A stretch of 64,000 bases of DNA from Phreatobacter stygius (lineage in GTDB: Bacteria; Pseudomonadota; Alphaproteobacteria; Rhizobiales; Phreatobacteraceae): assembly GCF_005144885.1 (NCBI RefSeq), contig NZ_CP039690.1, positions 6,374,873-6,438,872 on the forward strand, in the 5' to 3' direction. The notes under the pieces were generated by a model. That model was given only the letters and a program-made list of their open reading frames with translations. It was not told the origin of the DNA and did not search any database. This document shows positions 1 to 64,000 of this stretch, piece after piece (the first letter of the stretch is position 1; each line of letters starts with the position of its first letter). The translations under genes and the position numbers were made by a program.

Positions 1-647
1 ACATGTTTGACGTTCATCCGCGGCTCGACCTTGACCGAGAAATCCGCCTGCAGCACGCCATTGGTCATCCGCTCGGTCATTTCGGTCGCGGCATTGCCGA
101 CATCGATCTGCGAACAGACGATCTGGTCGGCGCGGCCCTCGAGCGAGATCGACTTGGTGAGGCCGAGAATGGCGTGTTTGGTGGCGGTATAGGGCGCCGA
201 ATAGGGCCTCGGCGCATAGGCCGAGATCGAGCCGTTATTGATGATCCGGCCGCCTTTAGGCGACTGGACGCGCATCAATCGCATGGCCTCCTGGGCACAC
301 AGGAACGAGCCGGTCAGGTTGACGTCCACCACCTGTTTCCACTGGGCAACGGTGAGCTGATCCATCGGGATCGCCGGCGCGCCCATGCCGGCGTTGTTGA
401 ACAGCACGTCGATGCGGCCGAACCTGTCCTTCACCGCCTTGAACAGGGCGGCAACCGAGGCTTCGTCGGAGACATCGGTCGGCACCGCGACGACCGTGCC
501 GGCGCCGGCCGCGGCGACCGTCTTGTCCAGCTCGTCCTTGCGCCTTCCGGCGGCGACCACCGCATAGCCCGCGGCGGCCAGTGCAAGCGCCGAGGCGCGC
601 CCGATGCCGGAGCCTGCTCCGGTGACGACGGCGATCTTCTGCGGCAT
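1..647 (-). CDS. SDR family NAD(P)-dependent oxidoreductase (3' end outside window)
   Basis: Classical short-chain dehydrogenase/reductase, a soluble NAD(P)-dependent enzyme; the substrate cannot be read from sequence. Translation from the ATG at 647 gives the cofactor loop TGAGSGIGR at about residues 9-17, the NNAG motif near residue 90, the catalytic serine in NGSIS and the Tyr/Lys pair in YTATK. The start lies about 8 bases behind GGGAGG. About 215 codons are present before the window edge; the family is usually about 250 residues, so only the C-terminal end is missing. It is the next gene on this strand after the TonB receptor but 149 bases separate them, so co-transcription is possible, not shown. 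Confidence 0.85.
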
Positions 648-796
648 GTCTTGGATCCTCCCGATCAACGCCCTTGCGGCGCGGTTTTTGTCGGCGCGCA
701 CACTGGCCGAAACCCGTGTGCGTGTCGACTATGGGCAGGCCAAGGGGAGGGATGCGACGGGCTCGGATCCGGGCAAGCCGGCCGGCCATGCCGCGA

Positions 797-2833
797 TCAG
801 TCGCCCAGGCGCACGCGCAAGCCGGCATAAACCGCCGCGCCGCCGGCATTGTAGCCATAGACCTCCTGATAACGCTGGCCGAAAACGTTCTCGCCGCGGA
901 TATAGGCGGTGGCGTTCCGGGTCACGTCGTAGGAGAGCTGGGCGCCGACCAGCGTATAGGCCCTGAGATAGACGTCGCTTGTCCCGAGTGGCCCGAAGAA
1001 CCGGTCGCGCATCGTGCCGTTATGGGCAAGCGTCACGGTGAACTTGCCCCGGTCCCCGGCGAAGGCGGCGGTGGCCGACAGGCTTGCCGCATGTTTCGGC
1101 CGGCGCGCCGCCTCCTTGAACACATAGCCCGCAAACGTGTTCTCCGCCGAACGCGTATCGGTATAGGTGTAGGACGCGCTGATCCGCAGCCAGTCGAGCG
1201 GCCTGGCCGTGACCGAGGCCTCGACGCCCTGGCGCGAGGTCGCGAAAGGCAGGTTCTCGACCGTGGTGCCGGAGCCGACGATCTCGTTTTCCAGATTGGC
1301 CCGGAAATAGGTCAGGTCGGTGATCAGCCGGCCGCCGAACCAGCGCTGCTCGATACCGGCATCCCAGCCGATCGACTGCTCCGGCCGGAGATTTGGATTA
1401 CCGACAAAGGTGTTGGTGAAACCGAACTGCTCGATGAAGGTCGGATTGGTCACGCCCTTGCCGAGCGAGGCATGCAGCCTGGTGCCGGTGTCGAAGCTCT
1501 GGGCGGCGGTGACCCGCCAGGTCGCGGCATTGCGGAACGACGAATTCCAGTCCTGGCGCAGCGCCGCCGACAAGGCAAAGCCGGTCGGAAGACTGAGCAG
1601 GTATTCGCCATAGAGGCCCTTGCGCTCGCGGCTCTGGCCCGTTCCGGCGAAACCGCCATTGACGAAGGGGCCGAAGAAACCGTCGCTCTCGTAATAATAG
1701 CGGAAGCGCTCGCGCACGATCTCGGCGCCGCCGACCAGCGTGTGGCGGGCGCCCAGAAAACCGGGCGTCTCGAACGTATAGGCCGAACGGTATTCCGCCC
1801 GGTTGCGCTCGGTCTGCGACCAGAAGGCCTGGCGTTCGAGAAAGCCGAAGGAACTGACATAGGCATCGGCGGCATTGGTGTTCTGGCGCGACGTGTCGGC
1901 GGAAAATTTCTGGATCCAGCGGCCGTCGGCCAGGCTGACGGTGCCGACGATCCGGCCTTGCAGGTCATTGGTCGTGCCCCGACCGGACCCATTGGCCAGA
2001 AAGCCGTAATTGGGGTCGGTGGCAAAACCCGGTCCGAAGGCGCTGTTGGCCGGGTTGTAGAAGCCGGTGCGGCTGACCATCCTGAGCGTGGCCTCGAGAT
2101 TGAACCAGTCGGAAAGGTCGGCGCCGAGCTTGGCGCTGAACGACCCCATCTCGGAGCCGTTCGGCCGTGTCGTGCCGGGCGCGACGACGAAGCCGCCGGC
2201 ACGCAGGCCCGAGACCGACAGGGCGCCGTAGAGCGGTCCTTGCGCGCCGCGCACCGAGGCCGAGCCTTGCAGCGTGCCGAACGAACCGCCTTCGAGGCGG
2301 GCGGTCAGCTCGGGCCTGGCCAGTCCGCGGCCGGACTTGGTCGTGATCAGGATGACGCCGGACTGGGCGTTCGGCCCCCAGATGCCGGATTGCGGTCCGC
2401 GCACCACCTCGATCCGCTCGATAGTGTCGACCGGCAGGTTGGCGAGGTCGCTGTCGCCATTGTTCACGTCGTTGATCGGCACGCCATCGACCACGACAAG
2501 GGTATGATTCGCCTCGGCGCCGCGAATGCGGACCTGGCTCAGGCCGCCGCGGCCACCGCCCTGGCCGATGGCGACACCCGGCACCAGCCGCAGCACGTCG
2601 GGCAGCGTCTGGGCGCCCTGGTTGCGCATGTCTTCGGCGGTGATCACGGTGACCGCCGAACCGACGCGCGGCGCTTCGACCGGCACGGTGCTGGCGCCAT
2701 AGACCATGATGTCGGGCAGCGGGATGGCCGGTTGCGTGGCCTGCTGGGCCAAGGCTGGCAGAGCGAAGACAGGCAGAGCCAAGGCCGGCAGGGCGAGAAG
2801 GCTGGTGAGGCTGAGGATCAGGCGTTGCGCCAT
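797..2833 (-). CDS. btuB: TonB-dependent outer-membrane receptor, BtuB-like (cobalamin uptake)
   Basis: Outer-membrane beta-barrel receptor that would import cobalamin or another corrinoid using TonB energy. The 678-residue product has a signal peptide ending near ALAQQ (about residue 30), a plug domain with TLPDVLRLVPGV, VRIRGAEANHTLVVVDGV and IERIEVVRGPQS, then a long barrel with many alternating aromatic strands. I chose the ATG at 2833 over an in-frame GTG at 2857 because CGGAGA sits just upstream and the shorter protein begins directly with the signal peptide. The substrate call rests mainly on the cobalamin riboswitch in its leader. No btuCDF or cobalamin biosynthesis gene is nearby, so the inner-membrane transporter must be elsewhere. 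Confidence 0.9.
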   Translation of the reverse strand: MAQRLILSLTSLLALPALALPVFALPALAQQATQPAIPLPDIMVYGASTVPVEAPRVGSAVTVITAEDMRNQGAQTLPDVLRLVPGVAIGQGGGRGGLSQVRIRGAEANHTLVVVDGVPINDVNNGDSDLANLPVDTIERIEVVRGPQSGIWGPNAQSGVILITTKSGRGLARPELTARLEGGSFGTLQGSASVRGAQGPLYGALSVSGLRAGGFVVAPGTTRPNGSEMGSFSAKLGADLSDWFNLEATLRMVSRTGFYNPANSAFGPGFATDPNYGFLANGSGRGTTNDLQGRIVGTVSLADGRWIQKFSADTSRQNTNAADAYVSSFGFLERQAFWSQTERNRAEYRSAYTFETPGFLGARHTLVGGAEIVRERFRYYYESDGFFGPFVNGGFAGTGQSRERKGLYGEYLLSLPTGFALSAALRQDWNSSFRNAATWRVTAAQSFDTGTRLHASLGKGVTNPTFIEQFGFTNTFVGNPNLRPEQSIGWDAGIEQRWFGGRLITDLTYFRANLENEIVGSGTTVENLPFATSRQGVEASVTARPLDWLRISASYTYTDTRSAENTFAGYVFKEAARRPKHAASLSATAAFAGDRGKFTVTLAHNGTMRDRFFGPLGTSDVYLRAYTLVGAQLSYDVTRNATAYIRGENVFGQRYQEVYGYNAGGAAVYAGLRVRLGD

Positions 2834-2986
2834 GGCGGATCTCCGCGGAAGGGACACGGGATCGCGGAAGCCTCAAGCTTCGAAGGCGACCCCATTGGCC
2901 CTCCGCGACATCAGGTGTCACCGAAAAAGCGGCTGCCCGCTCCCCGCACGCGCCATCCCGCACGTTCGGACAGTGACGTCGCGGCG

Positions 2987-3180
2987 GCCGGTCTCCTGGC
3001 TTGCGGGTCGTTGCCGGGGCTCCGCCTTCCCGAGGGCCGAAACTGGCCGTCAGTGGCATTCAGGAACCGGCTCGCCGCTCACAGTTGCGGGGGCAGCTGC
3101 GGATTTGCGCTGGACGTCGAACGGGGCCTGCCGGGCAGGTTTGGTCGTCGGTCCGGTGCTCACCGCATTCCCGTGGCCAT
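2987..3180 (-). promoter_or_regulatory. Cobalamin (adenosylcobalamin) riboswitch
   Basis: On the minus strand the region holds the cobalamin aptamer signatures in order: a core with GCAAATCCGCAGCTGCC, then CCCCCGCAACTGTGAGCGGC, then the CGGGAAGGCGGAG segment, and finally the B12 box AGCCAGGAGACCGGCC at about 2986-3001. It lies about 155 bases before the btuB start codon, in the right orientation to shut down btuB when cobalamin is plentiful. Boundaries are approximate. Confidence 0.93.
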
Positions 3181-3253
3181 TGCAAGCAATGGCCGCCGTC
3201 GCGAGTTCCGCTAAAAGGCGGGCTCGTCACGGTTTTGTCAATTGTCGGAAAGA

Positions 3254-3290
3254 AACAGCCCGTCCTGGCGTTCGGCCAAGGCGGGCTGTT
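3254..3290 (-). terminator. Hairpin terminator of the MBL-fold hydrolase gene
   Basis: Inverted repeat AACAGCCCG / CGGGCTGTT with a second inner pairing (TGGC/GCCA). On the minus strand it is followed by TTTCTTTCC. It lies 49 bases after the stop of the hydrolase gene, which fits an intrinsic terminator. Confidence 0.6.
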
Positions 3291-3318
3291 CAAAGCCGGG
3301 CTGTTCAAAGCCGGGCTG
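3283..3318. repeat. 15-bp tandem repeat, about 2.4 copies
   Basis: The unit gggctgttcaaagcc occurs twice in a row (3283-3297 and 3298-3312) followed by a partial third copy. It overlaps one arm of the terminator hairpin, so the repeat probably arose by slippage of the terminator arm. Confidence 0.8.
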
Positions 3319-3338
3319 GTGTCAGAGGTCCAATGCGA

Positions 3339-4313
3339 TCAGACCGCCTGGCTCCACTGCACCGGCACGAGCTGGAAGCCATTGCCGTCCTTGGCGATGA
3401 AGCCGGTGGCCGGGAAGGGCGCGTGGTAAAAATGCACCTGGGTCCGCTCGGTCGACACCATGTCGAGGACGCGCCGGCGGGTTGCCCGCGCCATGTCGGC
3501 ATCCTGGTCGAAAATCGCCGACCAGTCGGGGTTGCGCACGAACAGCGCGGGATGACTGGTGATGTCGGCGAGGTAGGTCAATTTGGCATTGCCCGAGGCG
3601 ATGCCGAAGATGGTGTGGCCGGGCGAATGGCCGTGAGCCGCGACCGAGGTGATGCCCGGCGCCACTTCCGCGCCCGGCGTGAAGCGCTTCACCTGCGCGG
3701 CGATCGGCTGGAACACCCGGCGGGCATTCTGGAACCCGCCGCGCGCGCCATCCGGCGCCTGGCCCATGCGCTCGTCCGACATCCAGAAGTCCCATTCCGG
3801 CGCCGGCACGTTGATCTCGGCATTGGCGAAGACCGCGGTGCCGTCCTTCAGCCGGATGCCGTTGATATGGTCGCCGTGGAAATGGCTGATGACGATCGAA
3901 TTGACCTGGGCCGGATCGAAGCCGGCGGCGCGGAAATTGCGCATCCAGACGCCGCTGGTCGGCGCGCCCGAATCGCCATTGCCGGTGTCGATCAGCACCA
4001 GCCTGCCGCCGGTTTGCACGACCAGCGTGGTGAAAGTGTTCTGGAACGCATCGGTCGGCAGGAACGACTTGCGCATGGCGTCCTGGACATCGGCGAGCGG
4101 CGCATTGCGGACGAACCCGTCGAGCGGCCTGAGGGCGAAACCGTCATTGATCGCGGTGACCGTGATGTCGCCGACCTTGTAGCGGTAGAAGCCCGGCGCC
4201 TGGGCCGGAGCGGCGGTCTGGGCTTGCGCTGGGCTGATCATGGCGCTGGTTCCAATCGCGGGAGCGGCGACCGCGACCGCACTGGCGGCTAGGGCATGAC
4301 GACGTGTGATCAT
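3339..4313 (-). CDS. MBL-fold metallo-hydrolase with Tat signal
   Basis: Metallo-beta-lactamase-fold hydrolase of 324 residues, likely periplasmic. The N-terminus MITRRHALAASAVAVAA has the twin-arginine pair and a cleavage site near AQAQT. Zinc ligands are visible in SHFHGDH, the later AAHGHSPGH and in YLADITSHP. Substrate unknown. The ATG at 4313 was chosen over upstream in-frame codons because it begins the Tat leader directly. The product resembles the second MBL protein in this window (55011-55970): both have an AEWDFW segment after the first metal site, GHxPGH, and a closing acidic/arginine-rich helix. That second copy belongs to the Sox cluster; this one stands alone between btuB and tRNA-Thr. 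Confidence 0.87.
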   Translation of the reverse strand: MITRRHALAASAVAVAAPAIGTSAMISPAQAQTAAPAQAPGFYRYKVGDITVTAINDGFALRPLDGFVRNAPLADVQDAMRKSFLPTDAFQNTFTTLVVQTGGRLVLIDTGNGDSGAPTSGVWMRNFRAAGFDPAQVNSIVISHFHGDHINGIRLKDGTAVFANAEINVPAPEWDFWMSDERMGQAPDGARGGFQNARRVFQPIAAQVKRFTPGAEVAPGITSVAAHGHSPGHTIFGIASGNAKLTYLADITSHPALFVRNPDWSAIFDQDADMARATRRRVLDMVSTERTQVHFYHAPFPATGFIAKDGNGFQLVPVQWSQAV

Positions 4314-4459
4314 TGTGGCGTCTCCGGCAGCGGGTGCAACGAGGGGTTGGCGTTGCGACGCTAATCTGCACGAATGACTTGGGAAAGACCTGCGCTCGCC
4401 GGCGCAAATCACGGCCTCGTGAAGCGTTTCGGCCGCGCCGGCGGAACGCCGTCAGGGAA

Positions 4460-4535
4460 TGGTGCCGGCAGCGGGACTCGAACTCGCGACCTACCGCTTA
4501 CAAGGCGGTTGCTCTACCAACTGAGCTATGCCGGC
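4460..4535 (-). tRNA. tRNA-Thr (TGT)
   Basis: Seventy-six bases fold as a tRNA on the minus strand: acceptor GCCGGCA pairs with TGCCGGC, D-arm GCTCAGTTGGTAGAGC, anticodon stem ACCGC/GCGGT around loop CTTGTAA with anticodon TGT, T-arm with GTTCGAAC, and an encoded 3' CCA. Confidence 0.97.
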
Positions 4536-4646
4536 CCATATCGGCATCGGCCTAGCAATGCGGGGCTCCGCGCGCAAGAGTGCCGAGCCGATTATGGCAC
4601 CGCGGCCGTTCACAGCGCCGCGCTGAACGCTGCTCCCCCAGACATG

Positions 4647-4678
4647 AAAAAACGCCGGGGTGGAGGAGCCCCGGCGTT
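4647..4678 (-). terminator. Intrinsic terminator of small-protein unit A
   Basis: Stem AACGCCGGGG / CCCCGGCGTT followed on the minus strand by a run of six T. It lies about 58 bases after the stop of the last gene of unit A. The same stem recurs at 5806, 7269, 8115 and 8663. Confidence 0.9.
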
Positions 4679-4735
4679 GGTCTTGGAAGTACCGGCTTCA
4701 GGCCGGCACGCACTCAAGGTCTGGTTGAACCCTGT

Positions 4736-4987
4736 TCAGTTCGACGAAGAGAAGGCCGAGGACGGCACGACTTCGCGCTGGATCAGGCTGCGCTCGGCAT
4801 TGTTGACGCCGACGGCCTGGCCGCCGAACGCGCGAGGCGAGGTGAACTCGCGCGGCTGGTTCGGAGCATAGGTGGTGACCGAGGGGGTCTGGATGAAACC
4901 GGCGGCGTCGCTCATGCCCTGAGCGAAGGCGGGAGCCGCGACGGCGAGCGGAGCGAGCAGCGCGGCGGCAAGGATGAACTTCTTCAT
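4736..4987 (-). CDS. Small secreted protein, tandem paralogue 1 (unit A, second gene)
   Basis: Unrecognised 83-residue protein. It has a clear signal peptide (MKKF, hydrophobic core, AFA cleavage site near residue 22) and a cysteine-free mature chain of about 60 residues. The mature part carries the array's two conserved blocks: TPSVTTYAPNQPREF and a C-terminal LIQREVVPSSAFSS. ATG at 4987 is chosen because GGAGA lies 7 bases upstream; an in-frame ATG at 4999 lacks spacing. It is nearly identical to paralogue 3, including the GGQ-VGV-NAER segment, so units A and B look like a recent duplication. It follows paralogue 2 with a short gap, without its own promoter of the array type. Function unknown; envelope or extracellular location inferred. 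Confidence 0.85.
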   Translation of the reverse strand: MKKFILAAALLAPLAVAAPAFAQGMSDAAGFIQTPSVTTYAPNQPREFTSPRAFGGQAVGVNNAERSLIQREVVPSSAFSSSN

Positions 4988-5076
4988 GACAGTCTCCATT
5001 GGATGTCCCGGCGGCGGCATTGGCCTTGAGGGCCGGGCGGTTGGGTGTGGGGTCGGCGAACCATGTCCGCCGGTGA

Positions 5077-5304
5077 TCAGTTCCAGGAAGAGAAGGCCGA
5101 GGACGGCACGGCTTCGCGCTTGATCAGGCTCTGGTCGGCCTGCGAGACGCGGCCGGCCCGCGCCGAGAACTCACGCGGCTGGTTCGGGGCATAGGTCGTG
5201 ACCGAGGGGGTCTCGATGAAACCGGCGGCGTCCTGCTGGGCAAAAGCCGGAGCGGCGACGGCGAGCGGCGCGACCAAGGTCGCGGCAAGGATGAGCTTCT
5301 TCAT
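5077..5304 (-). CDS. Small secreted protein, tandem paralogue 2 (unit A, first gene)
   Basis: Unrecognised 75-residue secreted protein, first gene behind the unit A promoter. MKKLILAATLVAPLA forms the signal core and AFAQQ the likely cleavage site. The mature chain begins DAAGFIETPSVTTYAPNQ and ends with KREAVPSSAFSSWN, matching the family pattern; it lacks the GGQ-VGV insert of paralogues 1 and 3. Closest to paralogue 4. There is a long leader of about 90 bases between the predicted transcription start and the ATG. Function unknown. Confidence 0.85.
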   Translation of the reverse strand: MKKLILAATLVAPLAVAAPAFAQQDAAGFIETPSVTTYAPNQPREFSARAGRVSQADQSLIKREAVPSSAFSSWN

Positions 5305-5368
5305 AACGGTTATCCAACTGAGATCCCGGTGGGGAGGGACACGCCAAGCCCGGGATGTTTGTTTTGGT

Positions 5369-5394
5369 GTCGGCGGGAGGTGTCCGCCGTCGAC
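5369..5394 (-). promoter_or_regulatory. Conserved 5'-terminal leader hairpin, unit A
   Basis: Inverted repeat with GGCGG and CCGCC arms (flanked by GTCGAC/GTCG) located at the predicted 5' end of the unit A transcript, a few bases after the -10 box. An almost identical element is at 6529-6554, and diverged forms are near 7954-7979 and 8455-8486; unit C lacks it. It may protect the 5' end of the mRNA or bind a factor; this is inference. Confidence 0.5.
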
Positions 5395-5401
5395 ATTGCT
5401 G

Positions 5402-5430
5402 AGATAGGTGAGGTCAGATCGAATTGCCAG
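5402..5430 (-). promoter_or_regulatory. Promoter of small-protein unit A
   Basis: Minus-strand -35 CTGGCA and -10 CTATCT separated by exactly 17 bases. Directly upstream is the A/T-rich block TGCATTTTCTCATTTTTGTGA that recurs before the other unit promoters. The same arrangement is found before five units, which makes this one more than a chance match. Confidence 0.8.
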
Positions 5431-5454
5431 TCACAAAAATGAGAAAATGCATGC

Positions 5455-5805
5455 GACAAGGCGCCTCAGTAGTTTCATCAATGCATTGTCGCAATTCTTA
5501 CAATTGGGCGACGGGGCCGAGACGGGTCGCGCCTTTGGTCCTTCCATCATCAAGAAATGACGCGGTCAGAGCTGGAATCGATCCAGGTGACCTGGTTGTC
5601 CAGCGTCTTTGGGGTGTTCCATTCGCTTGATCGCAGCGATCCATGCTCATCACCGCGGCCGAAGTGATGGTTTCGTTTGCAGCGCCTCGAAACAACAAAT
5701 TGCGGAGGTGCATTTTTGTTCGAATGATTCGTGCTCATGGAATGCATGAGAGCGGATCAGGCAAGACGGCCGGCACGTTCGGGGGTCGACAAGAAAACGT
5801 CGGAC
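5455..5805. other. Intergenic stretch between units A and B, no gene recognised
   Basis: About 350 bases between the unit A promoter block and the unit B terminator. Short open frames exist on both strands but none has a convincing ribosome site, codon pattern or homology to the array. GC content is visibly lower than in the coding regions around it. I see no RNA gene signature. Confidence 0.5.
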
Positions 5806-5838
5806 AAGAAAACGCCGGGGTGGAGCGGCCCCGGCGTT
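5806..5838 (-). terminator. Intrinsic terminator of small-protein unit B
   Basis: Stem AACGCCGGGG / CCCCGGCGTT followed on the minus strand by TTTTCTT. It sits 57 bases after the stop of paralogue 3, the same geometry as in unit A. Confidence 0.88.
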
Positions 5839-5894
5839 GGTCTTGAAAGCACCGGCTTGAAGCCAGCGCGCACGCAAAGTCAGGTCGACCAGAT

Positions 5895-6146
5895 TCAGTT
5901 CGACGAAGAGAAGGCCGAGGACGGCACGACTTCGCGCTGGATCAGGTTGCGCTCGGCATTGCTGACGCCGACGGTCTGGCCGCCGAGCGAACGCTGCGAG
6001 GAGAATTCGCGCGGCTGGTTCGGCGCATAGGTGGTGATCGAGGGGGTTTCGATGAAACCGGCCGCATCGCCGCCACCCTGAGCGAAGGCGGGAGCCGCGA
6101 CGGCGAGCGGAGCGAGCAGCGCTGCGGCAAGGATGAACTTCTTCAT
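5895..6146 (-). CDS. Small secreted protein, tandem paralogue 3 (unit B, second gene)
   Basis: Unrecognised 83-residue secreted protein with the same signal peptide as paralogue 1 and a mature chain differing from it at only a handful of positions (for example GGGDAAGF for GMSDAAGF, SSQRSLGGQ for TSPRAFGGQ). It keeps LIQREVVPSSAFSSSN at the C-terminus. The start at 6146 follows GGAGACTGTC exactly as in paralogue 1, and the spacer to paralogue 4 is also near-identical to that between paralogues 1 and 2. Function unknown. Confidence 0.85.
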   Translation of the reverse strand: MKKFILAAALLAPLAVAAPAFAQGGGDAAGFIETPSITTYAPNQPREFSSQRSLGGQTVGVSNAERNLIQREVVPSSAFSSSN

Positions 6147-6235
6147 GACAGTCTCCATTGGATGTCCCGGCGACGGCATTCGCCTTGAAGGCCGGAAGGT
6201 GGGGTGTGGGGTCGGCGGACGATGTCCGCCGGTGG

Positions 6236-6463
6236 TCAGTTCGCCGCCGAGAAGGCCGAGGACGGCACGGCTTCGCGGTTGATCAGGCTGCCGGCAGCCC
6301 GGTCGTTCTGGGCCAGGCGGCCGGAAAATTCGCGCAGCTGGCTCGGGGCATAGGTCGTGACCGAGGGGGTCTCGATGAAACCGGCGGCGTCCTGCTGGGC
6401 GAAGGCCGGGGCAGCGACGGCGAGCGGGGCGAGCAGGGCGGCGGCGAGGATGAGCTTCTTCAT
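6236..6463 (-). CDS. Small secreted protein, tandem paralogue 4 (unit B, first gene)
   Basis: Unrecognised 75-residue secreted protein, first gene of unit B. Signal peptide MKKLILAAALLAPLA with AFAQQ cleavage site, then DAAGFIETPSVTTYAPSQ, then a family-typical end INREAVPSSAFSAAN. Closest to paralogue 2 in length and sequence, with a changed middle (GRLAQNDRAAG). The start at 6463 has GGAGACTGTC before it. A longer in-frame reading to 6583 runs through the leader hairpin and promoter and is rejected. Confidence 0.85.
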   Translation of the reverse strand: MKKLILAAALLAPLAVAAPAFAQQDAAGFIETPSVTTYAPSQLREFSGRLAQNDRAAGSLINREAVPSSAFSAAN

Positions 6464-6528
6464 GACAGTCTCCATTGGAAATTCCGGTGGTGGGAGGGAC
6501 ACGCCAGGTCCGGAATGTTTGTTTCGGT

Positions 6529-6554
6529 GTCGGCGGGAGGTGTCCGCCGTCGAC
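6529..6554 (-). promoter_or_regulatory. Conserved 5'-terminal leader hairpin, unit B
   Basis: Same GGCGG/CCGCC inverted repeat as in unit A, again placed within a few bases of the predicted transcription start. Confidence 0.5.
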
Positions 6555-6561
6555 ATCGCTG

Positions 6562-6590
6562 AGATAGGGGGTGTCTCGATCACTTGCCAA
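6562..6590 (-). promoter_or_regulatory. Promoter of small-protein unit B
   Basis: Minus-strand -35 TTGGCA and -10 CTATCT with 17 bases between, preceded by the shared block ending in TTTCGTGA. Same geometry as the other four units. Confidence 0.82.
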
Positions 6591-6679
6591 TCACGAAATT
6601 GAGAAAATGCAATTATAAAATCATTCCAACGTCAATTTGAATGCGCTGATGCAATTCTGGTGGAATCATGGCCGAACGA

Positions 6680-6703
6680 CGCCGACCTTAAAAAGGGTCG
6701 GCG
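6680..6703 (-). terminator. Hairpin after small-protein unit C (possible terminator)
   Basis: Stem CGCCGACC / GGTCGGCG with an eight-base loop, 86 bases after the stop of paralogue 5. It has no T-run on the minus strand, and its sequence differs from the shared terminator stem, so it is a weak terminator call. Unit C is the only unit without the common stem. Confidence 0.4.
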
Positions 6704-6788
6704 ATCCCGTTGATGGGTCAATCGACACAGAGCGGCCGACGCGAGGCCAGTGCGTGGCGTGCCAGCAAGGCGGTCGCGTCGGTGCCGG

Positions 6789-7031
6789 TCAGCTCGCCGA
6801 ACCGAACGCCGACGACGGCACGGCATCGCGCCGGGCTCGGTCGTTTGCTGTCGGATCGACGGCCGTGCCCCGGCCATGGCCGGCGAACGCGCTGGCAATA
6901 AATTCACGAGGTATGCCAGTGATATAGGTCGTCGTTTCCGGCGTGCCGACAAAACCTGAGGCATCATCGGCGAGCGCTGGGGCGGCGGCGAGGGGCACAA
7001 TCAAGGTCGCCACGAGGATGAGCTTGTTCAT
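6789..7031 (-). CDS. Small secreted protein, tandem paralogue 5 (unit C, diverged)
   Basis: Unrecognised 80-residue secreted protein and the only gene of unit C. Signal peptide MNKLILVATLIVPLA with cleavage near ALADD. The mature chain keeps a diverged first block (SGFVGTPETTTYITGIPREF) and the C-terminal RRDAVPSSAFGSAS, so it belongs to the family but is the most changed among the members that keep both blocks. Start at 7031 follows GGAGACTGTC. Function unknown. Confidence 0.82.
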   Translation of the reverse strand: MNKLILVATLIVPLAAAPALADDASGFVGTPETTTYITGIPREFIASAFAGHGRGTAVDPTANDRARRDAVPSSAFGSAS

Positions 7032-7117
7032 GACAGTCTCCATGGGGACCCCCGGTGATGGCAGGAACAGGCCGGATCCGGGGTTTTCGTTTGCCGCCTC
7101 CGCCGACGACCAAGCGG

Positions 7118-7146
7118 AGATAGGAATGAGGTCGCTCACGTGCCAA
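7118..7146 (-). promoter_or_regulatory. Promoter of small-protein unit C
   Basis: Minus-strand -35 TTGGCA and -10 CTATCT with 17 bases between; upstream CATTTTTGTGA block conserved. The leader hairpin seen in units A and B is not conserved here. Confidence 0.82.
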
Positions 7147-7268
7147 TCACAAAAATGGGAAAACGCAATGGGTGCGCCGCAACGATCTGTTTAGATTTGC
7201 GTTGACGCAGATCCCTGCCGCGGCGAGCGATTCGACGACCTCAGGTGCAACCGGGTGTTTTCAAGCAG

Positions 7269-7296
7269 AAAACGCCGGGGTTTGCGCCCCGGCGTT
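7269..7296 (-). terminator. Intrinsic terminator of small-protein unit D
   Basis: Stem AACGCCGGGG / CCCCGGCGTT with T-run on the minus strand, 57 bases after the stop of paralogue 6. Confidence 0.88.
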
Positions 7297-7352
7297 GGTG
7301 TTGGGAAGGACCGGCTTGGTGCCGGCCTGCAGGCGCGGTCGGCTGGACCAGG

Positions 7353-7574
7353 TCAGTTCGCCGACGAGAAGGCCGAGGACGGCACCTCGCGGTTGATCAG
7401 GCTCTGGCCGGCATTCGAGACCTGGCCGCGGCGAGCGGTGAACTCGCGCGGCTGGCTCGGCGCAGTGGTCGAAACACCAGGCGTTGCGATGAAGCCGGCC
7501 GTATCGTCGGCGAAAGCCGGGGCGGCCAGGGCGAGCGGGGCGACCAGGGTCGCTGCAAGGATGAACTTCTTCAT
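7353..7574 (-). CDS. Small secreted protein, tandem paralogue 6 (unit D, second gene)
   Basis: Unrecognised 73-residue secreted protein. Signal peptide MKKFILAATLVAPLA with AFADD cleavage site; first block TAGFIATPGVSTTAPSQPREF and end INREVPSSAFSSAN, one residue shorter than its relatives before the PSSAF motif. It has no promoter of the array type immediately upstream and follows paralogue 7 by 89 bases, so the two form a unit. Start at 7574 has GGAGACCATC upstream. Function unknown. Confidence 0.84.
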   Translation of the reverse strand: MKKFILAATLVAPLALAAPAFADDTAGFIATPGVSTTAPSQPREFTARRGQVSNAGQSLINREVPSSAFSSAN

Positions 7575-7663
7575 GATGGTCTCCATGTGTGTTGTCCGGC
7601 TGGCGGTGAGCGCTTCAGGCCGGGACTGTTCGAGTGTGCCGAGGCGCCAAGCGGCGTCGGTGG

Positions 7664-7888
7664 TCAGTTCGTGGACGAGAAAGCCGAGGACGGCACGACT
7701 TCGCGGCTGATCAGGCTCTGATCGGCGTTCGAGACCTGGCCGTGGCGGGCGGTGAACTCACGCGGCTGGTTCGGGGCATAGGTCGAAACGGCAGGGGTCT
7801 CGACGAACCCGGCGCTGTCGTCGGCAAGAGCCGGAGCGGCCAGGGCGAGCGGGGCGAAAAGGGTGGCGGCAAGGATCAGCTTCTTCAT
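7664..7888 (-). CDS. Small secreted protein, tandem paralogue 7 (unit D, first gene)
   Basis: Unrecognised 74-residue secreted protein, first gene of unit D. Signal peptide MKKLILAATLFAPLA, cleavage near ALADD, first block SAGFVETPAVSTYAPNQPREF and end ISREVVPSSAFSSTN. The middle HGQVSNADQS is shared with paralogue 6. Start at 7888 follows GGAGACTGTC. A longer reading to 8008 runs into the promoter and is rejected. Function unknown. Confidence 0.85.
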   Translation of the reverse strand: MKKLILAATLFAPLALAAPALADDSAGFVETPAVSTYAPNQPREFTARHGQVSNADQSLISREVVPSSAFSSTN

Positions 7889-7986
7889 GACAGTCTCCAT
7901 TGGAAAACCCGGTGGTGGGAGGGACACGCCAGATCCGGGATGTTTGTTTCGCTGTCGTCGGGAGGTGTCCGCCGTCGACATTCCGG

Positions 7987-8015
7987 AGATAGGAGCCCGG
8001 CCGATCACGTGCCAA
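7987..8015 (-). promoter_or_regulatory. Promoter of small-protein unit D
   Basis: Minus-strand -35 TTGGCA and -10 CTATCT with 17 bases between, preceded by TTTTCGTGA and GCGTTTTCTCC. A diverged copy of the leader hairpin follows at about 7954-7979. Confidence 0.82.
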
Positions 8016-8114
8016 TCACGAAAAGGAGAAAACGCATGCAGATGAGCGTATCAGTCATTTCATTTGTGCATTGATGCAATTTTAGGCGAAAGCATCGAAC
8101 CCGCTGTGTTCGAC

Positions 8115-8144
8115 AAAAAACGCCGGGGTCCGAACCCCGGCGTT
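8115..8144 (-). terminator. Intrinsic terminator of small-protein unit E
   Basis: Stem CGCCGGGG / CCCCGGCG followed on the minus strand by a run of six T, 37 bases after the stop of paralogue 8. Confidence 0.9.
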
Positions 8145-8180
8145 GAACCAAACGAATCACGATGCCGGCGCTGGCCGCCA

Positions 8181-8396
8181 TCAGGTGCCGGAATTGAAGG
8201 CCGATGACGGCACCGATTCGCGATCGCTCCAGCCCATGCCCGCGCGAGACCGATATTGCGCGAGCGTCGCAGCCGGCGCGTCGGGCGCTTGCAGAATATA
8301 GGCGTCGGCTGTGCCGGCCAGCGTGTCGTCGGCGAGCGCCGGAGCGATAATGGCAAAGGGCGCGAGCAGGGTCGCAGCGAGGAGGAGCTTCTTCAT
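8181..8396 (-). CDS. Small secreted protein, tandem paralogue 8 (unit E, outlier)
   Basis: Unrecognised 71-residue secreted protein. It keeps the signal peptide (MKKLLLAATLLAPFA, cleavage near ALADD) and the C-terminal RESVPSSAFNSGT, but the first conserved block is replaced by an unrelated stretch (AGTADAYILQAPDAP). It therefore shows that the signal peptide and the VPSSAF tail are the most conserved parts of the family. Start at 8396 follows GGAGATCTGTC. Function unknown. Confidence 0.8.
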   Translation of the reverse strand: MKKLLLAATLLAPFAIIAPALADDTLAGTADAYILQAPDAPAATLAQYRSRAGMGWSDRESVPSSAFNSGT

Positions 8397-8491
8397 GACA
8401 GATCTCCGCTCGAAATCCCGGCGGGGAGGGACACACGCCGTCCGGGCGTTCATGTCGTCGTCGCGGGAGGTGTCCGCCGTCGACGCGTCAG

Positions 8492-8520
8492 GGATAAGTC
8501 CGGGAGCCAGTCAGAGCCAA
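8492..8520 (-). promoter_or_regulatory. Promoter of small-protein unit E
   Basis: Minus-strand -35 TTGGCT and -10 TTATCC with 17 bases between, a slightly weaker version of the array promoter. The upstream block GCATTTTCCC and GTGATTGGC is kept. Confidence 0.7.
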
Positions 8521-8662
8521 TCACGAATCCGGGAAAATGCATGAAGCGGATCCTGGTCGCGAATGCGTGATTGCGCGGTCGCACGAATGTGAACGCCAGT
8601 CGCGCGGCTGTGAACCAAGGCCGGCACGTCATCCGCAATCCTGCCGCCTTTGCGGTGACGGC

Positions 8663-8695
8663 AAAAAGAAACGCCGGGGTGTGAGCCCCGGCGTT
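8663..8695 (-). terminator. Intrinsic terminator of the MFS transporter gene
   Basis: Stem AACGCCGGGG / CCCCGGCGTT followed by TTTCTTTTTG on the minus strand, 30 bases after the transporter stop. The stem is the same one used by four of the small-protein units. Confidence 0.88.
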
Positions 8696-8724
8696 CCCAG
8701 ATCGAACCCCTGTCGGGCCCGGCT

Positions 8725-10392
8725 TTATTTTTCTTCGTAGGTGAAGATGTCGCGATCCTTGGTCTCGGGCACGAAGAACAGGCCGACGACGAAGGTCATC
8801 ATGGCGATGATGATCGGGTACCAGAGGCCGGAATAGATGTCGCCGGTGGCCGCCACGATGGCGAAGGAGATCGGCGGCAGGAACCCACCGAACCAGCCAT
8901 TGCCGATGTGATAGGGCAGCGACATGCCGGTGTAGCGGATGCGGGTCGGGAACAGTTCGACCAGCATGGCGGCGATCGGGCCGTAGACCATGGTGACATA
9001 GAGCACCAGGATGAACAGCAGGCCGGTCAGCGCCCACATCTGGCCGTTCATGCCGGTCTTGGCGATGTTGGCGATGCCCGCGTCATCCGGCTTGGGATAG
9101 CCGGCGGCCTGAGCGGCGGCGGCGATGCCGCGAGCGAAGTTGGCGTCGACCGGCACTTCGGTGCCACCGATCGTCACCTTGGTCGGCGAACCGGCCGGTG
9201 CGTTCACCTGCTCGTATTTGATGGTGGCGCGGGCGAGGCTCTGGCGGGCGATGTCGCAGGGCTGGGTGAAGGTCCGCACGTTGACCGGGTCGAACAGCGA
9301 ACCGCAGGTGGCGGGATCCGCCGACACCGTCGCCTGGACGTTCTGCACCGCGGCGGCAAGCGTCGGATTGCCGACCTTGGCGATCTGACCGAACAGCGGG
9401 AAATAGGTGACCGCGGCGATCAGGCAGCCGGCCAGGATGATCGGTTTGCGGCCGATCTTGTCGGACAGCGAGCCGAAGAAGATGAAGAACGGCGTCCCGA
9501 GGAGCAACGACATGGCGATCAGCACATTGGCCGTCGTGCCGTCGATCTTCAGCGTCTGGGTCAGGAAGAACAGCGCGTAGAACTGGCCGCAATACCAGAC
9601 CGCGGCCTGGCCGGCGGTGCCGCCGAACAGTGCGAGAAGGCCGATCTTGGCGTTTTTCCAATTGCCGAAAGCTTCCGTCAGCGGCGCCTTCGAACCGGTG
9701 CCTTCTTCCTTCATCTTCTTGAAGGCCGGCGATTCATTCAGCTGCAGCCGGATCCAGATCGACACGCCGAGCAGCAGGATCGAGAGGAGGAACGGCACGC
9801 GCCAGCCCCAGGATGCGAAACTCTCCGCGGACATGCTGAGACGCAGGCCGAGAATGACCACCAGCGACAGGAACAGGCCGACCGTGGCGGTCGTCTGGAT
9901 CCACGAGGTGTAATAGCCACGGCGTCCCTGCGGCGAGTGCTCGGCGACATAGGTCGCGGCACCGCCATATTCACCACCGAGCGCCAGGCCCTGCAGCAGG
10001 CGGCAGGCGATGAAGGCGGTCGGCGCGAGGATGCCGATCGAGGCGTAACCCGGCAGCAGGCCGACCACGAAGGTCGCGACACCCATGATCGTCATGGTGA
10101 CGAGGAAGGTATATTTCCGGCCGATCAGGTCGCCCAGGCGGCCGAAGAACAGCGCACCGAACGGGCGCACGGCAAAGCCTGCGGCAAAGCTCAGCAGCGT
10201 GAAGATGAAGCCGGCCGTCGGGTTCACGCCCGAGAAGAAGTTCGCCGAAATGTTCGCGGCGAGAGCGCCGGCGAGATAGAAATCATACCACTCGAAGATC
10301 GTTCCGGTGGATGAGGCGAGGATGACCTTCCTCTCCTCGGCGGTCATTGGGCGTGGCGCTGCGGCCGTGCCCGCGGCTGAACTCATCGACAT
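8725..10392 (-). CDS. MFS transporter, metabolite:H+ symporter (MHS) type, with large periplasmic insert
   Basis: Inner-membrane major facilitator of 555 residues, probably a proton symporter for an organic acid or zwitterion; the substrate is not visible. It begins TIFEWYDFYLAGAL, the MHS hallmark, and has GRLGDLIGRKYTF in the loop after TM2-3, GGEYGGAATYVAEH in the middle, and GSLSDKIGRKPIILAG at the half repeat. An extra segment of about 110 residues, with a Cys pair (ATCGSLF, QPCDIA), lies between two late helices. ATG at 10392 follows AGGGGA. It ends just before the small-protein array and shares its terminator stem. Confidence 0.88.
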   Translation of the reverse strand: MSMSSAAGTAAAPRPMTAEERKVILASSTGTIFEWYDFYLAGALAANISANFFSGVNPTAGFIFTLLSFAAGFAVRPFGALFFGRLGDLIGRKYTFLVTMTIMGVATFVVGLLPGYASIGILAPTAFIACRLLQGLALGGEYGGAATYVAEHSPQGRRGYYTSWIQTTATVGLFLSLVVILGLRLSMSAESFASWGWRVPFLLSILLLGVSIWIRLQLNESPAFKKMKEEGTGSKAPLTEAFGNWKNAKIGLLALFGGTAGQAAVWYCGQFYALFFLTQTLKIDGTTANVLIAMSLLLGTPFFIFFGSLSDKIGRKPIILAGCLIAAVTYFPLFGQIAKVGNPTLAAAVQNVQATVSADPATCGSLFDPVNVRTFTQPCDIARQSLARATIKYEQVNAPAGSPTKVTIGGTEVPVDANFARGIAAAAQAAGYPKPDDAGIANIAKTGMNGQMWALTGLLFILVLYVTMVYGPIAAMLVELFPTRIRYTGMSLPYHIGNGWFGGFLPPISFAIVAATGDIYSGLWYPIIIAMMTFVVGLFFVPETKDRDIFTYEEK

Positions 10393-10755
10393 CGTTTCAT
10401 CCCCTAGCTGGGCCACCAGGCAAACCACGACCGTTGCCGCGAACCAGGGCTCGCGGGTCGAAGGGGCGCCGGATGGCGATATGGACTTATGGGCGATCCT
10501 CTGGGCGCCGGGTCGCTTCGGCGAGACGGTTCGGGGGCCGTCTGTCCCGTTTCCTCCTGACCCGTCCGCCCCGCGAGGACAGGTTCGAGCGTGCCGGGCT
10601 TCAAAGGCTCGAAAAGAGCCATCCCGATCATGTCTGCCGCTCACATTCACCCTGTCGGACGAAGGTTTGCGAACCTGCGGTCGATTCGCTTCACCACGCC
10701 CTAGAGTCAGGCTAAGACTAACGCCAATGCGGCATTCAAGTCACGGGGATGGGCC
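10393..10755. other. Intergenic region between divergent transporter and secreted-protein genes
   Basis: Divergent upstream region of 363 bases. It should hold both promoters, but no clear -35/-10 pair stands out. A short inverted repeat AGGTT-TGCG-AACCT at 10663-10676 could be a binding site. No gene seen. Confidence 0.4.
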
Positions 10756-11214
10756 ATGAGACCTTGGTCTATGATCCTTTCGGCGATAGCTGTCGCCCTG
10801 GGGACGGCATCATTTGTACAGTCCGCGAATGCCCAATATTACCGGCGGACCAGCATCATCGATGGCCGCAACGGTGATGTCGCAGTCGTCAGGCACACGA
10901 TCGACTGCAATTGCGGGCCGCGGGTCAGAACCTATCGCGCCGGAACCTTCACCTATGTGGTGCCGCGCCCACCGGTGGTCGACTACGGCATGGTGCTGCC
11001 GATCTATCAACCGCCGCTCTACACTTTTCCGCGCCAGGTCGTCCCGGCCTATCCGGTCTATCCGCGCTCCGGCGCCTATCCGGTGACCTCGCCGCGCCAG
11101 CAGCAGGCGCTGCTGCCGGTTCGCCCCTGGTACCCGACCGGCACCGATGCCCGGGTGATCGGGCTTGACGAGATGCCGCCGGCGGAGGCGCCACGGCCGC
11201 GCCGCCGCCGCTGA
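10756..11214 (+). CDS. Proline/tyrosine-rich secreted protein of unknown function
   Basis: Unrecognised 152-residue protein. It has an N-terminal signal peptide (MRPWSMILSAIAVALG, cleavage near ANAQ). The mature chain is rich in Pro, Tyr and Arg, with repeated short motifs such as RPPVVDYG, PAYPVYP and PVRPWYP, and an Arg-rich end. There are two close cysteines (DCNCG near residue 56). It looks like a periplasmic or outer-surface protein of low complexity. The start is the ATG in ggggatgggccATG, with GGGATGGG as a modest ribosome site. It is single, between a divergent transporter gene and the convergent rlmB. Confidence 0.7.
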   Translation: MRPWSMILSAIAVALGTASFVQSANAQYYRRTSIIDGRNGDVAVVRHTIDCNCGPRVRTYRAGTFTYVVPRPPVVDYGMVLPIYQPPLYTFPRQVVPAYPVYPRSGAYPVTSPRQQQALLPVRPWYPTGTDARVIGLDEMPPAEAPRPRRRR

Positions 11215-11293
11215 GCTTGCGCAATCGGACTGGCCGAACGCGCTTAGGGTTGCGCGCCCGGTTCGCCTCGCGGGATCGTGCCGGCCGCCGGCG

Positions 11294-12127
11294 TCAGCTG
11301 CGCAGGCCGAGCCGGGTGGTCACGGCATAAAGCGCCAGCGCCGTGGCGTTCGACACATTGAGGCTCTTGATCGCGCCGGGCATGTCGATACGCGCCAGCG
11401 CGTCGCAGGTGTCGCGCGTCAGCTGCCGCAGGCCCTTGCCCTCGGCGCCGAGCACCAGCGCCACCGGTTCGCGCAGCTTGACCTGGTCGAGGTCGGCATC
11501 GCCCTCGCTGTCCAGCCCGACCAGCAGGAAACCGCGGTCGCGCAGTTCCAGCATCGCCCGCGCCAGATTCGTGACGGTGACGAAGGGCACGTGTTCGAGG
11601 CCGCCCGAGGCGCTCTTGGCGAGCACGCCGGTCGCTTCGGGCGAATGGCGGTTGGTGGTGACGATCGCCTTGACGCCGAAGGCGGCGGCCGACCGCACGA
11701 TGGCGCCGACATTGTGCGGGTCGGTGACCTGGTCGAGCAGCAGGAGCACGCCCTCCGCCGGCATGGTGCGCAGGTCCGGCGGGTCCAGCGCGTCGGCCTC
11801 GGCGAACAATCCCTGGTGCAGCGCATCGGGGGTCGCCGCCAGGCGCTTGTCGATCTCGCGCACCGGCACGATCGTCGCCTGATGCGCGATGCCTTCTTCG
11901 TCCAGCCGCTTGGCGCCGTTCTCGGTCGCCAGCAGCAGGCGAATCCGGCGCCCCTTGTTGCGCAGGGCTTCCGACACCGTATGCCAGCCATAAAGCAGCA
12001 CCGTGCCGGTTTCGAACTCGGGCGCTGCCTCGCGCAGCACGCGGCCGCCGCGTCCCTTGAAGGGGCGTCCGGGTTTCGAAAAGGGGCGGAAGGGCTTCTT
12101 GTTGCCCCGCGGAGGCGTCGTATTCAT
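11294..12127 (-). CDS. rlmB: 23S rRNA (guanosine-2'-O-)-methyltransferase RlmB, TrmH family
   Basis: SpoU/TrmH-family SPOUT methyltransferase of 277 residues that would 2'-O-methylate a guanosine in the 23S rRNA peptidyl-transferase centre (G2251 in E. coli). A basic, disordered tail of about 40 residues precedes the substrate-binding domain (LLYGWHTVSEAL). The catalytic domain has all three family motifs: DQVTDPHNVGAIVRSAAAFG, LVLGAEGKGLR and SLNVSNATALALY. The Arg in motif 1 and Asn in motif 3 are the expected catalytic and binding residues. It is upstream of and divergent from tRNA-Tyr. Confidence 0.93.
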   Translation of the reverse strand: MNTTPPRGNKKPFRPFSKPGRPFKGRGGRVLREAAPEFETGTVLLYGWHTVSEALRNKGRRIRLLLATENGAKRLDEEGIAHQATIVPVREIDKRLAATPDALHQGLFAEADALDPPDLRTMPAEGVLLLLDQVTDPHNVGAIVRSAAAFGVKAIVTTNRHSPEATGVLAKSASGGLEHVPFVTVTNLARAMLELRDRGFLLVGLDSEGDADLDQVKLREPVALVLGAEGKGLRQLTRDTCDALARIDMPGAIKSLNVSNATALALYAVTTRLGLRS

Positions 12128-12202
12128 GCGTCCTCATCTCATGACCCGGCGTCGCGCGCAATTGCCGCCGGCATCTCATGTCAGGCGCGTGACGTTTCAA
12201 GG

Positions 12203-12231
12203 TTGACAGGGCAGGGAGCCATCCCTATCAA
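12203..12231 (+). promoter_or_regulatory. Promoter of tRNA-Tyr
   Basis: TTGACA at 12203 and TATCAA at 12226, separated by 17 bases, with the predicted start about 30 bases before the tRNA. Confidence 0.75.
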
Positions 12232-12269
12232 GCGCGCCACACCCCGCGGCCAGTCCGAGGGTCTGGGAC

Positions 12270-12354
12270 GGGGGAATGTCCCGAGCGGCAAAGGGGGCGG
12301 ACTGTAAATCCGCTGGCTACGCCTTCGTAGGTTCGAGTCCTACTTCCCCCACCA
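12270..12354 (+). tRNA. tRNA-Tyr (GTA)
   Basis: Eighty-five bases with a long variable arm: acceptor GGGGGAA pairs with TTCCCCC, anticodon stem around loop CTGTAAA with GTA at 12304-12306, T-loop GTTCGAGTCC and encoded 3' CCA. Confidence 0.97.
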
Positions 12355-12617
12355 CCCACCCCAAGATGTCGATCCATTTCAAAGCGTTGCCGCCGACGGC
12401 GGCGCGCATCGCGCGGTCCGCAAGCGCGCTTGCCATCGACCTCTGCATGGCCGGGGCGACGTCGTTTGAAACGTCTCTGGCGTAGCAGCGCAAGAAACCA
12501 TAAACGCTCCGGTTGAATGTGGGCTCTTGCCGATGCCGCGGCGATCGTTTCAAGATCGAGCCTGACCCGCTGTTCCCGATCGACATCAAGCACAATCTGT
12601 TTGTTGGGTGGCTGCTC

Positions 12618-13637
12618 ATGACCAGATCGTTCGCCTATTGCGCAGCCGGCACCTGTACCGACGTCGTCTCGGTCGACGCCTATCGCGACATCTCCGCGCC
12701 GGTTGGCGCGCTCGAAAATCGCGGCGCCAGTCTGCGTGGCAACCTCAAGCCCGACGTCCTGATTGTCCAGCAGCTGCTCAACAAGATCGCCATGGCGGAG
12801 GGCGGGCCGACCAGCGCGGGCAGCAGCGGCAGGCTCCAGGAGGACGGTCTGTGCGGGCCGCGGACCCGCCTGGCCATTCAGAAATTCCAGGAGAAGCAGT
12901 TTCCGGGCAAACGGCCGGATACCATTGTCGACAAGGCCCAACGCACGATCTATCGCCTCAATCAGCTCGCGGCGCCCGAGGTCGATGATTTTCTCAAGGC
13001 CAAGGCGGTTGCCTCGCTCGGCATTGTCGCGAGCTATCTCGTGCGCACCCTGGCGCGGATCGATCTCGTCAGGCTGTCGTGGATGACGCCGAACGCGCAG
13101 TTCAACAACACGAAGGAAGAGGCACGCCTCAACTTTCATTTCCACCTGGACCGCTCGAGCGACAAGCGGCGCGACCTCGACATGATCCGTCGGACCTATC
13201 AGACCATGCTGGCCGCATCCGGATATGTTCCGAAGGGGCCGAACCAGAAATCGGCTTTCGGTTTTCTCGATACCAGACCGAAAGAGGCTCTGGGTGAAGT
13301 CCAATACGCCTGGGCCTATGCCGGCGGATTTCTTTACCTGCAAGGTGTCGATGGCCATAGCGCACTGCACGAGACGAACCTTCGTGCCGACCAGATCTAT
13401 CTCTCGCGGTCGCTTCTGAACGCTCACGAGGGGGCCATCATCTACGCCATTACCCACGAGCTTGCGCATTTTTGCGGCGGCGTGCACGGCGATATCGATT
13501 ACATCGAGGACAGGGCCTACTTTCACAAAGACAGAAAGAAATGCGAAAAACTGGACGCTTACCAGGCGATGACCAACGCCGACAGCTACGGCCAGTATAA
13601 TTGGGAGGTCAATCGCAACACCCACTACCAGCCATAG
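12618..13637 (+). CDS. Peptidoglycan-binding domain fused to M35-like zinc metallopeptidase
   Basis: Predicted zinc endopeptidase of 339 residues. Residues about 42-95 resemble a peptidoglycan-binding domain (KPDVLIVQQLLNKI, then GLCGPRTRLAIQKFQ). The C-terminal third carries HELAH at 280-284 (zinc site and catalytic Glu), GDIDYIED downstream with possible third-ligand Asp, and ADSYGQY at 321, a layout like the aspzincin/deuterolysin (M35) family. There is no ordinary signal peptide. The ATG at 12618 is preferred to an upstream TTG at 12513; the ribosome site is weak. It stands alone directly downstream of tRNA-Tyr. An effector or wall-processing role is only inference; the family assignment is from motifs. 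Confidence 0.72.
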   Translation: MTRSFAYCAAGTCTDVVSVDAYRDISAPVGALENRGASLRGNLKPDVLIVQQLLNKIAMAEGGPTSAGSSGRLQEDGLCGPRTRLAIQKFQEKQFPGKRPDTIVDKAQRTIYRLNQLAAPEVDDFLKAKAVASLGIVASYLVRTLARIDLVRLSWMTPNAQFNNTKEEARLNFHFHLDRSSDKRRDLDMIRRTYQTMLAASGYVPKGPNQKSAFGFLDTRPKEALGEVQYAWAYAGGFLYLQGVDGHSALHETNLRADQIYLSRSLLNAHEGAIIYAITHELAHFCGGVHGDIDYIEDRAYFHKDRKKCEKLDAYQAMTNADSYGQYNWEVNRNTHYQP

Positions 13638-13796
13638 CGAGTGCCAGAAAACGCGTCGCATGTCGCGCAGGCCCACCGGGCATGCCGACATCGGCCTGCG
13701 GCCGAAGCGCCCGGCGATAATCGAAACATGCCGGCTGTCGGAAGCCTGGCACCACGATTGCGGGTCACCGATGCCAAGAGGCGTTGGAGGCCAGGC

Positions 13797-15338
13797 ATGT
13801 ATCATCACGCGACAAGCATTGTCCCGGAACAAGACGAAAAGTCTCGTTCCGGCGGGGCCGGCCGGCCCGTCGCCACGCCGCGCGAAAGCGCCTCCAGCCC
13901 AATCCGGCCCCTGGTGCTCGACCTCGACGGCACCTTGCTGCGAACCGACGTGCTGCTGGAGTGCATTGTCGCGGTGCTCAGGCGCAACCCGCTCGCGCTC
14001 TTCTCGATCCTGCTCTGGGCCTTGCAGGGCCGCGCCGTCCTGAAGCAGCGGGTCGCGCGCCTGGCCAACCTCGATCTCACGACCTTGCCGGTCGACCAGC
14101 GCGTGGTTGCGCTCGCCCGCGCCGCGGCCGCTGCGGGCCGGCCCGTGGTTCTGGCAACCGCCGCCACCGAAGAACTGGCGCGCGGCATTGCCGAGCGCTT
14201 CCCGTTCATCAGTCACGTCATCGCCTCGAACGCCAAAACCAACCTGAAGGGCCCGGCCAAGGCCGAGGCCTTGATCAAGGCGTTCCCCGAGGGTTTCGAT
14301 TATGCCGGCGACAGCGCGGCCGATCTGCCGGTCTTCGCCGCCGCCGAGACCGTCATCCTGGTGCGCGCCCGTCACAATGTCGTCGCCCGCGCCAAGGTGC
14401 TGGACAAGCCGACCGAGATCCTGGCCAAGGAGCACTCGGCGGCGGCCGTCTGGGCCCGCGCCTTGCGCCTCAAACAATGGTCGAAGAACGCTCTGGTCTT
14501 CGCGCCGATCCCGCTCGCCGGCGCCTTGTTCGCCCCGCAGGCCTGGATCGCGGCGTCGCTCGCCTTCCTGGGGCTCGGCCTCGTCGCTTCGGCGACCTAT
14601 CTGGTCAACGATCTGTTCGACCTGCCGCACGACCGCCAGCATTGGTCGAAGCGCGACCGGCCGCTCGCCAGCGGTGCGCTCGGCATCAAGCCGGCCTTGC
14701 TCGCGCTGCCGGCGCTGATGGCGCTCGGCTTCGGCATGGCCGCGCTGGCCGGCCCTGGCGTCGTCCTGGTCACCGCTCTCTATGTCGTGGTGACGCTCGC
14801 CTATTCGCTCTGGTTGAAACAGGTGCCGATCGTCGACGTTTCGATGCTGGCCGGCCTGTTCACCTTGCGCCTGCTGCTCGGCGTCGTGGCCATCGGAGCG
14901 GTCATTTCGCCCTGGCTTTTCGTCTTCTCCTTCGCCCTGTTCCTGTCGCTGTCCAGCGCCAAGCGGCATACCGAACTGACGCGCGCGAAGATCCATGGCG
15001 TCAGCCTGCGCGGCCGCGGCTATCAGGCGCTGGACGAGCCGTTGCTGCTCGGCATGGGCCTGGCCGCGGTGGCAAGCTCGGTGCTGATCCTGATCCTCTA
15101 CCTGATGGCCGAGGGCTTCCGGGCCGGCCACTACACCGCGCCCGGCTTCTTGTGGTGCGCGCCGGTCATCATCTTCCTCTGGCAGATGCGCATCTGGCTC
15201 CTGTCGCAGCGCGGCGTGCTGGACGATGATCCGGTCACCTTCGCCATCCGCGACCGGCCGAGCCTGATGCTCGGCGCGGCGCTCGTGGCGGCCTTCCTGG
15301 CCGCCCATCTCGGCGGAGCCTTGCCATGGCCGGCCTGA
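13797..15338 (+). CDS. HAD-like phosphatase domain fused to UbiA-family prenyltransferase
   Basis: Two-domain protein of 513 residues. The N-terminal HAD domain has VLDLDGTLL at about 40-48 and YAGDSAADLPVF later. The C-terminal part is a polytopic UbiA domain with NDLFDLPHDRQHWSKRDRPLASG starting near residue 271, the Mg-diphosphate motif of this superfamily, and a second Asp-rich loop. The fusion resembles enzymes that move a phosphoribosyl group to polyprenyl phosphate in surface-glycan synthesis, with the HAD part removing a phosphate; that role is inferred. ATG at 13797 is preceded by GGAGG. The next gene (GtrA family) overlaps by 13 bases, so the two are translationally coupled. Confidence 0.85.
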   Translation: MYHHATSIVPEQDEKSRSGGAGRPVATPRESASSPIRPLVLDLDGTLLRTDVLLECIVAVLRRNPLALFSILLWALQGRAVLKQRVARLANLDLTTLPVDQRVVALARAAAAAGRPVVLATAATEELARGIAERFPFISHVIASNAKTNLKGPAKAEALIKAFPEGFDYAGDSAADLPVFAAAETVILVRARHNVVARAKVLDKPTEILAKEHSAAAVWARALRLKQWSKNALVFAPIPLAGALFAPQAWIAASLAFLGLGLVASATYLVNDLFDLPHDRQHWSKRDRPLASGALGIKPALLALPALMALGFGMAALAGPGVVLVTALYVVVTLAYSLWLKQVPIVDVSMLAGLFTLRLLLGVVAIGAVISPWLFVFSFALFLSLSSAKRHTELTRAKIHGVSLRGRGYQALDEPLLLGMGLAAVASSVLILILYLMAEGFRAGHYTAPGFLWCAPVIIFLWQMRIWLLSQRGVLDDDPVTFAIRDRPSLMLGAALVAAFLAAHLGGALPWPA

Positions 15339-15739
15339 ACGGCGAAGCCGTCCGGTTTCTGGCCTGCGGCGGTTTCGCCGCCTTCGTCAACTGGGCCGCG
15401 CGCATCGCGCTGTCGGCCGTCATGCCCTTCGAGGCGGCGGTGGTGCTCGCCTATGTCATCGGCATGGTCGTCGGCTTCACGCTCTACCGCACGGTAGTCT
15501 GGACCGAACACGAGGCGACGCTCTCCGACCAGCTCATCGGCTTCGTCCTGGTCAATGCGCTGAGCGCGCTCGTGGTGTTCGGCGTCGCCATTGGCCTCAG
15601 GACCGCGCTGGCCGGCCTGGCGGGATCGGGCGGGCTGGTCGACGCGGCGGCCCATGGCCTGGCCATCGGGATCGGCGCCGTGGCCAATTTTGTCGGCCAC
15701 CGCTCCTTCACCTTCAAGCCGCGCGCCACCGGCGCGTGA
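15326..15739 (+). CDS. GtrA family membrane protein
   Basis: Small inner-membrane protein of 137 residues with four predicted helices and the family signature RFLACGGFAAFVNWAARI at the N-terminus, then VGFTLYRTVVW and the closing NFVGHRSFTF. GtrA proteins help move lipid-linked sugars across the membrane. Its ATG lies inside the 3' end of the HAD-UbiA gene, so it likely flips the product of that enzyme; that link is inference from the overlap. Confidence 0.9.
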   Translation: MAGLNGEAVRFLACGGFAAFVNWAARIALSAVMPFEAAVVLAYVIGMVVGFTLYRTVVWTEHEATLSDQLIGFVLVNALSALVVFGVAIGLRTALAGLAGSGGLVDAAAHGLAIGIGAVANFVGHRSFTFKPRATGA

Positions 15740-15755
15740 TCCCCGGTCGACCCGC

Positions 15756-17360
15756 TCAGTTCGAACCCGAACAGGCCAGCACCGAACGCCGTGGTCCGGC
15801 GGCTGTCGCGCAATCCCGATAGCCATGGAAGCGTGCCAGCGCCGGCCCGCTGTCGTCCTTCGCGATGATGACCAGCACCTGCGGCGCGCCCTTGTGCGCC
15901 GCCCGGAACGCCGCGAGCGAGCCGAGCCCGGGCTTGGCCTCCCATTCCGGCAGGGCGAAGACGAAATCTTCAGCCGGCACATAACGCAGCGGGTAATAGC
16001 CGTAGAAGCGCATCGACGGCAGTGACGAACCCATGCCGACGCCCTGCGACCTGAGCGCCGCGAGCTGATGGATGTGGGCGCCCGGCTGCACCCGCCAGGA
16101 AAAATTGGCGCTCGACAGGTCGGTGAGGTCGGCGCCGGCGAAGCTCTGGCCGGGGTGGCTGGCGCCGGCCTGCAGGACCGCCCTGGTCGTCTCCGACCAG
16201 CCGAGATAGGCCAGCGCCCTGACGCCGCTCTGGGCGGCCAGCGCGACCGATGCCAGGATGCAGAGGATGCGCGCCTCGCGCAGCCCGGGCTGGCGCGCGG
16301 CGATCGCCAGCGCCGCGCCGATCCAGCTATAGGGCGCCAGCCGCTCGGCCAGCGGCACGCCCTGGGCGGTGCGAAGATCGAGCGCCGAGACCAGCAGCAC
16401 CAGCAGGATGAAGATCGGCCAGACCAGGTCGCCGCTGCGCCAGCGTTTCAGCGCGACGACGGCGGCATAGGCCATGGCGGCGATCAGCGGCGCCAGCGCC
16501 ACCACCTCCCACCACGTATAGCTGAACAGATAGGTCAGGCCGACCAGCCGGCGCACCACCTGGAAGATCGAATAGCGCAGATTGGCCGCATCCGTCGTTG
16601 CCGCGGGATAGGCGATCAGGAAGGCGACGATGAGCGCGAGCGCCGGCACGGCCGCCGCCACCGACCAGACGCCGTCGCCGATCAGCCGCCGGACGGTCAG
16701 CCGCATCGTCTCGGCGCCGGCCGAGGCGAGGGCACGCGCCAGCCCGCCGGCCGCCATCAGGAGGCAGGCCGCGACCAGGGTGGCAAGATGGGTCAGGCCC
16801 AGCGCGAACAGCGCCAGCGCCAGCGCCAGGAAGGTCCAGAGGTTGCGCCGCTCGCCAATGCCGCGCCACAGCGCGGCGAAGGCCAGAAAGGCGGGCAGGC
16901 CGAGCGCGTAGTTGAAGAAACCGAAATGGATGAACAGGCCGAAGGCGATCGGCTGCAGCAGCAGGAAGGGCAGCAGCGGGCGGTCGGTTTCGGCGCGGGT
17001 CGCCCAATAGGCCGCGACGACCGAGAACAGCCCGTAAAGCGTGAGATAGACCGACTGGCCGAGCAGGGGATCGCCGGTCAGCCGGATCAGCGCCGCCAGA
17101 ATGGCATAGACGCTGTAATTGGGTTCGACCCGCGCGTTCCATTCGTAGAAGGTCCGCGCCGGTTCGGACAAGACGCCGCCCCAGCCGAACCGGGCGATCA
17201 TGTCGGCCTGGGTCAGATGGATCGGGCCGTCCTGGGTCGGAACGATGTCGACCAGCCAGATCGGCGCAACCAGCACCAGGGCCACTGCCAGGGCGATCAG
17301 GACGAGGCCGGCGGGTGTCGAAAGGGGAGCGGATTCGGCGGTCGCGGCTTTGGCGGTCAT
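15756..17360 (-). CDS. Polytopic membrane protein, GT-C glycosyltransferase-like
   Basis: Inner-membrane protein of 534 residues with about 11 predicted helices and a soluble C-terminal region of about 130 residues. The first external loop has TQDGPIHLTQAD, an Asp-containing motif placed like the catalytic loop of GT-C glycosyltransferases. I do not recognise a specific family. It sits in the surface-glycan region, 47 bases downstream of the GH10 gene on the same strand, so it may use a polyprenyl-linked sugar; that is inference. Confidence 0.65.
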   Translation of the reverse strand: MTAKAATAESAPLSTPAGLVLIALAVALVLVAPIWLVDIVPTQDGPIHLTQADMIARFGWGGVLSEPARTFYEWNARVEPNYSVYAILAALIRLTGDPLLGQSVYLTLYGLFSVVAAYWATRAETDRPLLPFLLLQPIAFGLFIHFGFFNYALGLPAFLAFAALWRGIGERRNLWTFLALALALFALGLTHLATLVAACLLMAAGGLARALASAGAETMRLTVRRLIGDGVWSVAAAVPALALIVAFLIAYPAATTDAANLRYSIFQVVRRLVGLTYLFSYTWWEVVALAPLIAAMAYAAVVALKRWRSGDLVWPIFILLVLLVSALDLRTAQGVPLAERLAPYSWIGAALAIAARQPGLREARILCILASVALAAQSGVRALAYLGWSETTRAVLQAGASHPGQSFAGADLTDLSSANFSWRVQPGAHIHQLAALRSQGVGMGSSLPSMRFYGYYPLRYVPAEDFVFALPEWEAKPGLGSLAAFRAAHKGAPQVLVIIAKDDSGPALARFHGYRDCATAAGPRRSVLACSGSN

Positions 17361-17407
17361 GTCATGTCCTTGAGGCGGCCGGCAGCCAGCCGCCGTCTTC
17401 GATCACG

Positions 17408-18478
17408 TCAACGGCAGAAATGCTCGATGACCTGCATCATCGGTTTGGGTTTGTAGTGGACGTCGAACGGCAGCGGCCGGTTGGGCAGGCCGTCGCCGCG
17501 TTTGAAGTAGATCGGCACCCAGCTGTATTTGTCGGTGATGCCCCAGGTCAGCACGGCGCTCGGCCGGATCGCCGCGAAGATCGCACCCAGGAAATCGTGG
17601 ACGCGGGCAGCCACGACCATGTCGCGCAGCTCCGGCGGCCCGGGCATCTTGTTGTCGACCACGTCCAGCTCGGTGACCATGAATTCGAGCCCCATCGCCT
17701 TGACCTCGCTGGCGAAAGCGGTGAGCCCGGCCTGGTCGATCTGGTTCTCGCTCAGATGGCCCTGCAGCCCGACGCCGTGCAGCGGCACATTGTCGGCGCG
17801 CAGCGACCGGATCAGCCGCAGGAAGGCTTCGCGTTTGCGGCGGAAGCGATCGCCGACGAATTCGATGTCATAGTCGTTGAGGATCAGCTTGGCGCCCGGG
17901 TCGGCCTTGGCGGCGGTGCGAAACGCCAGGGCGATATAGCGCGGACCGAGCTGGCGCAGCCACAGGCCGTCGCGCAGTCCCGGCGCCGTCTTCGGGTCGT
18001 CGGCGATCGCCTCGTTGACCACGTCCCAATTGGCGATCTTGCCGCGATAATGGCCGACCACCGTCTCGATATGGCGGACCATTTCGCGTTCGGCGATCGC
18101 CGCGCTGTCGATCGCCTCGGCCCAAGGCGGCAAGGCGCCGTGCCAGACCAGCGTATGGCCGCGCAACAGCATCCGGTTGGCCTGGGCGAAGGCGAGATAA
18201 CGGTCGCCCTCGGAGAAGTCGAAGCGCTCGATGCTCGGCCTGAGATCGAACCATTTCAGGCCGCCCTCGGACACCACCTGGTCGCAATAGGCGGCAAACA
18301 CGCTGCGGTAATCGGCTTCGTTGGCGAGCGGCCCGCTGCGCAGGGCGGCGCCAAAGGGCACCTGCCATTTGCGGGTGGCAACCGTCTGCGCCTCGGCCCG
18401 GGTTCCGAGCAGCGCGGCGAGCGGCGCGGCGCCAAGGGTTGCGATCAGCCCGCGGCGCGAGAGGTCTTGTGATGGCAT
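17408..18478 (-). CDS. Glycoside hydrolase family 10 protein (endo-1,4-beta-xylanase-like), Tat-exported
   Basis: Retaining endo-beta-glycanase of 356 residues. Catalytic acid/base Glu is in WDVVNE (about 156) and the nucleophile Glu in VTELD (about 270); the substrate-binding GHTLVWH lies at 108-114. The leader MPSQDLSRRGLIATLGAA carries twin arginines. The start at 18478 lies 4 bases after the O-antigen ligase stop, so the genes are one operon. Such placement suggests trimming of the cell's own surface polysaccharide rather than plant xylan, but both fit the sequence. Confidence 0.88.
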   Translation of the reverse strand: MPSQDLSRRGLIATLGAAPLAALLGTRAEAQTVATRKWQVPFGAALRSGPLANEADYRSVFAAYCDQVVSEGGLKWFDLRPSIERFDFSEGDRYLAFAQANRMLLRGHTLVWHGALPPWAEAIDSAAIAEREMVRHIETVVGHYRGKIANWDVVNEAIADDPKTAPGLRDGLWLRQLGPRYIALAFRTAAKADPGAKLILNDYDIEFVGDRFRRKREAFLRLIRSLRADNVPLHGVGLQGHLSENQIDQAGLTAFASEVKAMGLEFMVTELDVVDNKMPGPPELRDMVVAARVHDFLGAIFAAIRPSAVLTWGITDKYSWVPIYFKRGDGLPNRPLPFDVHYKPKPMMQVIEHFCR

Positions 18479-18482
18479 GCGG

Positions 18483-19814
18483 TCAGGCTCCGGCGCCGGG
18501 AGGAGAGGGCGGCTGGTTCGCAACGACGCGAAACCGTGCGGTCATCCGCAGGCCGAAGACGGCCACAAGCAACGAGAACCAGACCGGATCGGTGCGGGAA
18601 AACAGGAAGCTCTCCATGCAGGACAGGTAGATGCTGAACAGCCAGAGCTGGAAGAACAGCGTCGTCATGATCGGGTCGGCGCCCTGGCGCCTGGCTTTCA
18701 GGTCGTTCCGGAACGGCTGGATGACCAGCACGATGACGGTCAGGACAAGGCCGATGACGCCGAGATTGAGCGCGGTGTCGAGGAAACCGTTATGGCCGTT
18801 GGAAGCGGATCCCGCCCATTGCTCATTGTCCTCGATGCCGAATTTGGTGCTTTCGAGCGACCAGAACGACAGGAAGCCGTAGCCGGTCACCGGCTTCTCG
18901 GCGAATTTCTCCAGCGCGAAGGCCCAGACGTCGGTACGCCCGGTAAAGCTCGCGTCGAAGGGCAGGGCACTGACGATCGAGCCGATGGCCGGGCTGATGA
19001 CCGAACCGACGCCGAGGCAGAGCAGCACGACCAGCGGCGTGAACACCATCAAGGCGCGGCCGAAGGTCGATTTGATGCCGGCGCAGGCGGTGGAAACCAG
19101 CAGGGTCAGGACCACGATGATGATCGAGCTCTTGGCGGCCGACAGGACGACGAAGAGGCCGGCGAGGCAAGCCAGCGTCATGCCCGGCACGACAAGCCCG
19201 ATGCGCGCGGCGAAAATGCCGATGAACACCATGGTCGAGAACACGCCGCCGGCGAGATTCTTGTGGCCGAACACGCCGCGCCAGTCGCCGGCAAGCCGTG
19301 CCTCGACCAGGTCGGTCGCCTGGTGGACCGCCAGTTCCGGCAGCAGCAGCACCCCGGCATAGGACAGGATCGTCACGAACAGGGCGCAGCCGACGATCAG
19401 GCGGGCGAATTCGTCGCGATCCCGCGGCAAGAGGCAGACCAGCGCCGCGATCAGCGCAACCGTCAGGAACAGGATGTAGCGGCGCAGCGACGAGGCGAAA
19501 TCGGTTGAGATCGCAATGTTCACGCCAATGTAGAGAGCCAGCCAAATGAACGGGCGATCGGTCAGTGCCGTCACGAAGTGCTTCCAGCGGCCGACCGTCG
19601 CGCCGACGATCATCGCGCCAAGCAGGCCGAACGTCACATAGATCCACAGATCATTGCCGGTGGTCAGGCCGAGCAGGTCCTGGCTGCCGAGGTCGCCGAA
19701 CGGCTCGAGGCCGATCCAGACCAGGCACCAGACCGCGACGAACAGGCCGGCACGCGCGACCCGCGCCCAGCTCTCCTGGCTGCCATCGACATGAGAGGCG
19801 GTGACTTGCGACAT
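18483..19814 (-). CDS. O-antigen ligase / polymerase family membrane protein
   Basis: Inner-membrane protein of 443 residues of the Wzy_C/O-antigen ligase family, with about 12 predicted helices. The family pattern is visible: RGVFGHKNLAG before a helix, GRTDVWAFALEKFAEKPVTGYGF, and NGHNGFLDTALNLGVIG. These proteins join or polymerise polyprenyl-linked glycans on the periplasmic side. Which of the two this one does cannot be said. ATG at 19814 chosen as the first start before the first helix. It is followed 4 bases later by the GH10 gene. Confidence 0.87.
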   Translation of the reverse strand: MSQVTASHVDGSQESWARVARAGLFVAVWCLVWIGLEPFGDLGSQDLLGLTTGNDLWIYVTFGLLGAMIVGATVGRWKHFVTALTDRPFIWLALYIGVNIAISTDFASSLRRYILFLTVALIAALVCLLPRDRDEFARLIVGCALFVTILSYAGVLLLPELAVHQATDLVEARLAGDWRGVFGHKNLAGGVFSTMVFIGIFAARIGLVVPGMTLACLAGLFVVLSAAKSSIIIVVLTLLVSTACAGIKSTFGRALMVFTPLVVLLCLGVGSVISPAIGSIVSALPFDASFTGRTDVWAFALEKFAEKPVTGYGFLSFWSLESTKFGIEDNEQWAGSASNGHNGFLDTALNLGVIGLVLTVIVLVIQPFRNDLKARRQGADPIMTTLFFQLWLFSIYLSCMESFLFSRTDPVWFSLLVAVFGLRMTARFRVVANQPPSPPGAGA

Positions 19815-20191
19815 CGATCCGGTCTGCCCTCGAGGCGCACCCACCGCGGTCGAACAGCGACGTCTAGAGGTGAAGCAACACCATTTACGCCGCGCCCCCG
19901 CCGGACGACAAGCCAAAGCTTGCCCTATGGTGAAGCCGGGTCCGGATTTCTCGCAAGGCTTCGGGCCGAGCCGAGCCTTGTGACAAATGCCGACTGGCGC
20001 TCACTGTCCCCGGCACGGCATTTGGCCGCGATCTTGCTGGTTGCGGCAGATGCGTTTACTGCGCCGCTTCCATTGATCCGAAACGAGACGCCAGCCATGA
20101 CCCTGCCAGGAAAGCCGCCGACCGAGCCGCCGGGACAGTTGCCGGCCGACCGGCTGAACGCGGGCGCGGGCATTCGTTTCGTCGTCAGTTC
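19815..20191. other. Intergenic region between divergent ligase and acyltransferase genes
   Basis: 377 bases with no convincing gene. It should hold both promoters. I could not assign boxes with confidence. Confidence 0.4.
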
Positions 20192-21244
20192 ATGACGGTT
20201 GCCAGCGAAGCGCGGGGTCGGCTCAACGCGATCCAATATCTCAGAGCCGCCGCCGCCCTGATGGTGGTGGCATTCCATGTCCTCGGACCGGCCTGGACGG
20301 TCGGGTCGGCGGGGGTCGACGTCTTCTTCGTCATCAGCGGCTTCGTCATTGCGCTGGTGACCAATTCCCCGACCGTGACCCCACTCGGCTTCGCCTATGA
20401 CCGGGCGGCGCGGATCCTGCCGCTCTATTGGCTCTGCACGCTGGTTCTCGCCCTGGCGGTGGCGATCGCCCCCGCGCTGTTTCCGCGGCTGCCGTTCTCC
20501 TCCGAATGGCTGGTCATGTCGCTGGCGATGCTGCCGGCCTTCAAGCCGGGCACCAGCGATGTCTTTCCGATGCTCTATCAGGGTTGGACGCTGAATTACG
20601 AAGCCTTCTTCTATGTCGTCGCGCTGATCGCGGTGTTCCTGCCGCTCCGGCAACGCTTCCTCGCGATATCAGCGATCCTCGTCGCTTTCCTCGCCGCCGG
20701 TCACTGGTTCCCATCATCCAAGGCCTGGGCCAGGGTCTATACCGATCCGCTGCTGATCGAGTTCCTGGCCGGTTATGCCTTTGGCCATTTGCGCCTGCAT
20801 GGGCTTCGGCTCGGCCGCCTGGCCGGGCACGCGCTGGTCGCTTTCGGCCTTTTCGGCTTCGGTCTCGCCGCCATGTCGGGCGAGGGCCCCGACGGCTGGC
20901 ACCGCATCCTGGTCTGGGGCGTGCCGGCCTTCTGTCTGGTCGCCGGCGGCGTCGTGGTCGAGGATCGTGGCGCCTTGCCGACGATCCCGCTGGCTGGCCT
21001 GATCGGCGAGGCATCTTATGCGATCTATCTCACCCACGGCCTGGCGATTTCGCTGCTGGTGGTCGTCTGGCGGCGCCTGGGGCTCATGACGCCTGACGGC
21101 CTGGATGCGCCAGCCCTGGCGGTCGCGACCTTCGGCCTCTGCGTCGCCGGCGGCATCGTCTTTCACCGGCTGGTCGAACAGCCTCTGCAGCGACGGCTGA
21201 AACGGCGGAAGCGTGTCCGTATCGACCCCGCGCCCGCCCGCTGA
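20192..21244 (+). CDS. Acyltransferase family 3 membrane protein (ExoZ/OafA-like)
   Basis: Inner-membrane acyltransferase of 350 residues that would add an acetyl or similar group to a surface glycan. It begins with the family signature: NAIQYLRAAAALMVVAFHVLG containing the key His, then GVDVFFVISGFVIAL, followed by the RAARILPLYWL region. About ten helices are predicted. It ends with a short basic cytoplasmic tail. Its stop is 3 bases from the stop of the convergent acyltransferase. Confidence 0.9.
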   Translation: MTVASEARGRLNAIQYLRAAAALMVVAFHVLGPAWTVGSAGVDVFFVISGFVIALVTNSPTVTPLGFAYDRAARILPLYWLCTLVLALAVAIAPALFPRLPFSSEWLVMSLAMLPAFKPGTSDVFPMLYQGWTLNYEAFFYVVALIAVFLPLRQRFLAISAILVAFLAAGHWFPSSKAWARVYTDPLLIEFLAGYAFGHLRLHGLRLGRLAGHALVAFGLFGFGLAAMSGEGPDGWHRILVWGVPAFCLVAGGVVVEDRGALPTIPLAGLIGEASYAIYLTHGLAISLLVVVWRRLGLMTPDGLDAPALAVATFGLCVAGGIVFHRLVEQPLQRRLKRRKRVRIDPAPAR

Positions 21245-21247
21245 CCG

Positions 21248-22300
21248 TCAGTGCAGATAGCGGGCGACCGGCGGCAAGACGCGGTCGGCGATCCAGCGGA
21301 TGACGATCGGCAGGCCGAGGCCGGCGGCCGTCAGCACGATGAAATAGCCGTAGAAGGCGTTGCCGTCCCATTTGACCAGGAGAAAGCCGAAGCCTTTCAC
21401 CAGGCCGATGCACATGGTGTTGAACAGATAGATCGCCATTGTGTAATGGCCGAAGAACAGGAAGACGCAGTCACCCTGGCCGGCAAGCCAGCGCGCCAGG
21501 CCGTGAAGCGCCGGGATCGAGGCCAGGGCCGCGACCAGCACCGTCGGCGGATTGGTGCTCCATGAGGCCAAAGCCAGCGCCGCCGGGAACAGCACGACCA
21601 GCGCTGCGCCGTAGCGCCGCAGCAGGTCGTCCATGGCCTCCCGGTGCTGGCCAACCCAGACGCCGATCAGGAAGAACACCAGATGTTTCAGCACCCGGTC
21701 GGCGTAGAACAGGCTCTCGACGTCGAATTGGGTGAAGGCGGCGCTGACCAGGATGAGCGCCGGGAGGAGGCGCGGGAAGGGCACCACGACCAGGCGAAAG
21801 ATCGCTGAATAGATGAAGGCTGCGTAGAGATACCAGACCGAGGTGGCAGGGCTTCTGGCGGTGTGGATGAACAATCCGTCGAGATAGGCCGCGAGGCTGT
21901 CCTGCGTATTGTCGACGAAGACGAACTGCGAAAACACCATCTTGCCGGCGATGATGATCAGGCCGAAGGCGAAGAACGGCAGCAGCAGCCGGTCGCAGCG
22001 CTTCAGGATGAAGCCGAGCGCATTGTCCTTGCCCGGGCTGAGCGTATATCCCAGCACATAGCCGCTCAGATACATGAAGAACGGCATGTGGAAGAAATAG
22101 ATCACGGTCTTGAGCTGCTGGTACCAGCCATGGCCTTCGGGTGTCTGCTGCGAGACGACGTGGCCGAGCACGACCAGGACGATGCCGATGCCCTTGGCGG
22201 TGTCGATATCCAGAAGGCGCGGCCGCACGGCGCTGGCCTGCGGCCTGTCCGCTGTCCCGTCATTCAGGCTGGCCGGAGCCTTGGTCGAAGCCGCGTCCAT
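21248..22300 (-). CDS. Acyltransferase family membrane protein (fucose 4-O-acetylase-like)
   Basis: Inner-membrane acyltransferase of 350 residues, distant from the one beside it. The signature DIDTAKGIGIVLVVLGHV, with the catalytic-type His, and FFHMPFFMYLSGYVLG match the branch that includes fucose 4-O-acetylases. Probable role: O-acetylation of an exopolysaccharide or lipopolysaccharide. The two acyltransferase genes converge. Confidence 0.87.
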   Translation of the reverse strand: MDAASTKAPASLNDGTADRPQASAVRPRLLDIDTAKGIGIVLVVLGHVVSQQTPEGHGWYQQLKTVIYFFHMPFFMYLSGYVLGYTLSPGKDNALGFILKRCDRLLLPFFAFGLIIIAGKMVFSQFVFVDNTQDSLAAYLDGLFIHTARSPATSVWYLYAAFIYSAIFRLVVVPFPRLLPALILVSAAFTQFDVESLFYADRVLKHLVFFLIGVWVGQHREAMDDLLRRYGAALVVLFPAALALASWSTNPPTVLVAALASIPALHGLARWLAGQGDCVFLFFGHYTMAIYLFNTMCIGLVKGFGFLLVKWDGNAFYGYFIVLTAAGLGLPIVIRWIADRVLPPVARYLH

Positions 22301-22474
22301 GCCGACGCCTCCTCAGGCGATGATCCCTTGCAACCCGAGAGGTCACGAAACACGTCATTATCGACGCGGAACCGTTTAAATTGGATGAGAGCGGCCGCGC
22401 CCCTTTGCCCCGGCCGGCCGCCACGCTGCGGTCACGAAGCGCGCCAATGATCGGGCCTCGTCAAGGAGGCTGCC

Positions 22475-22909
22475 ATGCGCCCAGTTGTTCTCGCTCTTGG
22501 TTTCGCCCTGCTGCCCGCCATGGCCTTCGCGCAAACCGCACCCGGCGCGCCGCGCGATGCCGATGCCGGCCGGTTCACGCTGCGCGAGACGCCGGACGGG
22601 CTGCTGCGCCTGGACGGCCGCACCGGCCAGATCTCGCTGTGCAACCGCCAGGACGGCGCCTTCACCTGCCGGTTGGTGGCCGACGACCGGGCCGCGCTGC
22701 AGGCCGAGATCGATCGCCTGAAGGCGGAAAACGACGCCCTGAAGCGCGGCGGCGCGAGCGCGCTCAGCCGTCCCGGCACTGACGGCCAGGGGCTCAACCT
22801 GCCGAGCGATCAGGAGGTCGACCGGGCGCTGAGCCTGGCCGAACGCATCTGGCGGCGGTTCATGGGCATCATGCGCGAGACCGAGCAGGACCAGGGCCGG
22901 CGGCTTTGA
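22475..22909 (+). CDS. Secreted protein with coiled-coil, unknown function
   Basis: Unrecognised 144-residue protein. Signal peptide MRPVVLALGFALLPAMAFAQ, then a compact segment (GRFTLRETPDGLLRLDGRTGQISLC with Cys, and FTCRLV with a second Cys, a likely disulfide), then a coiled-coil ALQAEIDRLKAENDALK, and a C-terminal helix. ATG at 22475 follows AAGGAGG. Similar small proteins occur in rhizobial relatives, but I know of no function. Confidence 0.75.
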   Translation: MRPVVLALGFALLPAMAFAQTAPGAPRDADAGRFTLRETPDGLLRLDGRTGQISLCNRQDGAFTCRLVADDRAALQAEIDRLKAENDALKRGGASALSRPGTDGQGLNLPSDQEVDRALSLAERIWRRFMGIMRETEQDQGRRL

Positions 22910-22928
22910 GCCCCAAGTCTGAAAAACC

Positions 22929-23762
22929 TCAGGCCGCGCTCTTGTAGGGCGGCTTGTCCAGGCCCTTGGGCGACAGGGTGAAGATCTCGACGCCGGTCTC
23001 GGTCACCGCCACCGTGTGTTCGAACTGCGCCGACAGCGACCGGTCGCGGGTCACCGCGGTCCAGCCGTCGGACAGCACTTTCACATGTGGCCGGCCGAGA
23101 TTGATCATCGGCTCGATGGTGAAGAACATGCCCGGCTTCAGCACGCTGCCCTCGCCCGGCCGGCCGAGATGGACGATGTTCGGCTCGTCATGGAACATCC
23201 GGCCAAGGCCATGGCCGCAGAAGTCGCGCACCACGCTCATATGCTGCGGTTCGACGAAGGACTGGATGGCGTGGCCGATGTCGCCGACCGTATTGCCGGG
23301 CTTCACCGCGGCCACACCCAGCATCAGCGATTCGTAGGTCACGTCGATCAGCCGCTCGGCGCGGCGCGGGATCTCGCCGACCGCATACATGCGCGAGGTG
23401 TCGCCGTGCCAGCCGTCGAGCACGAAGGTGACGTCGACATTGACGATGTCGCCGTCGCGCAGCGGCTTGTCGTTGGGAATGCCGTGGCAGACCACGTGGT
23501 TGATCGAGGTGCAGGTCGACCGCTCGTAACCGCGATACATGAGGGTTGCCGGATAGGCGCGGTGGTCCATGGCGAATTCGAACACCAGCTGGTCGATGCG
23601 GTCGGTCGCAACCCCGACATTGACCTCGCCGACCAGCATATCCAGGCACTCGGCGACCAGCCGGCCAGCCGCGCGCATGCCCTCGAAGGCCTCGGGCCCG
23701 TAAAGCTTGATCTGGCCGTTCTTGCGCATCGGCGCAGTCCCGGCATCCACATAGGTAACCAC
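22929..23762 (-). CDS. map: Methionine aminopeptidase, type I
   Basis: Cytosolic metalloprotease of 277 residues that removes the initiator methionine. The five metal ligands are visible: Asp in VNVDVTF, Asp in WHGDTSR, His in CGHGLGR, Glu in TIEPMI and Glu in AQFEHTV. The substrate-binding His is in CHGIPN. I chose GTG at 23762 because CAGGA lies 8 bases upstream; ATG at 23729 is the alternative. No ribosomal-protein gene is close, so it is a stand-alone copy; whether it is the only one in the genome is not visible here. Confidence 0.9.
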   Translation of the reverse strand: MVTYVDAGTAPMRKNGQIKLYGPEAFEGMRAAGRLVAECLDMLVGEVNVGVATDRIDQLVFEFAMDHRAYPATLMYRGYERSTCTSINHVVCHGIPNDKPLRDGDIVNVDVTFVLDGWHGDTSRMYAVGEIPRRAERLIDVTYESLMLGVAAVKPGNTVGDIGHAIQSFVEPQHMSVVRDFCGHGLGRMFHDEPNIVHLGRPGEGSVLKPGMFFTIEPMINLGRPHVKVLSDGWTAVTRDRSLSAQFEHTVAVTETGVEIFTLSPKGLDKPPYKSAA

Positions 23763-23829
23763 TGGCGAATTCCTGATCTGCCCGGAAAATAGGGAATTCG
23801 CGCGGTGGCGCAAGCCTGCCGGACGGGGA

Positions 23830-24735
23830 TCAGCCTTTCGCCAGGAGATCGACGCCGTTGAAACGTGCCACCTCGTCGGACAGCATCGGCACATATTTGC
23901 CGCCATTGCCCTGGGCTTCCGCCATGGCGAAATAATTCTTCACCGCCGATCCCAGGGGATTGGCGATGCCGGTGGCCTCCGCCATGGCGGCCAGATAGCG
24001 CATGTCCTTATGCGCATTGGAAATGCTGAACCTGTGGGCGTTCTCGTCGCGCCCGACGACATATTTGAAGAAGGTCTGGTAGAAGCCGCAATCCATGCGC
24101 CCGCCCGACAGGACCGCATTCACCGCCGCCGGCGCGACGCCATTGGCCTTGGCCACCGTCAGCGCCTCGGAATAGAGCGCCGCATAACCCATCGCGATGA
24201 AGTTGTTGACGATCTTCATGGTGTGGCCGGCGCCGACCGGCCCGACATGGACGATGCGGCCGGCAAAGGCTTCAATCGCAGGACGGACATGGGCGAGATC
24301 GGCCTCGGCGCCGCCGGCCATGACATCGAGCTGGCCGTCGAAGGCTTCTTTCGGCGTGCGCGACAGGGGCGCATCGAGGAAGGTGACGCCGATGCCGGCC
24401 AGTTCGCCGGCGAGCCGGCGCGTCAGGGTCGGCTCCGAGGTCGAGCAGTCGACGATGAAAAGGCCTTTGGCCGCCCCGGCGCGCAGCCCGTCCGGACCGT
24501 TGACCACCTGATCGACCTCAGGCGCGCCGGTGACGCAGATGAACACGATGTCGGAGGCCTCGGCGACCGCCTTCGCCGTCGTCACTTCGGTCGCGCCGCG
24601 CTGGACCAGGTCCTCCACCGGCGTGCGGTTGCGGTTCGCCGTCACCGTCAGGGGAAAGCCCTTCTCGACGAGGTTCTTGGCCATGCCGTGGCCCATCAGG
24701 CCAACACCGATGAAGCCGATCCGCTGCTTGCTCAT
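23830..24735 (-). CDS. NAD(P)-dependent oxidoreductase, 3-hydroxyisobutyrate dehydrogenase family
   Basis: Beta-hydroxyacid dehydrogenase of 301 residues that oxidises a small hydroxy acid with NAD(P). The cofactor motif GFIGVGLMGHGMAKNL is at residues 7-22, the substrate loop DAPLSRTPKEA near 120 and the catalytic Lys region GAGHTMKIVNNF near 170. Members include tartronate semialdehyde reductase and 3-hydroxyisobutyrate dehydrogenase. ATG at 24735 follows GGGGAG. It is divergent from a LacI regulator across 133 bases, which suggests substrate-dependent control. Confidence 0.87.
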   Translation of the reverse strand: MSKQRIGFIGVGLMGHGMAKNLVEKGFPLTVTANRNRTPVEDLVQRGATEVTTAKAVAEASDIVFICVTGAPEVDQVVNGPDGLRAGAAKGLFIVDCSTSEPTLTRRLAGELAGIGVTFLDAPLSRTPKEAFDGQLDVMAGGAEADLAHVRPAIEAFAGRIVHVGPVGAGHTMKIVNNFIAMGYAALYSEALTVAKANGVAPAAVNAVLSGGRMDCGFYQTFFKYVVGRDENAHRFSISNAHKDMRYLAAMAEATGIANPLGSAVKNYFAMAEAQGNGGKYVPMLSDEVARFNGVDLLAKG

Positions 24736-24817
24736 CACCACGCTCCCCTTTGGCCCTTTTTGCAGTCTAGTCGCAGATCCGCCCAACGGACGAGGGGTAA
24801 AACGATTGAAATGCACT

Positions 24818-24840
24818 TTCAAACTTTGAATTCAAACTTT
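24818..24840. promoter_or_regulatory. Candidate LacI-family operator
   Basis: The perfect palindrome TTTGAATTCAAA (24825-24836) overlaps a direct repeat of TTCAAACTTT (24818-24827 and 24831-24840) in the AT-rich gap between the dehydrogenase and the LacI gene. Position and symmetry fit a LacI-family site. Confidence 0.6.
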
Positions 24841-24868
24841 AGATTGAAGCCTGGGGGGAGACTGTCCG

Positions 24869-25906
24869 ATGTCCGGTTCAACCGATGGCTCCGCGCGGGG
24901 CAGGGTGACGCTCCAGCATATCGCCGACGAACTCGGCGTATCGACGGCCACCGTCTCGCTGTCCCTCCGGTCGAGCCCGCTGGTCGCGGCGGCGACCCGC
25001 GACAGGGTCCAGGCGGTCGCCCGCAGCCTCGGCTATGTCTATAACCGCTCCGCTGCCAGCCTGCGCACCGCGCGCACCAATATGATCGCGGTCGGCTTCA
25101 ACGACATCGTCAATCCCTATTTCGGCGAGCTCCTGGCGGCGATCGAGGAAACGCTCGCCGGCTCTGGCCACACCGTGCTGCTCGGCACCTATTCCGACGA
25201 TCCGGTCAAGCAGGACCGGGTGCTCGGCACGCTGAAGGAATATCGCCCCGACGGCATGATCGTCTGCCCGGCCAACGGCGCCAGGGCGGCATCGCTGAGG
25301 GACGTCGCCGATGCCGGCATTCCCCTGGTCCAGGTGTCGCGCGAGATATCAGGGGTCGGGCTCGATTTTGTCGGCTCGAACGATGCGCTCGGCACCGAGG
25401 CGGCCCTCGACCACCTGTTCGCGCTCGGCCACCGGCGCATCGCCATCATCGGCGGCACCGATGCCATGTCGACCGGCGCCAACCGCCGCAACGCCTATCG
25501 AACCTATCTCGCCGCGCATGGCATGGCGGTGGAAGCCGCCTTGATGGTCGAAGGCTTCGGCACGCGCGACCTGGGGTTTGCCGCGGTCCACGGCCTGCTC
25601 GATCTGACGAGCCCGCCGACCGCCGCCGTCTGCTTCAACGACCTGACCGCCTTTGGCGTCATGCTGGGCCTGCGCCACCGCAACCGCGAGGCCGGCCGCG
25701 ACTTTTCCGTGGTTGGCTGCGACGACGTCAAGGAGGCGGCCCTCTGGGCGCCCGGCCTGACCACGGTGAAGAACCATCATGCCGACATGGGCCGGCGTGC
25801 CTGCGAGCGGCTGCTGGCGCGCATGGTCAATCCGGCACTGACGCCGGAACGCATAGTCATCGAGCCGACACTGGTGGTGCGAGGCAGCACGACCAGTGTC
25901 GGATAG
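24869..25906 (+). CDS. LacI family transcriptional regulator
   Basis: DNA-binding repressor of 345 residues. The N-terminal helix-turn-helix TLQHIADELGVSTATVSLSL (residues 14-33) is typical, followed by the hinge SLRTARTNMIAVGF and a periplasmic-binding-protein-like sensor domain with NPYFGELL, PDGMIVCPA and GTRDLGF. It probably controls the divergent dehydrogenase and itself through the palindrome between them. The ligand is unknown. Confidence 0.92.
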   Translation: MSGSTDGSARGRVTLQHIADELGVSTATVSLSLRSSPLVAAATRDRVQAVARSLGYVYNRSAASLRTARTNMIAVGFNDIVNPYFGELLAAIEETLAGSGHTVLLGTYSDDPVKQDRVLGTLKEYRPDGMIVCPANGARAASLRDVADAGIPLVQVSREISGVGLDFVGSNDALGTEAALDHLFALGHRRIAIIGGTDAMSTGANRRNAYRTYLAAHGMAVEAALMVEGFGTRDLGFAAVHGLLDLTSPPTAAVCFNDLTAFGVMLGLRHRNREAGRDFSVVGCDDVKEAALWAPGLTTVKNHHADMGRRACERLLARMVNPALTPERIVIEPTLVVRGSTTSVG

Positions 25907-25953
25907 GGTCCGGCCTCAATCCATCACGGGTTTTTGACAGGGCCGGTCCGGCC

Positions 25954-26394
25954 TCACGCCGAGCGCAGCGCCGGCCTGGTCTCGGCCTGCCAGAACAGCA
26001 GCGGCCGCGACCTGAGGGCCAGCGCGCCGTCGCCGATCAGCCCGTGGGCGAGCGAGGCCAGGATCAGGAAAGCCGGATATTCCCAGCCGCCCTTGGCGGC
26101 GGTGAACAGCCAGCCGTTCGGCAGGTGCACCAGGAAGGCGCCGACCAGGATCGGCAGCAGCAGGATCGAGACCTGGCGGCCATAAAATCCGGTCAGAATG
26201 AGCAATCCGCCGACAAGTTCGGCGGCAAAGATCGGCCAGGCGAGGAACGCCGGAAAGCCCTGGGAACCCAGAAAGCCGGCAAAACCCGGCATCGTGAAGA
26301 CCAGATATTTCAGGAGCGCATGGGCGATCCACATGGAGCCCAGCGCAAGGCGCAGGGCGAAGAGGCCATAGGGGGCGGTGCGACTGTCGAGCAC
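25954..26394 (-). CDS. DoxX family membrane protein
   Basis: Inner-membrane protein of about 146 residues with four predicted helices, of the DoxX/DoxD type. The pattern LFALRLALGSMWIAHALLKY, then AAELVGGLLILTGFY, is characteristic. The biochemical role of these proteins is poorly known. GTG at 26394 is preferred because GAAGGA lies 8-13 bases upstream; a TTG at 26415 is also in frame. Divergent from a LysR-type regulator, which may control it. Confidence 0.8.
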   Translation of the reverse strand: MLDSRTAPYGLFALRLALGSMWIAHALLKYLVFTMPGFAGFLGSQGFPAFLAWPIFAAELVGGLLILTGFYGRQVSILLLPILVGAFLVHLPNGWLFTAAKGGWEYPAFLILASLAHGLIGDGALALRSRPLLFWQAETRPALRSA

Positions 26395-26503
26395 GTCGGG
26401 AATCCTTCGAGGCAAGGTCGAGGAAAAAGCGGCTGATGGCCGCGACCGTCACAAATTGGCAATCCAATGGCTGCAAGTAAATTGACACAATCGCAAGGAT
26501 TTG

Positions 26504-26519
26504 CTTGCATCAACGCAAG
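26504..26519. promoter_or_regulatory. Candidate LysR-type binding site
   Basis: Inverted repeat CTTGC-ATCAAC-GCAAG about 25 bases before the LysR start codon, in the divergent DoxX/LysR interval. It fits the interrupted dyad with the T-N11-A rule used by this family. Confidence 0.5.
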
Positions 26520-26542
26520 GGCGCTTGGGAGCACTTGTAACG

Positions 26543-27460
26543 ATGACACCACCGCTCGTTTCGTGGGACGACTATCGGACCGTCCTGGCGGTTTCGCTGG
26601 CGCGATCGCTGGCCGGCGCCGCCGAATTGCTCGGCGTCAATCAGTCGACGGTGTTCCGTCGCCTCGGCGCCATGGAGGAGCGGCTCGGCGCCCGCTTGTT
26701 CGAGCGCAGCCGGACCGGTTATTCGCTGACCCCGGCCGGCGAGGAAATGGTCAAGCTCGCCAACAAGATGGCCGATGAGATCGTCGATTTCGAGCGGCGC
26801 CTGACCGGCCAGGACCTGAGGCCACAGGGCGACCTGCGGGTGACCACCAACGACACGCTGCTGGTGCATCTCCTGACCCCGATCTTCGCCTCGTTCCGCA
26901 AGCTCAATCCGGGCATCACGCTCGATATCGTTGTCGGCAACGAGCAGCTCAACCTGTCGAGACGCGATGCCGACGTGGCGATCCGGGCGACCAACGATCC
27001 GCCGGAGACGCTGGTCGGGCGCCGCGTCGCCAATATTCCCTGGGGCATCTTTGCCGCCAAGAGCCTCGGCATCACCAGCCTCGATCCCGCCGACTACCGG
27101 GCCCATTCCTGGGTCGGGCTCGGCGACAACCTGCACAATCTCAAGCCGGCGAAATGGCTGGCGCAGAATGTCGGAGAAGACCGCATCGGCTGGCGCATCA
27201 ACACCGTTCTGGGCCTTGCCGAGGCGGTCGCGGAGGGCGCCGGCATCGGCGTCATTCCCTGGTTCATCGCCCAGACCTTTCCAAACCTCGTGGCGTTGAG
27301 CGAGCCGCGGACCGAATATTCCGGCGCGCTCTGGCTCCTGACCCATCCGGACCTGCGCAACACCGCGCGCGTGCGCACCTTCATGGATCATGTCGCCACC
27401 GAGATCGGCAAAAGGCGGGCGGTGATCGAAGGCACCAAGCCGCTTCAGGCCGCCGGCTGA
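26543..27460 (+). CDS. LysR family transcriptional regulator
   Basis: Regulator of 305 residues. The N-terminal winged helix-turn-helix runs WDDYRTVLAVSLARSLAGAAELLGVNQSTVFRRLGAMEERLG, followed by FERSRTGYSLTPAGEEM and a linker helix, then an effector domain with GVIPWFIA. The ATG at 26543 is the likely start; a TTG at 26501 would add 14 residues. It is divergent from the DoxX gene. Confidence 0.86.
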   Translation: MTPPLVSWDDYRTVLAVSLARSLAGAAELLGVNQSTVFRRLGAMEERLGARLFERSRTGYSLTPAGEEMVKLANKMADEIVDFERRLTGQDLRPQGDLRVTTNDTLLVHLLTPIFASFRKLNPGITLDIVVGNEQLNLSRRDADVAIRATNDPPETLVGRRVANIPWGIFAAKSLGITSLDPADYRAHSWVGLGDNLHNLKPAKWLAQNVGEDRIGWRINTVLGLAEAVAEGAGIGVIPWFIAQTFPNLVALSEPRTEYSGALWLLTHPDLRNTARVRTFMDHVATEIGKRRAVIEGTKPLQAAG

Positions 27461-27462
27461 GC

Positions 27463-27975
27463 TCAGCCGCGGGCGGCGTTCGGTACGGCCTTGCGCTTGC
27501 GCCGCTGCAAGGGCGCGAGCACCAGCCGGCACAAGAACCAGCCGGCGAAAAAGCCCCCGGCCGCGCTGATCAGCCCTTCGCTGGTGACCGGCACCGCCGG
27601 CTCGAACTGGGCGAAAGCACGCCTGGCGATTTCAGGTTCGAAATCGCTGGCGAACAGGCCGAGCCGGCGGAACGGACCGGCTTCGGCATAAGACTGCAAT
27701 TGCCGCTCGAGCTTGTCGGCCCGGGCAATATCGCTTTCCAGATGTTGGCCGCGCTGGCGGATCAACTGGTCGGCATTGACCTTCAGCCGCTCGATGCCCT
27801 GATCGCGGCTGAGGCCCATCCGCGCGACATCGGCATCGAAATCGCCGATCATGCGCCGGATCTCGTCGATCGCGCCGCCCAGCCGCTGCCGGTATTGCTG
27901 GGCGAATTCAGGCAGCTGCGACGCCAGGATGCCGCTCAAGAGGGCGATGAAGACGGCGATCCGGCGCAGGATCAT
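27463..27975 (-). CDS. DUF2937 family protein
   Basis: Protein of 170 residues with a helix at each end (MILRRIAVFIALLSGILASQL and GFFAGWFLCRLVLAPL) and a long charged helical stretch between them (RQRLGGAIDEIRRMIGDFDADVARMGLSRDQ), as in DUF2937 proteins. A membrane-anchored periplasmic helical protein is likely. Function unknown. ATG at 27975 follows GGAGAG. Its stop codon is 3 bases from the stop of the LysR gene. Confidence 0.8.
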   Translation of the reverse strand: MILRRIAVFIALLSGILASQLPEFAQQYRQRLGGAIDEIRRMIGDFDADVARMGLSRDQGIERLKVNADQLIRQRGQHLESDIARADKLERQLQSYAEAGPFRRLGLFASDFEPEIARRAFAQFEPAVPVTSEGLISAAGGFFAGWFLCRLVLAPLQRRKRKAVPNAARG

Positions 27976-28050
27976 GAGCGACTCTCCAGGCTGGCCATGG
28001 TTGCGAGCCTAGCCTCGCATCGGACCATGGCAAGCCTGTGAGACGCCGGG

Positions 28051-29049
28051 TCAGAACCGGATATTGGCATCGCGCACGATCGGGCCCCACTTGTCGATTT
28101 CGGCGCGGATGAAAGCCCTGAGATCGTCGGGCGAACCACCCGAAGGCTCCAGGCCGAGCTTGGCGAACATCTCGCGCGCCGCATCGCTGGTCAGATAGGC
28201 ATTGGCTTCGGTATTAAATCGCGTGACGATCTCGGCCGGCGTGCCCGATGGTGCCATCACGGCATACCAGACCGAGGCTTCGAAGCCGGGCAGGCCGGCC
28301 TCCGAGACGGTCGGCACATTGGGCAGGCCCGGCCAGCGGCGACCGCTGGCAATCGCCAGCGCGGTGAGCTGGTTGCTCTGGATATTGGTGACATAGGCCG
28401 CCATGGAATCCATGCCGATATCGATATGGCCGCCGAGCAGGTCAGCGACGATCTGGGCGCTGCCGCGATATTGCACGGCGTTGAAATCGAGCCCGCCGGC
28501 ACGGCCGAGCAAGAGCCCGGTGATGTGGCCGAGCGTGCCATTGCCGGGGAAACCGATCGAGAGCTTGCCGGGATTGCGCTTGGCATGGGCGATCAGCGAG
28601 GCGAGGTCGGTGATCGGCGAACCGGGTTTGGCGACAATGATGATCGGCAGCTTGGCGACCAGCGCCACCGGCGCGAAATCGCGCTCCGGATCGAACTGCA
28701 TATTGCCATACATCAGCTTGTTGGTCGCCGCCGGCCCGGTCGTCGCGAACAGGAAGGTGTAGCCGTCGGCCGGCGCCTTGGCGACCGCCGCGCCGCCGAT
28801 ATTGCCGCCGGCGCCGCCTCTGTTGTCGATGATGACCGGCTGGCCGAGGGTCTTGTTGAGATATTCGGCGAAGGACCGGGCCAGCACGTCGGAAGCGGTG
28901 CCGGCGGTGAACGGCACGACCAGCGTGATCGGCCGGGTCGGCCAGGCCGGCGTCCGGGACTCCTGCGCGCGGGCGGCGGGGACGGCGAAGGTCGCGACGG
29001 CCGTTAAGACTGCAACCGCCCGCAGCGCGCGGGCAACAAACCGGTTCAT
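28051..29049 (-). CDS. Bug family (TctC-type) periplasmic substrate-binding protein 1
   Basis: Periplasmic binding protein of 332 residues with a Sec signal peptide (MNRFVARALRAVAVL, cleavage near ARAQE). Family landmarks: WPTRPITLVVPFTAGTASDVLAR, VIIDNRGGAGGNIGG and VQYRGSAQIVADLLGGHIDIG. Such receptors bind organic acids, usually dicarboxylates or aromatic acids. No TctA or TctB membrane partner is present in the window. It is divergent from the HpaI aldolase gene, which suggests that its ligand is the substrate for that pathway. Confidence 0.9.
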   Translation of the reverse strand: MNRFVARALRAVAVLTAVATFAVPAARAQESRTPAWPTRPITLVVPFTAGTASDVLARSFAEYLNKTLGQPVIIDNRGGAGGNIGGAAVAKAPADGYTFLFATTGPAATNKLMYGNMQFDPERDFAPVALVAKLPIIIVAKPGSPITDLASLIAHAKRNPGKLSIGFPGNGTLGHITGLLLGRAGGLDFNAVQYRGSAQIVADLLGGHIDIGMDSMAAYVTNIQSNQLTALAIASGRRWPGLPNVPTVSEAGLPGFEASVWYAVMAPSGTPAEIVTRFNTEANAYLTSDAAREMFAKLGLEPSGGSPDDLRAFIRAEIDKWGPIVRDANIRF

Positions 29050-29181
29050 GAGCGCGTCTCTCCCGATACGGTCGGATGGTCCCGCCGCATTTGATCTTGG
29101 CCTCAGGTCATAGCGTTCCCGAGGACAGGTCGTGGGGCTTAACCCCTGTCATTTCGTATTGCGAAACGGCTGAGGGTTCCG

Positions 29182-30027
29182 ATGACCTGGCCGCCACTTT
29201 GGGAGCAAGGTGCCGCAGCGATGGCCCCCATGATGAAAGCCCCCATGAACGAGCCCCGGCCTGATCCCAAAACGTTCCGTGCGCGTTTCGCAAAAGGCGA
29301 AACGCTTGTCGGCACCTTCATCAAGACGCCGACCAGCCACGGCATCGAGATCATTGGCGATCTCGGCTTCGATTTTGTCGTCATCGACGAGGAACATGCC
29401 CCGTTCGACCGCATGGCGACCGACATCGCTCTGCTCGCCGCGCGGGCCTCCGGCACGGCGGGCATCGTGCGCGTGCCCTCGGCCTCGCCCGAAGGCATCC
29501 TGTCGGTGCTCGATTGCGGCGCCGTCGGCATTCTCGTGCCGCATGTCGCAAGCGCCGCCAAGGCGCGCGAGATCGCCGCGGCCTGCCGCTACAAGGGCGG
29601 CGCGCGGGGTTTCTCGGCTTCGCCGCGTGCCGGGCGCTATGGCAGCGTCAAGATGTGGGACCATGTCGCCGCGGCCGACGCCACCACCACGGTCATCGCC
29701 ATGATCGAGGATCCGGGCGCGCTCGACGAGATCGATCAGATCCTCGCGGTCGAGGGCATTGACGGGGTGTTCATCGGCCGCGGTGACCTGACCGTCGCGC
29801 TTGGCGCGCCGAACCGCGATGCGCCTGATGTCAAGGATGCGGTCGCCCGCATCATCGCCGCCGCCAAGGCCGCCGGCAAACCGGTCTGCGTCATGGTCGA
29901 CGGCGTCGCCGAGGCGACGGGTTTCGCGGGCCAGGGCGCCAGCGCCTTCATCGTCTCATCCGACCAGGGTTTCCTGAAAAAAGCCGCGGCCCAGACCCTC
30001 GGCGACTTTGCGAGCCTCAAGTCCTGA
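29182..30027 (+). CDS. HpcH/HpaI-type aldolase
   Basis: Metal-dependent class II pyruvate aldolase of up to 281 residues. Landmarks: LVGTFIKTP, FVVIDEEHAPFD (catalytic His), IVRVP, DCGAVGILVPHVASA, GGARGFS, and VFIGRGDLT with the metal Asp. It would split a 2-keto acid into pyruvate or another oxo-acid and an aldehyde; the exact substrate is not shown. GAGGG precedes ATG 29182, but ATGs at 29221 and 29245 are also possible and give a more usual length. First gene of an apparent three-gene operon with the cupin and DUF6282 genes. Confidence 0.85.
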   Translation: MTWPPLWEQGAAAMAPMMKAPMNEPRPDPKTFRARFAKGETLVGTFIKTPTSHGIEIIGDLGFDFVVIDEEHAPFDRMATDIALLAARASGTAGIVRVPSASPEGILSVLDCGAVGILVPHVASAAKAREIAAACRYKGGARGFSASPRAGRYGSVKMWDHVAAADATTTVIAMIEDPGALDEIDQILAVEGIDGVFIGRGDLTVALGAPNRDAPDVKDAVARIIAAAKAAGKPVCVMVDGVAEATGFAGQGASAFIVSSDQGFLKKAAAQTLGDFASLKS

Positions 30028-30073
30028 GCCTGCCTGGGTCGCCCGCGCGCGACGCTGAACCGGAGATACCACA

Positions 30074-30985
30074 ATGTTCCATTCGTCCGACCCGCGCGCC
30101 ACGCTGGGGGCCGCGCCCAAGGCCTCGGCCAAGGCCGCATCCGAATTCGCCGGCGCCGAATATGCCCGTTTCTACGCCCAGGAACCGCAGGAGCAGGGTG
30201 ATTTCGGCCGCACCTGGTATGCCCGCGGCCAGAATTTCATCGTCGGCCATTCGGAAATGGCCGCCGGCGGCGTGCTCGCGCGCCAGGGCCAGGTCGACGA
30301 ATATTGCATCATCATTCCCGACGCCGCGACCCGCGTGCAGGTGAAGACACCCTCGGAAGCCATTGATATCCCAGGATTTTCAATCGTTTTCGTGCCGCCG
30401 GGCGACTCGACCGTCACGGTGGCCACGGGCGGGCGCATCGCGCTGCTGTTCTCGACCCAGTCGGCCGATCTGAACGCCAAGTGCTCGAACGCCGCCTCTT
30501 ATGCCACGCGGCATCCGAACCTGCCGCCGTTCCAGCCCTGGCCGGAACCGCCGGCCGGATGGCGGGTGCGCCATTACAGCCTGGAGATCAAGGGCGAGCA
30601 GGGCCGCTTCGGCCGGATCTTCCGCTGCACCACGCTGATGGTGAACTTCCTCGATCCGCGGGTCGGCCTGCGCGACATCACCAAGCTGTCGCCGCACCAT
30701 CACGACGATTTCGAACAGGGCTCCTATGTCATCGACGGCGCCTTCGTCCACGATATCCGCTGGCCCTGGACGCCCGACATGAATGTCTGGCGCGAGGATC
30801 AGCACGAGCTCTTGGCCGCGCCCTCGCTCACCGTCATCCCGCCGCCCTCGATCCACACCTCGCGCTCGGTGCTGCCGGGCTTCAACCAGATGATCGATAT
30901 CTTCTCGCCGCCGCGGGTCGATTTCTCCGAGAAACCCGGCTGGGTGCTGAACGCCGACGACTATCCCATGCCGGCCAAGGCCTGA
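30074..30985 (+). CDS. Cupin-like protein, unknown function
   Basis: Unrecognised 303-residue protein with two beta-rich halves that look like a bicupin. The second half has SPHHHDDFEQGSYVIDG (His residues 208-210, an acidic residue and Gln), a probable metal site. The first half has GQVDEYCIIIP. The role may be isomerisation, decarboxylation or oxidation of a small acid; nothing decides. It begins behind GGAGA, 47 bases after the aldolase stop, and is followed 17 bases later by the DUF6282 gene. Confidence 0.7.
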   Translation: MFHSSDPRATLGAAPKASAKAASEFAGAEYARFYAQEPQEQGDFGRTWYARGQNFIVGHSEMAAGGVLARQGQVDEYCIIIPDAATRVQVKTPSEAIDIPGFSIVFVPPGDSTVTVATGGRIALLFSTQSADLNAKCSNAASYATRHPNLPPFQPWPEPPAGWRVRHYSLEIKGEQGRFGRIFRCTTLMVNFLDPRVGLRDITKLSPHHHDDFEQGSYVIDGAFVHDIRWPWTPDMNVWREDQHELLAAPSLTVIPPPSIHTSRSVLPGFNQMIDIFSPPRVDFSEKPGWVLNADDYPMPAKA

Positions 30986-31002
30986 GAATAAAGGACATCA
31001 CC

Positions 31003-31935
31003 ATGTCGGACACACCCGTTCAGACCGATAGGCCCGCCCATCCGCGCGCCGACGAGATCCGCGACCTGCTGGTCGGTGCCATCGACCTGCATTGCCATTC
31101 GGGCCCGGCGGCCATGCCGCGCATCCTCGACCATCACGACGCGCTGATGGATTGCGCCGAAGCGAAGTTCCGCGCGCTGCTCTACAAGGACCATTTCTAT
31201 CTCGGCACCGCCCACGCGATCATGCTGGAAAAGCTGTTCCCGGAGACCGGCGTGAAGCTCTATTCGGGCCTGGCGCTGAACAATGCCTCGGGCGGCTTCA
31301 ACCCGCATGCGGTCGATCACGCCATCAAGCTCGGCGCCAAGATCATCTGGATGCCGACCCTGTCGGCGGCCAATCACATCGCGATGCAGGCTTCGGGACA
31401 GGCCAAGACCTTCCCGAAAACCGCGCAGAAAATGCTCGATCCGATCCCGCTGACCGCGCTCGACGCCAATGGCAAGGTGTCGGATCCGGTCAAGCAGATC
31501 CTCGACCTGATCGCCGAGGGCGACATCATCCTCGCCGGCGGCCACCTCTCGGCGAGCGAATTGTTCCTGGTGTTCGACGAGGCGCGGTCGCGCGGCGTCC
31601 GCAAGATGCTGGTCAACCACCCGACCTATATCGTCGGCTGTTCGGAAGACGATATCCGCGGGCTGGTGGCGCTCGGCGCCTATATGGAGCACTCGATCTG
31701 CATGTTCGTCGAGGGCCGCTCGAAGAAGTTCAGCCCCGAGCAACTGGCCCGGCTGATCGAGGTCGCCGGCGTCGACCGCACCGTGCTGTCCTCGGATCTC
31801 GGCCTGGTCGGCTCGCCACGTCCGGTCGAGGGTTTCCGCGAGGTGGTCGGCACGCTGCTCGACCTGCAGGTGTCGAAAGCCGATATCCGCGCGATGATCG
31901 GCGGCCATGCCGCCAAGCTGTTGAACCTCGACTAG
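31003..31935 (+). CDS. DUF6282-type metal-dependent hydrolase
   Basis: Amidohydrolase-like protein of 310 residues. It begins its barrel with AIDLHCHSGPAA (metal-binding HxH), followed by LYKDHF, LAGGHLSASE, LVNHPTYI and VLSSDLGL, positions that usually hold His and Asp metal ligands. It is a member of the amidohydrolase superfamily of unknown substrate (DUF6282, by memory of the pattern). ATG at 31003 is preceded by AAAGGA. It is the third gene of the aldolase-cupin operon, so it likely acts on an intermediate of the same pathway. Confidence 0.8.
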   Translation: MSDTPVQTDRPAHPRADEIRDLLVGAIDLHCHSGPAAMPRILDHHDALMDCAEAKFRALLYKDHFYLGTAHAIMLEKLFPETGVKLYSGLALNNASGGFNPHAVDHAIKLGAKIIWMPTLSAANHIAMQASGQAKTFPKTAQKMLDPIPLTALDANGKVSDPVKQILDLIAEGDIILAGGHLSASELFLVFDEARSRGVRKMLVNHPTYIVGCSEDDIRGLVALGAYMEHSICMFVEGRSKKFSPEQLARLIEVAGVDRTVLSSDLGLVGSPRPVEGFREVVGTLLDLQVSKADIRAMIGGHAAKLLNLD

Positions 31936-31973
31936 GTGAACGAAAGTCCGCGGCTTGGCTGGGCAAACCTTTA

Positions 31974-32126
31974 CGTCACCCCCGGCGAGCGAAGCGAGGG
32001 AAGGGGGTCCAGGAGCCGACAGGCTGCACTCTCAGGCGCATGCGTTCATGGGGTTTCGCAGTGTTGACGGGAGGTCCTGCGAGTCCTGGATCCCCTTCCC
32101 CTCGCTTCGCTCGGCCGGGGATGACG
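31974..32126. repeat. Intergenic inverted-repeat element with CGAGCGAAGCGAGG arms
   Basis: Left arm 31974-32014 and right arm 32084-32126 are imperfect inverted copies of about 40 bases, containing GCGAGCGAAGCGAGG and a GGGGTCCAGGA-type end. The central loop of about 70 bases is not coding. This type of palindromic unit is common between genes in Hyphomicrobiales. Confidence 0.85.
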
Positions 32127-32208
32127 TAGAGAACGCGCCGGAAAGTGATGGGCGCGTTCCGCCTGAACCAGCAAATTAATCGTCCACAAGAGCTCAACCG
32201 CAGTATAC

Positions 32209-32242
32209 AAAAAGCCGGCTCAGGATCTGAGCCGGCTTTTTG
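32209..32242. terminator. Bidirectional intrinsic terminator
   Basis: AAAAAGCCGGCTCA and TGAGCCGGCTTTTT arms form a perfect stem with A and T runs, so it would work on both strands. It sits between the convergent DUF6282 operon and the second Bug gene. Confidence 0.92.
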
Positions 32243-32264
32243 GTTTTGAAGACGAGAGCGCGGC

Positions 32265-33248
32265 CTATTCGAGCGAGATGCCGGCGCTGCGGATCACGCT
32301 TTCCCACTTGGCGATCTCGCCGGCCTGCGCCTTGCGCAGGTCATCCGGCGAGCCGCCAATGGTGCGCACGCCGATCAGCTCGAGCCTGGCGGTCGCTTCC
32401 GGGGTGCGGACATAGTCGCCGACGATCGTCGTGAGGCGCCGGACGATGTCCTGCGGCAGGCCCTTCGGGCCGGCGAGGCCGAACCAGGAGGTGACATTGA
32501 TGCCGCTCATGCCGGCTTCGGCCAAAGTCGGCGTCTGCGGCACCTGCGGCGCGCGCTTGTCGGAGGTCACGGCGAGGCCGCGGATCGCACCGGACTGGAT
32601 ATGCGGGATATAGGTCGGCAGGAAATCGACCGCGACATTGACATTGCCGGCGACCAGGTCGTTGGCCAGCGGCGCCGAGCCGCGATAAGGCACGTGGGTC
32701 ATCTGGAACCCGGCGGTGCGCTGGATCAGCTCGCCGGCGATATGGCCCATCAGGCCGTAGCCGGGGCTGCCGAAGGTCAGCTTGCCCGGATTGGCCTTGC
32801 CATAGGCGATCAGCTCGGCCAGCGTCCTGGCCGGCACCGAGGTATGGGTGGCGACCACGCATTGCACGTCGCCGACCAGCGAGATCGGCTCGAAATCGGC
32901 GATCGGGTCGTAGTTCAGCGACTTGTAGAGCAGCTTGTTGCTCGACAGCGGACCGGACGACGACAGGAACAGCGTATAGCCATCCGGCGCCGCCCGGGCG
33001 ACGCCGCCGGCGGCGATATTGCCGCCCGCGCCGACCTTGTTCTCGATCACGAAACCCTGGCCGAGATCCTGGCGCAGTTTTTCCCCGATCAGCCGCGCCA
33101 CCACGTCGGTGGAGGCGCCGGCCGGGAACGGCACGAGAATGGTGACCGGCCGCGTCGGCCAGGCTTGCGCGAGAGCCGGACGGCCGATGGCGCCGACGGC
33201 AAGAGAAGCGAGCGATGCCGTCAATGCGCGGCGCGAGAGGGTGGTCAT
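32265..33248 (-). CDS. Bug family (TctC-type) periplasmic substrate-binding protein 2
   Basis: Periplasmic receptor of 327 residues with a twin-arginine-type leader (LSRRALTASLASLAVGA), unlike the first Bug protein in this window. Landmarks: WPTRPVTILVPFPAGASTDVVAR, NKVGAGGNIAAGG, THVPYRGSAPLANDLVAGNVNVAVDF. About 40 percent identical by eye to Bug protein 1 in these parts. No TctA/TctB genes nearby. It is followed on the minus strand by the bidirectional terminator and lies downstream of the IclR gene. Confidence 0.9.
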   Translation of the reverse strand: MTTLSRRALTASLASLAVGAIGRPALAQAWPTRPVTILVPFPAGASTDVVARLIGEKLRQDLGQGFVIENKVGAGGNIAAGGVARAAPDGYTLFLSSSGPLSSNKLLYKSLNYDPIADFEPISLVGDVQCVVATHTSVPARTLAELIAYGKANPGKLTFGSPGYGLMGHIAGELIQRTAGFQMTHVPYRGSAPLANDLVAGNVNVAVDFLPTYIPHIQSGAIRGLAVTSDKRAPQVPQTPTLAEAGMSGINVTSWFGLAGPKGLPQDIVRRLTTIVGDYVRTPEATARLELIGVRTIGGSPDDLRKAQAGEIAKWESVIRSAGISLE

Positions 33249-33342
33249 CGAACGTTTCCTTGCCCTGGCTGGATCGATCGGGTCGATCTTCGTAGGCCTC
33301 GACCCTGCCAGCCGGGCTATCGCTGCTGGAGAAAATCGCCCC

Positions 33343-34134
33343 TCATTTCTCCTGGCGAAACGGGGCGCTTTTTTCCCGCAGTTCGGCTTCGATCGCGGCC
33401 GCCGCTTCCTTCAAGGGAAAGACCAGGCGGGCGCGCGCCTCGGGCGTCGCCACGGCGGAGCGGAAATAGGTGATGCCGAAGGTTCCGAGCACGCGCTCGC
33501 CGAGCATCAGGGGCACCGCGACGGTGGCCGAGCTGCGCGGCTCGACCTCCAGGTCGCGTTCGGCGAAACCCTTGCGCCGGGCCGTCGCGATCAGGCGCTC
33601 GAGCTCGTCTTCGGACAACAAATGGTTCTCCGGATCGGGCGAGACCTTCATCAGGTCGATCAGGATGCGCCGCTCCGCGTCGGGGCAGAAGGCGAGATAG
33701 GCCCGGCCGAGCGCCCGCGCGCCGAGGCTCAACCGATAGCCGATGGTGGCGTGGAACGGCGAGATCGGGCTGTCGGGAATGGTCGAGAAACGCACCACCA
33801 CGGCGTCATGATCGAGCACGCAGACCGCGGTCGGCCATTTGATCTGTTGCGTCAGCGCCGCCGCCCAGGGCCGTGCCGCCTCGATCACCATGGGCGCGCC
33901 GTGAAAGCCGGAGCTGAGTTCGGCGACCTGCGAGGTCACCTGATAGCCGCGCAGCCGCTCGTCCCGGTAGACATAGCCGGCGGCCACCAGCGTTTCCAGC
34001 AGGCGCACGATGGTCGGCTTCGGCAGCCGGGTCCGGCGATGCAGGTCGCCGACCGTGGTCAGGCCAGCGCGATTGACCTCGACCAGCAGATTGAACGCAC
34101 GGACCACCGACTGGACCGGAGGAAACGACGACAA
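33343..34134 (-). CDS. IclR family transcriptional regulator
   Basis: Regulator of 263 residues. N-terminal winged helix (VVRAFNLLVEVNRAGLTTVGDLHRRTRLPKPTIVRLLETL) and IclR effector domain with LSLGARALGRAYLAFCPD. The TTG at 34134 is chosen because GGAGG lies 7 bases upstream. It probably controls nearby catabolic genes, including Bug protein 2 directly downstream; the operator was not found. Confidence 0.88.
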   Translation of the reverse strand: MSSFPPVQSVVRAFNLLVEVNRAGLTTVGDLHRRTRLPKPTIVRLLETLVAAGYVYRDERLRGYQVTSQVAELSSGFHGAPMVIEAARPWAAALTQQIKWPTAVCVLDHDAVVVRFSTIPDSPISPFHATIGYRLSLGARALGRAYLAFCPDAERRILIDLMKVSPDPENHLLSEDELERLIATARRKGFAERDLEVEPRSSATVAVPLMLGERVLGTFGITYFRSAVATPEARARLVFPLKEAAAAIEAELREKSAPFRQEK

Positions 34135-34190
34135 GTCCGGACCTCCGCTGCCACAACCGCCATGGCAAAGGACATAGGGTGGGACGGGGC

Positions 34191-34338
34191 GAATGGCGAG
34201 TAGCGAATGGCGAATAGCGAGTGGGGGAAGCGCGGCCTGGCGAAGAGGGCTGCGCGAACCCTCGCCAGCGCCTTCGCGGGAGAGGGGTTACGCGCACTGA
34301 GTTCGCAGCCTCATCCCCATTCGCCATTCGCTATTCGT
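34191..34338. repeat. Inverted-repeat element of GAATGGCGAATAGCGA motifs
   Basis: The left arm repeats GAATGGCGAGTAGCGAATGG and a second near copy. The right arm (34318-34338) is CATTCGCCATTCGCTATTCG, their inverse. The right arm covers the stop codon of the quinone oxidoreductase gene. Confidence 0.8.
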
Positions 34339-35314
34339 CCAGCGTCAGCACCACCTTGCCGATCTGTTCGCCGGCATCCATCAGCGCATGGGCCTTGGCG
34401 ACCTCGGCGAAGGGGAACACGGCGCAGACATGGTTCTTCAGCCGGCCGGCCTCGATCAGCGGCCAGACCTGGTCCATCAGCTCGCCCGCGATCCGGCCCT
34501 TGTAGTCGGCATCGCGCGGCCTGAGCGTCGAGCCGGTCAGCGTCAGCCGGCGCCGGACGATGTTGCGGACATTGACCTCGGCCATCTCGCCGAGATGGCT
34601 GGCGATCAGCACGACGCGGCCGTCGAAGGCGAGCAGGTCGAGCTGTTTCTCGGTATAGGGCCCGGCCTGGCCGTCGAGCACCACGTCGACGGCGTGGGCG
34701 CCAATGGCGGCGCGCACCGCCGCCGGCCAGTCGCCCCGGTAGTCGATCGCCGCATCGGCGCCGATCGCGCGGCAGACGGCGCGTTTCTCCTCGGTGCCGG
34801 CGGTGGCGATGACGCGCGCGCCGCGCAACAGCTTGGCGATCTGGATCGCCGCCATGCCGACGCCGCTGGTGCCGCCCTGCACCAGCAGGGTTTCGCCCTG
34901 GCCGAGCCGGCCGAGCCAGATGACATTGTTCCAGGCGGTGAAGAACACCTCCGGCAAGGCTGCCGCTTCGACAAAGCTCGATCCCTTGGGGATGGTGAGG
35001 CATTGCGGCGCGGGCACAGCGCAATACTCGGCATAACCGCCGCCATTGGCGAGCGCGCAGACCGCGTCACCCACCTTCGGCCAGGCGACGCCGTCGCCGA
35101 CCGCTTCGACCACGCCGGCGACATCCAGGCCGGGCAGGTCGGTGGCGCCGGGCGGCGGCGGATAGAGGCCGCGGCGCTGCTGGATATCCGGCCGGTTGAC
35201 GCCGGCCGCCTTGACCCGGATCAGCACCTCGCCGGGCACCGCCCGCGGTTTCGGCCGCTCGGCGATCGCCAGAACCTCCGGGCCGCCCGGACGCGTGATC
35301 TCGATCACCTTCAT
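34331..35314 (-). CDS. Zinc-independent NAD(P)H-quinone oxidoreductase, PIG3-like
   Basis: Medium-chain dehydrogenase/reductase of 327 residues without the catalytic-zinc ligands of alcohol dehydrogenases. Landmarks: VNRPDIQQRRGLYPPPPG, ETLLVQGGTSGVGMAAIQIAK (cofactor loop) and FDGRVVLIASHLGEMAEVNV. It would transfer electrons from NADPH to a quinone or enone. The last codons and the stop lie inside the GAATGGCGAATAGCG repeat, so the C-terminus may have been changed by repeat insertion. It is 31 bases downstream of the fumarase beta gene. Confidence 0.88.
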   Translation of the reverse strand: MKVIEITRPGGPEVLAIAERPKPRAVPGEVLIRVKAAGVNRPDIQQRRGLYPPPPGATDLPGLDVAGVVEAVGDGVAWPKVGDAVCALANGGGYAEYCAVPAPQCLTIPKGSSFVEAAALPEVFFTAWNNVIWLGRLGQGETLLVQGGTSGVGMAAIQIAKLLRGARVIATAGTEEKRAVCRAIGADAAIDYRGDWPAAVRAAIGAHAVDVVLDGQAGPYTEKQLDLLAFDGRVVLIASHLGEMAEVNVRNIVRRRLTLTGSTLRPRDADYKGRIAGELMDQVWPLIEAGRLKNHVCAVFPFAEVAKAHALMDAGEQIGKVVLTLDE

Positions 35315-35345
35315 GGGTCATCTCCTGTGATGCGGGGCTGGCCGG

Positions 35346-35972
35346 TCAGTCGTGCTGGCGGATCGATGAGAGGATCGCCGGCATGCGCGCTTCCGCCGAG
35401 GCCTGCAGGCTTTGATAGAGGCTGTTGCCATGGGCATCGATGGCGACCGTCACCGGGCCGAAACCGGAGACCCGGATGCGGGTCAGGCGGAACTGCATGA
35501 TCAGGTCGTCCCAGGCGGTCTCGACGATCTCCTGGACGCTCGCCGACAACAGCGCCGAGGCGCCGCCGACAATGGAAAAATAGACGCAGCCGACCTCACG
35601 CATGGCCGCGACGCTTTCCGCCGACAGCCCGCCCTTGCCGCCGACCGCGGTCAGTCCGAAACGCCTGATGATGGTTGGCATCAGCGCGTTGAACCGGGTC
35701 GAAGTGGTCGGATTGACATAAAGCGGCTCCAGCCGCTCGCCGTCCTCGCGGCAGCAGATGCCCATATGGACGAAGGCGGCACCGGCAAGATCGAGCGGCA
35801 GGGGTTTGCCGGCGTCGAGGCAGGCGACCATGCGCTGGTGGGTCGGAAAGCCCGCGGTGATGACAACGTCGCCGTCCAGCAGGACGAGGTCGCCGACGGC
35901 CAGCCCGAGCGCCGCCTCGCGGGTCAGCGGCAGGTTCAGCCGTGGCAGGTCCATATCGAGAGCCATGGTCAT
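35346..35972 (-). CDS. Fumarate hydratase class I / L(+)-tartrate dehydratase, beta subunit
   Basis: Beta subunit of 208 residues of a two-subunit [4Fe-4S] hydro-lyase. Landmarks: LNLPLTREAALGLAVGDLVLLDG, ITAGFPTHQRM and GKGGLSAESVAAM. Which acid it hydrates (fumarate, tartrate or a related one) cannot be told. Its ATG overlaps the alpha subunit stop by four bases (ATGA), so the two are translationally coupled. Confidence 0.88.
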   Translation of the reverse strand: MTMALDMDLPRLNLPLTREAALGLAVGDLVLLDGDVVITAGFPTHQRMVACLDAGKPLPLDLAGAAFVHMGICCREDGERLEPLYVNPTTSTRFNALMPTIIRRFGLTAVGGKGGLSAESVAAMREVGCVYFSIVGGASALLSASVQEIVETAWDDLIMQFRLTRIRVSGFGPVTVAIDAHGNSLYQSLQASAEARMPAILSSIRQHD

Positions 35973-36838
35973 TCGATCCGTTCGACCGCGCCGGAATTGT
36001 GGATCAGCGCGCGGGTGCGCCGGTTGATCCAGCAATTGAAGCAGACCGCCACCGGCGTGAAGCCGTGGCCGGAGGAATAATTGACATGGACGCCGAAGGC
36101 GGTGGTCGAGCCGCCAACCCCCATCGGACCGAAACCGGTGGCATTGACCGCCTTCAGGAGGCGTTCCTCCATCGCCGCGACCATGGGTTCGGGATTGCGC
36201 TGGCCGAACGGGCGCAGGCTCGCCTCCTTGGCGATCTTGGCGGCGTGATCGAAGCTGCCGCCAATGCCGACCCCGATCACGACCGGCGGGCAATGCTGGC
36301 CGCCGGCCTTCAGCACGCAGTCCATGATGTATTTCTCGATCACCTCGAGGGTCGGGTAGCTGAACACTTCGAGCGCCGCCCAGCGGCCGGAGCCGAGCGC
36401 CTTGGGCGAGCAGGTGATGTCGAGGGCATCCGACCCGTCGACCAGGTCATAGGACACGATCGGCATGTCCTTGCCCTTGTAGCTGCGCTCATTGGTCAAG
36501 GGATTGGTGACGAATTTCAGGATCGGCGGGTCGATCGTCTGCACCAGCTGGTCGAAGCCGTCGACGATCGCCCGCTTGATGTCGCCTTGCATGCGCGCGC
36601 CGGTGCCGATCCTGACGACATAGGTGGGAATGCCGGCATCCGAACAGACGAAACGGCCGGTCTTCTCGGCAACCTCGGCGCTGTCGAGCATGAAGGCCAG
36701 CGTCTTGCGGGCGCTGGCGCTCGATTCCGTCTCCTGGGCGCGCCTGAGCGCCTCCTTGGAATTTTGCGGAATCCGCTTCAACGACCACTCATAGAGGTTC
36801 GCCGTCACCTCCTTCACCAGATCATAGGTGATCGCCAT
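35969..36838 (-). CDS. Fumarate hydratase class I / L(+)-tartrate dehydratase, alpha subunit
   Basis: Alpha subunit of 289 residues, holding the iron-sulfur cluster. Candidate cluster cysteines are in FVCSDAG (about 65), ITCSPKALGSG and GGQHCPP. Members use a [4Fe-4S] cluster with one open iron for hydration, which makes the enzyme oxygen-sensitive. ATG at 36838 follows GGGAG. Catabolic context (aldolase, Bug receptors, malate/lactate dehydrogenase) supports a dedicated organic-acid role rather than the TCA cycle; inference. Confidence 0.88.
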   Translation of the reverse strand: MAITYDLVKEVTANLYEWSLKRIPQNSKEALRRAQETESSASARKTLAFMLDSAEVAEKTGRFVCSDAGIPTYVVRIGTGARMQGDIKRAIVDGFDQLVQTIDPPILKFVTNPLTNERSYKGKDMPIVSYDLVDGSDALDITCSPKALGSGRWAALEVFSYPTLEVIEKYIMDCVLKAGGQHCPPVVIGVGIGGSFDHAAKIAKEASLRPFGQRNPEPMVAAMEERLLKAVNATGFGPMGVGGSTTAFGVHVNYSSGHGFTPVAVCFNCWINRRTRALIHNSGAVERIE

Positions 36839-36997
36839 GGCCGCTCCCGTCGTGATGGCGGCAAGGATAGCCGGCATGACGGTGAACGGTCGCGGCAAGC
36901 CCGCTCGTTTCGACTGGCGAAACGAGCGATGGCATTGCCATGCGCCGGCGCCGATCACCCTAATGTCCAGGCTGGATTTGAGCCACGGGACGCGACG

Positions 36998-38050
36998 ATG
37001 ACCAAGACAACCGACCGGCCGGCGCCGGCTGCCGGCAAGGCCCGGGTGGACGTGGCGGAACTCAAGGTGAATGTCGCGGGCCTGTTCCAGGCCGCCGGCC
37101 TGCCGGAGACCGCCGCGCGGGCCATGGCTCAGGCGCTGGTCGAGGCCGAGCAGCAAGGGCTCGGCTCGCATGGACTGATGCATCTGCCGCTCTATCTCGA
37201 CCGGTTGAAGGCCGGGTCGGTCTCGACCGCCGACCGGGCCGAGCTGGTCAGCGACCAGGGAGCGGTCGCGGTGCTCGACGCCCGCCACATGCTGGGCCAT
37301 CTCGCCGCCGAACAGGCCATGGCGCTGGCGGTCGAGAAAGCCAAAAGCTTCGGCATCGGTGCGGTCGCGGTGCGCCACGGCTTTCATTTCGGCGCCGCCG
37401 GCCGCTATGTCCGGCAGGCGGCCGAAGCCAATTGTATCGGCATCGCCATGTCCAACACCAAGCCGATGATGCCGGCGCCAGGCGGCGCTGAACCGCTGGT
37501 CGGCAACAATCCGCTGGCGATCGGCATTCCCTCGGCGGATCAGCCAGCCATCGTCATGGACATGGCGACCAGCGAGGGCGCGCTCGGCAAGATCCGCATG
37601 GCGGCGCGGGCCGGCCAGCCGATCCCGCCGACCTGGGCCGTCACCGCCGATGGTGAAGCCACCACCGACCCTGACGCCGCGATCAGGGGCATGTTGCTGC
37701 CGACCGGCGGGCCCAAGGGTTTCGCGCTCGCCCTGATGATCGACCTGATGTGCGGCCTCCTGTCCGGCGGCGCCTCAGGCGCGGAGGTCCGTCCGCTCTA
37801 TGGCGACGTTGCCGTGCCGAATGATTGCTCGTTCCTGTTCATTGCCATGCATGCCGGCCAGTTCGGCCAGGGCGCGGCGCTGCCGCAGCGTGCGGCGGCC
37901 GCGCGGGGGCGCCTCCTGGCCTCGAAGCGCGCCGCAGGTGCCGAGCGGGTCGTCGCACCGGGCCAGCGTAAATGGGAGGCCGAACAGCGCCAGCAGGACA
38001 GCGTCGATATCGACGAGACAGTGCTGGCGACGCTTGCGAAGCTTGGTTGA
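36998..38050 (+). CDS. Malate/L-lactate dehydrogenase family oxidoreductase (Ldh_2)
   Basis: NAD(P)-dependent dehydrogenase of 350 residues. Landmarks: EAEQQGLGSHGLMHLPLYL, VRHGFHFGAAGRYV (catalytic His), GGAEPLVGNNPLAIGIP, VMDMATSEGALGKI and LPTGGPKGFALALMIDLMCG. This family reduces or oxidises 2-oxo/2-hydroxy dicarboxylates such as malate, ureidoglycolate or sulfolactate. It is divergent from the hydratase operon across 159 bases, so one regulator could serve both. Confidence 0.9.
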   Translation: MTKTTDRPAPAAGKARVDVAELKVNVAGLFQAAGLPETAARAMAQALVEAEQQGLGSHGLMHLPLYLDRLKAGSVSTADRAELVSDQGAVAVLDARHMLGHLAAEQAMALAVEKAKSFGIGAVAVRHGFHFGAAGRYVRQAAEANCIGIAMSNTKPMMPAPGGAEPLVGNNPLAIGIPSADQPAIVMDMATSEGALGKIRMAARAGQPIPPTWAVTADGEATTDPDAAIRGMLLPTGGPKGFALALMIDLMCGLLSGGASGAEVRPLYGDVAVPNDCSFLFIAMHAGQFGQGAALPQRAAAARGRLLASKRAAGAERVVAPGQRKWEAEQRQQDSVDIDETVLATLAKLG

Positions 38051-38105
38051 CGGTGGCGTGTGGTGGCCACCGCACCGTGATTATTGATTTTGGTGCAAGA
38101 AATTC

Positions 38106-38250
38106 GGGGATGCCCGGGACAAGCCCGGGCAGGACGATGTGTTGACCTCACGGTGTGCCGGGCCACGGCGGGTTCGGCGCCTGGCCGATCCAGCGCCCGT
38201 CGCTCCAAGGACAATTCTCGTCTTGGCCGGGCTTGTCCCGGCCATCCACG
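38106..38250. repeat. Intergenic inverted-repeat element of paired GCCCGGGACAAGCCCGGG hairpins
   Basis: Left hairpin GCCCGGG-ACAAG-CCCGGGC (38112-38130) and right hairpin GGCCGGG-CTTGT-CCCGGCC (38225-38243) are inverted relative to each other, with flanks GGGATGC...GACGA conserved. The unit fills the gap between the Ldh gene and the efflux operon. No gene is seen elsewhere in this 387-base gap. Confidence 0.85.
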
Positions 38251-38437
38251 ACTTCAGCCCGATCGCTCATAGAGGGCGGTCCATCGGGGTGCGCGTCACC
38301 GCGATTGACAATGTCCGCCTGGTCCACCAGCGCAATGCCGACCAAGCCCGGATCAGCTGGATGTTCCCAGCGAAAAGCACGCGAAAAGCCTCGCCGCGCC
38401 TATCCAGTCAAACGGCAATAATCACTGTGCAGCGGGA

Positions 38438-40039
38438 CTAATGCCCCCCACCACCTCCGGCTGGTGCGGGTTTCGGCCGGCGCATGATCGGCACCAGCGC
38501 GACCATCAGCACGAACAGCACGGTGAGCGCGAAGAACACGTCGCCGATCGCCATGACGAAGGCTTCGCGCCGGACCATGGTGGCGAGCTGCTTGAGTGCC
38601 GCGAGTTCGGCATCCGATCCGAGCGACTGAAACGCCTGGGTCAGCGAGTTCAGCGTTTCCTCGGCCCGCGTCCGGCCCCAGGCGACCTGCTCGTGCAGCC
38701 GCTGCAGATGCAGGTCGGTGCGGTCGTTCAGCAAGGTGTTGATCAAGGCGAGGCCAACCGCGCCGCCGAGATTGCGCGTCAGATTGTACAGACCGGCGGC
38801 GTTTTTCATGCGGTCGAGCGGCAGCGTGCCGAGCGACAGGTTGTTGATCGGCACCATGCACATCATCAGCGCCGCGCCGCGCAGGATCTGCGGCACCAGC
38901 AATTCGCCGAAGGTCCAGTCCTTGGTGACGAAGGAGACCTGATAGGTGCCGAGCGCGAACATCAGGAAACCGATCGCCATCATGACACGCAGGTCCATGC
39001 GGGTCGACAGCCGGCCGACGATCGGCGCCGACAGGAACATGGCGATGCCGGTGACGAACATGGTCTCGCCGATCATCAAGGCCGAGAAGCCGCGCACCCG
39101 CGCCAGATAGACCGGGTAGAGATAGGTGAGGCCATAAAGGCCGATGCCGCAGACGAAGGAGGCGAGGCAGCCGGACCAGAAATTGCGGTTGGCGAAGGTC
39201 GAGAGGTCGACGATCGGCTGCGGCGCGGTAAACGCCCGCCAGAAGAACACCACGCAGCTGACCGCCATGCAGACGAACACGATCAGGACGATCTCGTCCT
39301 GGAACCAGTCCTTGGTCGGGCCTTCCTCCAGCACATATTCCAATCCGCCGAGGAACACGGCCATGGAGATCATGCCGGTCCAGTCGAAGCGGTTGAGCAG
39401 CGAGAAGTCCGGCTTGTCGAAGTCGACCAGCCGCCAGACCGCGATGGTCACGATGATGCCCGGCGGCACATTGATCAGGAACAGCCAGTGCCAGGAGAAC
39501 AGATCGGTCAGGTAGCCGCCGACCGTGGGTCCGATCGTCGGGGCGAGCGTCGCCACCATGCCGATCAAGGGCGAGACGATCGAGCGCTTGGATGGCGGAA
39601 AGATCGTGAAGGCGGTGGCGAACACCGTCGGGATCATGGCGCCGCCGAGAAAACCCTGCAGGGCGCGCCAGATGATCATCTCGGTGATCGAGGTCGACAT
39701 GGCGCACATCACGCTCATCAGCGTGAAGCCGGCGGCCGAAATGGTGAAGATCACCCGCGTCGACAGGGCCCGTGACAACAGGCCGGACAGCGGGATCATG
39801 ATCACTTCGGCGATCAGATAGGAGGTCTGGACCCAGGAGATCTCGTCGGCGCTGGCCGACAGGCCGGCCTGGATCTCGGCGAGCGAGGCCGAGACGATCT
39901 GGATGTCCAGGATCGCCATGAACATGCCGAAGACCATGGCGATGAAGGCGAGCAGCCGGCCGATCTCGATTCGCTCTTCGGCCGGTTGCGCCGGCGCGAC
40001 ATCGCTGGTCGAAACAGCACTGGTCGAGACCGAGCTCAT
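38438..40039 (-). CDS. emrB: DHA2 family MFS multidrug efflux pump, EmrB-like
   Basis: Fourteen-helix inner-membrane drug:H+ antiporter of 533 residues. Landmarks: FMAILDIQIVSASLAEIQAGLSASADEISWVQTSYL, GRALQGF-type motif in WRALQGFLGGAMIPT, and LIGMVATLAPTIGPTVGGYLTD (motif C). It would work with the HlyD-type protein next to it and an outer-membrane channel not in this window. Its ATG overlaps the adaptor gene stop by four bases, so the two form one operon. Confidence 0.92.
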   Translation of the reverse strand: MSSVSTSAVSTSDVAPAQPAEERIEIGRLLAFIAMVFGMFMAILDIQIVSASLAEIQAGLSASADEISWVQTSYLIAEVIMIPLSGLLSRALSTRVIFTISAAGFTLMSVMCAMSTSITEMIIWRALQGFLGGAMIPTVFATAFTIFPPSKRSIVSPLIGMVATLAPTIGPTVGGYLTDLFSWHWLFLINVPPGIIVTIAVWRLVDFDKPDFSLLNRFDWTGMISMAVFLGGLEYVLEEGPTKDWFQDEIVLIVFVCMAVSCVVFFWRAFTAPQPIVDLSTFANRNFWSGCLASFVCGIGLYGLTYLYPVYLARVRGFSALMIGETMFVTGIAMFLSAPIVGRLSTRMDLRVMMAIGFLMFALGTYQVSFVTKDWTFGELLVPQILRGAALMMCMVPINNLSLGTLPLDRMKNAAGLYNLTRNLGGAVGLALINTLLNDRTDLHLQRLHEQVAWGRTRAEETLNSLTQAFQSLGSDAELAALKQLATMVRREAFVMAIGDVFFALTVLFVLMVALVPIMRRPKPAPAGGGGGH

Positions 40040-41280
40040 GGCTGGCCGCGGCCGCTCTGCTCGGTTGCGCCCAGGCGGGCAGGGGTCCGGCGGCTACCCT
40101 GGTCGGTAGCGCCGACGCGCGCGGGTTCCGGGTCGGTACCGATCCTGATGGAGGCGACGACCGACATGCCGGGCCTGAGCCGGCCATGGGCGATGGCCGC
40201 CGGATCGAGCATGATGCGGACCGGAATGCGCTGGACGATCTTGGTGAAATTGCCGGTGGCGTTTTCCGGCGGCAGCAGCGAGAAGATCGCGCCCGATGCC
40301 GGCGCGATGCTCTCGACCCGGCCGCGGATCGGCTTGCCGGAAAAAGCGTCGACCGACACGTTGACGCTATCGCCGAGCATGATGCGGGAGAGCTGGGTCT
40401 CCTTCAGATTGGCTTCGACATAGATCGACGCGGTCGCCACCAGCGCCAACAGGCGGGTGCCCGGCTGGACGAACTGGCCGATCTGCACGGCGCGATTGCC
40501 GACCACCCCGTCGACCGGCGCCCTGACCACGGTGAAATCGAGATCGCGCCTGGCCCGGTCGAGGGCATTCTGCAATTCGGCCTTCTGCCGCTCGGCCTCG
40601 GTGCGCTGGGCCTGCAGCACGGTCGATTGCGCCTCGGCGCCCGATATCGTCGCCTTGGCCTGCTCGACCTGGGCGATGTTGCGGTCGCGATCGGCCTTGG
40701 CGGTATCGAGCGCCGCCTGACTGGCGAATTCCTGGCTGATCAGGCGCTGGGCGCGGGCAAGTGCCGCGACCGTCCGCTGGGTGTCGGCCTGCGCCACCGC
40801 GAGCTGCGCGCGCGCCTGGGCGACCATGGCATCCTGGGCGGCACGCTGGGCCTCGATCCGCTGGATCGTCGAATCCTGGGTCGCGACTTTTGCCGCCGCC
40901 GCCTCGACGGCCAGGCGATAATCGCCATCATCGATGCGGGCGAGCACCTCGCCGGCATGAACCGAGGCGTTGTCGCGGACCGCCACCTCGACGACATAAC
41001 CGGAGATTTTGGCGGCCAGCACGGTGGTGTCGGCCTTCACATAGGCATCGTCGGTCGACACCAGGAACCGGCCATCGACATACCAATCATAACCGAACCA
41101 GCCGGCGGCACCGATGACGGCTGCCGCGACGAGGGCGAGAACCAGCCGCTTGCGCGATGACTTGGCCGGCGGCGAAGCCGCGGCCGGTCCGCCTTGCGGG
41201 GCAGGGGCGGCTTCAGGCGCTGCCGCCCGACGATCCTGAACATGCCCGCCCGGGGCCGCGTCTTCGCGAACATCGGCCAT
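40036..41280 (-). CDS. emrA: HlyD-type membrane fusion protein, EmrA-like
   Basis: Periplasmic adaptor of 414 residues. A cytoplasmic tail is followed by one membrane helix (KRLVLALVAAAVIGAAGWFGYDW), a biotinyl-lipoyl half motif (DDAYVKADTTVLAAKISGYV), a long alpha-helical hairpin, and the second half motif VRAPVDGVVGNRAVQIGQFVQPG. ATG at 41280 follows GGAGA. It leads the efflux operon and is divergent from the TetR gene with two operators between. Confidence 0.92.
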   Translation of the reverse strand: MADVREDAAPGGHVQDRRAAAPEAAPAPQGGPAAASPPAKSSRKRLVLALVAAAVIGAAGWFGYDWYVDGRFLVSTDDAYVKADTTVLAAKISGYVVEVAVRDNASVHAGEVLARIDDGDYRLAVEAAAAKVATQDSTIQRIEAQRAAQDAMVAQARAQLAVAQADTQRTVAALARAQRLISQEFASQAALDTAKADRDRNIAQVEQAKATISGAEAQSTVLQAQRTEAERQKAELQNALDRARRDLDFTVVRAPVDGVVGNRAVQIGQFVQPGTRLLALVATASIYVEANLKETQLSRIMLGDSVNVSVDAFSGKPIRGRVESIAPASGAIFSLLPPENATGNFTKIVQRIPVRIMLDPAAIAHGRLRPGMSVVASIRIGTDPEPARVGATDQGSRRTPARLGATEQSGRGQP

Positions 41281-41324
41281 GCTGATCTCCAATCATGCGT
41301 CGGCTTGCCATGCGTCATTCTGAC

Positions 41325-41340
41325 CGAACCGTTCGGTTCG
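41325..41340. promoter_or_regulatory. TetR operator 1
   Basis: CGAACC-GTTC-GGTTCG, a near-palindromic 16-mer repeated identically at 41388-41403. It lies 45 bases before the emrA start, where binding would block emrAB transcription. Confidence 0.82.
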
Positions 41341-41387
41341 ATCGGCCCTTGACCTACACCTGATAAATGCGCTCTACAAGACTAAAC

Positions 41388-41403
41388 CGAACCGTTCGGT
41401 TCG
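41388..41403. promoter_or_regulatory. TetR operator 2
   Basis: Identical copy of operator 1, with its 3' end 16 bases before the TetR TTG start codon. The two copies are 63 bases apart start to start, about six helical turns. Confidence 0.82.
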
Positions 41404-41419
41404 ATCGAGGGCCTAAACT

Positions 41420-42079
41420 TTGAGTGATGCTGTGATTCCGCGCGCCAGCGAGGTCGGGACGGACGCCGCGCCGGAGGTTCTGGACACCGCCAAGCGGCGC
41501 CAGATCCTCGAGGGCGCGCGCCGCGTCTTCTTCGACCGCGGCTTCGAAGCGGCCAGCATGAACGACATCACCCGCGCCGCCGGCGTGTCGAAAGGCACGA
41601 TCTACGCCTATTTCACCGGCAAGGAGCATCTGTTCGAATCGCTGGTCGGGCTGGAGCGGCGCGAACAGGCCGAGCGCCTGTTCGATCTCGACCGGACCGC
41701 GCCGTCGATCGCCCGCGAGCTCGAGGAGCTCGGCGTGCGGCTCGCCACCGCGCTCTGCGAACCGGAATCGGTCGCCCGGATCCGCATGGTGATCGGCGTG
41801 GCGCCACGTCTGCCGGAGATCGGCCGGGCCTTTTATGACGCCGGGCCGAAAGTCGGCAATGCGCGGCTTGCCGCCTATTTCGCCGATCTCGACGCTGCCG
41901 GCCGCATCGTCTTCGACGATCCGGTCCAGGCGGCGCGCCAGTTCCTGGACCTGTGCATCAGCGAGCCGATCCGGCGGATCATCTTCGGCCTGGAACCGAT
42001 CGTCTCGAAGGACGAGCTGCGCGCCTCGGTCCAGTCGGCGACCGCGATGTTCCTGCGCGCCTATCCGCCGCGCGGCTGA
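41420..42079 (+). CDS. TetR/AcrR family transcriptional regulator
   Basis: Repressor of 219 residues. Helix-turn-helix domain: RRQILEGARRVFFDRGFEAASMNDITRAAGVSKGTIYAYFTGKEHLFE (about 27-73), followed by a helical ligand domain with the AefR-like end VQSATAMFLRAYPP. TTG at 41420 is the start, with GAGGG 8 bases upstream. It almost certainly represses emrAB and itself through the two 16-bp dyads. Confidence 0.92.
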   Translation: MSDAVIPRASEVGTDAAPEVLDTAKRRQILEGARRVFFDRGFEAASMNDITRAAGVSKGTIYAYFTGKEHLFESLVGLERREQAERLFDLDRTAPSIARELEELGVRLATALCEPESVARIRMVIGVAPRLPEIGRAFYDAGPKVGNARLAAYFADLDAAGRIVFDDPVQAARQFLDLCISEPIRRIIFGLEPIVSKDELRASVQSATAMFLRAYPPRG

Positions 42080-42089
42080 CGCGCCGACC

Positions 42090-42719
42090 TCATTGCGGCG
42101 CGGCCGCCGCCTGCCATTGCGAGATCGCCTCGACCGGGTGGATCAGCATGATGATGTTGAGCGTCAGATTGTCCCGGATGCCGTAGGCGAGCCCGAGCTC
42201 GATCACCACGCTGGCGGCGATCAGCAGGCTCAGCGGCAGCCGCCGGGCCAGCACGAAGCCCAGGATCATCGACAGCATGTCGCCGAACGAATTGACGATG
42301 CTGTCGCCGTAATAATTGAGCGAAATCGCCGTTGCCCGATAACGGTCGATGATCAGATTGGTGTTCTCGACGATTTCCCAGGCCGCTTCGATACCGACCG
42401 ACAGCACCAGCCGCTGGCAGACCGAGCTGCGCGGGAACACCATCCAGACCAGAAAATAGAACAGGAAGCCATGCAGGATGTGGCTGAACGAATACCAGTC
42501 GAGCAGGTGCTGCGAGTTCTCCGCGCTCTGCACGTTGCCATGCCACAGCTTGACATAACCGCAGGTGCAGATCGGCGTGCGGCCCATGGCGTAGAGGGCC
42601 AGCACTTGCCCAAGGATCAGGCCGGCCACGATCAACAGGCAGGTGCGGCTCACCGCCATTCTGTCGGAGGACAATCCGGCGCCGCCGGCCGCTGCACTGT
42701 CAGCCATCGTTTTCCGCAT
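42090..42719 (-). CDS. DUF2585 family membrane protein
   Basis: Inner-membrane protein of 209 residues with four or five helices, of the DUF2585/UPF0314 type found in alphaproteobacteria. Landmarks: PICTCGYVKLWHGNVQSAENSQHLLDWYSFSHILHGFLFY and EAAWEIVENTNLIIDRYRA. Function unknown. It overlaps the 3' end of the ribbon-helix-helix gene, either by 20 bases (start 42719) or 8 bases (ATG 42707), so they are coupled. Confidence 0.85.
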   Translation of the reverse strand: MRKTMADSAAAGGAGLSSDRMAVSRTCLLIVAGLILGQVLALYAMGRTPICTCGYVKLWHGNVQSAENSQHLLDWYSFSHILHGFLFYFLVWMVFPRSSVCQRLVLSVGIEAAWEIVENTNLIIDRYRATAISLNYYGDSIVNSFGDMLSMILGFVLARRLPLSLLIAASVVIELGLAYGIRDNLTLNIIMLIHPVEAISQWQAAAAPQ

Positions 42720-42960
42720 TCAGGTCTTCGAGCTCCAGCGCCATGCCAAAGCCATCCGCCGGCATATGGTCGTGGGCGATCGCCCATTCCCGGAAAATGT
42801 AGCGCAGCGCCTCGGGCCGGCTGACCCCCGGCCGTTCCCGCGCGATATAGGCGTCGAGAATGGCCAGCAGGTCGGGGGGAAACCTCAGGCCGATCGGCGT
42901 CGCATCGACGCGTGGTCGACCGCGGCCCTTCGATTCCCGGGAATTGGTTCCTGAGGTCAC
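42700..42960 (-). CDS. Ribbon-helix-helix (CopG/MetJ-like) regulator
   Basis: Short protein of 86 residues. A basic N-terminal tail (RESKGRGRPRVD) precedes a likely beta strand (TPIGLRFPPDLLAILDAYI) and two helices (RPGVSRPEALRYIFREWA), the ribbon-helix-helix arrangement. It could be an antitoxin-like or metabolic repressor; no toxin partner is seen, since the overlapping gene is a DUF2585 membrane protein. GTG start at 42960. Confidence 0.75.
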   Translation of the reverse strand: MTSGTNSRESKGRGRPRVDATPIGLRFPPDLLAILDAYIARERPGVSRPEALRYIFREWAIAHDHMPADGFGMALELEDLNAENDG

Positions 42961-43038
42961 GCCCGGAATGGTACGGGAAAGGCCGGTTCGGGCAAAGCCG
43001 AATATGCGCGCCGGCGCTCCCGACCGCCTTGGGGCGAC

Positions 43039-43452
43039 CTATTGCGAGCGCTTGCCGCTGGCGTCGAACTGCCGGAGATAGGCGATCAGATTGCTGACCT
43101 GGCTGTCCTGCCTGAGCCCCGCGAAGACCATGCGGGTGCCCGGCGTGACGCTGCGGGGATCGCGGATATAGGCGGCGAAATTCTCCTCCGACCAGACCTT
43201 GGCGGCGACCTCAGGGCGCTTATAGGCGTCCGAATAGGTATATCCGGCAACCGAGCCCGCGGTCCGGCCGATCAGGCCGTTCAACTGCGGCCCGACGCCG
43301 TTGCGGGCGGTTTCACCAAGCTGGTGGCAGGCCCGGCACTGGGCGAAGACCCGCTCGCCGGCGGCGGCATCCTGCGCCAGGGCCAGGCCCGGCATGGCGG
43401 CCAAGGCTGAAGACAGGGTCAGGAGGCCGGTGAGGAAGGCGATGCGCATCAT
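43039..43452 (-). CDS. Class I c-type cytochrome (SoxD C-terminal-domain-like)
   Basis: Periplasmic monohaem cytochrome of 137 residues. Signal peptide ends near ALAQ, haem site CRACH follows at about residue 39, and the distal Met lies in PGTRMVFAGL. The order of landmarks (GVGPQLNGLIGRTAGS, YSDAYKRPEVAAKVWSEENFAAYIRDP, DSQVSNLIAYLRQF) is the same as in the second haem domain of classical diheme SoxD. Because soxD in this cluster encodes only the first haem domain, this gene could supply the missing one; that is inference. It is the last gene of the minus-strand Sox row. Confidence 0.85.
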   Translation of the reverse strand: MMRIAFLTGLLTLSSALAAMPGLALAQDAAAGERVFAQCRACHQLGETARNGVGPQLNGLIGRTAGSVAGYTYSDAYKRPEVAAKVWSEENFAAYIRDPRSVTPGTRMVFAGLRQDSQVSNLIAYLRQFDASGKRSQ

Positions 43453-43534
43453 AGATCCTGCAGGTATGTTCGATCATGGGACGGCATGGCTCGCGGCCAC
43501 GCCGCGAGCCGGTTGTAAGGCGAAAACCTGATGT

Positions 43535-44809
43535 TCAGGTGAACATGTCGGCGGTGATGGCGCTATACCAGCCCATGTTTTCGGCCTGGGTCTGCTTGCG
43601 CAGGTCGGCGCTCTCGCCGGTCTGCGAGATGAAGGTCTCGACCGCCGCGATCTTGCCGTCCTTGGCCTCGTAGCGGCCGCCGACCTTCACCGTGTCGTCG
43701 GTCTCGATCAGGCTCCAGCAGGTATTGGTATAGCGCGCCGGGAAGGTGCTGGCGCCGGTCAGTTCGCCGCGCACCATCAGCGCCGCGACCTTGGCCTGGC
43801 TGTTGGCGGAAAAGGCGGATTTCGGCATGTCGCCGGGAATGCAGGCATCGCCGACGACATAGATGGTCGGGTCCATGGTCGAGCGCATGCTGGCCGGGTC
43901 GATCGGGCAGAAACCCGAGGCATTGGCCAGCCCCGCCTCGCGGGCGATGGCGCCGGCCATCTGCGCCGGGATGACATTGACCAGCGCCACGTCGCGATAG
44001 GTCTCGAAGCCGGTGACGACGGTGTTGGTTTTCGGATCGACCGACTTGATGCCGTCATGGATCTTCGGGCCGAGCCATTCGACCATGCCGGGATAGTGCT
44101 TCTCCCAGCCTTCCTGGAACAGGCCCTGCTTGGAGAAGGTCTCCTTCGGGTCGAGCACGTAGATCTTGGCGTCGGCCCGGCCGGAGGCCTTCAGCACATG
44201 CGCCATCATCGACACCCGCTCATAGGGGCCGGGCGGGCAGCGATAGGGATTGGGCGGGGCGATCATCACGATCACGCCCTTGGCGGGCACCGCCTCGAGC
44301 CGCCGCCTGAGCAATTGGGTCTGCGGGCCGGCCCGCCAGGCATGCGGCATGGTCTCTTCATGCTCGCGGCCCCAGCCGGGCACCGAATCATATTTCAGGT
44401 CGATGCCGGGCGACAGCACGAGCCGGTCGTAGCCGACCCGCGACCCGTCGGCGAGCAGGACCTCCTTCTTGTCGCGGTCCACCCGGCTCGCCGCTTGATG
44501 GTTCATCCGGAAACCGCTGGCCGCCGACACCTTGTCATAGCCATGGGTGATCGATTCAAAGCTCCGGTAGCCGCCGAGAAACAGGTTGGAATGGAAGCAG
44601 GTGGTGAACTGGCGCTGCGGCTCCACCAGCACGACGTCGATCCTGGCCTGGCTGTCCTTGGCGATATATTTCGCCGCGGTGACGCCGCCCGGCCCGCCGC
44701 CGACCACCACGACGCGGGGCTTGGCCTGGCCGAACACCGGTGGCGCCGCGAGCGCGGCAAGGCCGAAGGCACCGGCCGATTGAAGCATTCGCCTGCGATT
44801 GATCGACAT
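43535..44809 (-). CDS. soxF: SoxF, flavoprotein subunit of sulfide dehydrogenase (FccB-like)
   Basis: FAD-dependent sulfide dehydrogenase subunit of 424 residues, exported by a Tat leader (NRRRMLQSAGAFGLAALA). Landmarks: VVVVGGGPGGVTAAKYIA (FAD site at 33-50), FTTCFHSNLF with the Cys that binds FAD covalently in relatives (about 71), and IYVVGDACIPG. Cysteines in YRCPPGPYER and SGFCPID are in the place of the redox pair. Its partner is the SoxE/FccA-like cytochrome 570 bases upstream. ATG at 44809. Confidence 0.9.
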   Translation of the reverse strand: MSINRRRMLQSAGAFGLAALAAPPVFGQAKPRVVVVGGGPGGVTAAKYIAKDSQARIDVVLVEPQRQFTTCFHSNLFLGGYRSFESITHGYDKVSAASGFRMNHQAASRVDRDKKEVLLADGSRVGYDRLVLSPGIDLKYDSVPGWGREHEETMPHAWRAGPQTQLLRRRLEAVPAKGVIVMIAPPNPYRCPPGPYERVSMMAHVLKASGRADAKIYVLDPKETFSKQGLFQEGWEKHYPGMVEWLGPKIHDGIKSVDPKTNTVVTGFETYRDVALVNVIPAQMAGAIAREAGLANASGFCPIDPASMRSTMDPTIYVVGDACIPGDMPKSAFSANSQAKVAALMVRGELTGASTFPARYTNTCWSLIETDDTVKVGGRYEAKDGKIAAVETFISQTGESADLRKQTQAENMGWYSAITADMFT

Positions 44810-44868
44810 GGTCGTTCTCCCCTTGGCATCAAGCGCGCCGGTTCATCCGGCGTCGCGGTCGAAGGCAC

Positions 44869-45384
44869 TCAACCCACTTTCAGGTAGGCGTAGCCCTTGC
44901 TTTGCAATGCACCGACCGCCGCCACGCCCGACGGCACGAAGGACATGAAGTCGGCGGCACGCACTTTAGTCCGGTCCAGATTGAGCCGCTGGAACGTGAT
45001 GTCGCAGAGGTGGACCTTCAGGCCGTTCTTGGCCTGCGCCACGACGCGCTCGAAGGCAGGCAGGACCGCCGTCTCGTCGCGCCACGGCGTGCCATCGAGG
45101 GTCTCGAGGAAAAACTTCACGCCGGCGCCATGGGCCACCACGACGAGCTGGAGGTCGAAGGGATTGGCGCCATAGGCCGAAAAATGATTGCCGATATTGG
45201 TCAGCATCTGGACGAAGCGCGGCGGCTTGCCGAAATCGCAATGGTAGAGACAGGCGACATCCGCTTCCTTCTTCAGGTCGGCGAGCTGCAGCATCGGGGT
45301 TGCCGCCGATGCTCGGGACGAGGTGAGCATGGCGCTCGCCACCGCCGCTCCGCCGAGAAGCACGCGTCGATCGACATCTGACAT
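44869..45384 (-). CDS. DsrE/DsrF-like secreted protein
   Basis: Protein of 171 residues with a twin-arginine leader (DVDRRVLLGGAAVASAML) and a DsrE-type fold: CLYHCDFGKPPRFVQMLTNIGNHFSAYG, LVVVAHGAGVKFF and HLCDITF. DsrE proteins carry sulfur on cysteine in sulfur metabolism; HLCDITF holds the likely Cys. Lies between the SoxE-like cytochrome and soxF, 48 bases from the cytochrome. ATG at 45384 follows GGGAG. Confidence 0.85.
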   Translation of the reverse strand: MSDVDRRVLLGGAAVASAMLTSSRASAATPMLQLADLKKEADVACLYHCDFGKPPRFVQMLTNIGNHFSAYGANPFDLQLVVVAHGAGVKFFLETLDGTPWRDETAVLPAFERVVAQAKNGLKVHLCDITFQRLNLDRTKVRAADFMSFVPSGVAAVGALQSKGYAYLKVG

Positions 45385-45432
45385 GGCCGTCTCCCTTGTC
45401 GTCTGCGCCAAGCCGCCCGGAGGCCCGGGCGG

Positions 45433-45780
45433 TTATTTGGTCTGCGGCGGCGTGAGGCTGCCGAAATAGGCGGCGAGCGCCGCCATCTCGTCGTCCGAGA
45501 ACCGGCCGGCAACCGTCTGCATGATCGGGTTGTCGCGGTCCTTCGCCCGGTAGGACTGCATGACCGCGACGAACTGATCGGCCGGCCAGCCGATGATCGG
45601 GGGAATGCCGGCGCCGGCGCGGCCCGAGACCTGGTGACAGGTGACACATTCACCCGCCAGATATTCGCCGAGCGCCCGGTCACCCGGCCGCGGCACCTGC
45701 GCCAGCGCCGCGGTCGAGGCGATGATGCCGGTCGCTGCCGCCAGCAAGCCTTGAAGGACGGGACGCGGCGCTGCACTCAT
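45433..45780 (-). CDS. SoxE/FccA-like c-type cytochrome
   Basis: Small periplasmic cytochrome of 115 residues. Signal peptide ends near ALAQV; haem site CVTCH (about 49) is followed by GAGIPPIIGWPADQFVAVMQSYRAKDRDNPIM with the distal Met and SDDEMAALAAYFGSL, the pattern of the flavocytochrome c haem subunit. It would accept electrons from SoxF. Its ATG overlaps the soxD stop by four bases (ATGA). Confidence 0.85.
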   Translation of the reverse strand: MSAAPRPVLQGLLAAATGIIASTAALAQVPRPGDRALGEYLAGECVTCHQVSGRAGAGIPPIIGWPADQFVAVMQSYRAKDRDNPIMQTVAGRFSDDEMAALAAYFGSLTPPQTK

Positions 45781-46487
45781 TCCACCCTCGGCCCGGTGCG
45801 GCTGTCGGGGGTCACGTCGATCACCCGCGCCCGGCCGGTGACGCGCGGCTCGGGCCGGCAATTGGTCATGCACGGATTGGCCTGCCAGAACCGGCGCTCG
45901 GTGGTCTCGCGATCGTCGTCGTAGAAGCCGCCGGCATTGGGCAGCCTGATGCTGGTGAAATTGTCGCGGCTGAGCTCGAAATCGTCCTTCACCACATCGT
46001 TCAGATGCAGCAGATAGGCGGTCAGCGCATAGACCTCGTCATTGGACAGCGACTGGGCGTTTCCATAGGGCATGGCGCGCCGGATATAATCGAAGGTGGT
46101 CGACAGATACGGCCAGAACGAGCCTATGGTTTTCTCCGGATTGTCGGAGGCCAGCGATCCGCGCCCACCGGCCAGCACCGGCCAGCGGCCGGCGCCCTCG
46201 CCGAACTCGCCATGGCAGGCGGCGCATTGCTGCAGGTAGACCTCTTCGCCCTGTTTGACCGTGCCCCGGCCGGGCGGCAGGCCCTGGCCGTCGGGGCGGA
46301 TGTCGGTGTCCCAGGCGGCGACTTCGGCGGGATGCGCCTCGCGGCCGAGCCCGACCTTGGCCGGGGGTGCGGCACGTGTCGCGGCCGGGGCTGGCGCCGC
46401 CGGCCGCTGCTGGGCGAGCACCACGCTTGCCGTGCCGAGACCCGCGAGCAGCGCCAGACCGAGGGCGATCTTAGCCGATTTCGACAT
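45777..46487 (-). CDS. soxD: SoxD, c-type cytochrome subunit of sulfur dehydrogenase (first haem domain only)
   Basis: Periplasmic cytochrome subunit of the SoxCD sulfur dehydrogenase, 236 residues. Signal peptide ends near VVLAQ. Landmarks: WDTDIRPDGQGLPPGRGTV, haem site CAACH in QQCAACHGEFGEGAGR, YIRRAMPYGNAQSL and the two Cys in NPCMTNC. Classical SoxD is about 380 residues with two haem domains; here the second is missing. The start overlaps the end of soxC by 17 bases. Confidence 0.88.
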   Translation of the reverse strand: MSKSAKIALGLALLAGLGTASVVLAQQRPAAPAPAATRAAPPAKVGLGREAHPAEVAAWDTDIRPDGQGLPPGRGTVKQGEEVYLQQCAACHGEFGEGAGRWPVLAGGRGSLASDNPEKTIGSFWPYLSTTFDYIRRAMPYGNAQSLSNDEVYALTAYLLHLNDVVKDDFELSRDNFTSIRLPNAGGFYDDDRETTERRFWQANPCMTNCRPEPRVTGRARVIDVTPDSRTGPRVE

Positions 46488-47760
46488 TTTCAGTCTCCCC
46501 GTTCGAGCGCACGAGCCAGGTCTGAATGCCGTTATTGTGGTAGATCGAGTTGGTGCCGCGCACCTTGCGCAACTCGTCCTTGGTCGGCTGCACGTAGCCG
46601 GTTTCGTCCATGGCGCGCGACTGGATCATCATCTCGCGGCCGTCCCAGTCGAAATCGACGTAGAAGCGCGTCAGCGACATCGACATGACCGGCCCGTCGA
46701 TCCGCGCGGTCCGCCAGTTGCGGCCGCCGTCGAGGCTCACGTCGACCCGGCGGATCGCGCCGCGGCCGGACCAGGCAAGCCCGGTCAGGACATTCGGCCC
46801 CTTCTGCCGGAGCGGCGCCTGGGGCGAGGGATTGGTCACCACCGACTTGGCATCCATGATGAAGGTAAAGCGGCGCGAGCGGCCGTCGGCGAGCAGGTCG
46901 GTATATTTCGACGTCTCCTCCCGGTGGTGCCAGGGCTGGTCGCCGACCTCGATCCGGCGCAGCCACTTGATCCACATATTGCCTTCCCAGCCGGGTACGA
47001 CGAGGCGCAGCGGATAACCCTGTTCGGGCCGCAACATCTCGCCATTCATGCCCCAGACGACGAGGCAATCCCTGAGCGCCTTGTCGAGCGGGATCGATCG
47101 GGTCATGCCCGAGGCATCGGCGCCTTCGGCGAGCAGCCACTTGGCATTGCCGCGCAGGCCCGCCTCGTCGAGCAGTGTTTTCAAAGGGATGCCGGAATAC
47201 CAGACATTATGGACCATGCCGTGGGTGAACTGGCAGCCATTGAGCTGGGCGCCGCGCCATTCCATGCCGGAATTGGCCGCGCATTCGAGGAAATAGGCCC
47301 GGTTCACCCGGCCCGGAAACCGTTTGAGGTCGTCGAGCGTGAACACCATGGGCTTGTCGACCAGGCCGTTGATCATCAGCCGGTGCTTGGCCGGGTCGAT
47401 CTCGGCGACACCGCCGTGATGGCGCTCGAAACAGAGGCCCGAGGGCGTGATGATGCCGTCGAGCGCATGCAGCGGGGTGAAATTGACCGAGGATTCGCGG
47501 CTCGCCGTCAGCCATTCGACGTCGCGGCGGACCACGTCCTTCTCGAAAGCCGACGGCTTGCCATAAGGCCGCGCCTGAACGCCGTCGCCGAGCGTCCGGT
47601 TCCAGTCCTGCACCTCGGTGATGACGGGATCCGGGGCAGGGGCGGCAAAGGCGGTGCCGGATGCGGCGAGACCTGCGGTGCCCAGACTTGCGGCGCCGAC
47701 GCCTGCCGCGCCGAGAAAGCCGCGCCGATTGAAGGTCGAAACGGTTCGTGGCCCGCTCAT
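46471..47760 (-). CDS. soxC: SoxC, molybdopterin sulfane dehydrogenase subunit
   Basis: Catalytic molybdenum subunit of the sulfur dehydrogenase, 429 residues, exported by Tat (NRRGFLGAAGVGAASLG). Sulfite-oxidase fold: molybdenum-ligand Cys in FLECAANSG (about 160), FTHGMVHNVWYSGIP, LRLVVPGWEGNMWIKWL, and a Mo-cofactor dimerisation domain with RRVDVSLDGGRNW. With SoxD it removes six electrons from the sulfane sulfur on SoxY. Confidence 0.93.
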   Translation of the reverse strand: MSGPRTVSTFNRRGFLGAAGVGAASLGTAGLAASGTAFAAPAPDPVITEVQDWNRTLGDGVQARPYGKPSAFEKDVVRRDVEWLTASRESSVNFTPLHALDGIITPSGLCFERHHGGVAEIDPAKHRLMINGLVDKPMVFTLDDLKRFPGRVNRAYFLECAANSGMEWRGAQLNGCQFTHGMVHNVWYSGIPLKTLLDEAGLRGNAKWLLAEGADASGMTRSIPLDKALRDCLVVWGMNGEMLRPEQGYPLRLVVPGWEGNMWIKWLRRIEVGDQPWHHREETSKYTDLLADGRSRRFTFIMDAKSVVTNPSPQAPLRQKGPNVLTGLAWSGRGAIRRVDVSLDGGRNWRTARIDGPVMSMSLTRFYVDFDWDGREMMIQSRAMDETGYVQPTKDELRKVRGTNSIYHNNGIQTWLVRSNGETENVEIG

Positions 47761-47789
47761 CCCTGTCTCCTTGACGTCGACCTGGCGCC

Positions 47790-49487
47790 TCAGGCGCCGG
47801 TCACCTTGACCGCGCGATTGGGTTCCAGGCACACATTGCGCACCCGCGACACGTATTTTTCGACGATCTCCCAGACCGGCGGACCCTGGGTCGCCTCGTT
47901 GACGCTGGCCCAGCCGGCGACGACATAGGCCTTGGCCGGTTCCAGCGGCTTGCCGGTCTTCAGCAGGGTCATGTCGGAAATGCGCTGCCCCGCAGGCTTG
48001 CCGACATCGATGGCGTAACCGGCGCCGCCGACCCGCACCATGTCGCCGCCGCCCTGGAAATAGGGGTCCGGGTGGAAAATGTTGTCGGCGACATCCTCCA
48101 GGATGTCCTTCAACTGCTGGCCGGTCATCTCCATCCGGTAGCAGGCCGGATAGGTCATGGCGGTGGCGTTGCTGATCGCCTCGAAGGTGATCGGATCGCC
48201 CGGCAGCAGCGTGCCGCCCCAACGGAAGCCCGGCGACAGCGCGATCTCGGCATCGCGCTCGGCCAGCATCGACTGGGCGATCAGGTCGTCGAACGTGCCG
48301 TTGAAATTGCCGCGCCGGAACAACAGGCTGTCGGTGCGGCCGACTTCGCGGGCGAGCTCGGCCGCATAAGGCTTGCGGATCGCCTCGATCGCCGCGGCCA
48401 TCTCCGCGTCCGGCGTGATGGCGTCGGAAAAGACCGGCATCAGCTTGTAGCGAAAGCCGGTCATCCGCCGGTCCTTCACTTCGATATCCAGGCGCGAGAC
48501 GAATTTGCCGTGCGAGCCGGTCGCCACCAGGATGGTCTCGCCAACCTTGACCACCCCCGGCATGGCGTCATGGGTATGGGCGGTCAGGATGATGTCGATG
48601 CCCTTGACCCGCGAGGCGAGCTTGCGGTCGACATCGAAACCATTATGCGAGAGCAGCACGATCAGGTCGGCGCTGTCAGCGCGGGCCTCCTCGACCTGTT
48701 TCTGCAGGTCGTCCTCGCGCAGGCCGAACTCCCATTTCGGGATCATCCAGCGCGGATTGGCGATCGGCGTGCGCGGGAAGGCCTGGCCGATGACAGCGAT
48801 CTTCGCGCCGCCTTTCTCGAACATCTTGCGCGGCTCGAACACCGGCTCCTGCCATTCGCCGTCGCGGATGTTCTGGGCCAGGAAGGCGATCTTCGAGGTC
48901 TCGGCGATCTCCTTCACCCGGGTTTCGCCATAGGTGAATTCCCAGTGCGAGGTCATGGCGTCGACGCCGAGCGCCTCCATGACGCCGACCATGTCCTGGC
49001 CCCGGGTCTTCAGCGCGGTCCAGGAGCCTTGCCAGGTGTCGCCGCCGTCGAGCAGCAACACCTTGTCGGCGCCACGCTCGGCCCGGATCGTCTTGATCAG
49101 GCGGGCCACCCGATCCATGCCGCCCATCCGGCCATAATTGCGGGCGAGCGAGGCAAAATCGTCGCTGGTCAGCGCATGGGCATCGGCCGAGCCGGCCGCC
49201 ACCTTGAAATGCGCCCGGAATTCCTGGTCGGTCAGGTGCGGCGGCACGCCCTTGGCGTCACCGACGCCGAGATTGACCGAGGGCTCACGGAAATAGAGCG
49301 GCACCAGCTGCGCATGGATATCGGTGACATGGACAAGGGTGACGGTTCCCAAGGGATCGAACCGCGTGATGTCGGCTTCCGTCAGCCGCTGCTGGGCCGC
49401 GACGCGGCCGAGCGGCCCGAGCCCCGATCCGAGGGTCAGCGCCTGGGCAGCCGCCGTCGCTTGCAGGAATTGCCTGCGCGAAATCAT
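47790..49487 (-). CDS. soxB: SoxB, thiosulfohydrolase
   Basis: Dimanganese hydrolase of 565 residues that releases sulfate from the SoxY-bound sulfonate. Tat leader MISRRQFLQATAAAQALTLG; metal-binding motifs HVTDIHAQ, GGDTWQGS and ILTAHTHDAMP; then a C-terminal 5'-nucleotidase-like domain. It lies 29 bases upstream of soxC and 180 bases after the soxZ stop. Strong identification. Confidence 0.95.
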   Translation of the reverse strand: MISRRQFLQATAAAQALTLGSGLGPLGRVAAQQRLTEADITRFDPLGTVTLVHVTDIHAQLVPLYFREPSVNLGVGDAKGVPPHLTDQEFRAHFKVAAGSADAHALTSDDFASLARNYGRMGGMDRVARLIKTIRAERGADKVLLLDGGDTWQGSWTALKTRGQDMVGVMEALGVDAMTSHWEFTYGETRVKEIAETSKIAFLAQNIRDGEWQEPVFEPRKMFEKGGAKIAVIGQAFPRTPIANPRWMIPKWEFGLREDDLQKQVEEARADSADLIVLLSHNGFDVDRKLASRVKGIDIILTAHTHDAMPGVVKVGETILVATGSHGKFVSRLDIEVKDRRMTGFRYKLMPVFSDAITPDAEMAAAIEAIRKPYAAELAREVGRTDSLLFRRGNFNGTFDDLIAQSMLAERDAEIALSPGFRWGGTLLPGDPITFEAISNATAMTYPACYRMEMTGQQLKDILEDVADNIFHPDPYFQGGGDMVRVGGAGYAIDVGKPAGQRISDMTLLKTGKPLEPAKAYVVAGWASVNEATQGPPVWEIVEKYVSRVRNVCLEPNRAVKVTGA

Positions 49488-49667
49488 CTGTTCATCCCTA
49501 GATCAGGCCGCGCCAACCGCGCGGCGCCCGAGGGCTTGATGCCCTTCTTCGATACCGAAACCCGACGGATCGTTCATCCCATACGAATGAAAATACCATC
49601 CGGTCCATGGCCTTGCGGACCGTTTCTCATGCGAGATGCGAAGCCACCCGCGCATGAGGCCGCGCGA

Positions 49668-49967
49668 TCAGGCGACCGCGATCTTGTTGGTCGAGCTATA
49701 TTCCGAGCCGTCATCGTCCTTCCAGACGAATTTGAACTCGCCGCTCTCCTTCACCTTGTAGAAGAAGGATTGATAGGGATTGGCCGAGATCGCCGGGTGC
49801 CAGTCGGCCTGGAACACCGTCTTGCCGTTGAACGAGGCGGTGAAGCTGTTGATGATCTTGCGCGGGATCGGCTTGCCGGCGCTGTCGCGGCGCTGGCCGC
49901 TTTCCATCTCATGCGAGATCAGCGTCTTGATCTCGATCATGTCGCCGGCCTTGGCCTGGCCGGGCAC
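49668..49967 (-). CDS. soxZ: SoxZ, thiosulfate-oxidation carrier subunit (5' end frameshifted)
   Basis: SoxZ half of the SoxYZ sulfur carrier. The open frame gives IEIKTLISHEMESGQRRD, IPRKIINSFTASFNGKTVF and the end SSTNKIAVA, a full family match. Only a GTG at 49967 starts this frame, without a ribosome site. A strong site (AAGGAAACGCC-ATG) is at 49996 but its frame reads MSTKPTPESACP and stops; adding one C in the run of five C near 49981 would give MSTKPTPRVRVPGQAK, the normal SoxZ start. So either a one-base deletion disables the natural start or there is a sequencing error. The stop lies 180 bases before soxB. Confidence 0.82.
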   Translation of the reverse strand: MPGQAKAGDMIEIKTLISHEMESGQRRDSAGKPIPRKIINSFTASFNGKTVFQADWHPAISANPYQSFFYKVKESGEFKFVWKDDDGSEYSSTNKIAVA

Positions 49968-50025
49968 GCGGACTCGGGGGTGGGTTTGGTGGACATGGCG
50001 TTTCCTTAAATCCTTGCCCGGGCGC

Positions 50026-50490
50026 TCAGCCGCCGCAGCCGCCGATGGTGACCTTCACTTCGGCCTTGGTGGTGAACAGCGAGCCGTCCGACATCTCGGC
50101 GACGCAGACGATGTTCTGGGTCTGGGCGAGCCGCATGCGGGTGGAGGCCGCCGCCCGGCCGCATTCCGGCGAGAAGCGGAAGGTGAACACGCCGGGCTGC
50201 GGATTGCCGTCGGCAAAGACGTGGACGGCCTTGACGTAATCGGTTTCCGTCATCGGGCTTTCGACCTCGACGGTGACCGGCACCACCAGTCCGTTCTCGG
50301 CGATCTGCGGCACGTCCAGCTTGACCCGGCCCTCGGCCATCGGCTTGCCGGCATAAAGCTTCTTCAGCTCGTCCTCGACGGCCTTGGGATCGGCGATCGC
50401 AAGGCGCGGCGCCAGCGCCGCCGCGGCGAAGGCGAGAGCCGCCGTGCGCAGAACCGCGCGTCTCGTTTGGGAGGCGAACAGTCTCGCCAT
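50026..50490 (-). CDS. soxY: SoxY, sulfur-carrying subunit
   Basis: SoxY of 154 residues carries sulfur intermediates on the Cys of its C-terminal GGCGG (Cys152). The leader SQTRRAVLRTAALAFAAAAL has twin arginines, so the SoxYZ pair would be exported by Tat with SoxZ. Landmarks: KAVHVFADGNPQPGVFTFRFSPECGRA and the closing VTIGGCGG. ATG at 50490 follows AAGGAGC. First gene of the minus-strand Sox row. Confidence 0.94.
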   Translation of the reverse strand: MARLFASQTRRAVLRTAALAFAAAALAPRLAIADPKAVEDELKKLYAGKPMAEGRVKLDVPQIAENGLVVPVTVEVESPMTETDYVKAVHVFADGNPQPGVFTFRFSPECGRAAASTRMRLAQTQNIVCVAEMSDGSLFTTKAEVKVTIGGCGG

Positions 50491-50566
50491 GCCGTGCTCC
50501 TTGGTTTCCTCAGACGTCCCGTTCAACCGGGCTTGACGGCGCGATCTCCAGACCGCACGCTTAAAC

Positions 50567-50578
50567 ATATCGTGATAT
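50567..50578. promoter_or_regulatory. Candidate SoxR operator
   Basis: ATATC-GT-GATAT, a perfect inverted repeat in an AT-rich stretch (aaacatatcgtgatattgtt) in the gap between divergent soxY and soxA. Position fits control of both operons by the ArsR-type SoxR in this cluster. Confidence 0.6.
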
Positions 50579-50674
50579 TGTTTTTTGTGAATGTAAAGGT
50601 CATTCTAAGCTGACGATCACGAGACGGATCGCCCCGTGGAAGAGGGCGGCCGGAGGGACGGCGGAGGAGAAACC

Positions 50675-51508
50675 ATGGCCCGTACAGGGTGGATAATGGC
50701 TGGCCTGGTGTCAGCCGCGCTGGGCGGCTTCGTCACGCTGGGATTGGCCCAGCCGGCGCAGGACGCCAGCGAGCGGGAGATCGAGCGCTATCGCGCCATG
50801 ATCAACGACCCGATGGCCAATCCCGGCTATCTCGCGGTCGATCGCGGCGAGGGGCTCTGGGCCGAAGCCCGCGGCACGCGCAATGTCTCGCTTGAGACCT
50901 GCGACCTCGGCGAGGGGCCGGGCAAGCTCGAAGGCGCCTATGCCAGGCTGCCGCGCTATTTCGCCGATGCCGACCGGGTGATGGATCTCGAACAGCGCCT
51001 GCTCTGGTGCATGGACAAGATCCAGGGCCTCGACGTCAGCGACATCGTCAAGCGCCGCTTCTCGGGTCCCGGGCGCGCCTCCGACATGGAGGACCTGGTC
51101 GCCTTCATCGCCAACAAGTCCAATGGCATGACCATCCAGCCGCAGCTTGGCCATGCCAGGGAACGCGAGATGGCGGCGGTCGGCGAGGCGATGTTCTACC
51201 GCCGCGCCGGCGTCATGGATTTTTCCTGCGCCACCTGCCACGGCGAACCGGGCAAGCGCATCCGCCTGCAGGGCTTGCCGGATTTCTCCAGGCCCGGTCA
51301 GGCACCGCAGGAGGCCATTGGCTCCTGGCCGACCTATCGCGTCTCGCAGAGCGCGCTCAGGACCATGCAGCACCGCATGTGGGATTGCTTTCGCCAGCAG
51401 CGCTGGCCGGAGCCCGATTATGCCTCCGACGGCATCACCGCGCTGCTGGTCTATCTGAACATCCAGGCGGCAGGGGGCGAAATCAACGTCCCCTCCATCA
51501 AGCGCTGA
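50675..51508 (+). CDS. soxA: SoxA, c-type cytochrome of SoxAX
   Basis: Periplasmic cytochrome of 277 residues that, with SoxX, conjugates thiosulfate to SoxY. One haem site, CATCH at 185-189, is present; the N-terminal domain has no CxxCH but keeps two lone Cys (about 76 and 112). The active-site Cys that forms a persulfide haem ligand is in [12 protein letters not shown] (about 238). This is the monohaem SoxA type. ATG at 50675 follows GGAGGAGAAACC. It precedes soxX by 11 bases. Confidence 0.93.
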
Positions 51509-51519
51509 GCGAGGCCGCC

Positions 51520-52179
51520 ATGACCATCAATCGATCCATCCGTCCTATCTCGGTCCGCCTCGCCTCCGTCGCCCTCGGCGTCCTGCTGCTCTCGGCCGCG
51601 CCGGCGCTCGCCCAGACCGCCGCCGCTCCGGCGGCCCCGGTCGACCCGGCCCGTGTCGACCAGATCATCCGCGGCACCTTCACCCGTGCCCCGGCCGAAT
51701 GGCAGGCGCGTGTCGAACTCGACGCCACCCAGCGCACCTGCACCGAGCGGCGCAACCAGGTGTCCGGACCCGAGGCCGACGCCATCCAGTCACGTGAACG
51801 GGCCACCGTGGTGCTGCCGCAGGACGGCCGCTTCCTCGGCGACTGGCGCCGCGGCTTCCAGGTCGCGAACAGCGGCCGGGGCGGGCAGTTCTCCGACCCC
51901 GCCAATACCGTGACCGGCGGCAATTGTTACGCCTGCCACCAGATGGATCCGAAAGAATTGAGCTTCGGCACGCTCGGACCGAGCCTTGCGGCTTATGGCC
52001 GGGACCGCAATTACGACCCGGAGCTGATCCGCGAGGCCTATATCAAGATCTACAATTCGCAGGCCGCGGTCGCCTGTTCCAACATGCCGCGTTTCGGCGC
52101 GACCAAGTTTCTCAGCGTGGATCAGATCCGCGACGTGCTGGCCTATCTGTTCGATCGCGAATCGCCGGTCAACAAATAA
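51520..52179 (+). CDS. soxX: SoxX, c-type cytochrome of SoxAX
   Basis: Small cytochrome subunit of 219 residues. Signal peptide (LASVALGVLLLSAAPALAQ), haem site CYACH at 136-140 in NCYACHQMDPKE, distal Met in SNMPRFGATKFLS. The extra segment at 45-115 before the haem domain (WQARVELDATQRTC) is long for SoxX. ATG at 51520. Confidence 0.93.
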   Translation: MTINRSIRPISVRLASVALGVLLLSAAPALAQTAAAPAAPVDPARVDQIIRGTFTRAPAEWQARVELDATQRTCTERRNQVSGPEADAIQSRERATVVLPQDGRFLGDWRRGFQVANSGRGGQFSDPANTVTGGNCYACHQMDPKELSFGTLGPSLAAYGRDRNYDPELIREAYIKIYNSQAAVACSNMPRFGATKFLSVDQIRDVLAYLFDRESPVNK

Positions 52180-52200
52180 GGCCGGCGCTGGCCGAGCCCG

Positions 52201-52245
52201 TCAGCCGACTTGCAAATCAGCCGACCTGCAAATCAGCCGACCTGG
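52201..52245. repeat. 16-bp direct repeats at the soxV 3' end
   Basis: tcagccgacttgcaaa, tcagccgacctgcaaa and a partial third copy tcagccgacctgg run head to tail from 52201. The third copy contains the soxV stop codon, so the stop region has been duplicated outward; each copy would supply the same in-frame TGA. Confidence 0.85.
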
Positions 52246-52973
52246 TTGAAGACCGGGAAGAGTTCGATCAGCAGGCCGCCGACCCGCGCCATCTGGCCGG
52301 TGGCGATCAACAGGCCGGTGGCGACGAGGATGCCGCCGGTCGCCGCCTGAGCCCGGACGAGATAGGGCCGGAACCGGGCGATCCAGCTGAGGAATGGCCC
52401 GGCAAAGGCCGCCGCCAGCAGGAAGGGCACGCCCATGCCGGCGGCATAGAAGCCGAGCAGCAAGGTGCCCTGGCCAACCGTCTCCGCTGCCGCCGAGAGC
52501 ATCAGGATCGCGGCGAGCACCGGGCCGACGCAGGGCGTCCAGCCGAAACCGAAAGCCAGGCCAATGCCATAGGCGCCGGCCAAACCGGCCGGCCGGCGTT
52601 CGATCTCGGTGCGCGCCTCGCGCATCAGGACGCCGATCCGGACGAGGCCGGTCATATGCACGCCGATGACGACGAGGCCGAGGCCGGCCACCACGGCGAG
52701 GCCGTCGAACCAGCGCGTCAGCGCCTGGCCGAAGACCGAGGCGGTGGCGCCGAGCAGGATGAAGATGGTGGCGAAGCCGAGCACGAAGGCGCCGGCACGG
52801 CCGATCAGCAGCCGGCGGTTGGCGACAGCGCCGCTCGAACTCGCCTCCAGCTCGCCGAACGACAGGCCGGCCAGAAAACACAGATAGGCCGGCACCAGTG
52901 GCAGCACGCAGGGCGAGAAAAACGACAGGAGACCGGCGAGGAATGCGCCCGCAAACGAGATGTCGAGCGCCAC
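52233..52973 (-). CDS. soxV: SoxV / CcdA-like thiol-disulfide membrane transporter
   Basis: Six-helix membrane protein of about 246 residues that passes reductant from the cytoplasm to periplasmic Sox thiol proteins. Redox Cys lie in LSFFSPCVLPLVPAYL and FGWTPCVGPVLA, as in CcdA. GTG at 52973 has GGAGG five bases before it; an ATG at 52985 would add four residues. Divergent from soxS. Confidence 0.9.
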   Translation of the reverse strand: MALDISFAGAFLAGLLSFFSPCVLPLVPAYLCFLAGLSFGELEASSSGAVANRRLLIGRAGAFVLGFATIFILLGATASVFGQALTRWFDGLAVVAGLGLVVIGVHMTGLVRIGVLMREARTEIERRPAGLAGAYGIGLAFGFGWTPCVGPVLAAILMLSAAAETVGQGTLLLGFYAAGMGVPFLLAAAFAGPFLSWIARFRPYLVRAQAATGGILVATGLLIATGQMARVGGLLIELFPVFNQVG

Positions 52974-53020
52974 GCCGGCCTCCATTGGCAAATATATTCG
53001 AATGCGTCTATATCTTAGCG
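52974..53020. promoter_or_regulatory. AT-rich divergent soxV/soxS promoter interval
   Basis: Forty-seven bases containing the 8-bp palindrome ATTCGAAT (52996-53003) in an AT-rich island. Both genes must be controlled from here or from within soxV. It is a likely second SoxR target, but its motif differs from that at 50567. Confidence 0.5.
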
Positions 53021-53446
53021 ATGAAACGCGGTTGGCGGCAATTCATCCGTGCCTTTTGGTTCAGCGCAGCTGTCGGGCTCGCAGCGCTTGGCTCGGCGCC
53101 TGCGAGCGCGGCCGAACTCGTCATGTTCGAACGCTCGGGCTGCCCCTGGTGCCTGCGCTGGGACCGCGAGGTGGCGCCCAATTATGGGCGAACCGACGAG
53201 GGCAAGCTTGTGCCGCTGCGCCGGGTCAATCTCGACCATGGCCAGCCGCGTGACATCGCGCTGACCTTGCCGGTGCGGTTCACGCCGACCTTCGTGCTGG
53301 TCGACCAGGGTCGCGAAATCGGCCGGATCACCGGCTATATGGATGAAGGCATGTTCTGGGGCTTGTTCACCAGGATGATTCGGGATTTGCAGACCAACAG
53401 GGGACGAGCGCCGGCCGCCGCTGCATCCCAGGGAAAGCCCAGCTGA
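53021..53446 (+). CDS. soxS: SoxS, periplasmic thioredoxin-like protein
   Basis: Thioredoxin-fold protein of 141 residues with signal peptide (cleavage near ASAAE) and the active site CPWC in MFERSGCPWCLRWDRE. In Paracoccus, SoxS reactivates SoxYZ by reducing it. FTPTFVLVDQGREIGRITGY follows the thioredoxin cis-Pro pattern. No ribosome site is visible before the ATG. Its stop overlaps the soxR ATG by one base. Confidence 0.9.
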   Translation: MKRGWRQFIRAFWFSAAVGLAALGSAPASAAELVMFERSGCPWCLRWDREVAPNYGRTDEGKLVPLRRVNLDHGQPRDIALTLPVRFTPTFVLVDQGREIGRITGYMDEGMFWGLFTRMIRDLQTNRGRAPAAAASQGKPS

Positions 53447-53820
53447 TGACCGTGATTGTATCGAAGGCGATCGAGGACGAGTTGCGTTCCGGCGCGGAAT
53501 ATTCCGTCGAGCTCGAGCAATTGATGCGCAATGCCCGCGAGGCGAGCGACTTCCTGAAGGCGCTGTCGCATGAAAGCCGGCTGCTGCTGCTCTGCCTGCT
53601 GGCGGAAAAGGAACGCTCGGTCGGCGAACTGGAGAACATCCTGTCGCTGCGCCAGCCAACCGTGTCGCAACAATTGGCGCGGCTGCGCTTCGACGACATG
53701 GTCACCACGCGGCGCGACGGCAAGACGGTCTATTACAGCATCGCCAATGAGAACGTCCGGCGCGTCATCAGCGTGATCTACGACATCTTCTGCGAGCGCG
53801 GCACCAAGCCGGCCAAATAA
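53446..53820 (+). CDS. soxR: SoxR, ArsR family persulfide-responsive repressor
   Basis: Winged-helix repressor of 124 residues. DNA-binding helix LRQPTVSQQLARLRFDDMV (about 68-86), wing TTRRDGKTVYYSI. Cysteines 50 (LLLLCLLAE) and 116 (IFCERG) match the dithiol persulfide pair of SqrR/BigR-type sensors. It would repress the Sox operons until reactive sulfur appears. Overlaps soxS by one base. Confidence 0.9.
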   Translation: MTVIVSKAIEDELRSGAEYSVELEQLMRNAREASDFLKALSHESRLLLLCLLAEKERSVGELENILSLRQPTVSQQLARLRFDDMVTTRRDGKTVYYSIANENVRRVISVIYDIFCERGTKPAK

Positions 53821-53868
53821 CAAGCGGGCCGCAAGGTCCCGTCGGGGCAAGCGCCCCTGGGAGGAAGC

Positions 53869-54990
53869 ATGACCGGGCTGCCGGCCGTCGCCGTCGGCGT
53901 GATGGGCTTTCTGGTCGGCGTGGCGGCAGGCTGGGCCGTCCAGCGGGCCAGGCTTTGCTCGTTCGGCGCCGTCGAAGATGCCTTGCTCGGGCGCGACTGG
54001 CGCCGGATGAAGGTGTTCGGCCTGGCTTTGGCCGTGGCGCTGATCGGCACCCAGACGCTGGTCCTCTTCGGCCTGTTCGAACCCACCGAAACCACCTATG
54101 TGCCGGGCCAGATCGCCTGGCTCGGCGCCTTGATCGGCGCCATCCTGTTCGGCATCGGCATGGCGCTGGTCGGCACCTGCGCCTTCGGCTCGCTGATCCG
54201 GCTCGGTTCCGGCGACCTGCGCAGCCTGTTCACCCTCATGGTCTTCGGTGCGGTGGCTTATGCGACGCTGCGCGGCGTGCTGGCGCGGCCGCGGATCGAC
54301 TGGGTCGAGGCGGTCTCGGTGGCCATGCCGGGCGGTGTCGCGAGCTCCGCCCCCGATGTGCTCGGCCGCTTTGCTGGTGTCGATCTCCGCTTCGGCCTGA
54401 CCTTTGCCGTCGCTCTCGGCCTGATCTGGCTGGTCGCCCGGGATCGCCGGCTGTGGCGGGCGCCGCGGCTCGTCACCGCCGGTATCGTGCTCGGCCTCGG
54501 CGTGGTGGCCGGCTGGGTCGCCACCGGCGTCGCCGTCGATGTCTTCGACCGGCTGGTGCGGGTCCAGAGCCTGACCTTCGTGTCGCCGGTGGCGCGCGGC
54601 TTTTATGGCCTGATGACCGGCGAGGGCACGATCGCCGATTTCGGCGTCATGAGCGTCGCCGGTGTCGCGGTCGGCGCCGGGCTGTCGGCGCTCGCCGCGC
54701 GCGAGTTTCGCTGGGAAGCCTTCGACGACCAGCACGAGATGCGCCGGCACCTGACCGGCGCGGTGCTGATGGGTTTCGGCGGCGTGCTCGCCGGCGGCTG
54801 CACGATCGGGCAGGGGCTGACCGCGGGATCACTGATGGCGGTGACCTGGCCGCTCACCGTTCTCGGCATGATTCTCGGCGCGCGCCTCGGCATTGCCATC
54901 CTGGTCGAGGGGTCGGTGGTCGACTGGGTTCGCGCGGTCTGGGCAAGCCTCGGCGCCGCGCGCGAAGGCCGCCGGCCACCGGCCGAATAA
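53869..54990 (+). CDS. soxT: SoxT / YeeE-YedE family sulfur-compound transporter
   Basis: Inner-membrane protein of 373 residues with about nine helices, of the YeeE/YedE (TsuA) family, whose members take up thiosulfate. The conserved Cys occur at AVQRARLCSFGA, GTCAFGSL and GGCTIGQG. ATG at 53869 follows GGGAGG. Located just after soxR in the same direction; such genes in Sox clusters are called SoxT. Confidence 0.9.
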   Translation: MTGLPAVAVGVMGFLVGVAAGWAVQRARLCSFGAVEDALLGRDWRRMKVFGLALAVALIGTQTLVLFGLFEPTETTYVPGQIAWLGALIGAILFGIGMALVGTCAFGSLIRLGSGDLRSLFTLMVFGAVAYATLRGVLARPRIDWVEAVSVAMPGGVASSAPDVLGRFAGVDLRFGLTFAVALGLIWLVARDRRLWRAPRLVTAGIVLGLGVVAGWVATGVAVDVFDRLVRVQSLTFVSPVARGFYGLMTGEGTIADFGVMSVAGVAVGAGLSALAAREFRWEAFDDQHEMRRHLTGAVLMGFGGVLAGGCTIGQGLTAGSLMAVTWPLTVLGMILGARLGIAILVEGSVVDWVRAVWASLGAAREGRRPPAE

Positions 54991-55010
54991 CGTTTCGCGA
55001 CGTCCGCGCC

Positions 55011-55970
55011 TCAGGCCGCCGGAACGAAACGATAGGCGCTGCCCTGGCGCTCGACCCGGCCGAGGCCGCCCGCCGGCAGGTGATAGGTCGAGACCAGCAG
55101 CTTGTCGCCGGCCAGCCGGTCGAGCAGGCTCTTGCGCGTCGCCGCGGCCCGTTCCGGCTCCTGGTCGAAGGCGGTGGCCCAGTCCGGATGCTGGAACGAC
55201 AGCACCGGGTGGGTGAGGGCATCGCCCAGGATCATGAGGCTGTCGGAGCCGGTGCGCACCTCGAAGGAAACATGTCCCGGCGTATGGCCTCGCGTGTCGA
55301 TCGCAGCCAGGCCGGAGATGATCTCTTCGCCGGGGCGAAACCGCTTCAGCTGCGGCTCGAGCGCCTTCAGGACCCGCTGCGCGCCGGCGGCGAAGGCGTG
55401 CCGCTCCTCCGGCAGCTTGGCGAAGACCTGCGGATCGACCCAGAAATCCCATTCGGCCGCGGCCATATGATAGGTCGCATTCGGAAAAGCCGGCGTGTCG
55501 AACTCGTCGAGCGCGCCCCAGAGATGATCCGGATGGGCGTGGGTGAACAAGACCCGCGTGACCTTGGCCGGGTCAATGCCGGCCGCCTCGATCGACTTCG
55601 GCAAAAGGCCGGTGGTCGGAAGGAAATTGCGGCCGGCGCCGCAATCGAACAGCACGAGGTCGTCGCCAAGGCTCAGCAAGGGCACGTTGAGGCCATTGCG
55701 GGTCGCGTCGACCGGAAGGCCCGCCGCGGCCAGGACCTTCTGGACGTCGGCCGGCGGCACGCCGCGCGCCAGCATCGAGACCGGCAGCGTGATGCCGCCG
55801 TCCGACAGGATCTGCAGCGAAGCCGCGCCGATGCGGGCCGAGGCGATCGCCTGCGCCGCGGCGGGCGAGGGCAGGGCGATCGCCGCCGCCGCAAGCGCAG
55901 TGGCTCCGAGAAATGCACGGCGATCGAGCGTGGATGGTCCGAATCGCGTGTCGTCGTCACGGCGTGTCAT
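55011..55970 (-). CDS. SoxH-like MBL-fold metallo-hydrolase, Tat-exported
   Basis: MBL-fold hydrolase of 319 residues with Tat leader (LDRRAFLGATALAAAAIAL). Zinc ligands are in FTHAHPDHLWG, TRGHTPGH and LGDALTHP. It lies next to soxT at the end of the Sox cluster, like soxH in Paracoccus, and is a paralogue of the stand-alone MBL protein at 3339-4313. The soxH name is not certain. ATG at 55970 chosen as it starts the leader. Confidence 0.85.
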   Translation of the reverse strand: MTRRDDDTRFGPSTLDRRAFLGATALAAAAIALPSPAAAQAIASARIGAASLQILSDGGITLPVSMLARGVPPADVQKVLAAAGLPVDATRNGLNVPLLSLGDDLVLFDCGAGRNFLPTTGLLPKSIEAAGIDPAKVTRVLFTHAHPDHLWGALDEFDTPAFPNATYHMAAAEWDFWVDPQVFAKLPEERHAFAAGAQRVLKALEPQLKRFRPGEEIISGLAAIDTRGHTPGHVSFEVRTGSDSLMILGDALTHPVLSFQHPDWATAFDQEPERAAATRKSLLDRLAGDKLLVSTYHLPAGGLGRVERQGSAYRFVPAA

Positions 55971-56020
55971 AACGGTCTCCGAACCTGGCCTGGCGTCAGA
56001 ATCCACGCAAAAGAGCGAAA

Positions 56021-56208
56021 GCACTAATGAATCAACCCTCTCCCAGAGGGAGAGGGTGGCAGCGTCAGCTGCCGGGTGAGGGGGCGTCCATCTCCGAACG
56101 GACGGCATGCTCGACGCGCATCGGCAGCAGTTCTAACTCCTTACGCCCCTCACCCGGCGCCTGGCGGCGCCACCCTCTCCCTCCGGGAGAGGGTTGTTTC
56201 ATTAGTGC
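56021..56208. repeat. Intergenic inverted-repeat element with GCACTAATGA ends
   Basis: The element begins GCACTAATGA-tCAACCCTCTCCC and ends with the inverse, GGGAGAGGGTTGTTTCATTAGTGC. Inner hairpins (CCCTCTCCCagaGGGAGAGGG) and inverted CCGGGTGAGGGG/CCCCTCACCCGG lie on both sides of a short core. Noncoding. Confidence 0.9.
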
Positions 56209-56350
56209 TTTTCGTCATCAACCGGACGGGCAGGGCGCCTGCCACCTTGTTCTGGTTGGCCAATTTCATCCCCAACAACATCAAACATGGCGCATCTCGG
56301 CGGACATGCGTTGACTTCCTGGGCGCGATCCGCCAAACCCGCCGCCGGAT

Positions 56351-56425
56351 GGGCGGGTAGCTCAGCGGTAGAGCACGTGACTTTTAATCATGTGGTCGAG
56401 GGTTCGATCCCCTCCCCGCTCACCA
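56351..56425 (+). tRNA. tRNA-Lys (TTT)
   Basis: Seventy-five bases: acceptor GGGCGGG/CCCGCTC, D-arm GCTCAGCGGTAGAGC, anticodon loop CTTTTAA with TTT at 56383-56385, T-loop GGTTCGATCC and encoded CCA. Confidence 0.97.
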
Positions 56426-56460
56426 TCCAATTTCCTCCCTTCGGCAGGCCTGGTCTCCAC

Positions 56461-57207
56461 TCAGAGCGCGAAGCCGCCGTCGGCGAGGTGGATCTGGCCG
56501 GTCGTGTAGCTGGCTTCGTCGGAAGCGAGATAGAGCGCCAGCAGGGCGATCTCTTCCGCCGTGCCGAGCCGACCGATCGGCTGGCGGTCGATGAACGCCT
56601 TGCGGGTCGCCTCCAGCGACTGGCCTGAAGAGGCCGACAAGGCCTTGATGCGGTCGTCGAGCGAGGGCGACTGGATGGTGCCCGGGCAAATGGCATTGGC
56701 GCGGATGCCCTTGCGGATGAAATCGATCGCCACCGACTTGGTCAGGCCGATCACCGCGGCCTTGCTGGCGCCATAGGCGTAACGATTCGGCACGCCCCGC
56801 ACCGACGAGGCGCCGGACGCAATATTGACGATCGAGCCGGCGCCTTTTTCCAGCATGCCCGGCAGGAAGGCCTTGATCGTCCGATGCATGGATTTGACGT
56901 TCAGGTCGAAGGAAAAGTCCCAGTCGTCCTCGCTGGTGTCGAGCACGGTGCCGTGATGCACGAAACCGGCGGCATTGACCAGGATGTCGATCGGACCGGT
57001 CTTGGCGGCCAGCGCCTCGACCGCCTTGGTCGAGCGCGCGTCCAGCTTCAGCTTCTTCGCCCGCTTGATGCCCTCGAGCTTGGCCTTGTCGAGGTCGGTG
57101 GCATAGACGGTGGCGCCTTCCTCCACGAACAGTTCCGCGATGGCGCGGCCAATGCCGTGGCCTGCCGCCGTCACCACCGCGATCTTGCCCTGAAGCCGCT
57201 TCGCCAT
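56461..57207 (-). CDS. SDR family oxidoreductase (DHRS6/ketodeoxyfuconate dehydrogenase-like)
   Basis: Short-chain dehydrogenase of 248 residues. Cofactor loop TAAGHGIGRAIAELF (about 14-28), NAAGFVHHG, catalytic Ser in IASGASS, then YAYGASK with the Tyr/Lys pair. The Arg-rich ending FIDRQPIGRLGTAEEIALLALYLASDEASYTTGQ is typical of the branch with 2-keto-3-deoxy-L-fuconate dehydrogenase and DHRS6. The substrate is not fixed by sequence. Unrelated in placement to the SDR at the left edge. Confidence 0.88.
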   Translation of the reverse strand: MAKRLQGKIAVVTAAGHGIGRAIAELFVEEGATVYATDLDKAKLEGIKRAKKLKLDARSTKAVEALAAKTGPIDILVNAAGFVHHGTVLDTSEDDWDFSFDLNVKSMHRTIKAFLPGMLEKGAGSIVNIASGASSVRGVPNRYAYGASKAAVIGLTKSVAIDFIRKGIRANAICPGTIQSPSLDDRIKALSASSGQSLEATRKAFIDRQPIGRLGTAEEIALLALYLASDEASYTTGQIHLADGGFAL

Positions 57208-57306
57208 GTCCGTCTTCTCCCGTCTTGCCGTTTTTTGGGTCCGCCGTTTCGGCTGGCGTCAGGGCAAGAGGAGACACGGTGCGGATGGCCGTGTCCAGCC
57301 GGCGAG

Positions 57307-58062
57307 CTATCCGCCGAAGCGTTGGGAGAGTTGCGTGTCGAAGGTCTTGAGATCGACCAGGATGCGCTCGAGCAGGGCGGCATCGCGCAGCCGGACCGCG
57401 GTCGCCACCACGTCGAGGCCGGCGACGATCGGGTCGGCCAGGCGGCGATATTCCGCATCGGTGATGACTTCGGTCGCGGCATAGGCGTCGCAGCGCCTCA
57501 GCGCCCAGCGATAGACTGCCGCCTTCGCCAGCACGTCGCCGCGGGCTTCCGCCCGGGTCATGTCGGGTGGCGTCCGCTTCATCACCATGAAGGCGTCCAG
57601 CGCATCGCTGGATTCATCCAGGCATTCGACCAGGCCGTAGAGCCCGGCCGACTTGCGCAGCATGATCCATTCGCGCCGGAGCGGCAGCAGTTCCTCGAGC
57701 GCCGCCTCCGCGCGGTTCTCGGACAAGGCATCGCTCGCCCGCTTCAGCCGCGCGCCGGCGCCCTCGAGAACCTCCGGGAACATGTTGACCCGGGCGAACA
57801 GGGCCGGCGGGTCGGCACGATAGGCAATCGTCGCCTCGGTCCACAGCGCCGTCAGCCGCCTCAGGCTGGCATCGGCTTCTTCCGTCCGGCCCGCCCTGAG
57901 GCTGGTGGTGGTCGCACGGAACAGCGATTGGGCTTCGGTCAGCTTGCTGATGAACGACCCGGTCTTGGCGCACAATCCTCCGTCGACCGCGCCGAGCGAG
58001 GCGGCGGCAAGCAGGATGGCCAGGACGATAATCCGAAAATGAACTTTCACGGCGCGCACCAT
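57307..58062 (-). CDS. Secreted or membrane-anchored helical protein, unknown
   Basis: Unrecognised 251-residue protein. A hydrophobic N-terminal segment (VHFRIIVLAILLAAASLG) serves as signal peptide or anchor; the rest is alpha-helical and charged (ALWTEATIAYRADPPALFARVNM, LLPLRREWIMLRKSAGLYGL), rich in Ala, Leu and Arg, with Cys in GLCAK, VECLDES and RRCDAY. ATG at 58062 chosen; the ribosome site is unclear. It is downstream of the PfkB kinase on the same strand. Confidence 0.65.
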   Translation of the reverse strand: MVRAVKVHFRIIVLAILLAAASLGAVDGGLCAKTGSFISKLTEAQSLFRATTTSLRAGRTEEADASLRRLTALWTEATIAYRADPPALFARVNMFPEVLEGAGARLKRASDALSENRAEAALEELLPLRREWIMLRKSAGLYGLVECLDESSDALDAFMVMKRTPPDMTRAEARGDVLAKAAVYRWALRRCDAYAATEVITDAEYRRLADPIVAGLDVVATAVRLRDAALLERILVDLKTFDTQLSQRFGG

Positions 58063-58091
58063 AGCCGAACCGTTTCCGCGATGCATCCGGC

Positions 58092-58982
58092 CTATGCGCC
58101 ACCGAGGAATGCGTCGAGCTCGGCTCGCCGAGGCATGCCGCGGCGGCCGCCGAATTGTTGGCATTTCAGCGCCGCCGCGCCATTGGCGAAGCGAACCGCG
58201 CTGGCGAGCGGCTGATGTTCGGCGAGCGCGACCGCCAGCGCGCCGTGCCAGGTGTCGCCGGCGCCCAGCGTATCCGCCGCCTTGACCGCAAAGGCCGGGG
58301 CATGGACGACACGGGCACCCTCCATGAACCAGGCGCCGCGCGGACCGTCGGTGACCAGCAGCACATTGGCGGCATCGCGCGCGGCATGGGCGAGCGCCGT
58401 CGGCAGGTCGTCGATGCCGGTGAGCTCACGCAGCGCCGTTTCGGAAAAGCCGACATGGCTTGCCAGCGCGACGACCTCGGGCCGGGTCGGGCGCCGGTCG
58501 GCATCGAGCACCGAGGGAAGGCCGGCGGCGCGCGCCTGCGGCAGCACGGCAAAGGCCGCCTCGATCCAGCGGGTCTCGGCATAGATCGCGTCCGCGCGCC
58601 GGCCGAGATCATCCGGAATCCAGTCGGTGTCATCGGGAATATCCGGGTCGGAATAGCTCACCACCATGCGTTCGCCAGCCGGATCGACCATCACGGCCGA
58701 GACCGGCGAGCGATATCCCCGACATTCGCGGATCAACGAACAGTCGATGCCCTCGGCGGCCAGCTCGTCGCGCATGGTTCGCGCCGGCGGGTCGTCGCCG
58801 AGCCGCGCGATCAGGGTGACCTCGGCGCCAAGCCGGGCACAGGCGGTGGCGGCATTGCCGGCCAGCCCGCCGCCCGATGTGGTCATGTGCAGCGAGCGGT
58901 ATTTCACCGCCGCGGTCGGGATGGCGTCGAGCTGGTAGATGAAATCGAGCGTGGTGATGCCGGCGCAGACGATACGGGTCAT
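58092..58982 (-). CDS. PfkB family carbohydrate kinase
   Basis: Ribokinase-fold sugar kinase of 296 residues. It keeps the two family signatures: an N-terminal GGGLAGNAATACARLGA (about 36-52) and the C-terminal DTLGAGDTWHGALAVAL (anion hole and catalytic Asp, about 243). Relatives phosphorylate fructose, ribose or sulfofructose; the sugar here is unknown. Its ATG overlaps the stop of the DUF454 gene by four bases. Confidence 0.88.
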   Translation of the reverse strand: MTRIVCAGITTLDFIYQLDAIPTAAVKYRSLHMTTSGGGLAGNAATACARLGAEVTLIARLGDDPPARTMRDELAAEGIDCSLIRECRGYRSPVSAVMVDPAGERMVVSYSDPDIPDDTDWIPDDLGRRADAIYAETRWIEAAFAVLPQARAAGLPSVLDADRRPTRPEVVALASHVGFSETALRELTGIDDLPTALAHAARDAANVLLVTDGPRGAWFMEGARVVHAPAFAVKAADTLGAGDTWHGALAVALAEHQPLASAVRFANGAAALKCQQFGGRRGMPRRAELDAFLGGA

Positions 58983-59341
58983 GAACTCGGCCTCGTGCCG
59001 ACATAGAGGGCGGATGCCGCCAGGCACAGGCCCGAGACGACGACGGCGATCGGCGGTGCGGTCAGCCAGACGATGCCCCAGGACAAGGCCATGGAGGCGA
59101 GTGCGATCGCCTTGACGCGCGGCGCGATGGCGCCGCTTGCCCGCCATTTGACCACTTCGGGACCGAGTTTGGGGTGCGTCACCAGCCACTGCTCGAAGCG
59201 CGGCGAGGAGCGGGCGAACAGCCAGGCGGCGATGATCAGGAAGAGCGTGCCGGGAATACCCGGCAGGATGACGCCGACGACGCCAATGGCGACGCAGACC
59301 CAGCCGGCCGCCATCATCAGATATCGCCACGGTTGGCCCAT
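58979..59341 (-). CDS. DUF454 (YbaN) family membrane protein
   Basis: Small inner-membrane protein of 120 residues with four helices. Pattern GWVCVAIGVVGVILPGIPGTLFLIIAAWLFARSSPRFEQWL is the DUF454 signature. Function unknown. It overlaps the kinase start by four bases (ATGA) and its own ATG is 4 bases after the recG stop, so it belongs to the same operon as recG. Confidence 0.88.
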   Translation of the reverse strand: MGQPWRYLMMAAGWVCVAIGVVGVILPGIPGTLFLIIAAWLFARSSPRFEQWLVTHPKLGPEVVKWRASGAIAPRVKAIALASMALSWGIVWLTAPPIAVVVSGLCLAASALYVGTRPSS

Positions 59342-59347
59342 GGCGGC

Positions 59348-61447
59348 CTAACCCGCCTTGACGAGGCGGATCGCCTCGTCGCGGCCGAACAGATAGAGCA
59401 GGTCGCGCAGCGCCTCGCCGCGCTCGGTCGTCAGTTTCGGATCGGTCTCGATGACCAGCTTGGCGTCGTTGCGGGCGGTTTCCAGGAGCCCGCCATGGTG
59501 TTCCAGCCGGGCGAGGCGAAAACCCGGCATGCCCGACTGCTTGGTGCCCAGCACATCGCCTTCGCCGCGCAGTTTCAGGTCTTCCTCGGCGATCCGGAAG
59601 CCGTCCTCGGTCTCGCGCATGATGTCAAGCCGCTTGCGGGCGACCTCGCCGAGCGGGCCCTTGTAGAGCAGGATGCAGGTCGAGGCGGTCTCGCCGCGGC
59701 CGATCCGTCCGCGCAATTGATGCAGCTGGGCGAGCCCGAAGCGCTCGGCATGATCGATCACCATGACCGAGGCCTGGGGCACGTCGACGCCAACCTCGAT
59801 CACCGTGGTGGCGACCAAAAGCCGGCTGTCGCCACGCTGGAAGCGCAGCATCGCGGCATCCTTGTCGGCGCCCTTCATCTGGCCGTGGATCAGGTCGACC
59901 TTGTCGCCGAACCGCTGGCCAAGCGTGGCGAAACGCTCCTCGGCCGCGGCCATGTCGGTCTCCTCGCTCTCGGCGACCAGCGGACAGACCCAATAGACCT
60001 GCCGTCCGGCGTCGAGCGCCCGGCCGATGCCGTCGACCACCTCGGCGAGCCGGTCGAGCGCGATGATGCGGGTGTCGACCGGTTTCCGGCCGGCCGGCTT
60101 TTCGGTCAGCTGGGACGAATCCATGTCGCCGAAATAGGTCAGCACCAGCGTGCGCGGGATCGGCGTCGCGGTCATGACAAGCAGATCGACAGCCTCGCCC
60201 TTGGCGGCCAGCGCCAGCCGCTGATGCACGCCGAACCGGTGCTGCTCGTCGATCACGGCGAGGCCGAGATCGCGGAAACGCACGCTGTCCTGGAACAGGG
60301 CATGGGTGCCGACGACGATGGCGATCTCGCCCGATTCGAGCCGCGCCAGGATGCGCGCACGCTCCTGGCCCTTTTCCCGGCCGGTCAGGATCGCGATCTC
60401 CAGGCCGGATTGGCCGGTCAGCGCGGTCAGCGTCTTGGCGTGCTGGCGGGCGAGGATTTCGGTTGGTGCCATCAGGGCGGACTGGCGGCCGACCTCGGCC
60501 GCCGCCGCGCAGGCCATCAGCGCGACCACCGTCTTGCCCGACCCGACATCGCCCTGCAGCAGGCGCAGCATGCGGGTCTCGGCCGACATGTCCGAGGCGA
60601 TCTCGGCGGCCGCGCGGCGCTGCGAGCCGGTCAGTTCGAACGGCAGGCCCGCCTCGATGCGCGCCCGGACCGTGCCGTCGCCGACATTGCGCCGCCCGGC
60701 CGGACGGCGCAGATTGGCGCGCACCAGGCCGAGCGCCAGCTGGTTGGCCAGCAATTCGTCATAGGCAAGCCTGGACCAGGCCGGTCCCTCGGGCGCGAAA
60801 TCGTCCAGGTCGCGCGGGGCGTGGACGCTCCGCAGCGCCGTGCCGAAGTCGGGCCAGGCCCGCCGGTCGATGAGGTGCCGGTCCTGCCATTCCGGCAGTT
60901 TCGGCAGCCTGGCCAGCGCCGCGTCGCCGGCGCGCCGGATCAGCGCCGAGCCGAGACCCTCGGTCATCGGATAGACCGGCTCGATCAGCGGCATGGTGGC
61001 GAACTGTTCCGCCGTCACCACCCGGTCGGGGTGGACCATCTGGCGCATGCCGTCGAACAGTTCGATCGTGCCGGAGACGATGCGCGTCTCGCCGACCGGG
61101 CAAAGCTCCTCGATCCGGGCGCGGTGGGCATGGAACCAGACCAGCGTCAGGTCGCCGGTATGGTCGGAGCACTGGACCCGATAGGGCGCGCGCGATTTGC
61201 CTGGCGGGGCGGGGCGGTGGCGGTCGATGCTCACCTCGACCGTGACGATCTGGCCGGCCTGGGCCTCGGCGAGCGTCGGCCGGGCCCGCCGGTCGATCAG
61301 GCCGGAGGGCAGGTGGAACAGGAGATCGGCGACGCGCGGCGGGCCGTCGGTGTCGAGAAGCCTGGCGAACAGCGCTTCGAGCTTCGGGCCGACGCCTTTC
61401 AGCGTGCCGATCGGGGCAAACAGGGGGTCGAGTCGCGTGGGACGCAT
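59348..61447 (-). CDS. recG: ATP-dependent DNA helicase RecG
   Basis: Helicase of 699 residues that remodels stalled replication forks and Holliday junctions. The wedge/OB domain comes first (LKGVGPKLEALFARLL, then LTLVWFHAHRARIEE). Helicase motifs follow: Walker A GDVGSGKTVVALMAC, DEQHRFG (DExH-type box), TATPIPRTL, QVYWVCPLVAESEE, GRIGRGETASTCILL. ATG at 61447. Divergent from sdhE-mfd. Confidence 0.95.
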   Translation of the reverse strand: MRPTRLDPLFAPIGTLKGVGPKLEALFARLLDTDGPPRVADLLFHLPSGLIDRRARPTLAEAQAGQIVTVEVSIDRHRPAPPGKSRAPYRVQCSDHTGDLTLVWFHAHRARIEELCPVGETRIVSGTIELFDGMRQMVHPDRVVTAEQFATMPLIEPVYPMTEGLGSALIRRAGDAALARLPKLPEWQDRHLIDRRAWPDFGTALRSVHAPRDLDDFAPEGPAWSRLAYDELLANQLALGLVRANLRRPAGRRNVGDGTVRARIEAGLPFELTGSQRRAAAEIASDMSAETRMLRLLQGDVGSGKTVVALMACAAAAEVGRQSALMAPTEILARQHAKTLTALTGQSGLEIAILTGREKGQERARILARLESGEIAIVVGTHALFQDSVRFRDLGLAVIDEQHRFGVHQRLALAAKGEAVDLLVMTATPIPRTLVLTYFGDMDSSQLTEKPAGRKPVDTRIIALDRLAEVVDGIGRALDAGRQVYWVCPLVAESEETDMAAAEERFATLGQRFGDKVDLIHGQMKGADKDAAMLRFQRGDSRLLVATTVIEVGVDVPQASVMVIDHAERFGLAQLHQLRGRIGRGETASTCILLYKGPLGEVARKRLDIMRETEDGFRIAEEDLKLRGEGDVLGTKQSGMPGFRLARLEHHGGLLETARNDAKLVIETDPKLTTERGEALRDLLYLFGRDEAIRLVKAG

Positions 61448-61570
61448 GGCGGCAATGTATAGCGGCTTTCCGACGCTGACAGCGGGGGCGAGCTTTGCTA
61501 GGACAACGGCCGAACCGGGCGGCGCGCAGAAGCGTCCCCGGCTTTCGCCGTTTCGCCCCGGAGCCTGCCC

Positions 61571-61870
61571 ATGACCGGAACCACCCGTTCCAGCGCCGAT
61601 CTCGATCCGCGCCGCCGCAAGATCCTGTTTCGGTCCTGGCACCGCGGCACGCGCGAGATGGACCTGATCATGGGCCGTTTCGCCGATGTCCATATTGGCA
61701 CCCTGACGGAGGCCGAGCTCGACGATTACGAGCGGCTGATCGAGGTGCCGGACCGCGACCTGTTCGCCTGGGTGACCGACAAGGCGTCGACGCCGGCCAA
61801 TTACGACACGAGCGTCTTCCGGTCGCTGAAAACATTCCACTCGGAAGGCAAGGGAGCCTGGCGCGGCTGA
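61571..61870 (+). CDS. sdhE: SdhE, succinate dehydrogenase assembly factor 2
   Basis: Small flavinylation factor of 99 residues. The RGTREMDLIMGRFA motif (about 25-38) is the signature, followed by LIEVPDRDLFAWVTD. It helps attach FAD to SdhA. The stop TGA overlaps the mfd ATG (TGATG). Confidence 0.92.
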   Translation: MTGTTRSSADLDPRRRKILFRSWHRGTREMDLIMGRFADVHIGTLTEAELDDYERLIEVPDRDLFAWVTDKASTPANYDTSVFRSLKTFHSEGKGAWRG

Positions 61871-64000
61871 TGGCCAAACGATCCCCCGCTGACGTCGTTG
61901 CTTCGCGCGGCCGCCTGACCCTCGCCGGCGTGCCGCAGGGCTTCGACGCGCTCGTCATTGCCGATCTGGCGCGCCAGTTGCACGCCAAGGGCGACCAGGC
62001 CTCGCCCGAACTGGTGGTCGTCTGCCGCGACGGCCCGCGCATGCAGGCACTGGAATCGGCGCTCGGCTTTTTCGCCCCCGGCATCGAAATCCTGACACTG
62101 CCGGCCTGGGACTGCCAGCCCTATGACCGCGCTTCGCCGAATGGGGCGATCATGGCGCGGCGCATGCTGACGCTGTCGAGGCTCGCCCGCATCACCGGCC
62201 GGGCGACGCCGGCCATCGTGCTGACCACCATCAACGCGGCGCTGCAGCGCCTGCCGGCCAAGGGCCTGCTGGCGGCGCAATCGCTGTCGGCGGCGGCCGG
62301 CAACGTGCTGTCCATGGCCAATCTGTCGGCCTGGCTCGAGAACAACGGCTATATGCGCACCTCCACCGTGCGCGAGGTGGGCGAATATGCCGTGCGCGGC
62401 GGCATTCTGGATCTTTATCCGCCGGGCCTCGACGCGCCGATCCGGCTCGATTTCTTCGGCGATACGCTGGAATCGATCCGCGCCTTCGATCCCGAGACCC
62501 AGCGCACCACCGGCCAGTTGAAGCGGCTCGACCTGGTGCCGACCTCGGAGGTGCAGATCACCACCGAGACCATGGTGAAGTTCCGGCTGGCCTATGTCCG
62601 CGCCTTCGGCGGCTCGACCAAGGGCGACGCGCTCTATGAGGCCGTGTCCGAGGGCCGCCGGCATCCCGGCGTCGAGCATTGGCTGCCGCTGTTCCACGAC
62701 CGGCTGGACACGATCTTCGACTATTTGCCCGGCAGCGGCGTGGTGCTGGACGGCCTGGTCGAGGAGGCCGCCAAGGAGCGCCTGACGACGGTCGCCGACT
62801 ATTACGATGCACGCAAGACGGCGCTCGACCACAATGCCGGCGGCGTCACCTACAAGCCCTTGCCGCCCGACCAGCTCTATCTGACGGCGGATGAATGGGA
62901 TCGCCGCCGCAATGGCGAGGCGGTGGTCAAGCTGTCGGCCTTCGCGCTCGCCGGCGCCTCCGACGGCGCTCTGATCGATCTCGAGGGGCGGCGCGGCCAT
63001 TCCTTCGCGGCCGAGCGCGCCGACGAGAACGCCAATGTCTTCGACGCGGTGGTGGGCCATATCGCTGCCTTGCGCAAAGACCGCAAGCGCGTCGTCGTGG
63101 CGGCCTGGTCGGACGGCTCGCGCGACCGCCTGTTGCAGATTCTCGGCGATCACGACCTGAAGGCCGCCCGTCCCGTGGCGAGCTGGGCTGCCGCCCAGGC
63201 GCTGCGCGGCGACGAGATCGCGCTCGCCGTGCTCGGCATCGAGGAAGGCTTCGAGACGCCCGACATCGCCGTCATCGGCGAACAGGACATTCTCGGCGAC
63301 CGGCTGGTGCGTGCGCAAAAGAAGCGCAAGCGTGCCCAGGATTTCATCGCCGAGGCGACCAGCCTGTCGGCCGGCGACCTGGTTGTCCATGTCGACCACG
63401 GCATCGGCCGGTTCATTGGCCTGCGCACGGTGACGGCGGCGGGCGCTCCGCATGACTGCGTCGAGATCCATTATGCCGGCGGCGACAAGCTGTTCCTGCC
63501 GGTCGAAAATATCGAGCTCCTGTCCCGTTACGGCTCGGAAGATGCCGAGGCGCAGCTCGACAAGCTCGGCGGCGGCGCCTGGCAGGCGCGCAAGGCCCGG
63601 CTGAAGAAGCGCATCCTGGAAATGGCCGGCGAGCTGATCAAGATCGCCGCCGCTCGCGCCCTGCGCGAGGCGCCGAAGCTGGTGGCGCCCGACGGCGCCT
63701 ATGACGAATTCGCCGCGCGCTTCCCTTATGACGAGACCGACGACCAGGCCGGCGCCATCGACGCGGTGCTGGAAGATCTCGGTTCCGGCAAGCCGATGGA
63801 TCGCCTGATCTGCGGCGATGTCGGCTTCGGCAAGACCGAGGTGGCGCTGCGTGCCGCCTTTGCCTCGGTCATGAACGGCAAGCAGGTGGCGGTGGTGGTG
63901 CCGACCACGCTGCTCGCCCGCCAGCATTTCAAGACCTTCACCGAACGGTTCAAGGGCTTGCCGATCAATATTGCCCAGGCCTCGCGCATGGTCGGCTCGG
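61870..64000 (+). CDS. mfd: Mfd, transcription-repair coupling factor (3' part beyond window)
   Basis: Large DNA translocase that removes stalled RNA polymerase and recruits UvrABC. The first 710 codons are present. UvrB-like domain 1 (LTLPAWDCQPYDRASP, REVGEYAVRGGILDLYPPG), the RNA-polymerase-interacting domain with GDLVVHVDHGIGRFIGL, and the start of the helicase domain with Walker A CGDVGFGKTEVALRAAF (about 660) are visible. The remainder and the C-terminal TRCF domain lie outside. It is translationally coupled to sdhE. Confidence 0.95.
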   Translation, partial: MAKRSPADVVASRGRLTLAGVPQGFDALVIADLARQLHAKGDQASPELVVVCRDGPRMQALESALGFFAPGIEILTLPAWDCQPYDRASPNGAIMARRMLTLSRLARITGRATPAIVLTTINAALQRLPAKGLLAAQSLSAAAGNVLSMANLSAWLENNGYMRTSTVREVGEYAVRGGILDLYPPGLDAPIRLDFFGDTLESIRAFDPETQRTTGQLKRLDLVPTSEVQITTETMVKFRLAYVRAFGGSTKGDALYEAVSEGRRHPGVEHWLPLFHDRLDTIFDYLPGSGVVLDGLVEEAAKERLTTVADYYDARKTALDHNAGGVTYKPLPPDQLYLTADEWDRRRNGEAVVKLSAFALAGASDGALIDLEGRRGHSFAAERADENANVFDAVVGHIAALRKDRKRVVVAAWSDGSRDRLLQILGDHDLKAARPVASWAAAQALRGDEIALAVLGIEEGFETPDIAVIGEQDILGDRLVRAQKKRKRAQDFIAEATSLSAGDLVVHVDHGIGRFIGLRTVTAAGAPHDCVEIHYAGGDKLFLPVENIELLSRYGSEDAEAQLDKLGGGAWQARKARLKKRILEMAGELIKIAAARALREAPKLVAPDGAYDEFAARFPYDETDDQAGAIDAVLEDLGSGKPMDRLICGDVGFGKTEVALRAAFASVMNGKQVAVVVPTTLLARQHFKTFTERFKGLPINIAQASRMVGS

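Follow-up and report, generated by a model that had tools for sequence, protein, structure and literature searches.

What are eight small genes of one kind doing side by side in the genome of Phreatobacter stygius, and how might they be controlled? The window, which is the whole stretch of 64,000 nucleotides analysed here, carried an array of eight minus-strand genes of 71-83 codons at positions 4736-8396 (read 5' to 3'); both the coordinates and the frames confirmed this arrangement, as described in an earlier note on the same DNA. The start codons were chosen as the MKK or MNK start after a ribosome-binding site. Longer frames opening further upstream exist for seven of the eight genes (all but gene 2). 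The two flanking genes seemed, by eye, to encode a metallo-beta-lactamase-like protein and an MFS transporter. The genes of the array were as follows:

8181..8396, minus strand: gene 8, 71 aa exported-type peptide without PREF, VPSSAF kept; alone in unit A
7664..7888, minus strand: gene 7, 74 aa, cistron 1 of unit B; identical protein at 5.79 Mb
7353..7574, minus strand: gene 6, 73 aa, cistron 2 of unit B; own leader and promoter box absent
6789..7031, minus strand: gene 5, 80 aa, unit C, downstream of a decayed leader
6236..6463, minus strand: gene 4, 75 aa, cistron 1 of unit D
5895..6146, minus strand: gene 3, 83 aa, cistron 2 of unit D
5077..5304, minus strand: gene 2, 75 aa, cistron 1 of unit E
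4736..4987, minus strand: gene 1, 83 aa, cistron 2 of unit E

Inspection by eye revealed a charged n-region, a hydrophobic stretch and an AxA-type cleavage motif in all eight proteins, and none of the mature chains contained cysteine, so that the signal-peptide-like leader and cysteine-free chain described earlier were seen in every member. In the 59 family genes collected, a set that excludes one false match (L050 2728-2922, E 0.32), the AxA motif was at the expected place in 58 and mature cysteine was absent in 58. The tail had been described as R(E/D)xVPSSAF in nearly all members; VPSSAF followed by four residues was present in all eight, but gene 6 carried REVPSSAF, which is shorter by one residue. 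The PREF-type motif was found as (P/L)REF in seven proteins and was absent from gene 8, just as had been noted. Across the family, REF was present in 53/59 genes and VPSSAF in 33/59, and the VPSSAF tail was not genus-wide. The invariant REF in alignment A9 exists by construction, because its rows were picked from members with REF (25/59). AlphaFold2, run on eight sequences only, predicted no fold (mean pLDDT 55.6), a low confidence which fits a disordered peptide and does not prove it.

A profile built from the eight array proteins re-found them in the P. stygius genome with E-values of 1e-27 to 1e-41, far beyond chance, and detected six further array genes outside the window array, so that the array genes here number 14, in eight units. 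All 12 Phreatobacter genomes searched contained the family. The comparison of copy number in related genomes, suggested earlier, gave 19 family matches in genome G003 against the 14 array genes here; these two, the largest genomes, are the ones that multiplied the family. Of 49 genomes from the rest of the order, 12 matched the whole-protein profile (E 2e-4 to 0.009), with most matches spanning little beyond the signal peptide and a few spanning more. When the mature part alone served as query, four genomes out of 385 in the rest of the order matched (E 0.003-0.01), roughly the number to be expected by chance in a set of that size. These sequence searches thus showed a family restricted to Phreatobacter within the genomes searched.

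The earlier note recognised no family here, and none of the eight proteins matched Pfam at the gathering cutoff or reached a curated cutoff of NCBIfam. With 32 family members as queries, the best Pfam match had an E-value of 0.0092, and DUF680 and DUF4148 were not among the matches listed. Solved structures gave a best E of 0.47, to chlorophyll-binding proteins, which was taken as chance. A match of all members to a characterised family, which the earlier note had named as a refutation, was looked for in Pfam, NCBIfam and solved structures and was not found, and no evidence emerged that the frames are untranslated, its other refuting condition. Phage records contained nothing matching positions 4500-8500 of the window, and plasmid records nothing matching gene 2, the only protein tried. 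Some likeness was seen to the BRANT His-rich protein NF047414, to which 17 of 32 members gave weak whole-protein matches (best E 7.7e-05); gene 1, the best of the eight, scored 21 bits where 44 bits is the curated cutoff. Since the mature parts of 25 members gave no match at E<=1, most of the resemblance comes from the signal peptide. DUF680 and DUF4148 are lineage-specific tandem small exported proteins of unknown function, and the array proteins resemble them in size, signal peptide and tandem copies, but did not reach their Pfam cutoffs.

An analysis of the DNA between the genes suggested how the array is organised. From the pattern of promoters and hairpins we infer five transcription units, consisting of gene 8, genes 7+6, gene 5, genes 4+3 and genes 2+1. 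Each of the five units carried the same promoter box, and four of five ended in terminator-like hairpins:

8516..8541, minus strand: promoter box TGCATTTTCTCANNTTCGTGATTGGC of unit A, 2 mismatches; reaches into the -35-like element
8011..8036, minus strand: promoter box of unit B, 2 mismatches
7142..7167, minus strand: promoter box of unit C, 3 mismatches
6586..6611, minus strand: promoter box of unit D, 0 mismatches
5426..5451, minus strand: promoter box of unit E, 2 mismatches
8119..8144, minus strand: terminator-like hairpin after gene 8
7271..7296, minus strand: terminator-like hairpin after gene 6
5811..5838, minus strand: terminator-like hairpin after gene 3
4651..4678, minus strand: terminator-like hairpin after gene 1

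Within its own genome the promoter box occurred at eight sites with three or fewer mismatches, all of them preceding the family, whereas the reversed control gave none. The predicted promoter type was TTGGCA-17-CYATYT, and a generic promoter scan missed the cassette promoters. The 26 matches to the promoter pattern include L042, which was misplaced; by eye, the L042 promoter obeys the rule. L038_576 fits the rule only loosely, and two leaders were without it. The four terminator-like hairpins of the region compare with a shuffle mean of 3.8; their weight as evidence comes from their placement and near-identical stems.

Sequence comparison showed copies of whole cassettes elsewhere in the genome. 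Cassette-length blocks of 824-832 bp were 96-99% identical, and near-identical cassettes had been copied or homogenised to two other places. Tandem duplication of a probably exported polypeptide, as proposed earlier, is supported. It had been attributed to selection for either dosage or diversity. Over whole genes, dN/dS could be computed for 25 of 27 hand-chosen, non-independent pairs and ranged from 0 to 0.63; silent changes outnumbered replacement changes in all 25. These substitution counts showed the signature of purifying selection on the array members, which favours dosage over diversification; of the two suggestions, dosage fits better, also in view of the copied or homogenised cassettes. 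The same evidence bears on another idea, in which the gene products are precursors that mature, by modification or cleavage, into a bacteriocin or signal peptide and the array supplies variants. Small exported-type products, tandem copies and a conserved tail near the C-terminus are what such precursors would look like, but a mature cysteine was absent in 58 of 59 genes, the two flanking genes were of the types named above, and purifying selection also counts against it. We consider this reading very improbable.

Between each promoter and the ribosome-binding site of its first gene lay a leader of about 75 nt with two predicted hairpins, P1 and P2, and the fold ended about 20 nt upstream of the start codon. 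The leaders of the window were as follows:

8416..8487, minus strand: leader RNA of unit A, P1 and P2 with loops GGACAC / GUGUCC; R1 48.4 bits
7907..7982, minus strand: leader RNA of unit B, R1 103.3 bits
7050..7110, minus strand: leader of unit C, decayed, with neither loop hexamer left; R1 37.5 bits
6482..6557, minus strand: leader RNA of unit D, R1 106.8 bits; member of the model
5324..5397, minus strand: leader RNA of unit E, R1 96.3 bits; member of the model

All 31 leaders found at E<=0.01, from 12 of 12 genomes of the genus, preceded a family gene. Both promoter box and leader were recognisable at loci of all 12 genomes, and the comparisons thus showed a putative control region shared across the genus. 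In most leaders the loops were GGACACCUCCC and GUGUCCCUCCC. Of 31 leaders detected with a covariance model, 30 kept both GGACAC and GUGUCC (29 in a group of 30, plus L140), although the leaders used to construct this model themselves contained GGACAC. The one remaining leader, that of gene 5, had lost both. A separate set of 29 leaders cannot test GGACAC because they were picked by a pattern that contains it (the window 6789 leader was added by hand). Gene 5 was intact despite its decayed leader. One weak R1 hit, located ahead of a second cistron (L035 6280-6351, E 0.031), had neither hexamer and was not counted as a leader.

Leader divergence was lower than the fourfold-site divergence of the adjacent genes in 16 of 17 hand-chosen, non-independent pairs and was reversed in one (0.36 against 0.29). 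For h1-h2, a close pair, the divergence was 0.06 in the leader and only 0.04 in the DNA lying farther upstream. The promoter region overall differed more (0.09-0.48). An Rfam search of window 4400-8700 brought only tRNA to the gathering score and left the leader unmatched. Outside the genus, the leader model R1 matched 9 of 385 genomes of the order (E 5e-4 to 0.009). The E-values are rough, and nominally about half as many matches would be expected; none of the ten loci in these genomes had GGACAC followed by GTGTCC within 60 bases. The five best of the outside loci by R2 (25-31 bits) sat in open frames of 233-627 codons, and R2 matched none of 384 other genomes of the class at E<=0.001 in a search that recovered seven of eight own leaders. 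A pattern scan of named genomes returned 11 stretches, nine of them Phreatobacter contigs; the other two, from Armatimonadota and Nitrospirae, were taken as chance, at least one frame being open there. Judged by these searches, the leader was convincingly found only in Phreatobacter among the genomes searched. The cassettes of promoter, leader and gene(s), the structured leader RNA and the genus restriction are absent from the earlier note.

To what extent is the fold supported? In the model-guided alignment 13 pairs were formed, 92.8% of cells were paired and seven pairs had changed on both sides, five of six in P2 and two of seven in P1. None of 500 shuffles scored as high on any measure, and slid controls were 18.6-56.1% paired. 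P1 was nearly invariant, and the outermost pair of P2 was open in 13 sequences. RNAalifold on an unguided alignment predicted P1 but not P2, with the GG of the hexamer paired inside the P1 loop; P2 gains its score only once the sequences are realigned to the model, and the model itself favours P2. With that leaning, the alignment showed two predicted hairpins with compensatory changes. Alignments A3-A5 omit L054, and the set behind A7 omits it together with eight other loci, so that A7 (28 rows, 25 distinct) lacks L054 and the two other G006 leaders of its type; A3 holds 19 of the rows and A5 six. The window 6789 leader is absent from A2-A5 and included in A7.

The two loops could pair with each other. 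A run of 6 bp between shuffled loops arose in 0.55% of trials, a figure calculated post hoc. The hexamer duplex yields -8.1 kcal/mol, and keeping both loops open costs 5.0 on average (28 leaders), although in L054 the opening costs 8.9 kcal/mol, above the duplex yield. Minimum-energy folds of single leaders were often unlike the kissing fold. The hexamers, complementary in 30 of 31 leaders, are invariant and never vary together, and thus covariation does not support the kiss. A kiss through GGACAC/GUGUCC is what we infer and do not hold to be proven.

In 25 of 29 leaders, 7-8 nt separated the -10-like element from the start of P1, which places the leader near the predicted 5' end. This position, and the purifying selection on multi-copy genes that would suit bulk production, agree with a leader that merely stabilises the 5' end, or loads ribosomes strongly, on a constitutively abundant and unregulated message. 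In one array of strain NMCR1094, however, genes 2 and 3 had the leader between cistrons, without a promoter box, where a pure 5' stabiliser is not expected; nor does such an element need two invariant complementary loops. Mere stabilisation seems doubtful to us. The intercistronic leader instead implied that the element probably acts as RNA beside the start codon. The second cistrons of the window were without a leader, and leaderless translation must therefore be possible.

Another explanation takes the conserved stretch as a translated leader peptide or N-terminal extension, and several window units do open in frame from an ATG in P1 into the gene. The would-be start was ATG in only 8 of 28 leaders, the spacing of the hexamers was spread 10/10/8 over three frames, and a frame to the gene start was common to at most 12 of 28. 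With start codon, spacing and frame not conserved, the leader peptide was rejected as scarcely credible.

The loops also contain CCUCCC each and may serve as anti-Shine-Dalgarno seeds, by which the leader, perhaps released as a small RNA, would pair with other ribosome-binding sites or mask its own. CUCC followed GGACAC in 28/30 and GUGUCC in 26/30 model-found leaders (the decayed one included), and a single genome contains as many as eight copies of the leader, one of which is decayed. In the excerpts available (PMC10746234, PMC8844928), alpha-r14 (NfeR1) and AbcR1/2 are trans-acting small RNAs of alpha-rhizobia, the alpha-r14 hairpins having identical CCUCCUCCC loops on diverged stems and AbcR1/2 an anti-Shine-Dalgarno loop. 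The likeness consists of hairpin loops that repeat a C-rich motif of this kind while the stems diverge. As far as those excerpts go, the known RNAs act in trans and carry CCUCCUCCC or CUCCUCCC in their loops, for which most Phreatobacter leaders have the loop sequences given above; the Phreatobacter leader precedes the start codon of its own gene, and its most constant part is a self-complementary hexamer pair. CUCC was less constant than the hexamers: both hexamers were kept where P1 read CAUCC (L048) and where P2 lacked CUCC (L054, L115, L140 and L040_5161). L054, L115 and L140 are three copies in G006. The window scan placed no terminator-like site between a leader and its gene, and no small-RNA family of Rfam reached its gathering score. 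Pairing by anti-Shine-Dalgarno seeds is, in our estimate, unlikely.

Our preferred reading, at modest confidence, is that the array arose by duplication of one cassette, that the cassette makes an exported, disordered peptide and that a kissing-hairpin leader gates it. Each of the five copies would comprise promoter box, promoter, two-hairpin leader, ribosome-binding site and one or two genes, with a terminator-like hairpin in four. The peptide would leave by Sec, be disordered after cleavage and act outside the cytoplasm in bulk, and copy number would therefore supply dose. P1 and P2 would kiss into a compact fold that governs the rate of peptide translation or the lifetime of the message, and the opening of this fold by some trigger would alter output. 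The leader would act as RNA, next to the point where translation starts, and neither as DNA nor exclusively at the 5' end. RNAs with leader pseudoknots or loop-loop contacts that control translation form a general class, in which two hairpins with complementary loops lie upstream of the ribosome-binding site, as here; the Phreatobacter leader differs in sequence, genus and gene family. A wider proposal, which we put forward only tentatively, is that the leader represents a new class of RNA, a kissing module of two hairpins, which responds to some condition and thereby gates translation of a Phreatobacter-specific set of exported disordered peptides, that the portable, whole-copied cassette raises their dose, and that one strain re-uses the module between cistrons as a gate for each start codon.

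In the accessible parts of the literature on Phreatobacter, no description of the family or the leader was found, and on this partial view both seem undescribed; the genus comes up in several papers about drinking water and plumbing, likewise seen in part. The leader looks like a new control element. It makes the family testable, since it is a short RNA with a clear loss-and-rescue prediction, and its trigger would point to the job of the peptide, giving a first handle on the function of the family. Kept in all 12 genomes and multiplied in the two largest, the family likely matters to the life of the genus.

All eight genes reported for the array were present in the window, which comprises bases 6374873-6438872 of the 7,354,671-base single-contig genome, and the seven other proteins were 43-87% identical to the first. 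The earlier note had recognised no family for them, and this held, as all Pfam and NCBIfam models fell below cutoff for the eight proteins. Wider family searches beyond the eight returned weak names only; BRANT, the sole recurrent one, was discarded, as it was lost once the signal peptide was removed (0 of 25 mature parts matched). AlphaFold2 prediction of gene 7 with its paralogues, from a small input of eight sequences, gave a mean pLDDT of 55.6, a pTM of 0.12 and one four-residue helix, and the peptide modelled is probably disordered. Nei-Gojobori analysis of 27 chosen pairs gave whole-gene dN/dS values of 0 to 0.63 in the 25 computable ones; of the other two pairs, one was identical and one had a single replacement and zero silent changes. 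The mature-part ratio was at most 0.81, except for one pair at 1.08, one member of which had a changed tail. These values make it very probable that the array frames are translated, and show them to be conserved for the most part.

Besides the eight in the window, the genome had six array genes, four of them at 4.79 Mb and the other two at 5.79 Mb, for a total of 14; three further single matches were diverged (E 1e-11, 8e-5 and 2e-4). Comparison of copy number showed 2-19 family matches at E<=0.01 in each of the other 11 Phreatobacter genomes. Among 385 genomes from the order but outside the genus, the mature profile matched four, all at the chance level of E 0.003-0.01. On one side of the array lay a tRNA-Thr gene and a gene read by eye as metallo-beta-lactamase-like, and on the other a gene for an MFS transporter, likewise named by eye; the tRNA-Thr gene was at 4460-4535, about 115 bases past the array's final terminator-like hairpin. 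Flanking genes on one or both sides were common to loci of five Phreatobacter genomes (that of the window, G003, G006, G007 and G010), and a second common site was occupied by an array or a single member in six genomes (G001, G002, G004, G006, G008 and G009). Among 59 members read from fetched loci, REF was found in 53, PREF in 49, VPSSAF in 33, an AxA motif in 58 and a mature cysteine in one, and 15 carried GNF, YNY or YND at the C-terminal end instead. By these counts PREF is the signature across the genus; the VPSSAF tail, put forward earlier as the shared mark, serves as such in part of the genus but not throughout it. Array members in two genomes (L031:6582-6830 and L035:6012-6260), both read as second cistrons, had lost VPSSAF for the ends DPSRLPAR and TSSGITAH and kept PREF. 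Four diverged single relatives (L034:5123-5368, L039:3256-3504, L043:3646-3897 and L045:3168-3419) kept VPSSAF and gave no strong leader match; REF was absent from three of them, and the L034 protein had two mature cysteines.

Reading of the DNA upstream of every family member revealed a shared region that the earlier note had overlooked. Five of the eight array genes (8, 7, 5, 4 and 2) were preceded by the box TGCNTTTTCTCANNTTCGTGATTGGCA, whose internal TTGGCA fits a -35 element, then 17 bases after TTGGCA, a -10-like CYATYT, 7 bases and the leader, a two-hairpin RNA of about 75 nt; gene 8 deviated, with TTGGCT and TTATCC. Genes 6, 3 and 1 had no such region and are taken to be second cistrons. 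Near-identical terminator-like hairpins followed genes 8, 6, 3 and 1, all at unit ends, in a number no higher than in shuffles; none was found downstream of gene 5. Genome-wide, the box with up to 3 mismatches occurred at 8 sites and GGCGGACACCTCC at 7, all before family genes, with 0 for both reversed controls. The 7+6 unit recurred at 4.79 and 5.79 Mb; these copied blocks, 824-832 bases long, shared 99% identity with one another and 96-97% with the window. The similarity began some 50 bases ahead of the promoter box and stopped no more than 10 bases from the terminator hairpin, limits which argue that the whole expression unit is copied or homogenised. In all, the genome has eight known cassette units, five of them in the window, two at 4.79 Mb and one at 5.79 Mb.

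From leader to start codon (86-91 nt), divergence was 0-28% in 16 of 17 pairs, whereas fourfold sites of the genes concerned differed by 11-59%; one pair was reversed (0.36 versus 0.29). DNA farther upstream differed more than the leader in wider pairs and less in one close pair (0.04 versus 0.06). The hairpins were P1, GUCGRCGG...CCGCCGAC, and P2, with a CCGG-type stem. In an alignment of 28 rows (25 distinct) that was guided by the model and leans towards it, 92.8% of cells paired and 7 of 13 pairs had changes on both sides; none of 500 shuffles matched any of five structure measures, slid versions paired at 18.6-56.1%, and the outermost P2 pair was unpaired in 13 sequences. RNAalifold on an unguided alignment recovered P1 only and also paired part of the hexamer within the P1 loop. 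The covariance model R1 (E<=0.01) found 31 leaders across all 12 genomes of the genus, every one preceding a family gene. In other genomes of the order, R1 gave weak matches in 9 of 385, none with the hexamer pair, and the five best sat in a long open frame; model R2 (E<=0.001) matched none of 384 further genomes from the class. An Rfam search of the leader region returned nothing at gathering score. A pattern scan of named genomes returned Phreatobacter contigs and two other matches, taken as chance.

The P1 loop contained GGACAC and the P2 loop its exact complement, GUGUCC, in 30 of the 31 leaders, the one exception being the leader of gene 5. A 6-base match arose between shuffled loops in 0.55% of trials, a post hoc figure. 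The loop-loop duplex was calculated to yield 8.1 kcal/mol, and keeping both loops open to cost a mean of 5.0 and up to 8.9. Because the hexamers never vary, the putative kiss comes without direct covariation. The array also held a natural leader mutant: gene 5 (6789-7031, minus strand) was intact, and its leader (7050-7110) lacked both hexamers and most of P1, the promoter box surviving with 3 mismatches. In G006, near-identical variant leaders with GUGUCCCGAUAU in the P2 loop (L054:1223-1294, L115:1498-1570 and L140:267-340) stood before family genes in three places, beside one ordinary leader; judged from sequence, they are a second case of cassette spread.

The leader was not a conserved translated peptide, because hexamer spacing was spread over the three frames (10/10/8) and a would-be start ATG occurred in 8 of 28. 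In strain NMCR1094, one array had leaders in the 125-base intercistronic gaps ahead of its second and third genes, with stems altered yet still pairing and the promoter box absent. There a role for the leader as part of a promoter or as a 5'-end cap is unlikely; by its placement it accompanies the start codon. This, the strongest argument, suggests an effect of the leader on translation or on how stable the message is locally. Each gap (L040:4664-5161) also held an extra small GC-rich hairpin right after the stop codon, with no T run by eye.

Among Alphaproteobacteria, the nearest functional parallel known to us is provided by the anti-Shine-Dalgarno loop RNAs alpha-r14 and AbcR (PMC10746234, PMC8844928). 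The alpha-r14/AbcR loop sequence is not matched in the Phreatobacter leader, but its loops are C-rich, and that mode of action stands as a less probable rival. CUCC lay beside the hexamer and was lost in 4 P2 loops and altered in 1 P1 loop of the 30 leaders. The best account, which we hold slightly more probable than its denial, is that of a portable cassette that would make a disordered, exported peptide in bulk and whose leader, a putative pair of kissing hairpins, may gate translation or the life of the message.
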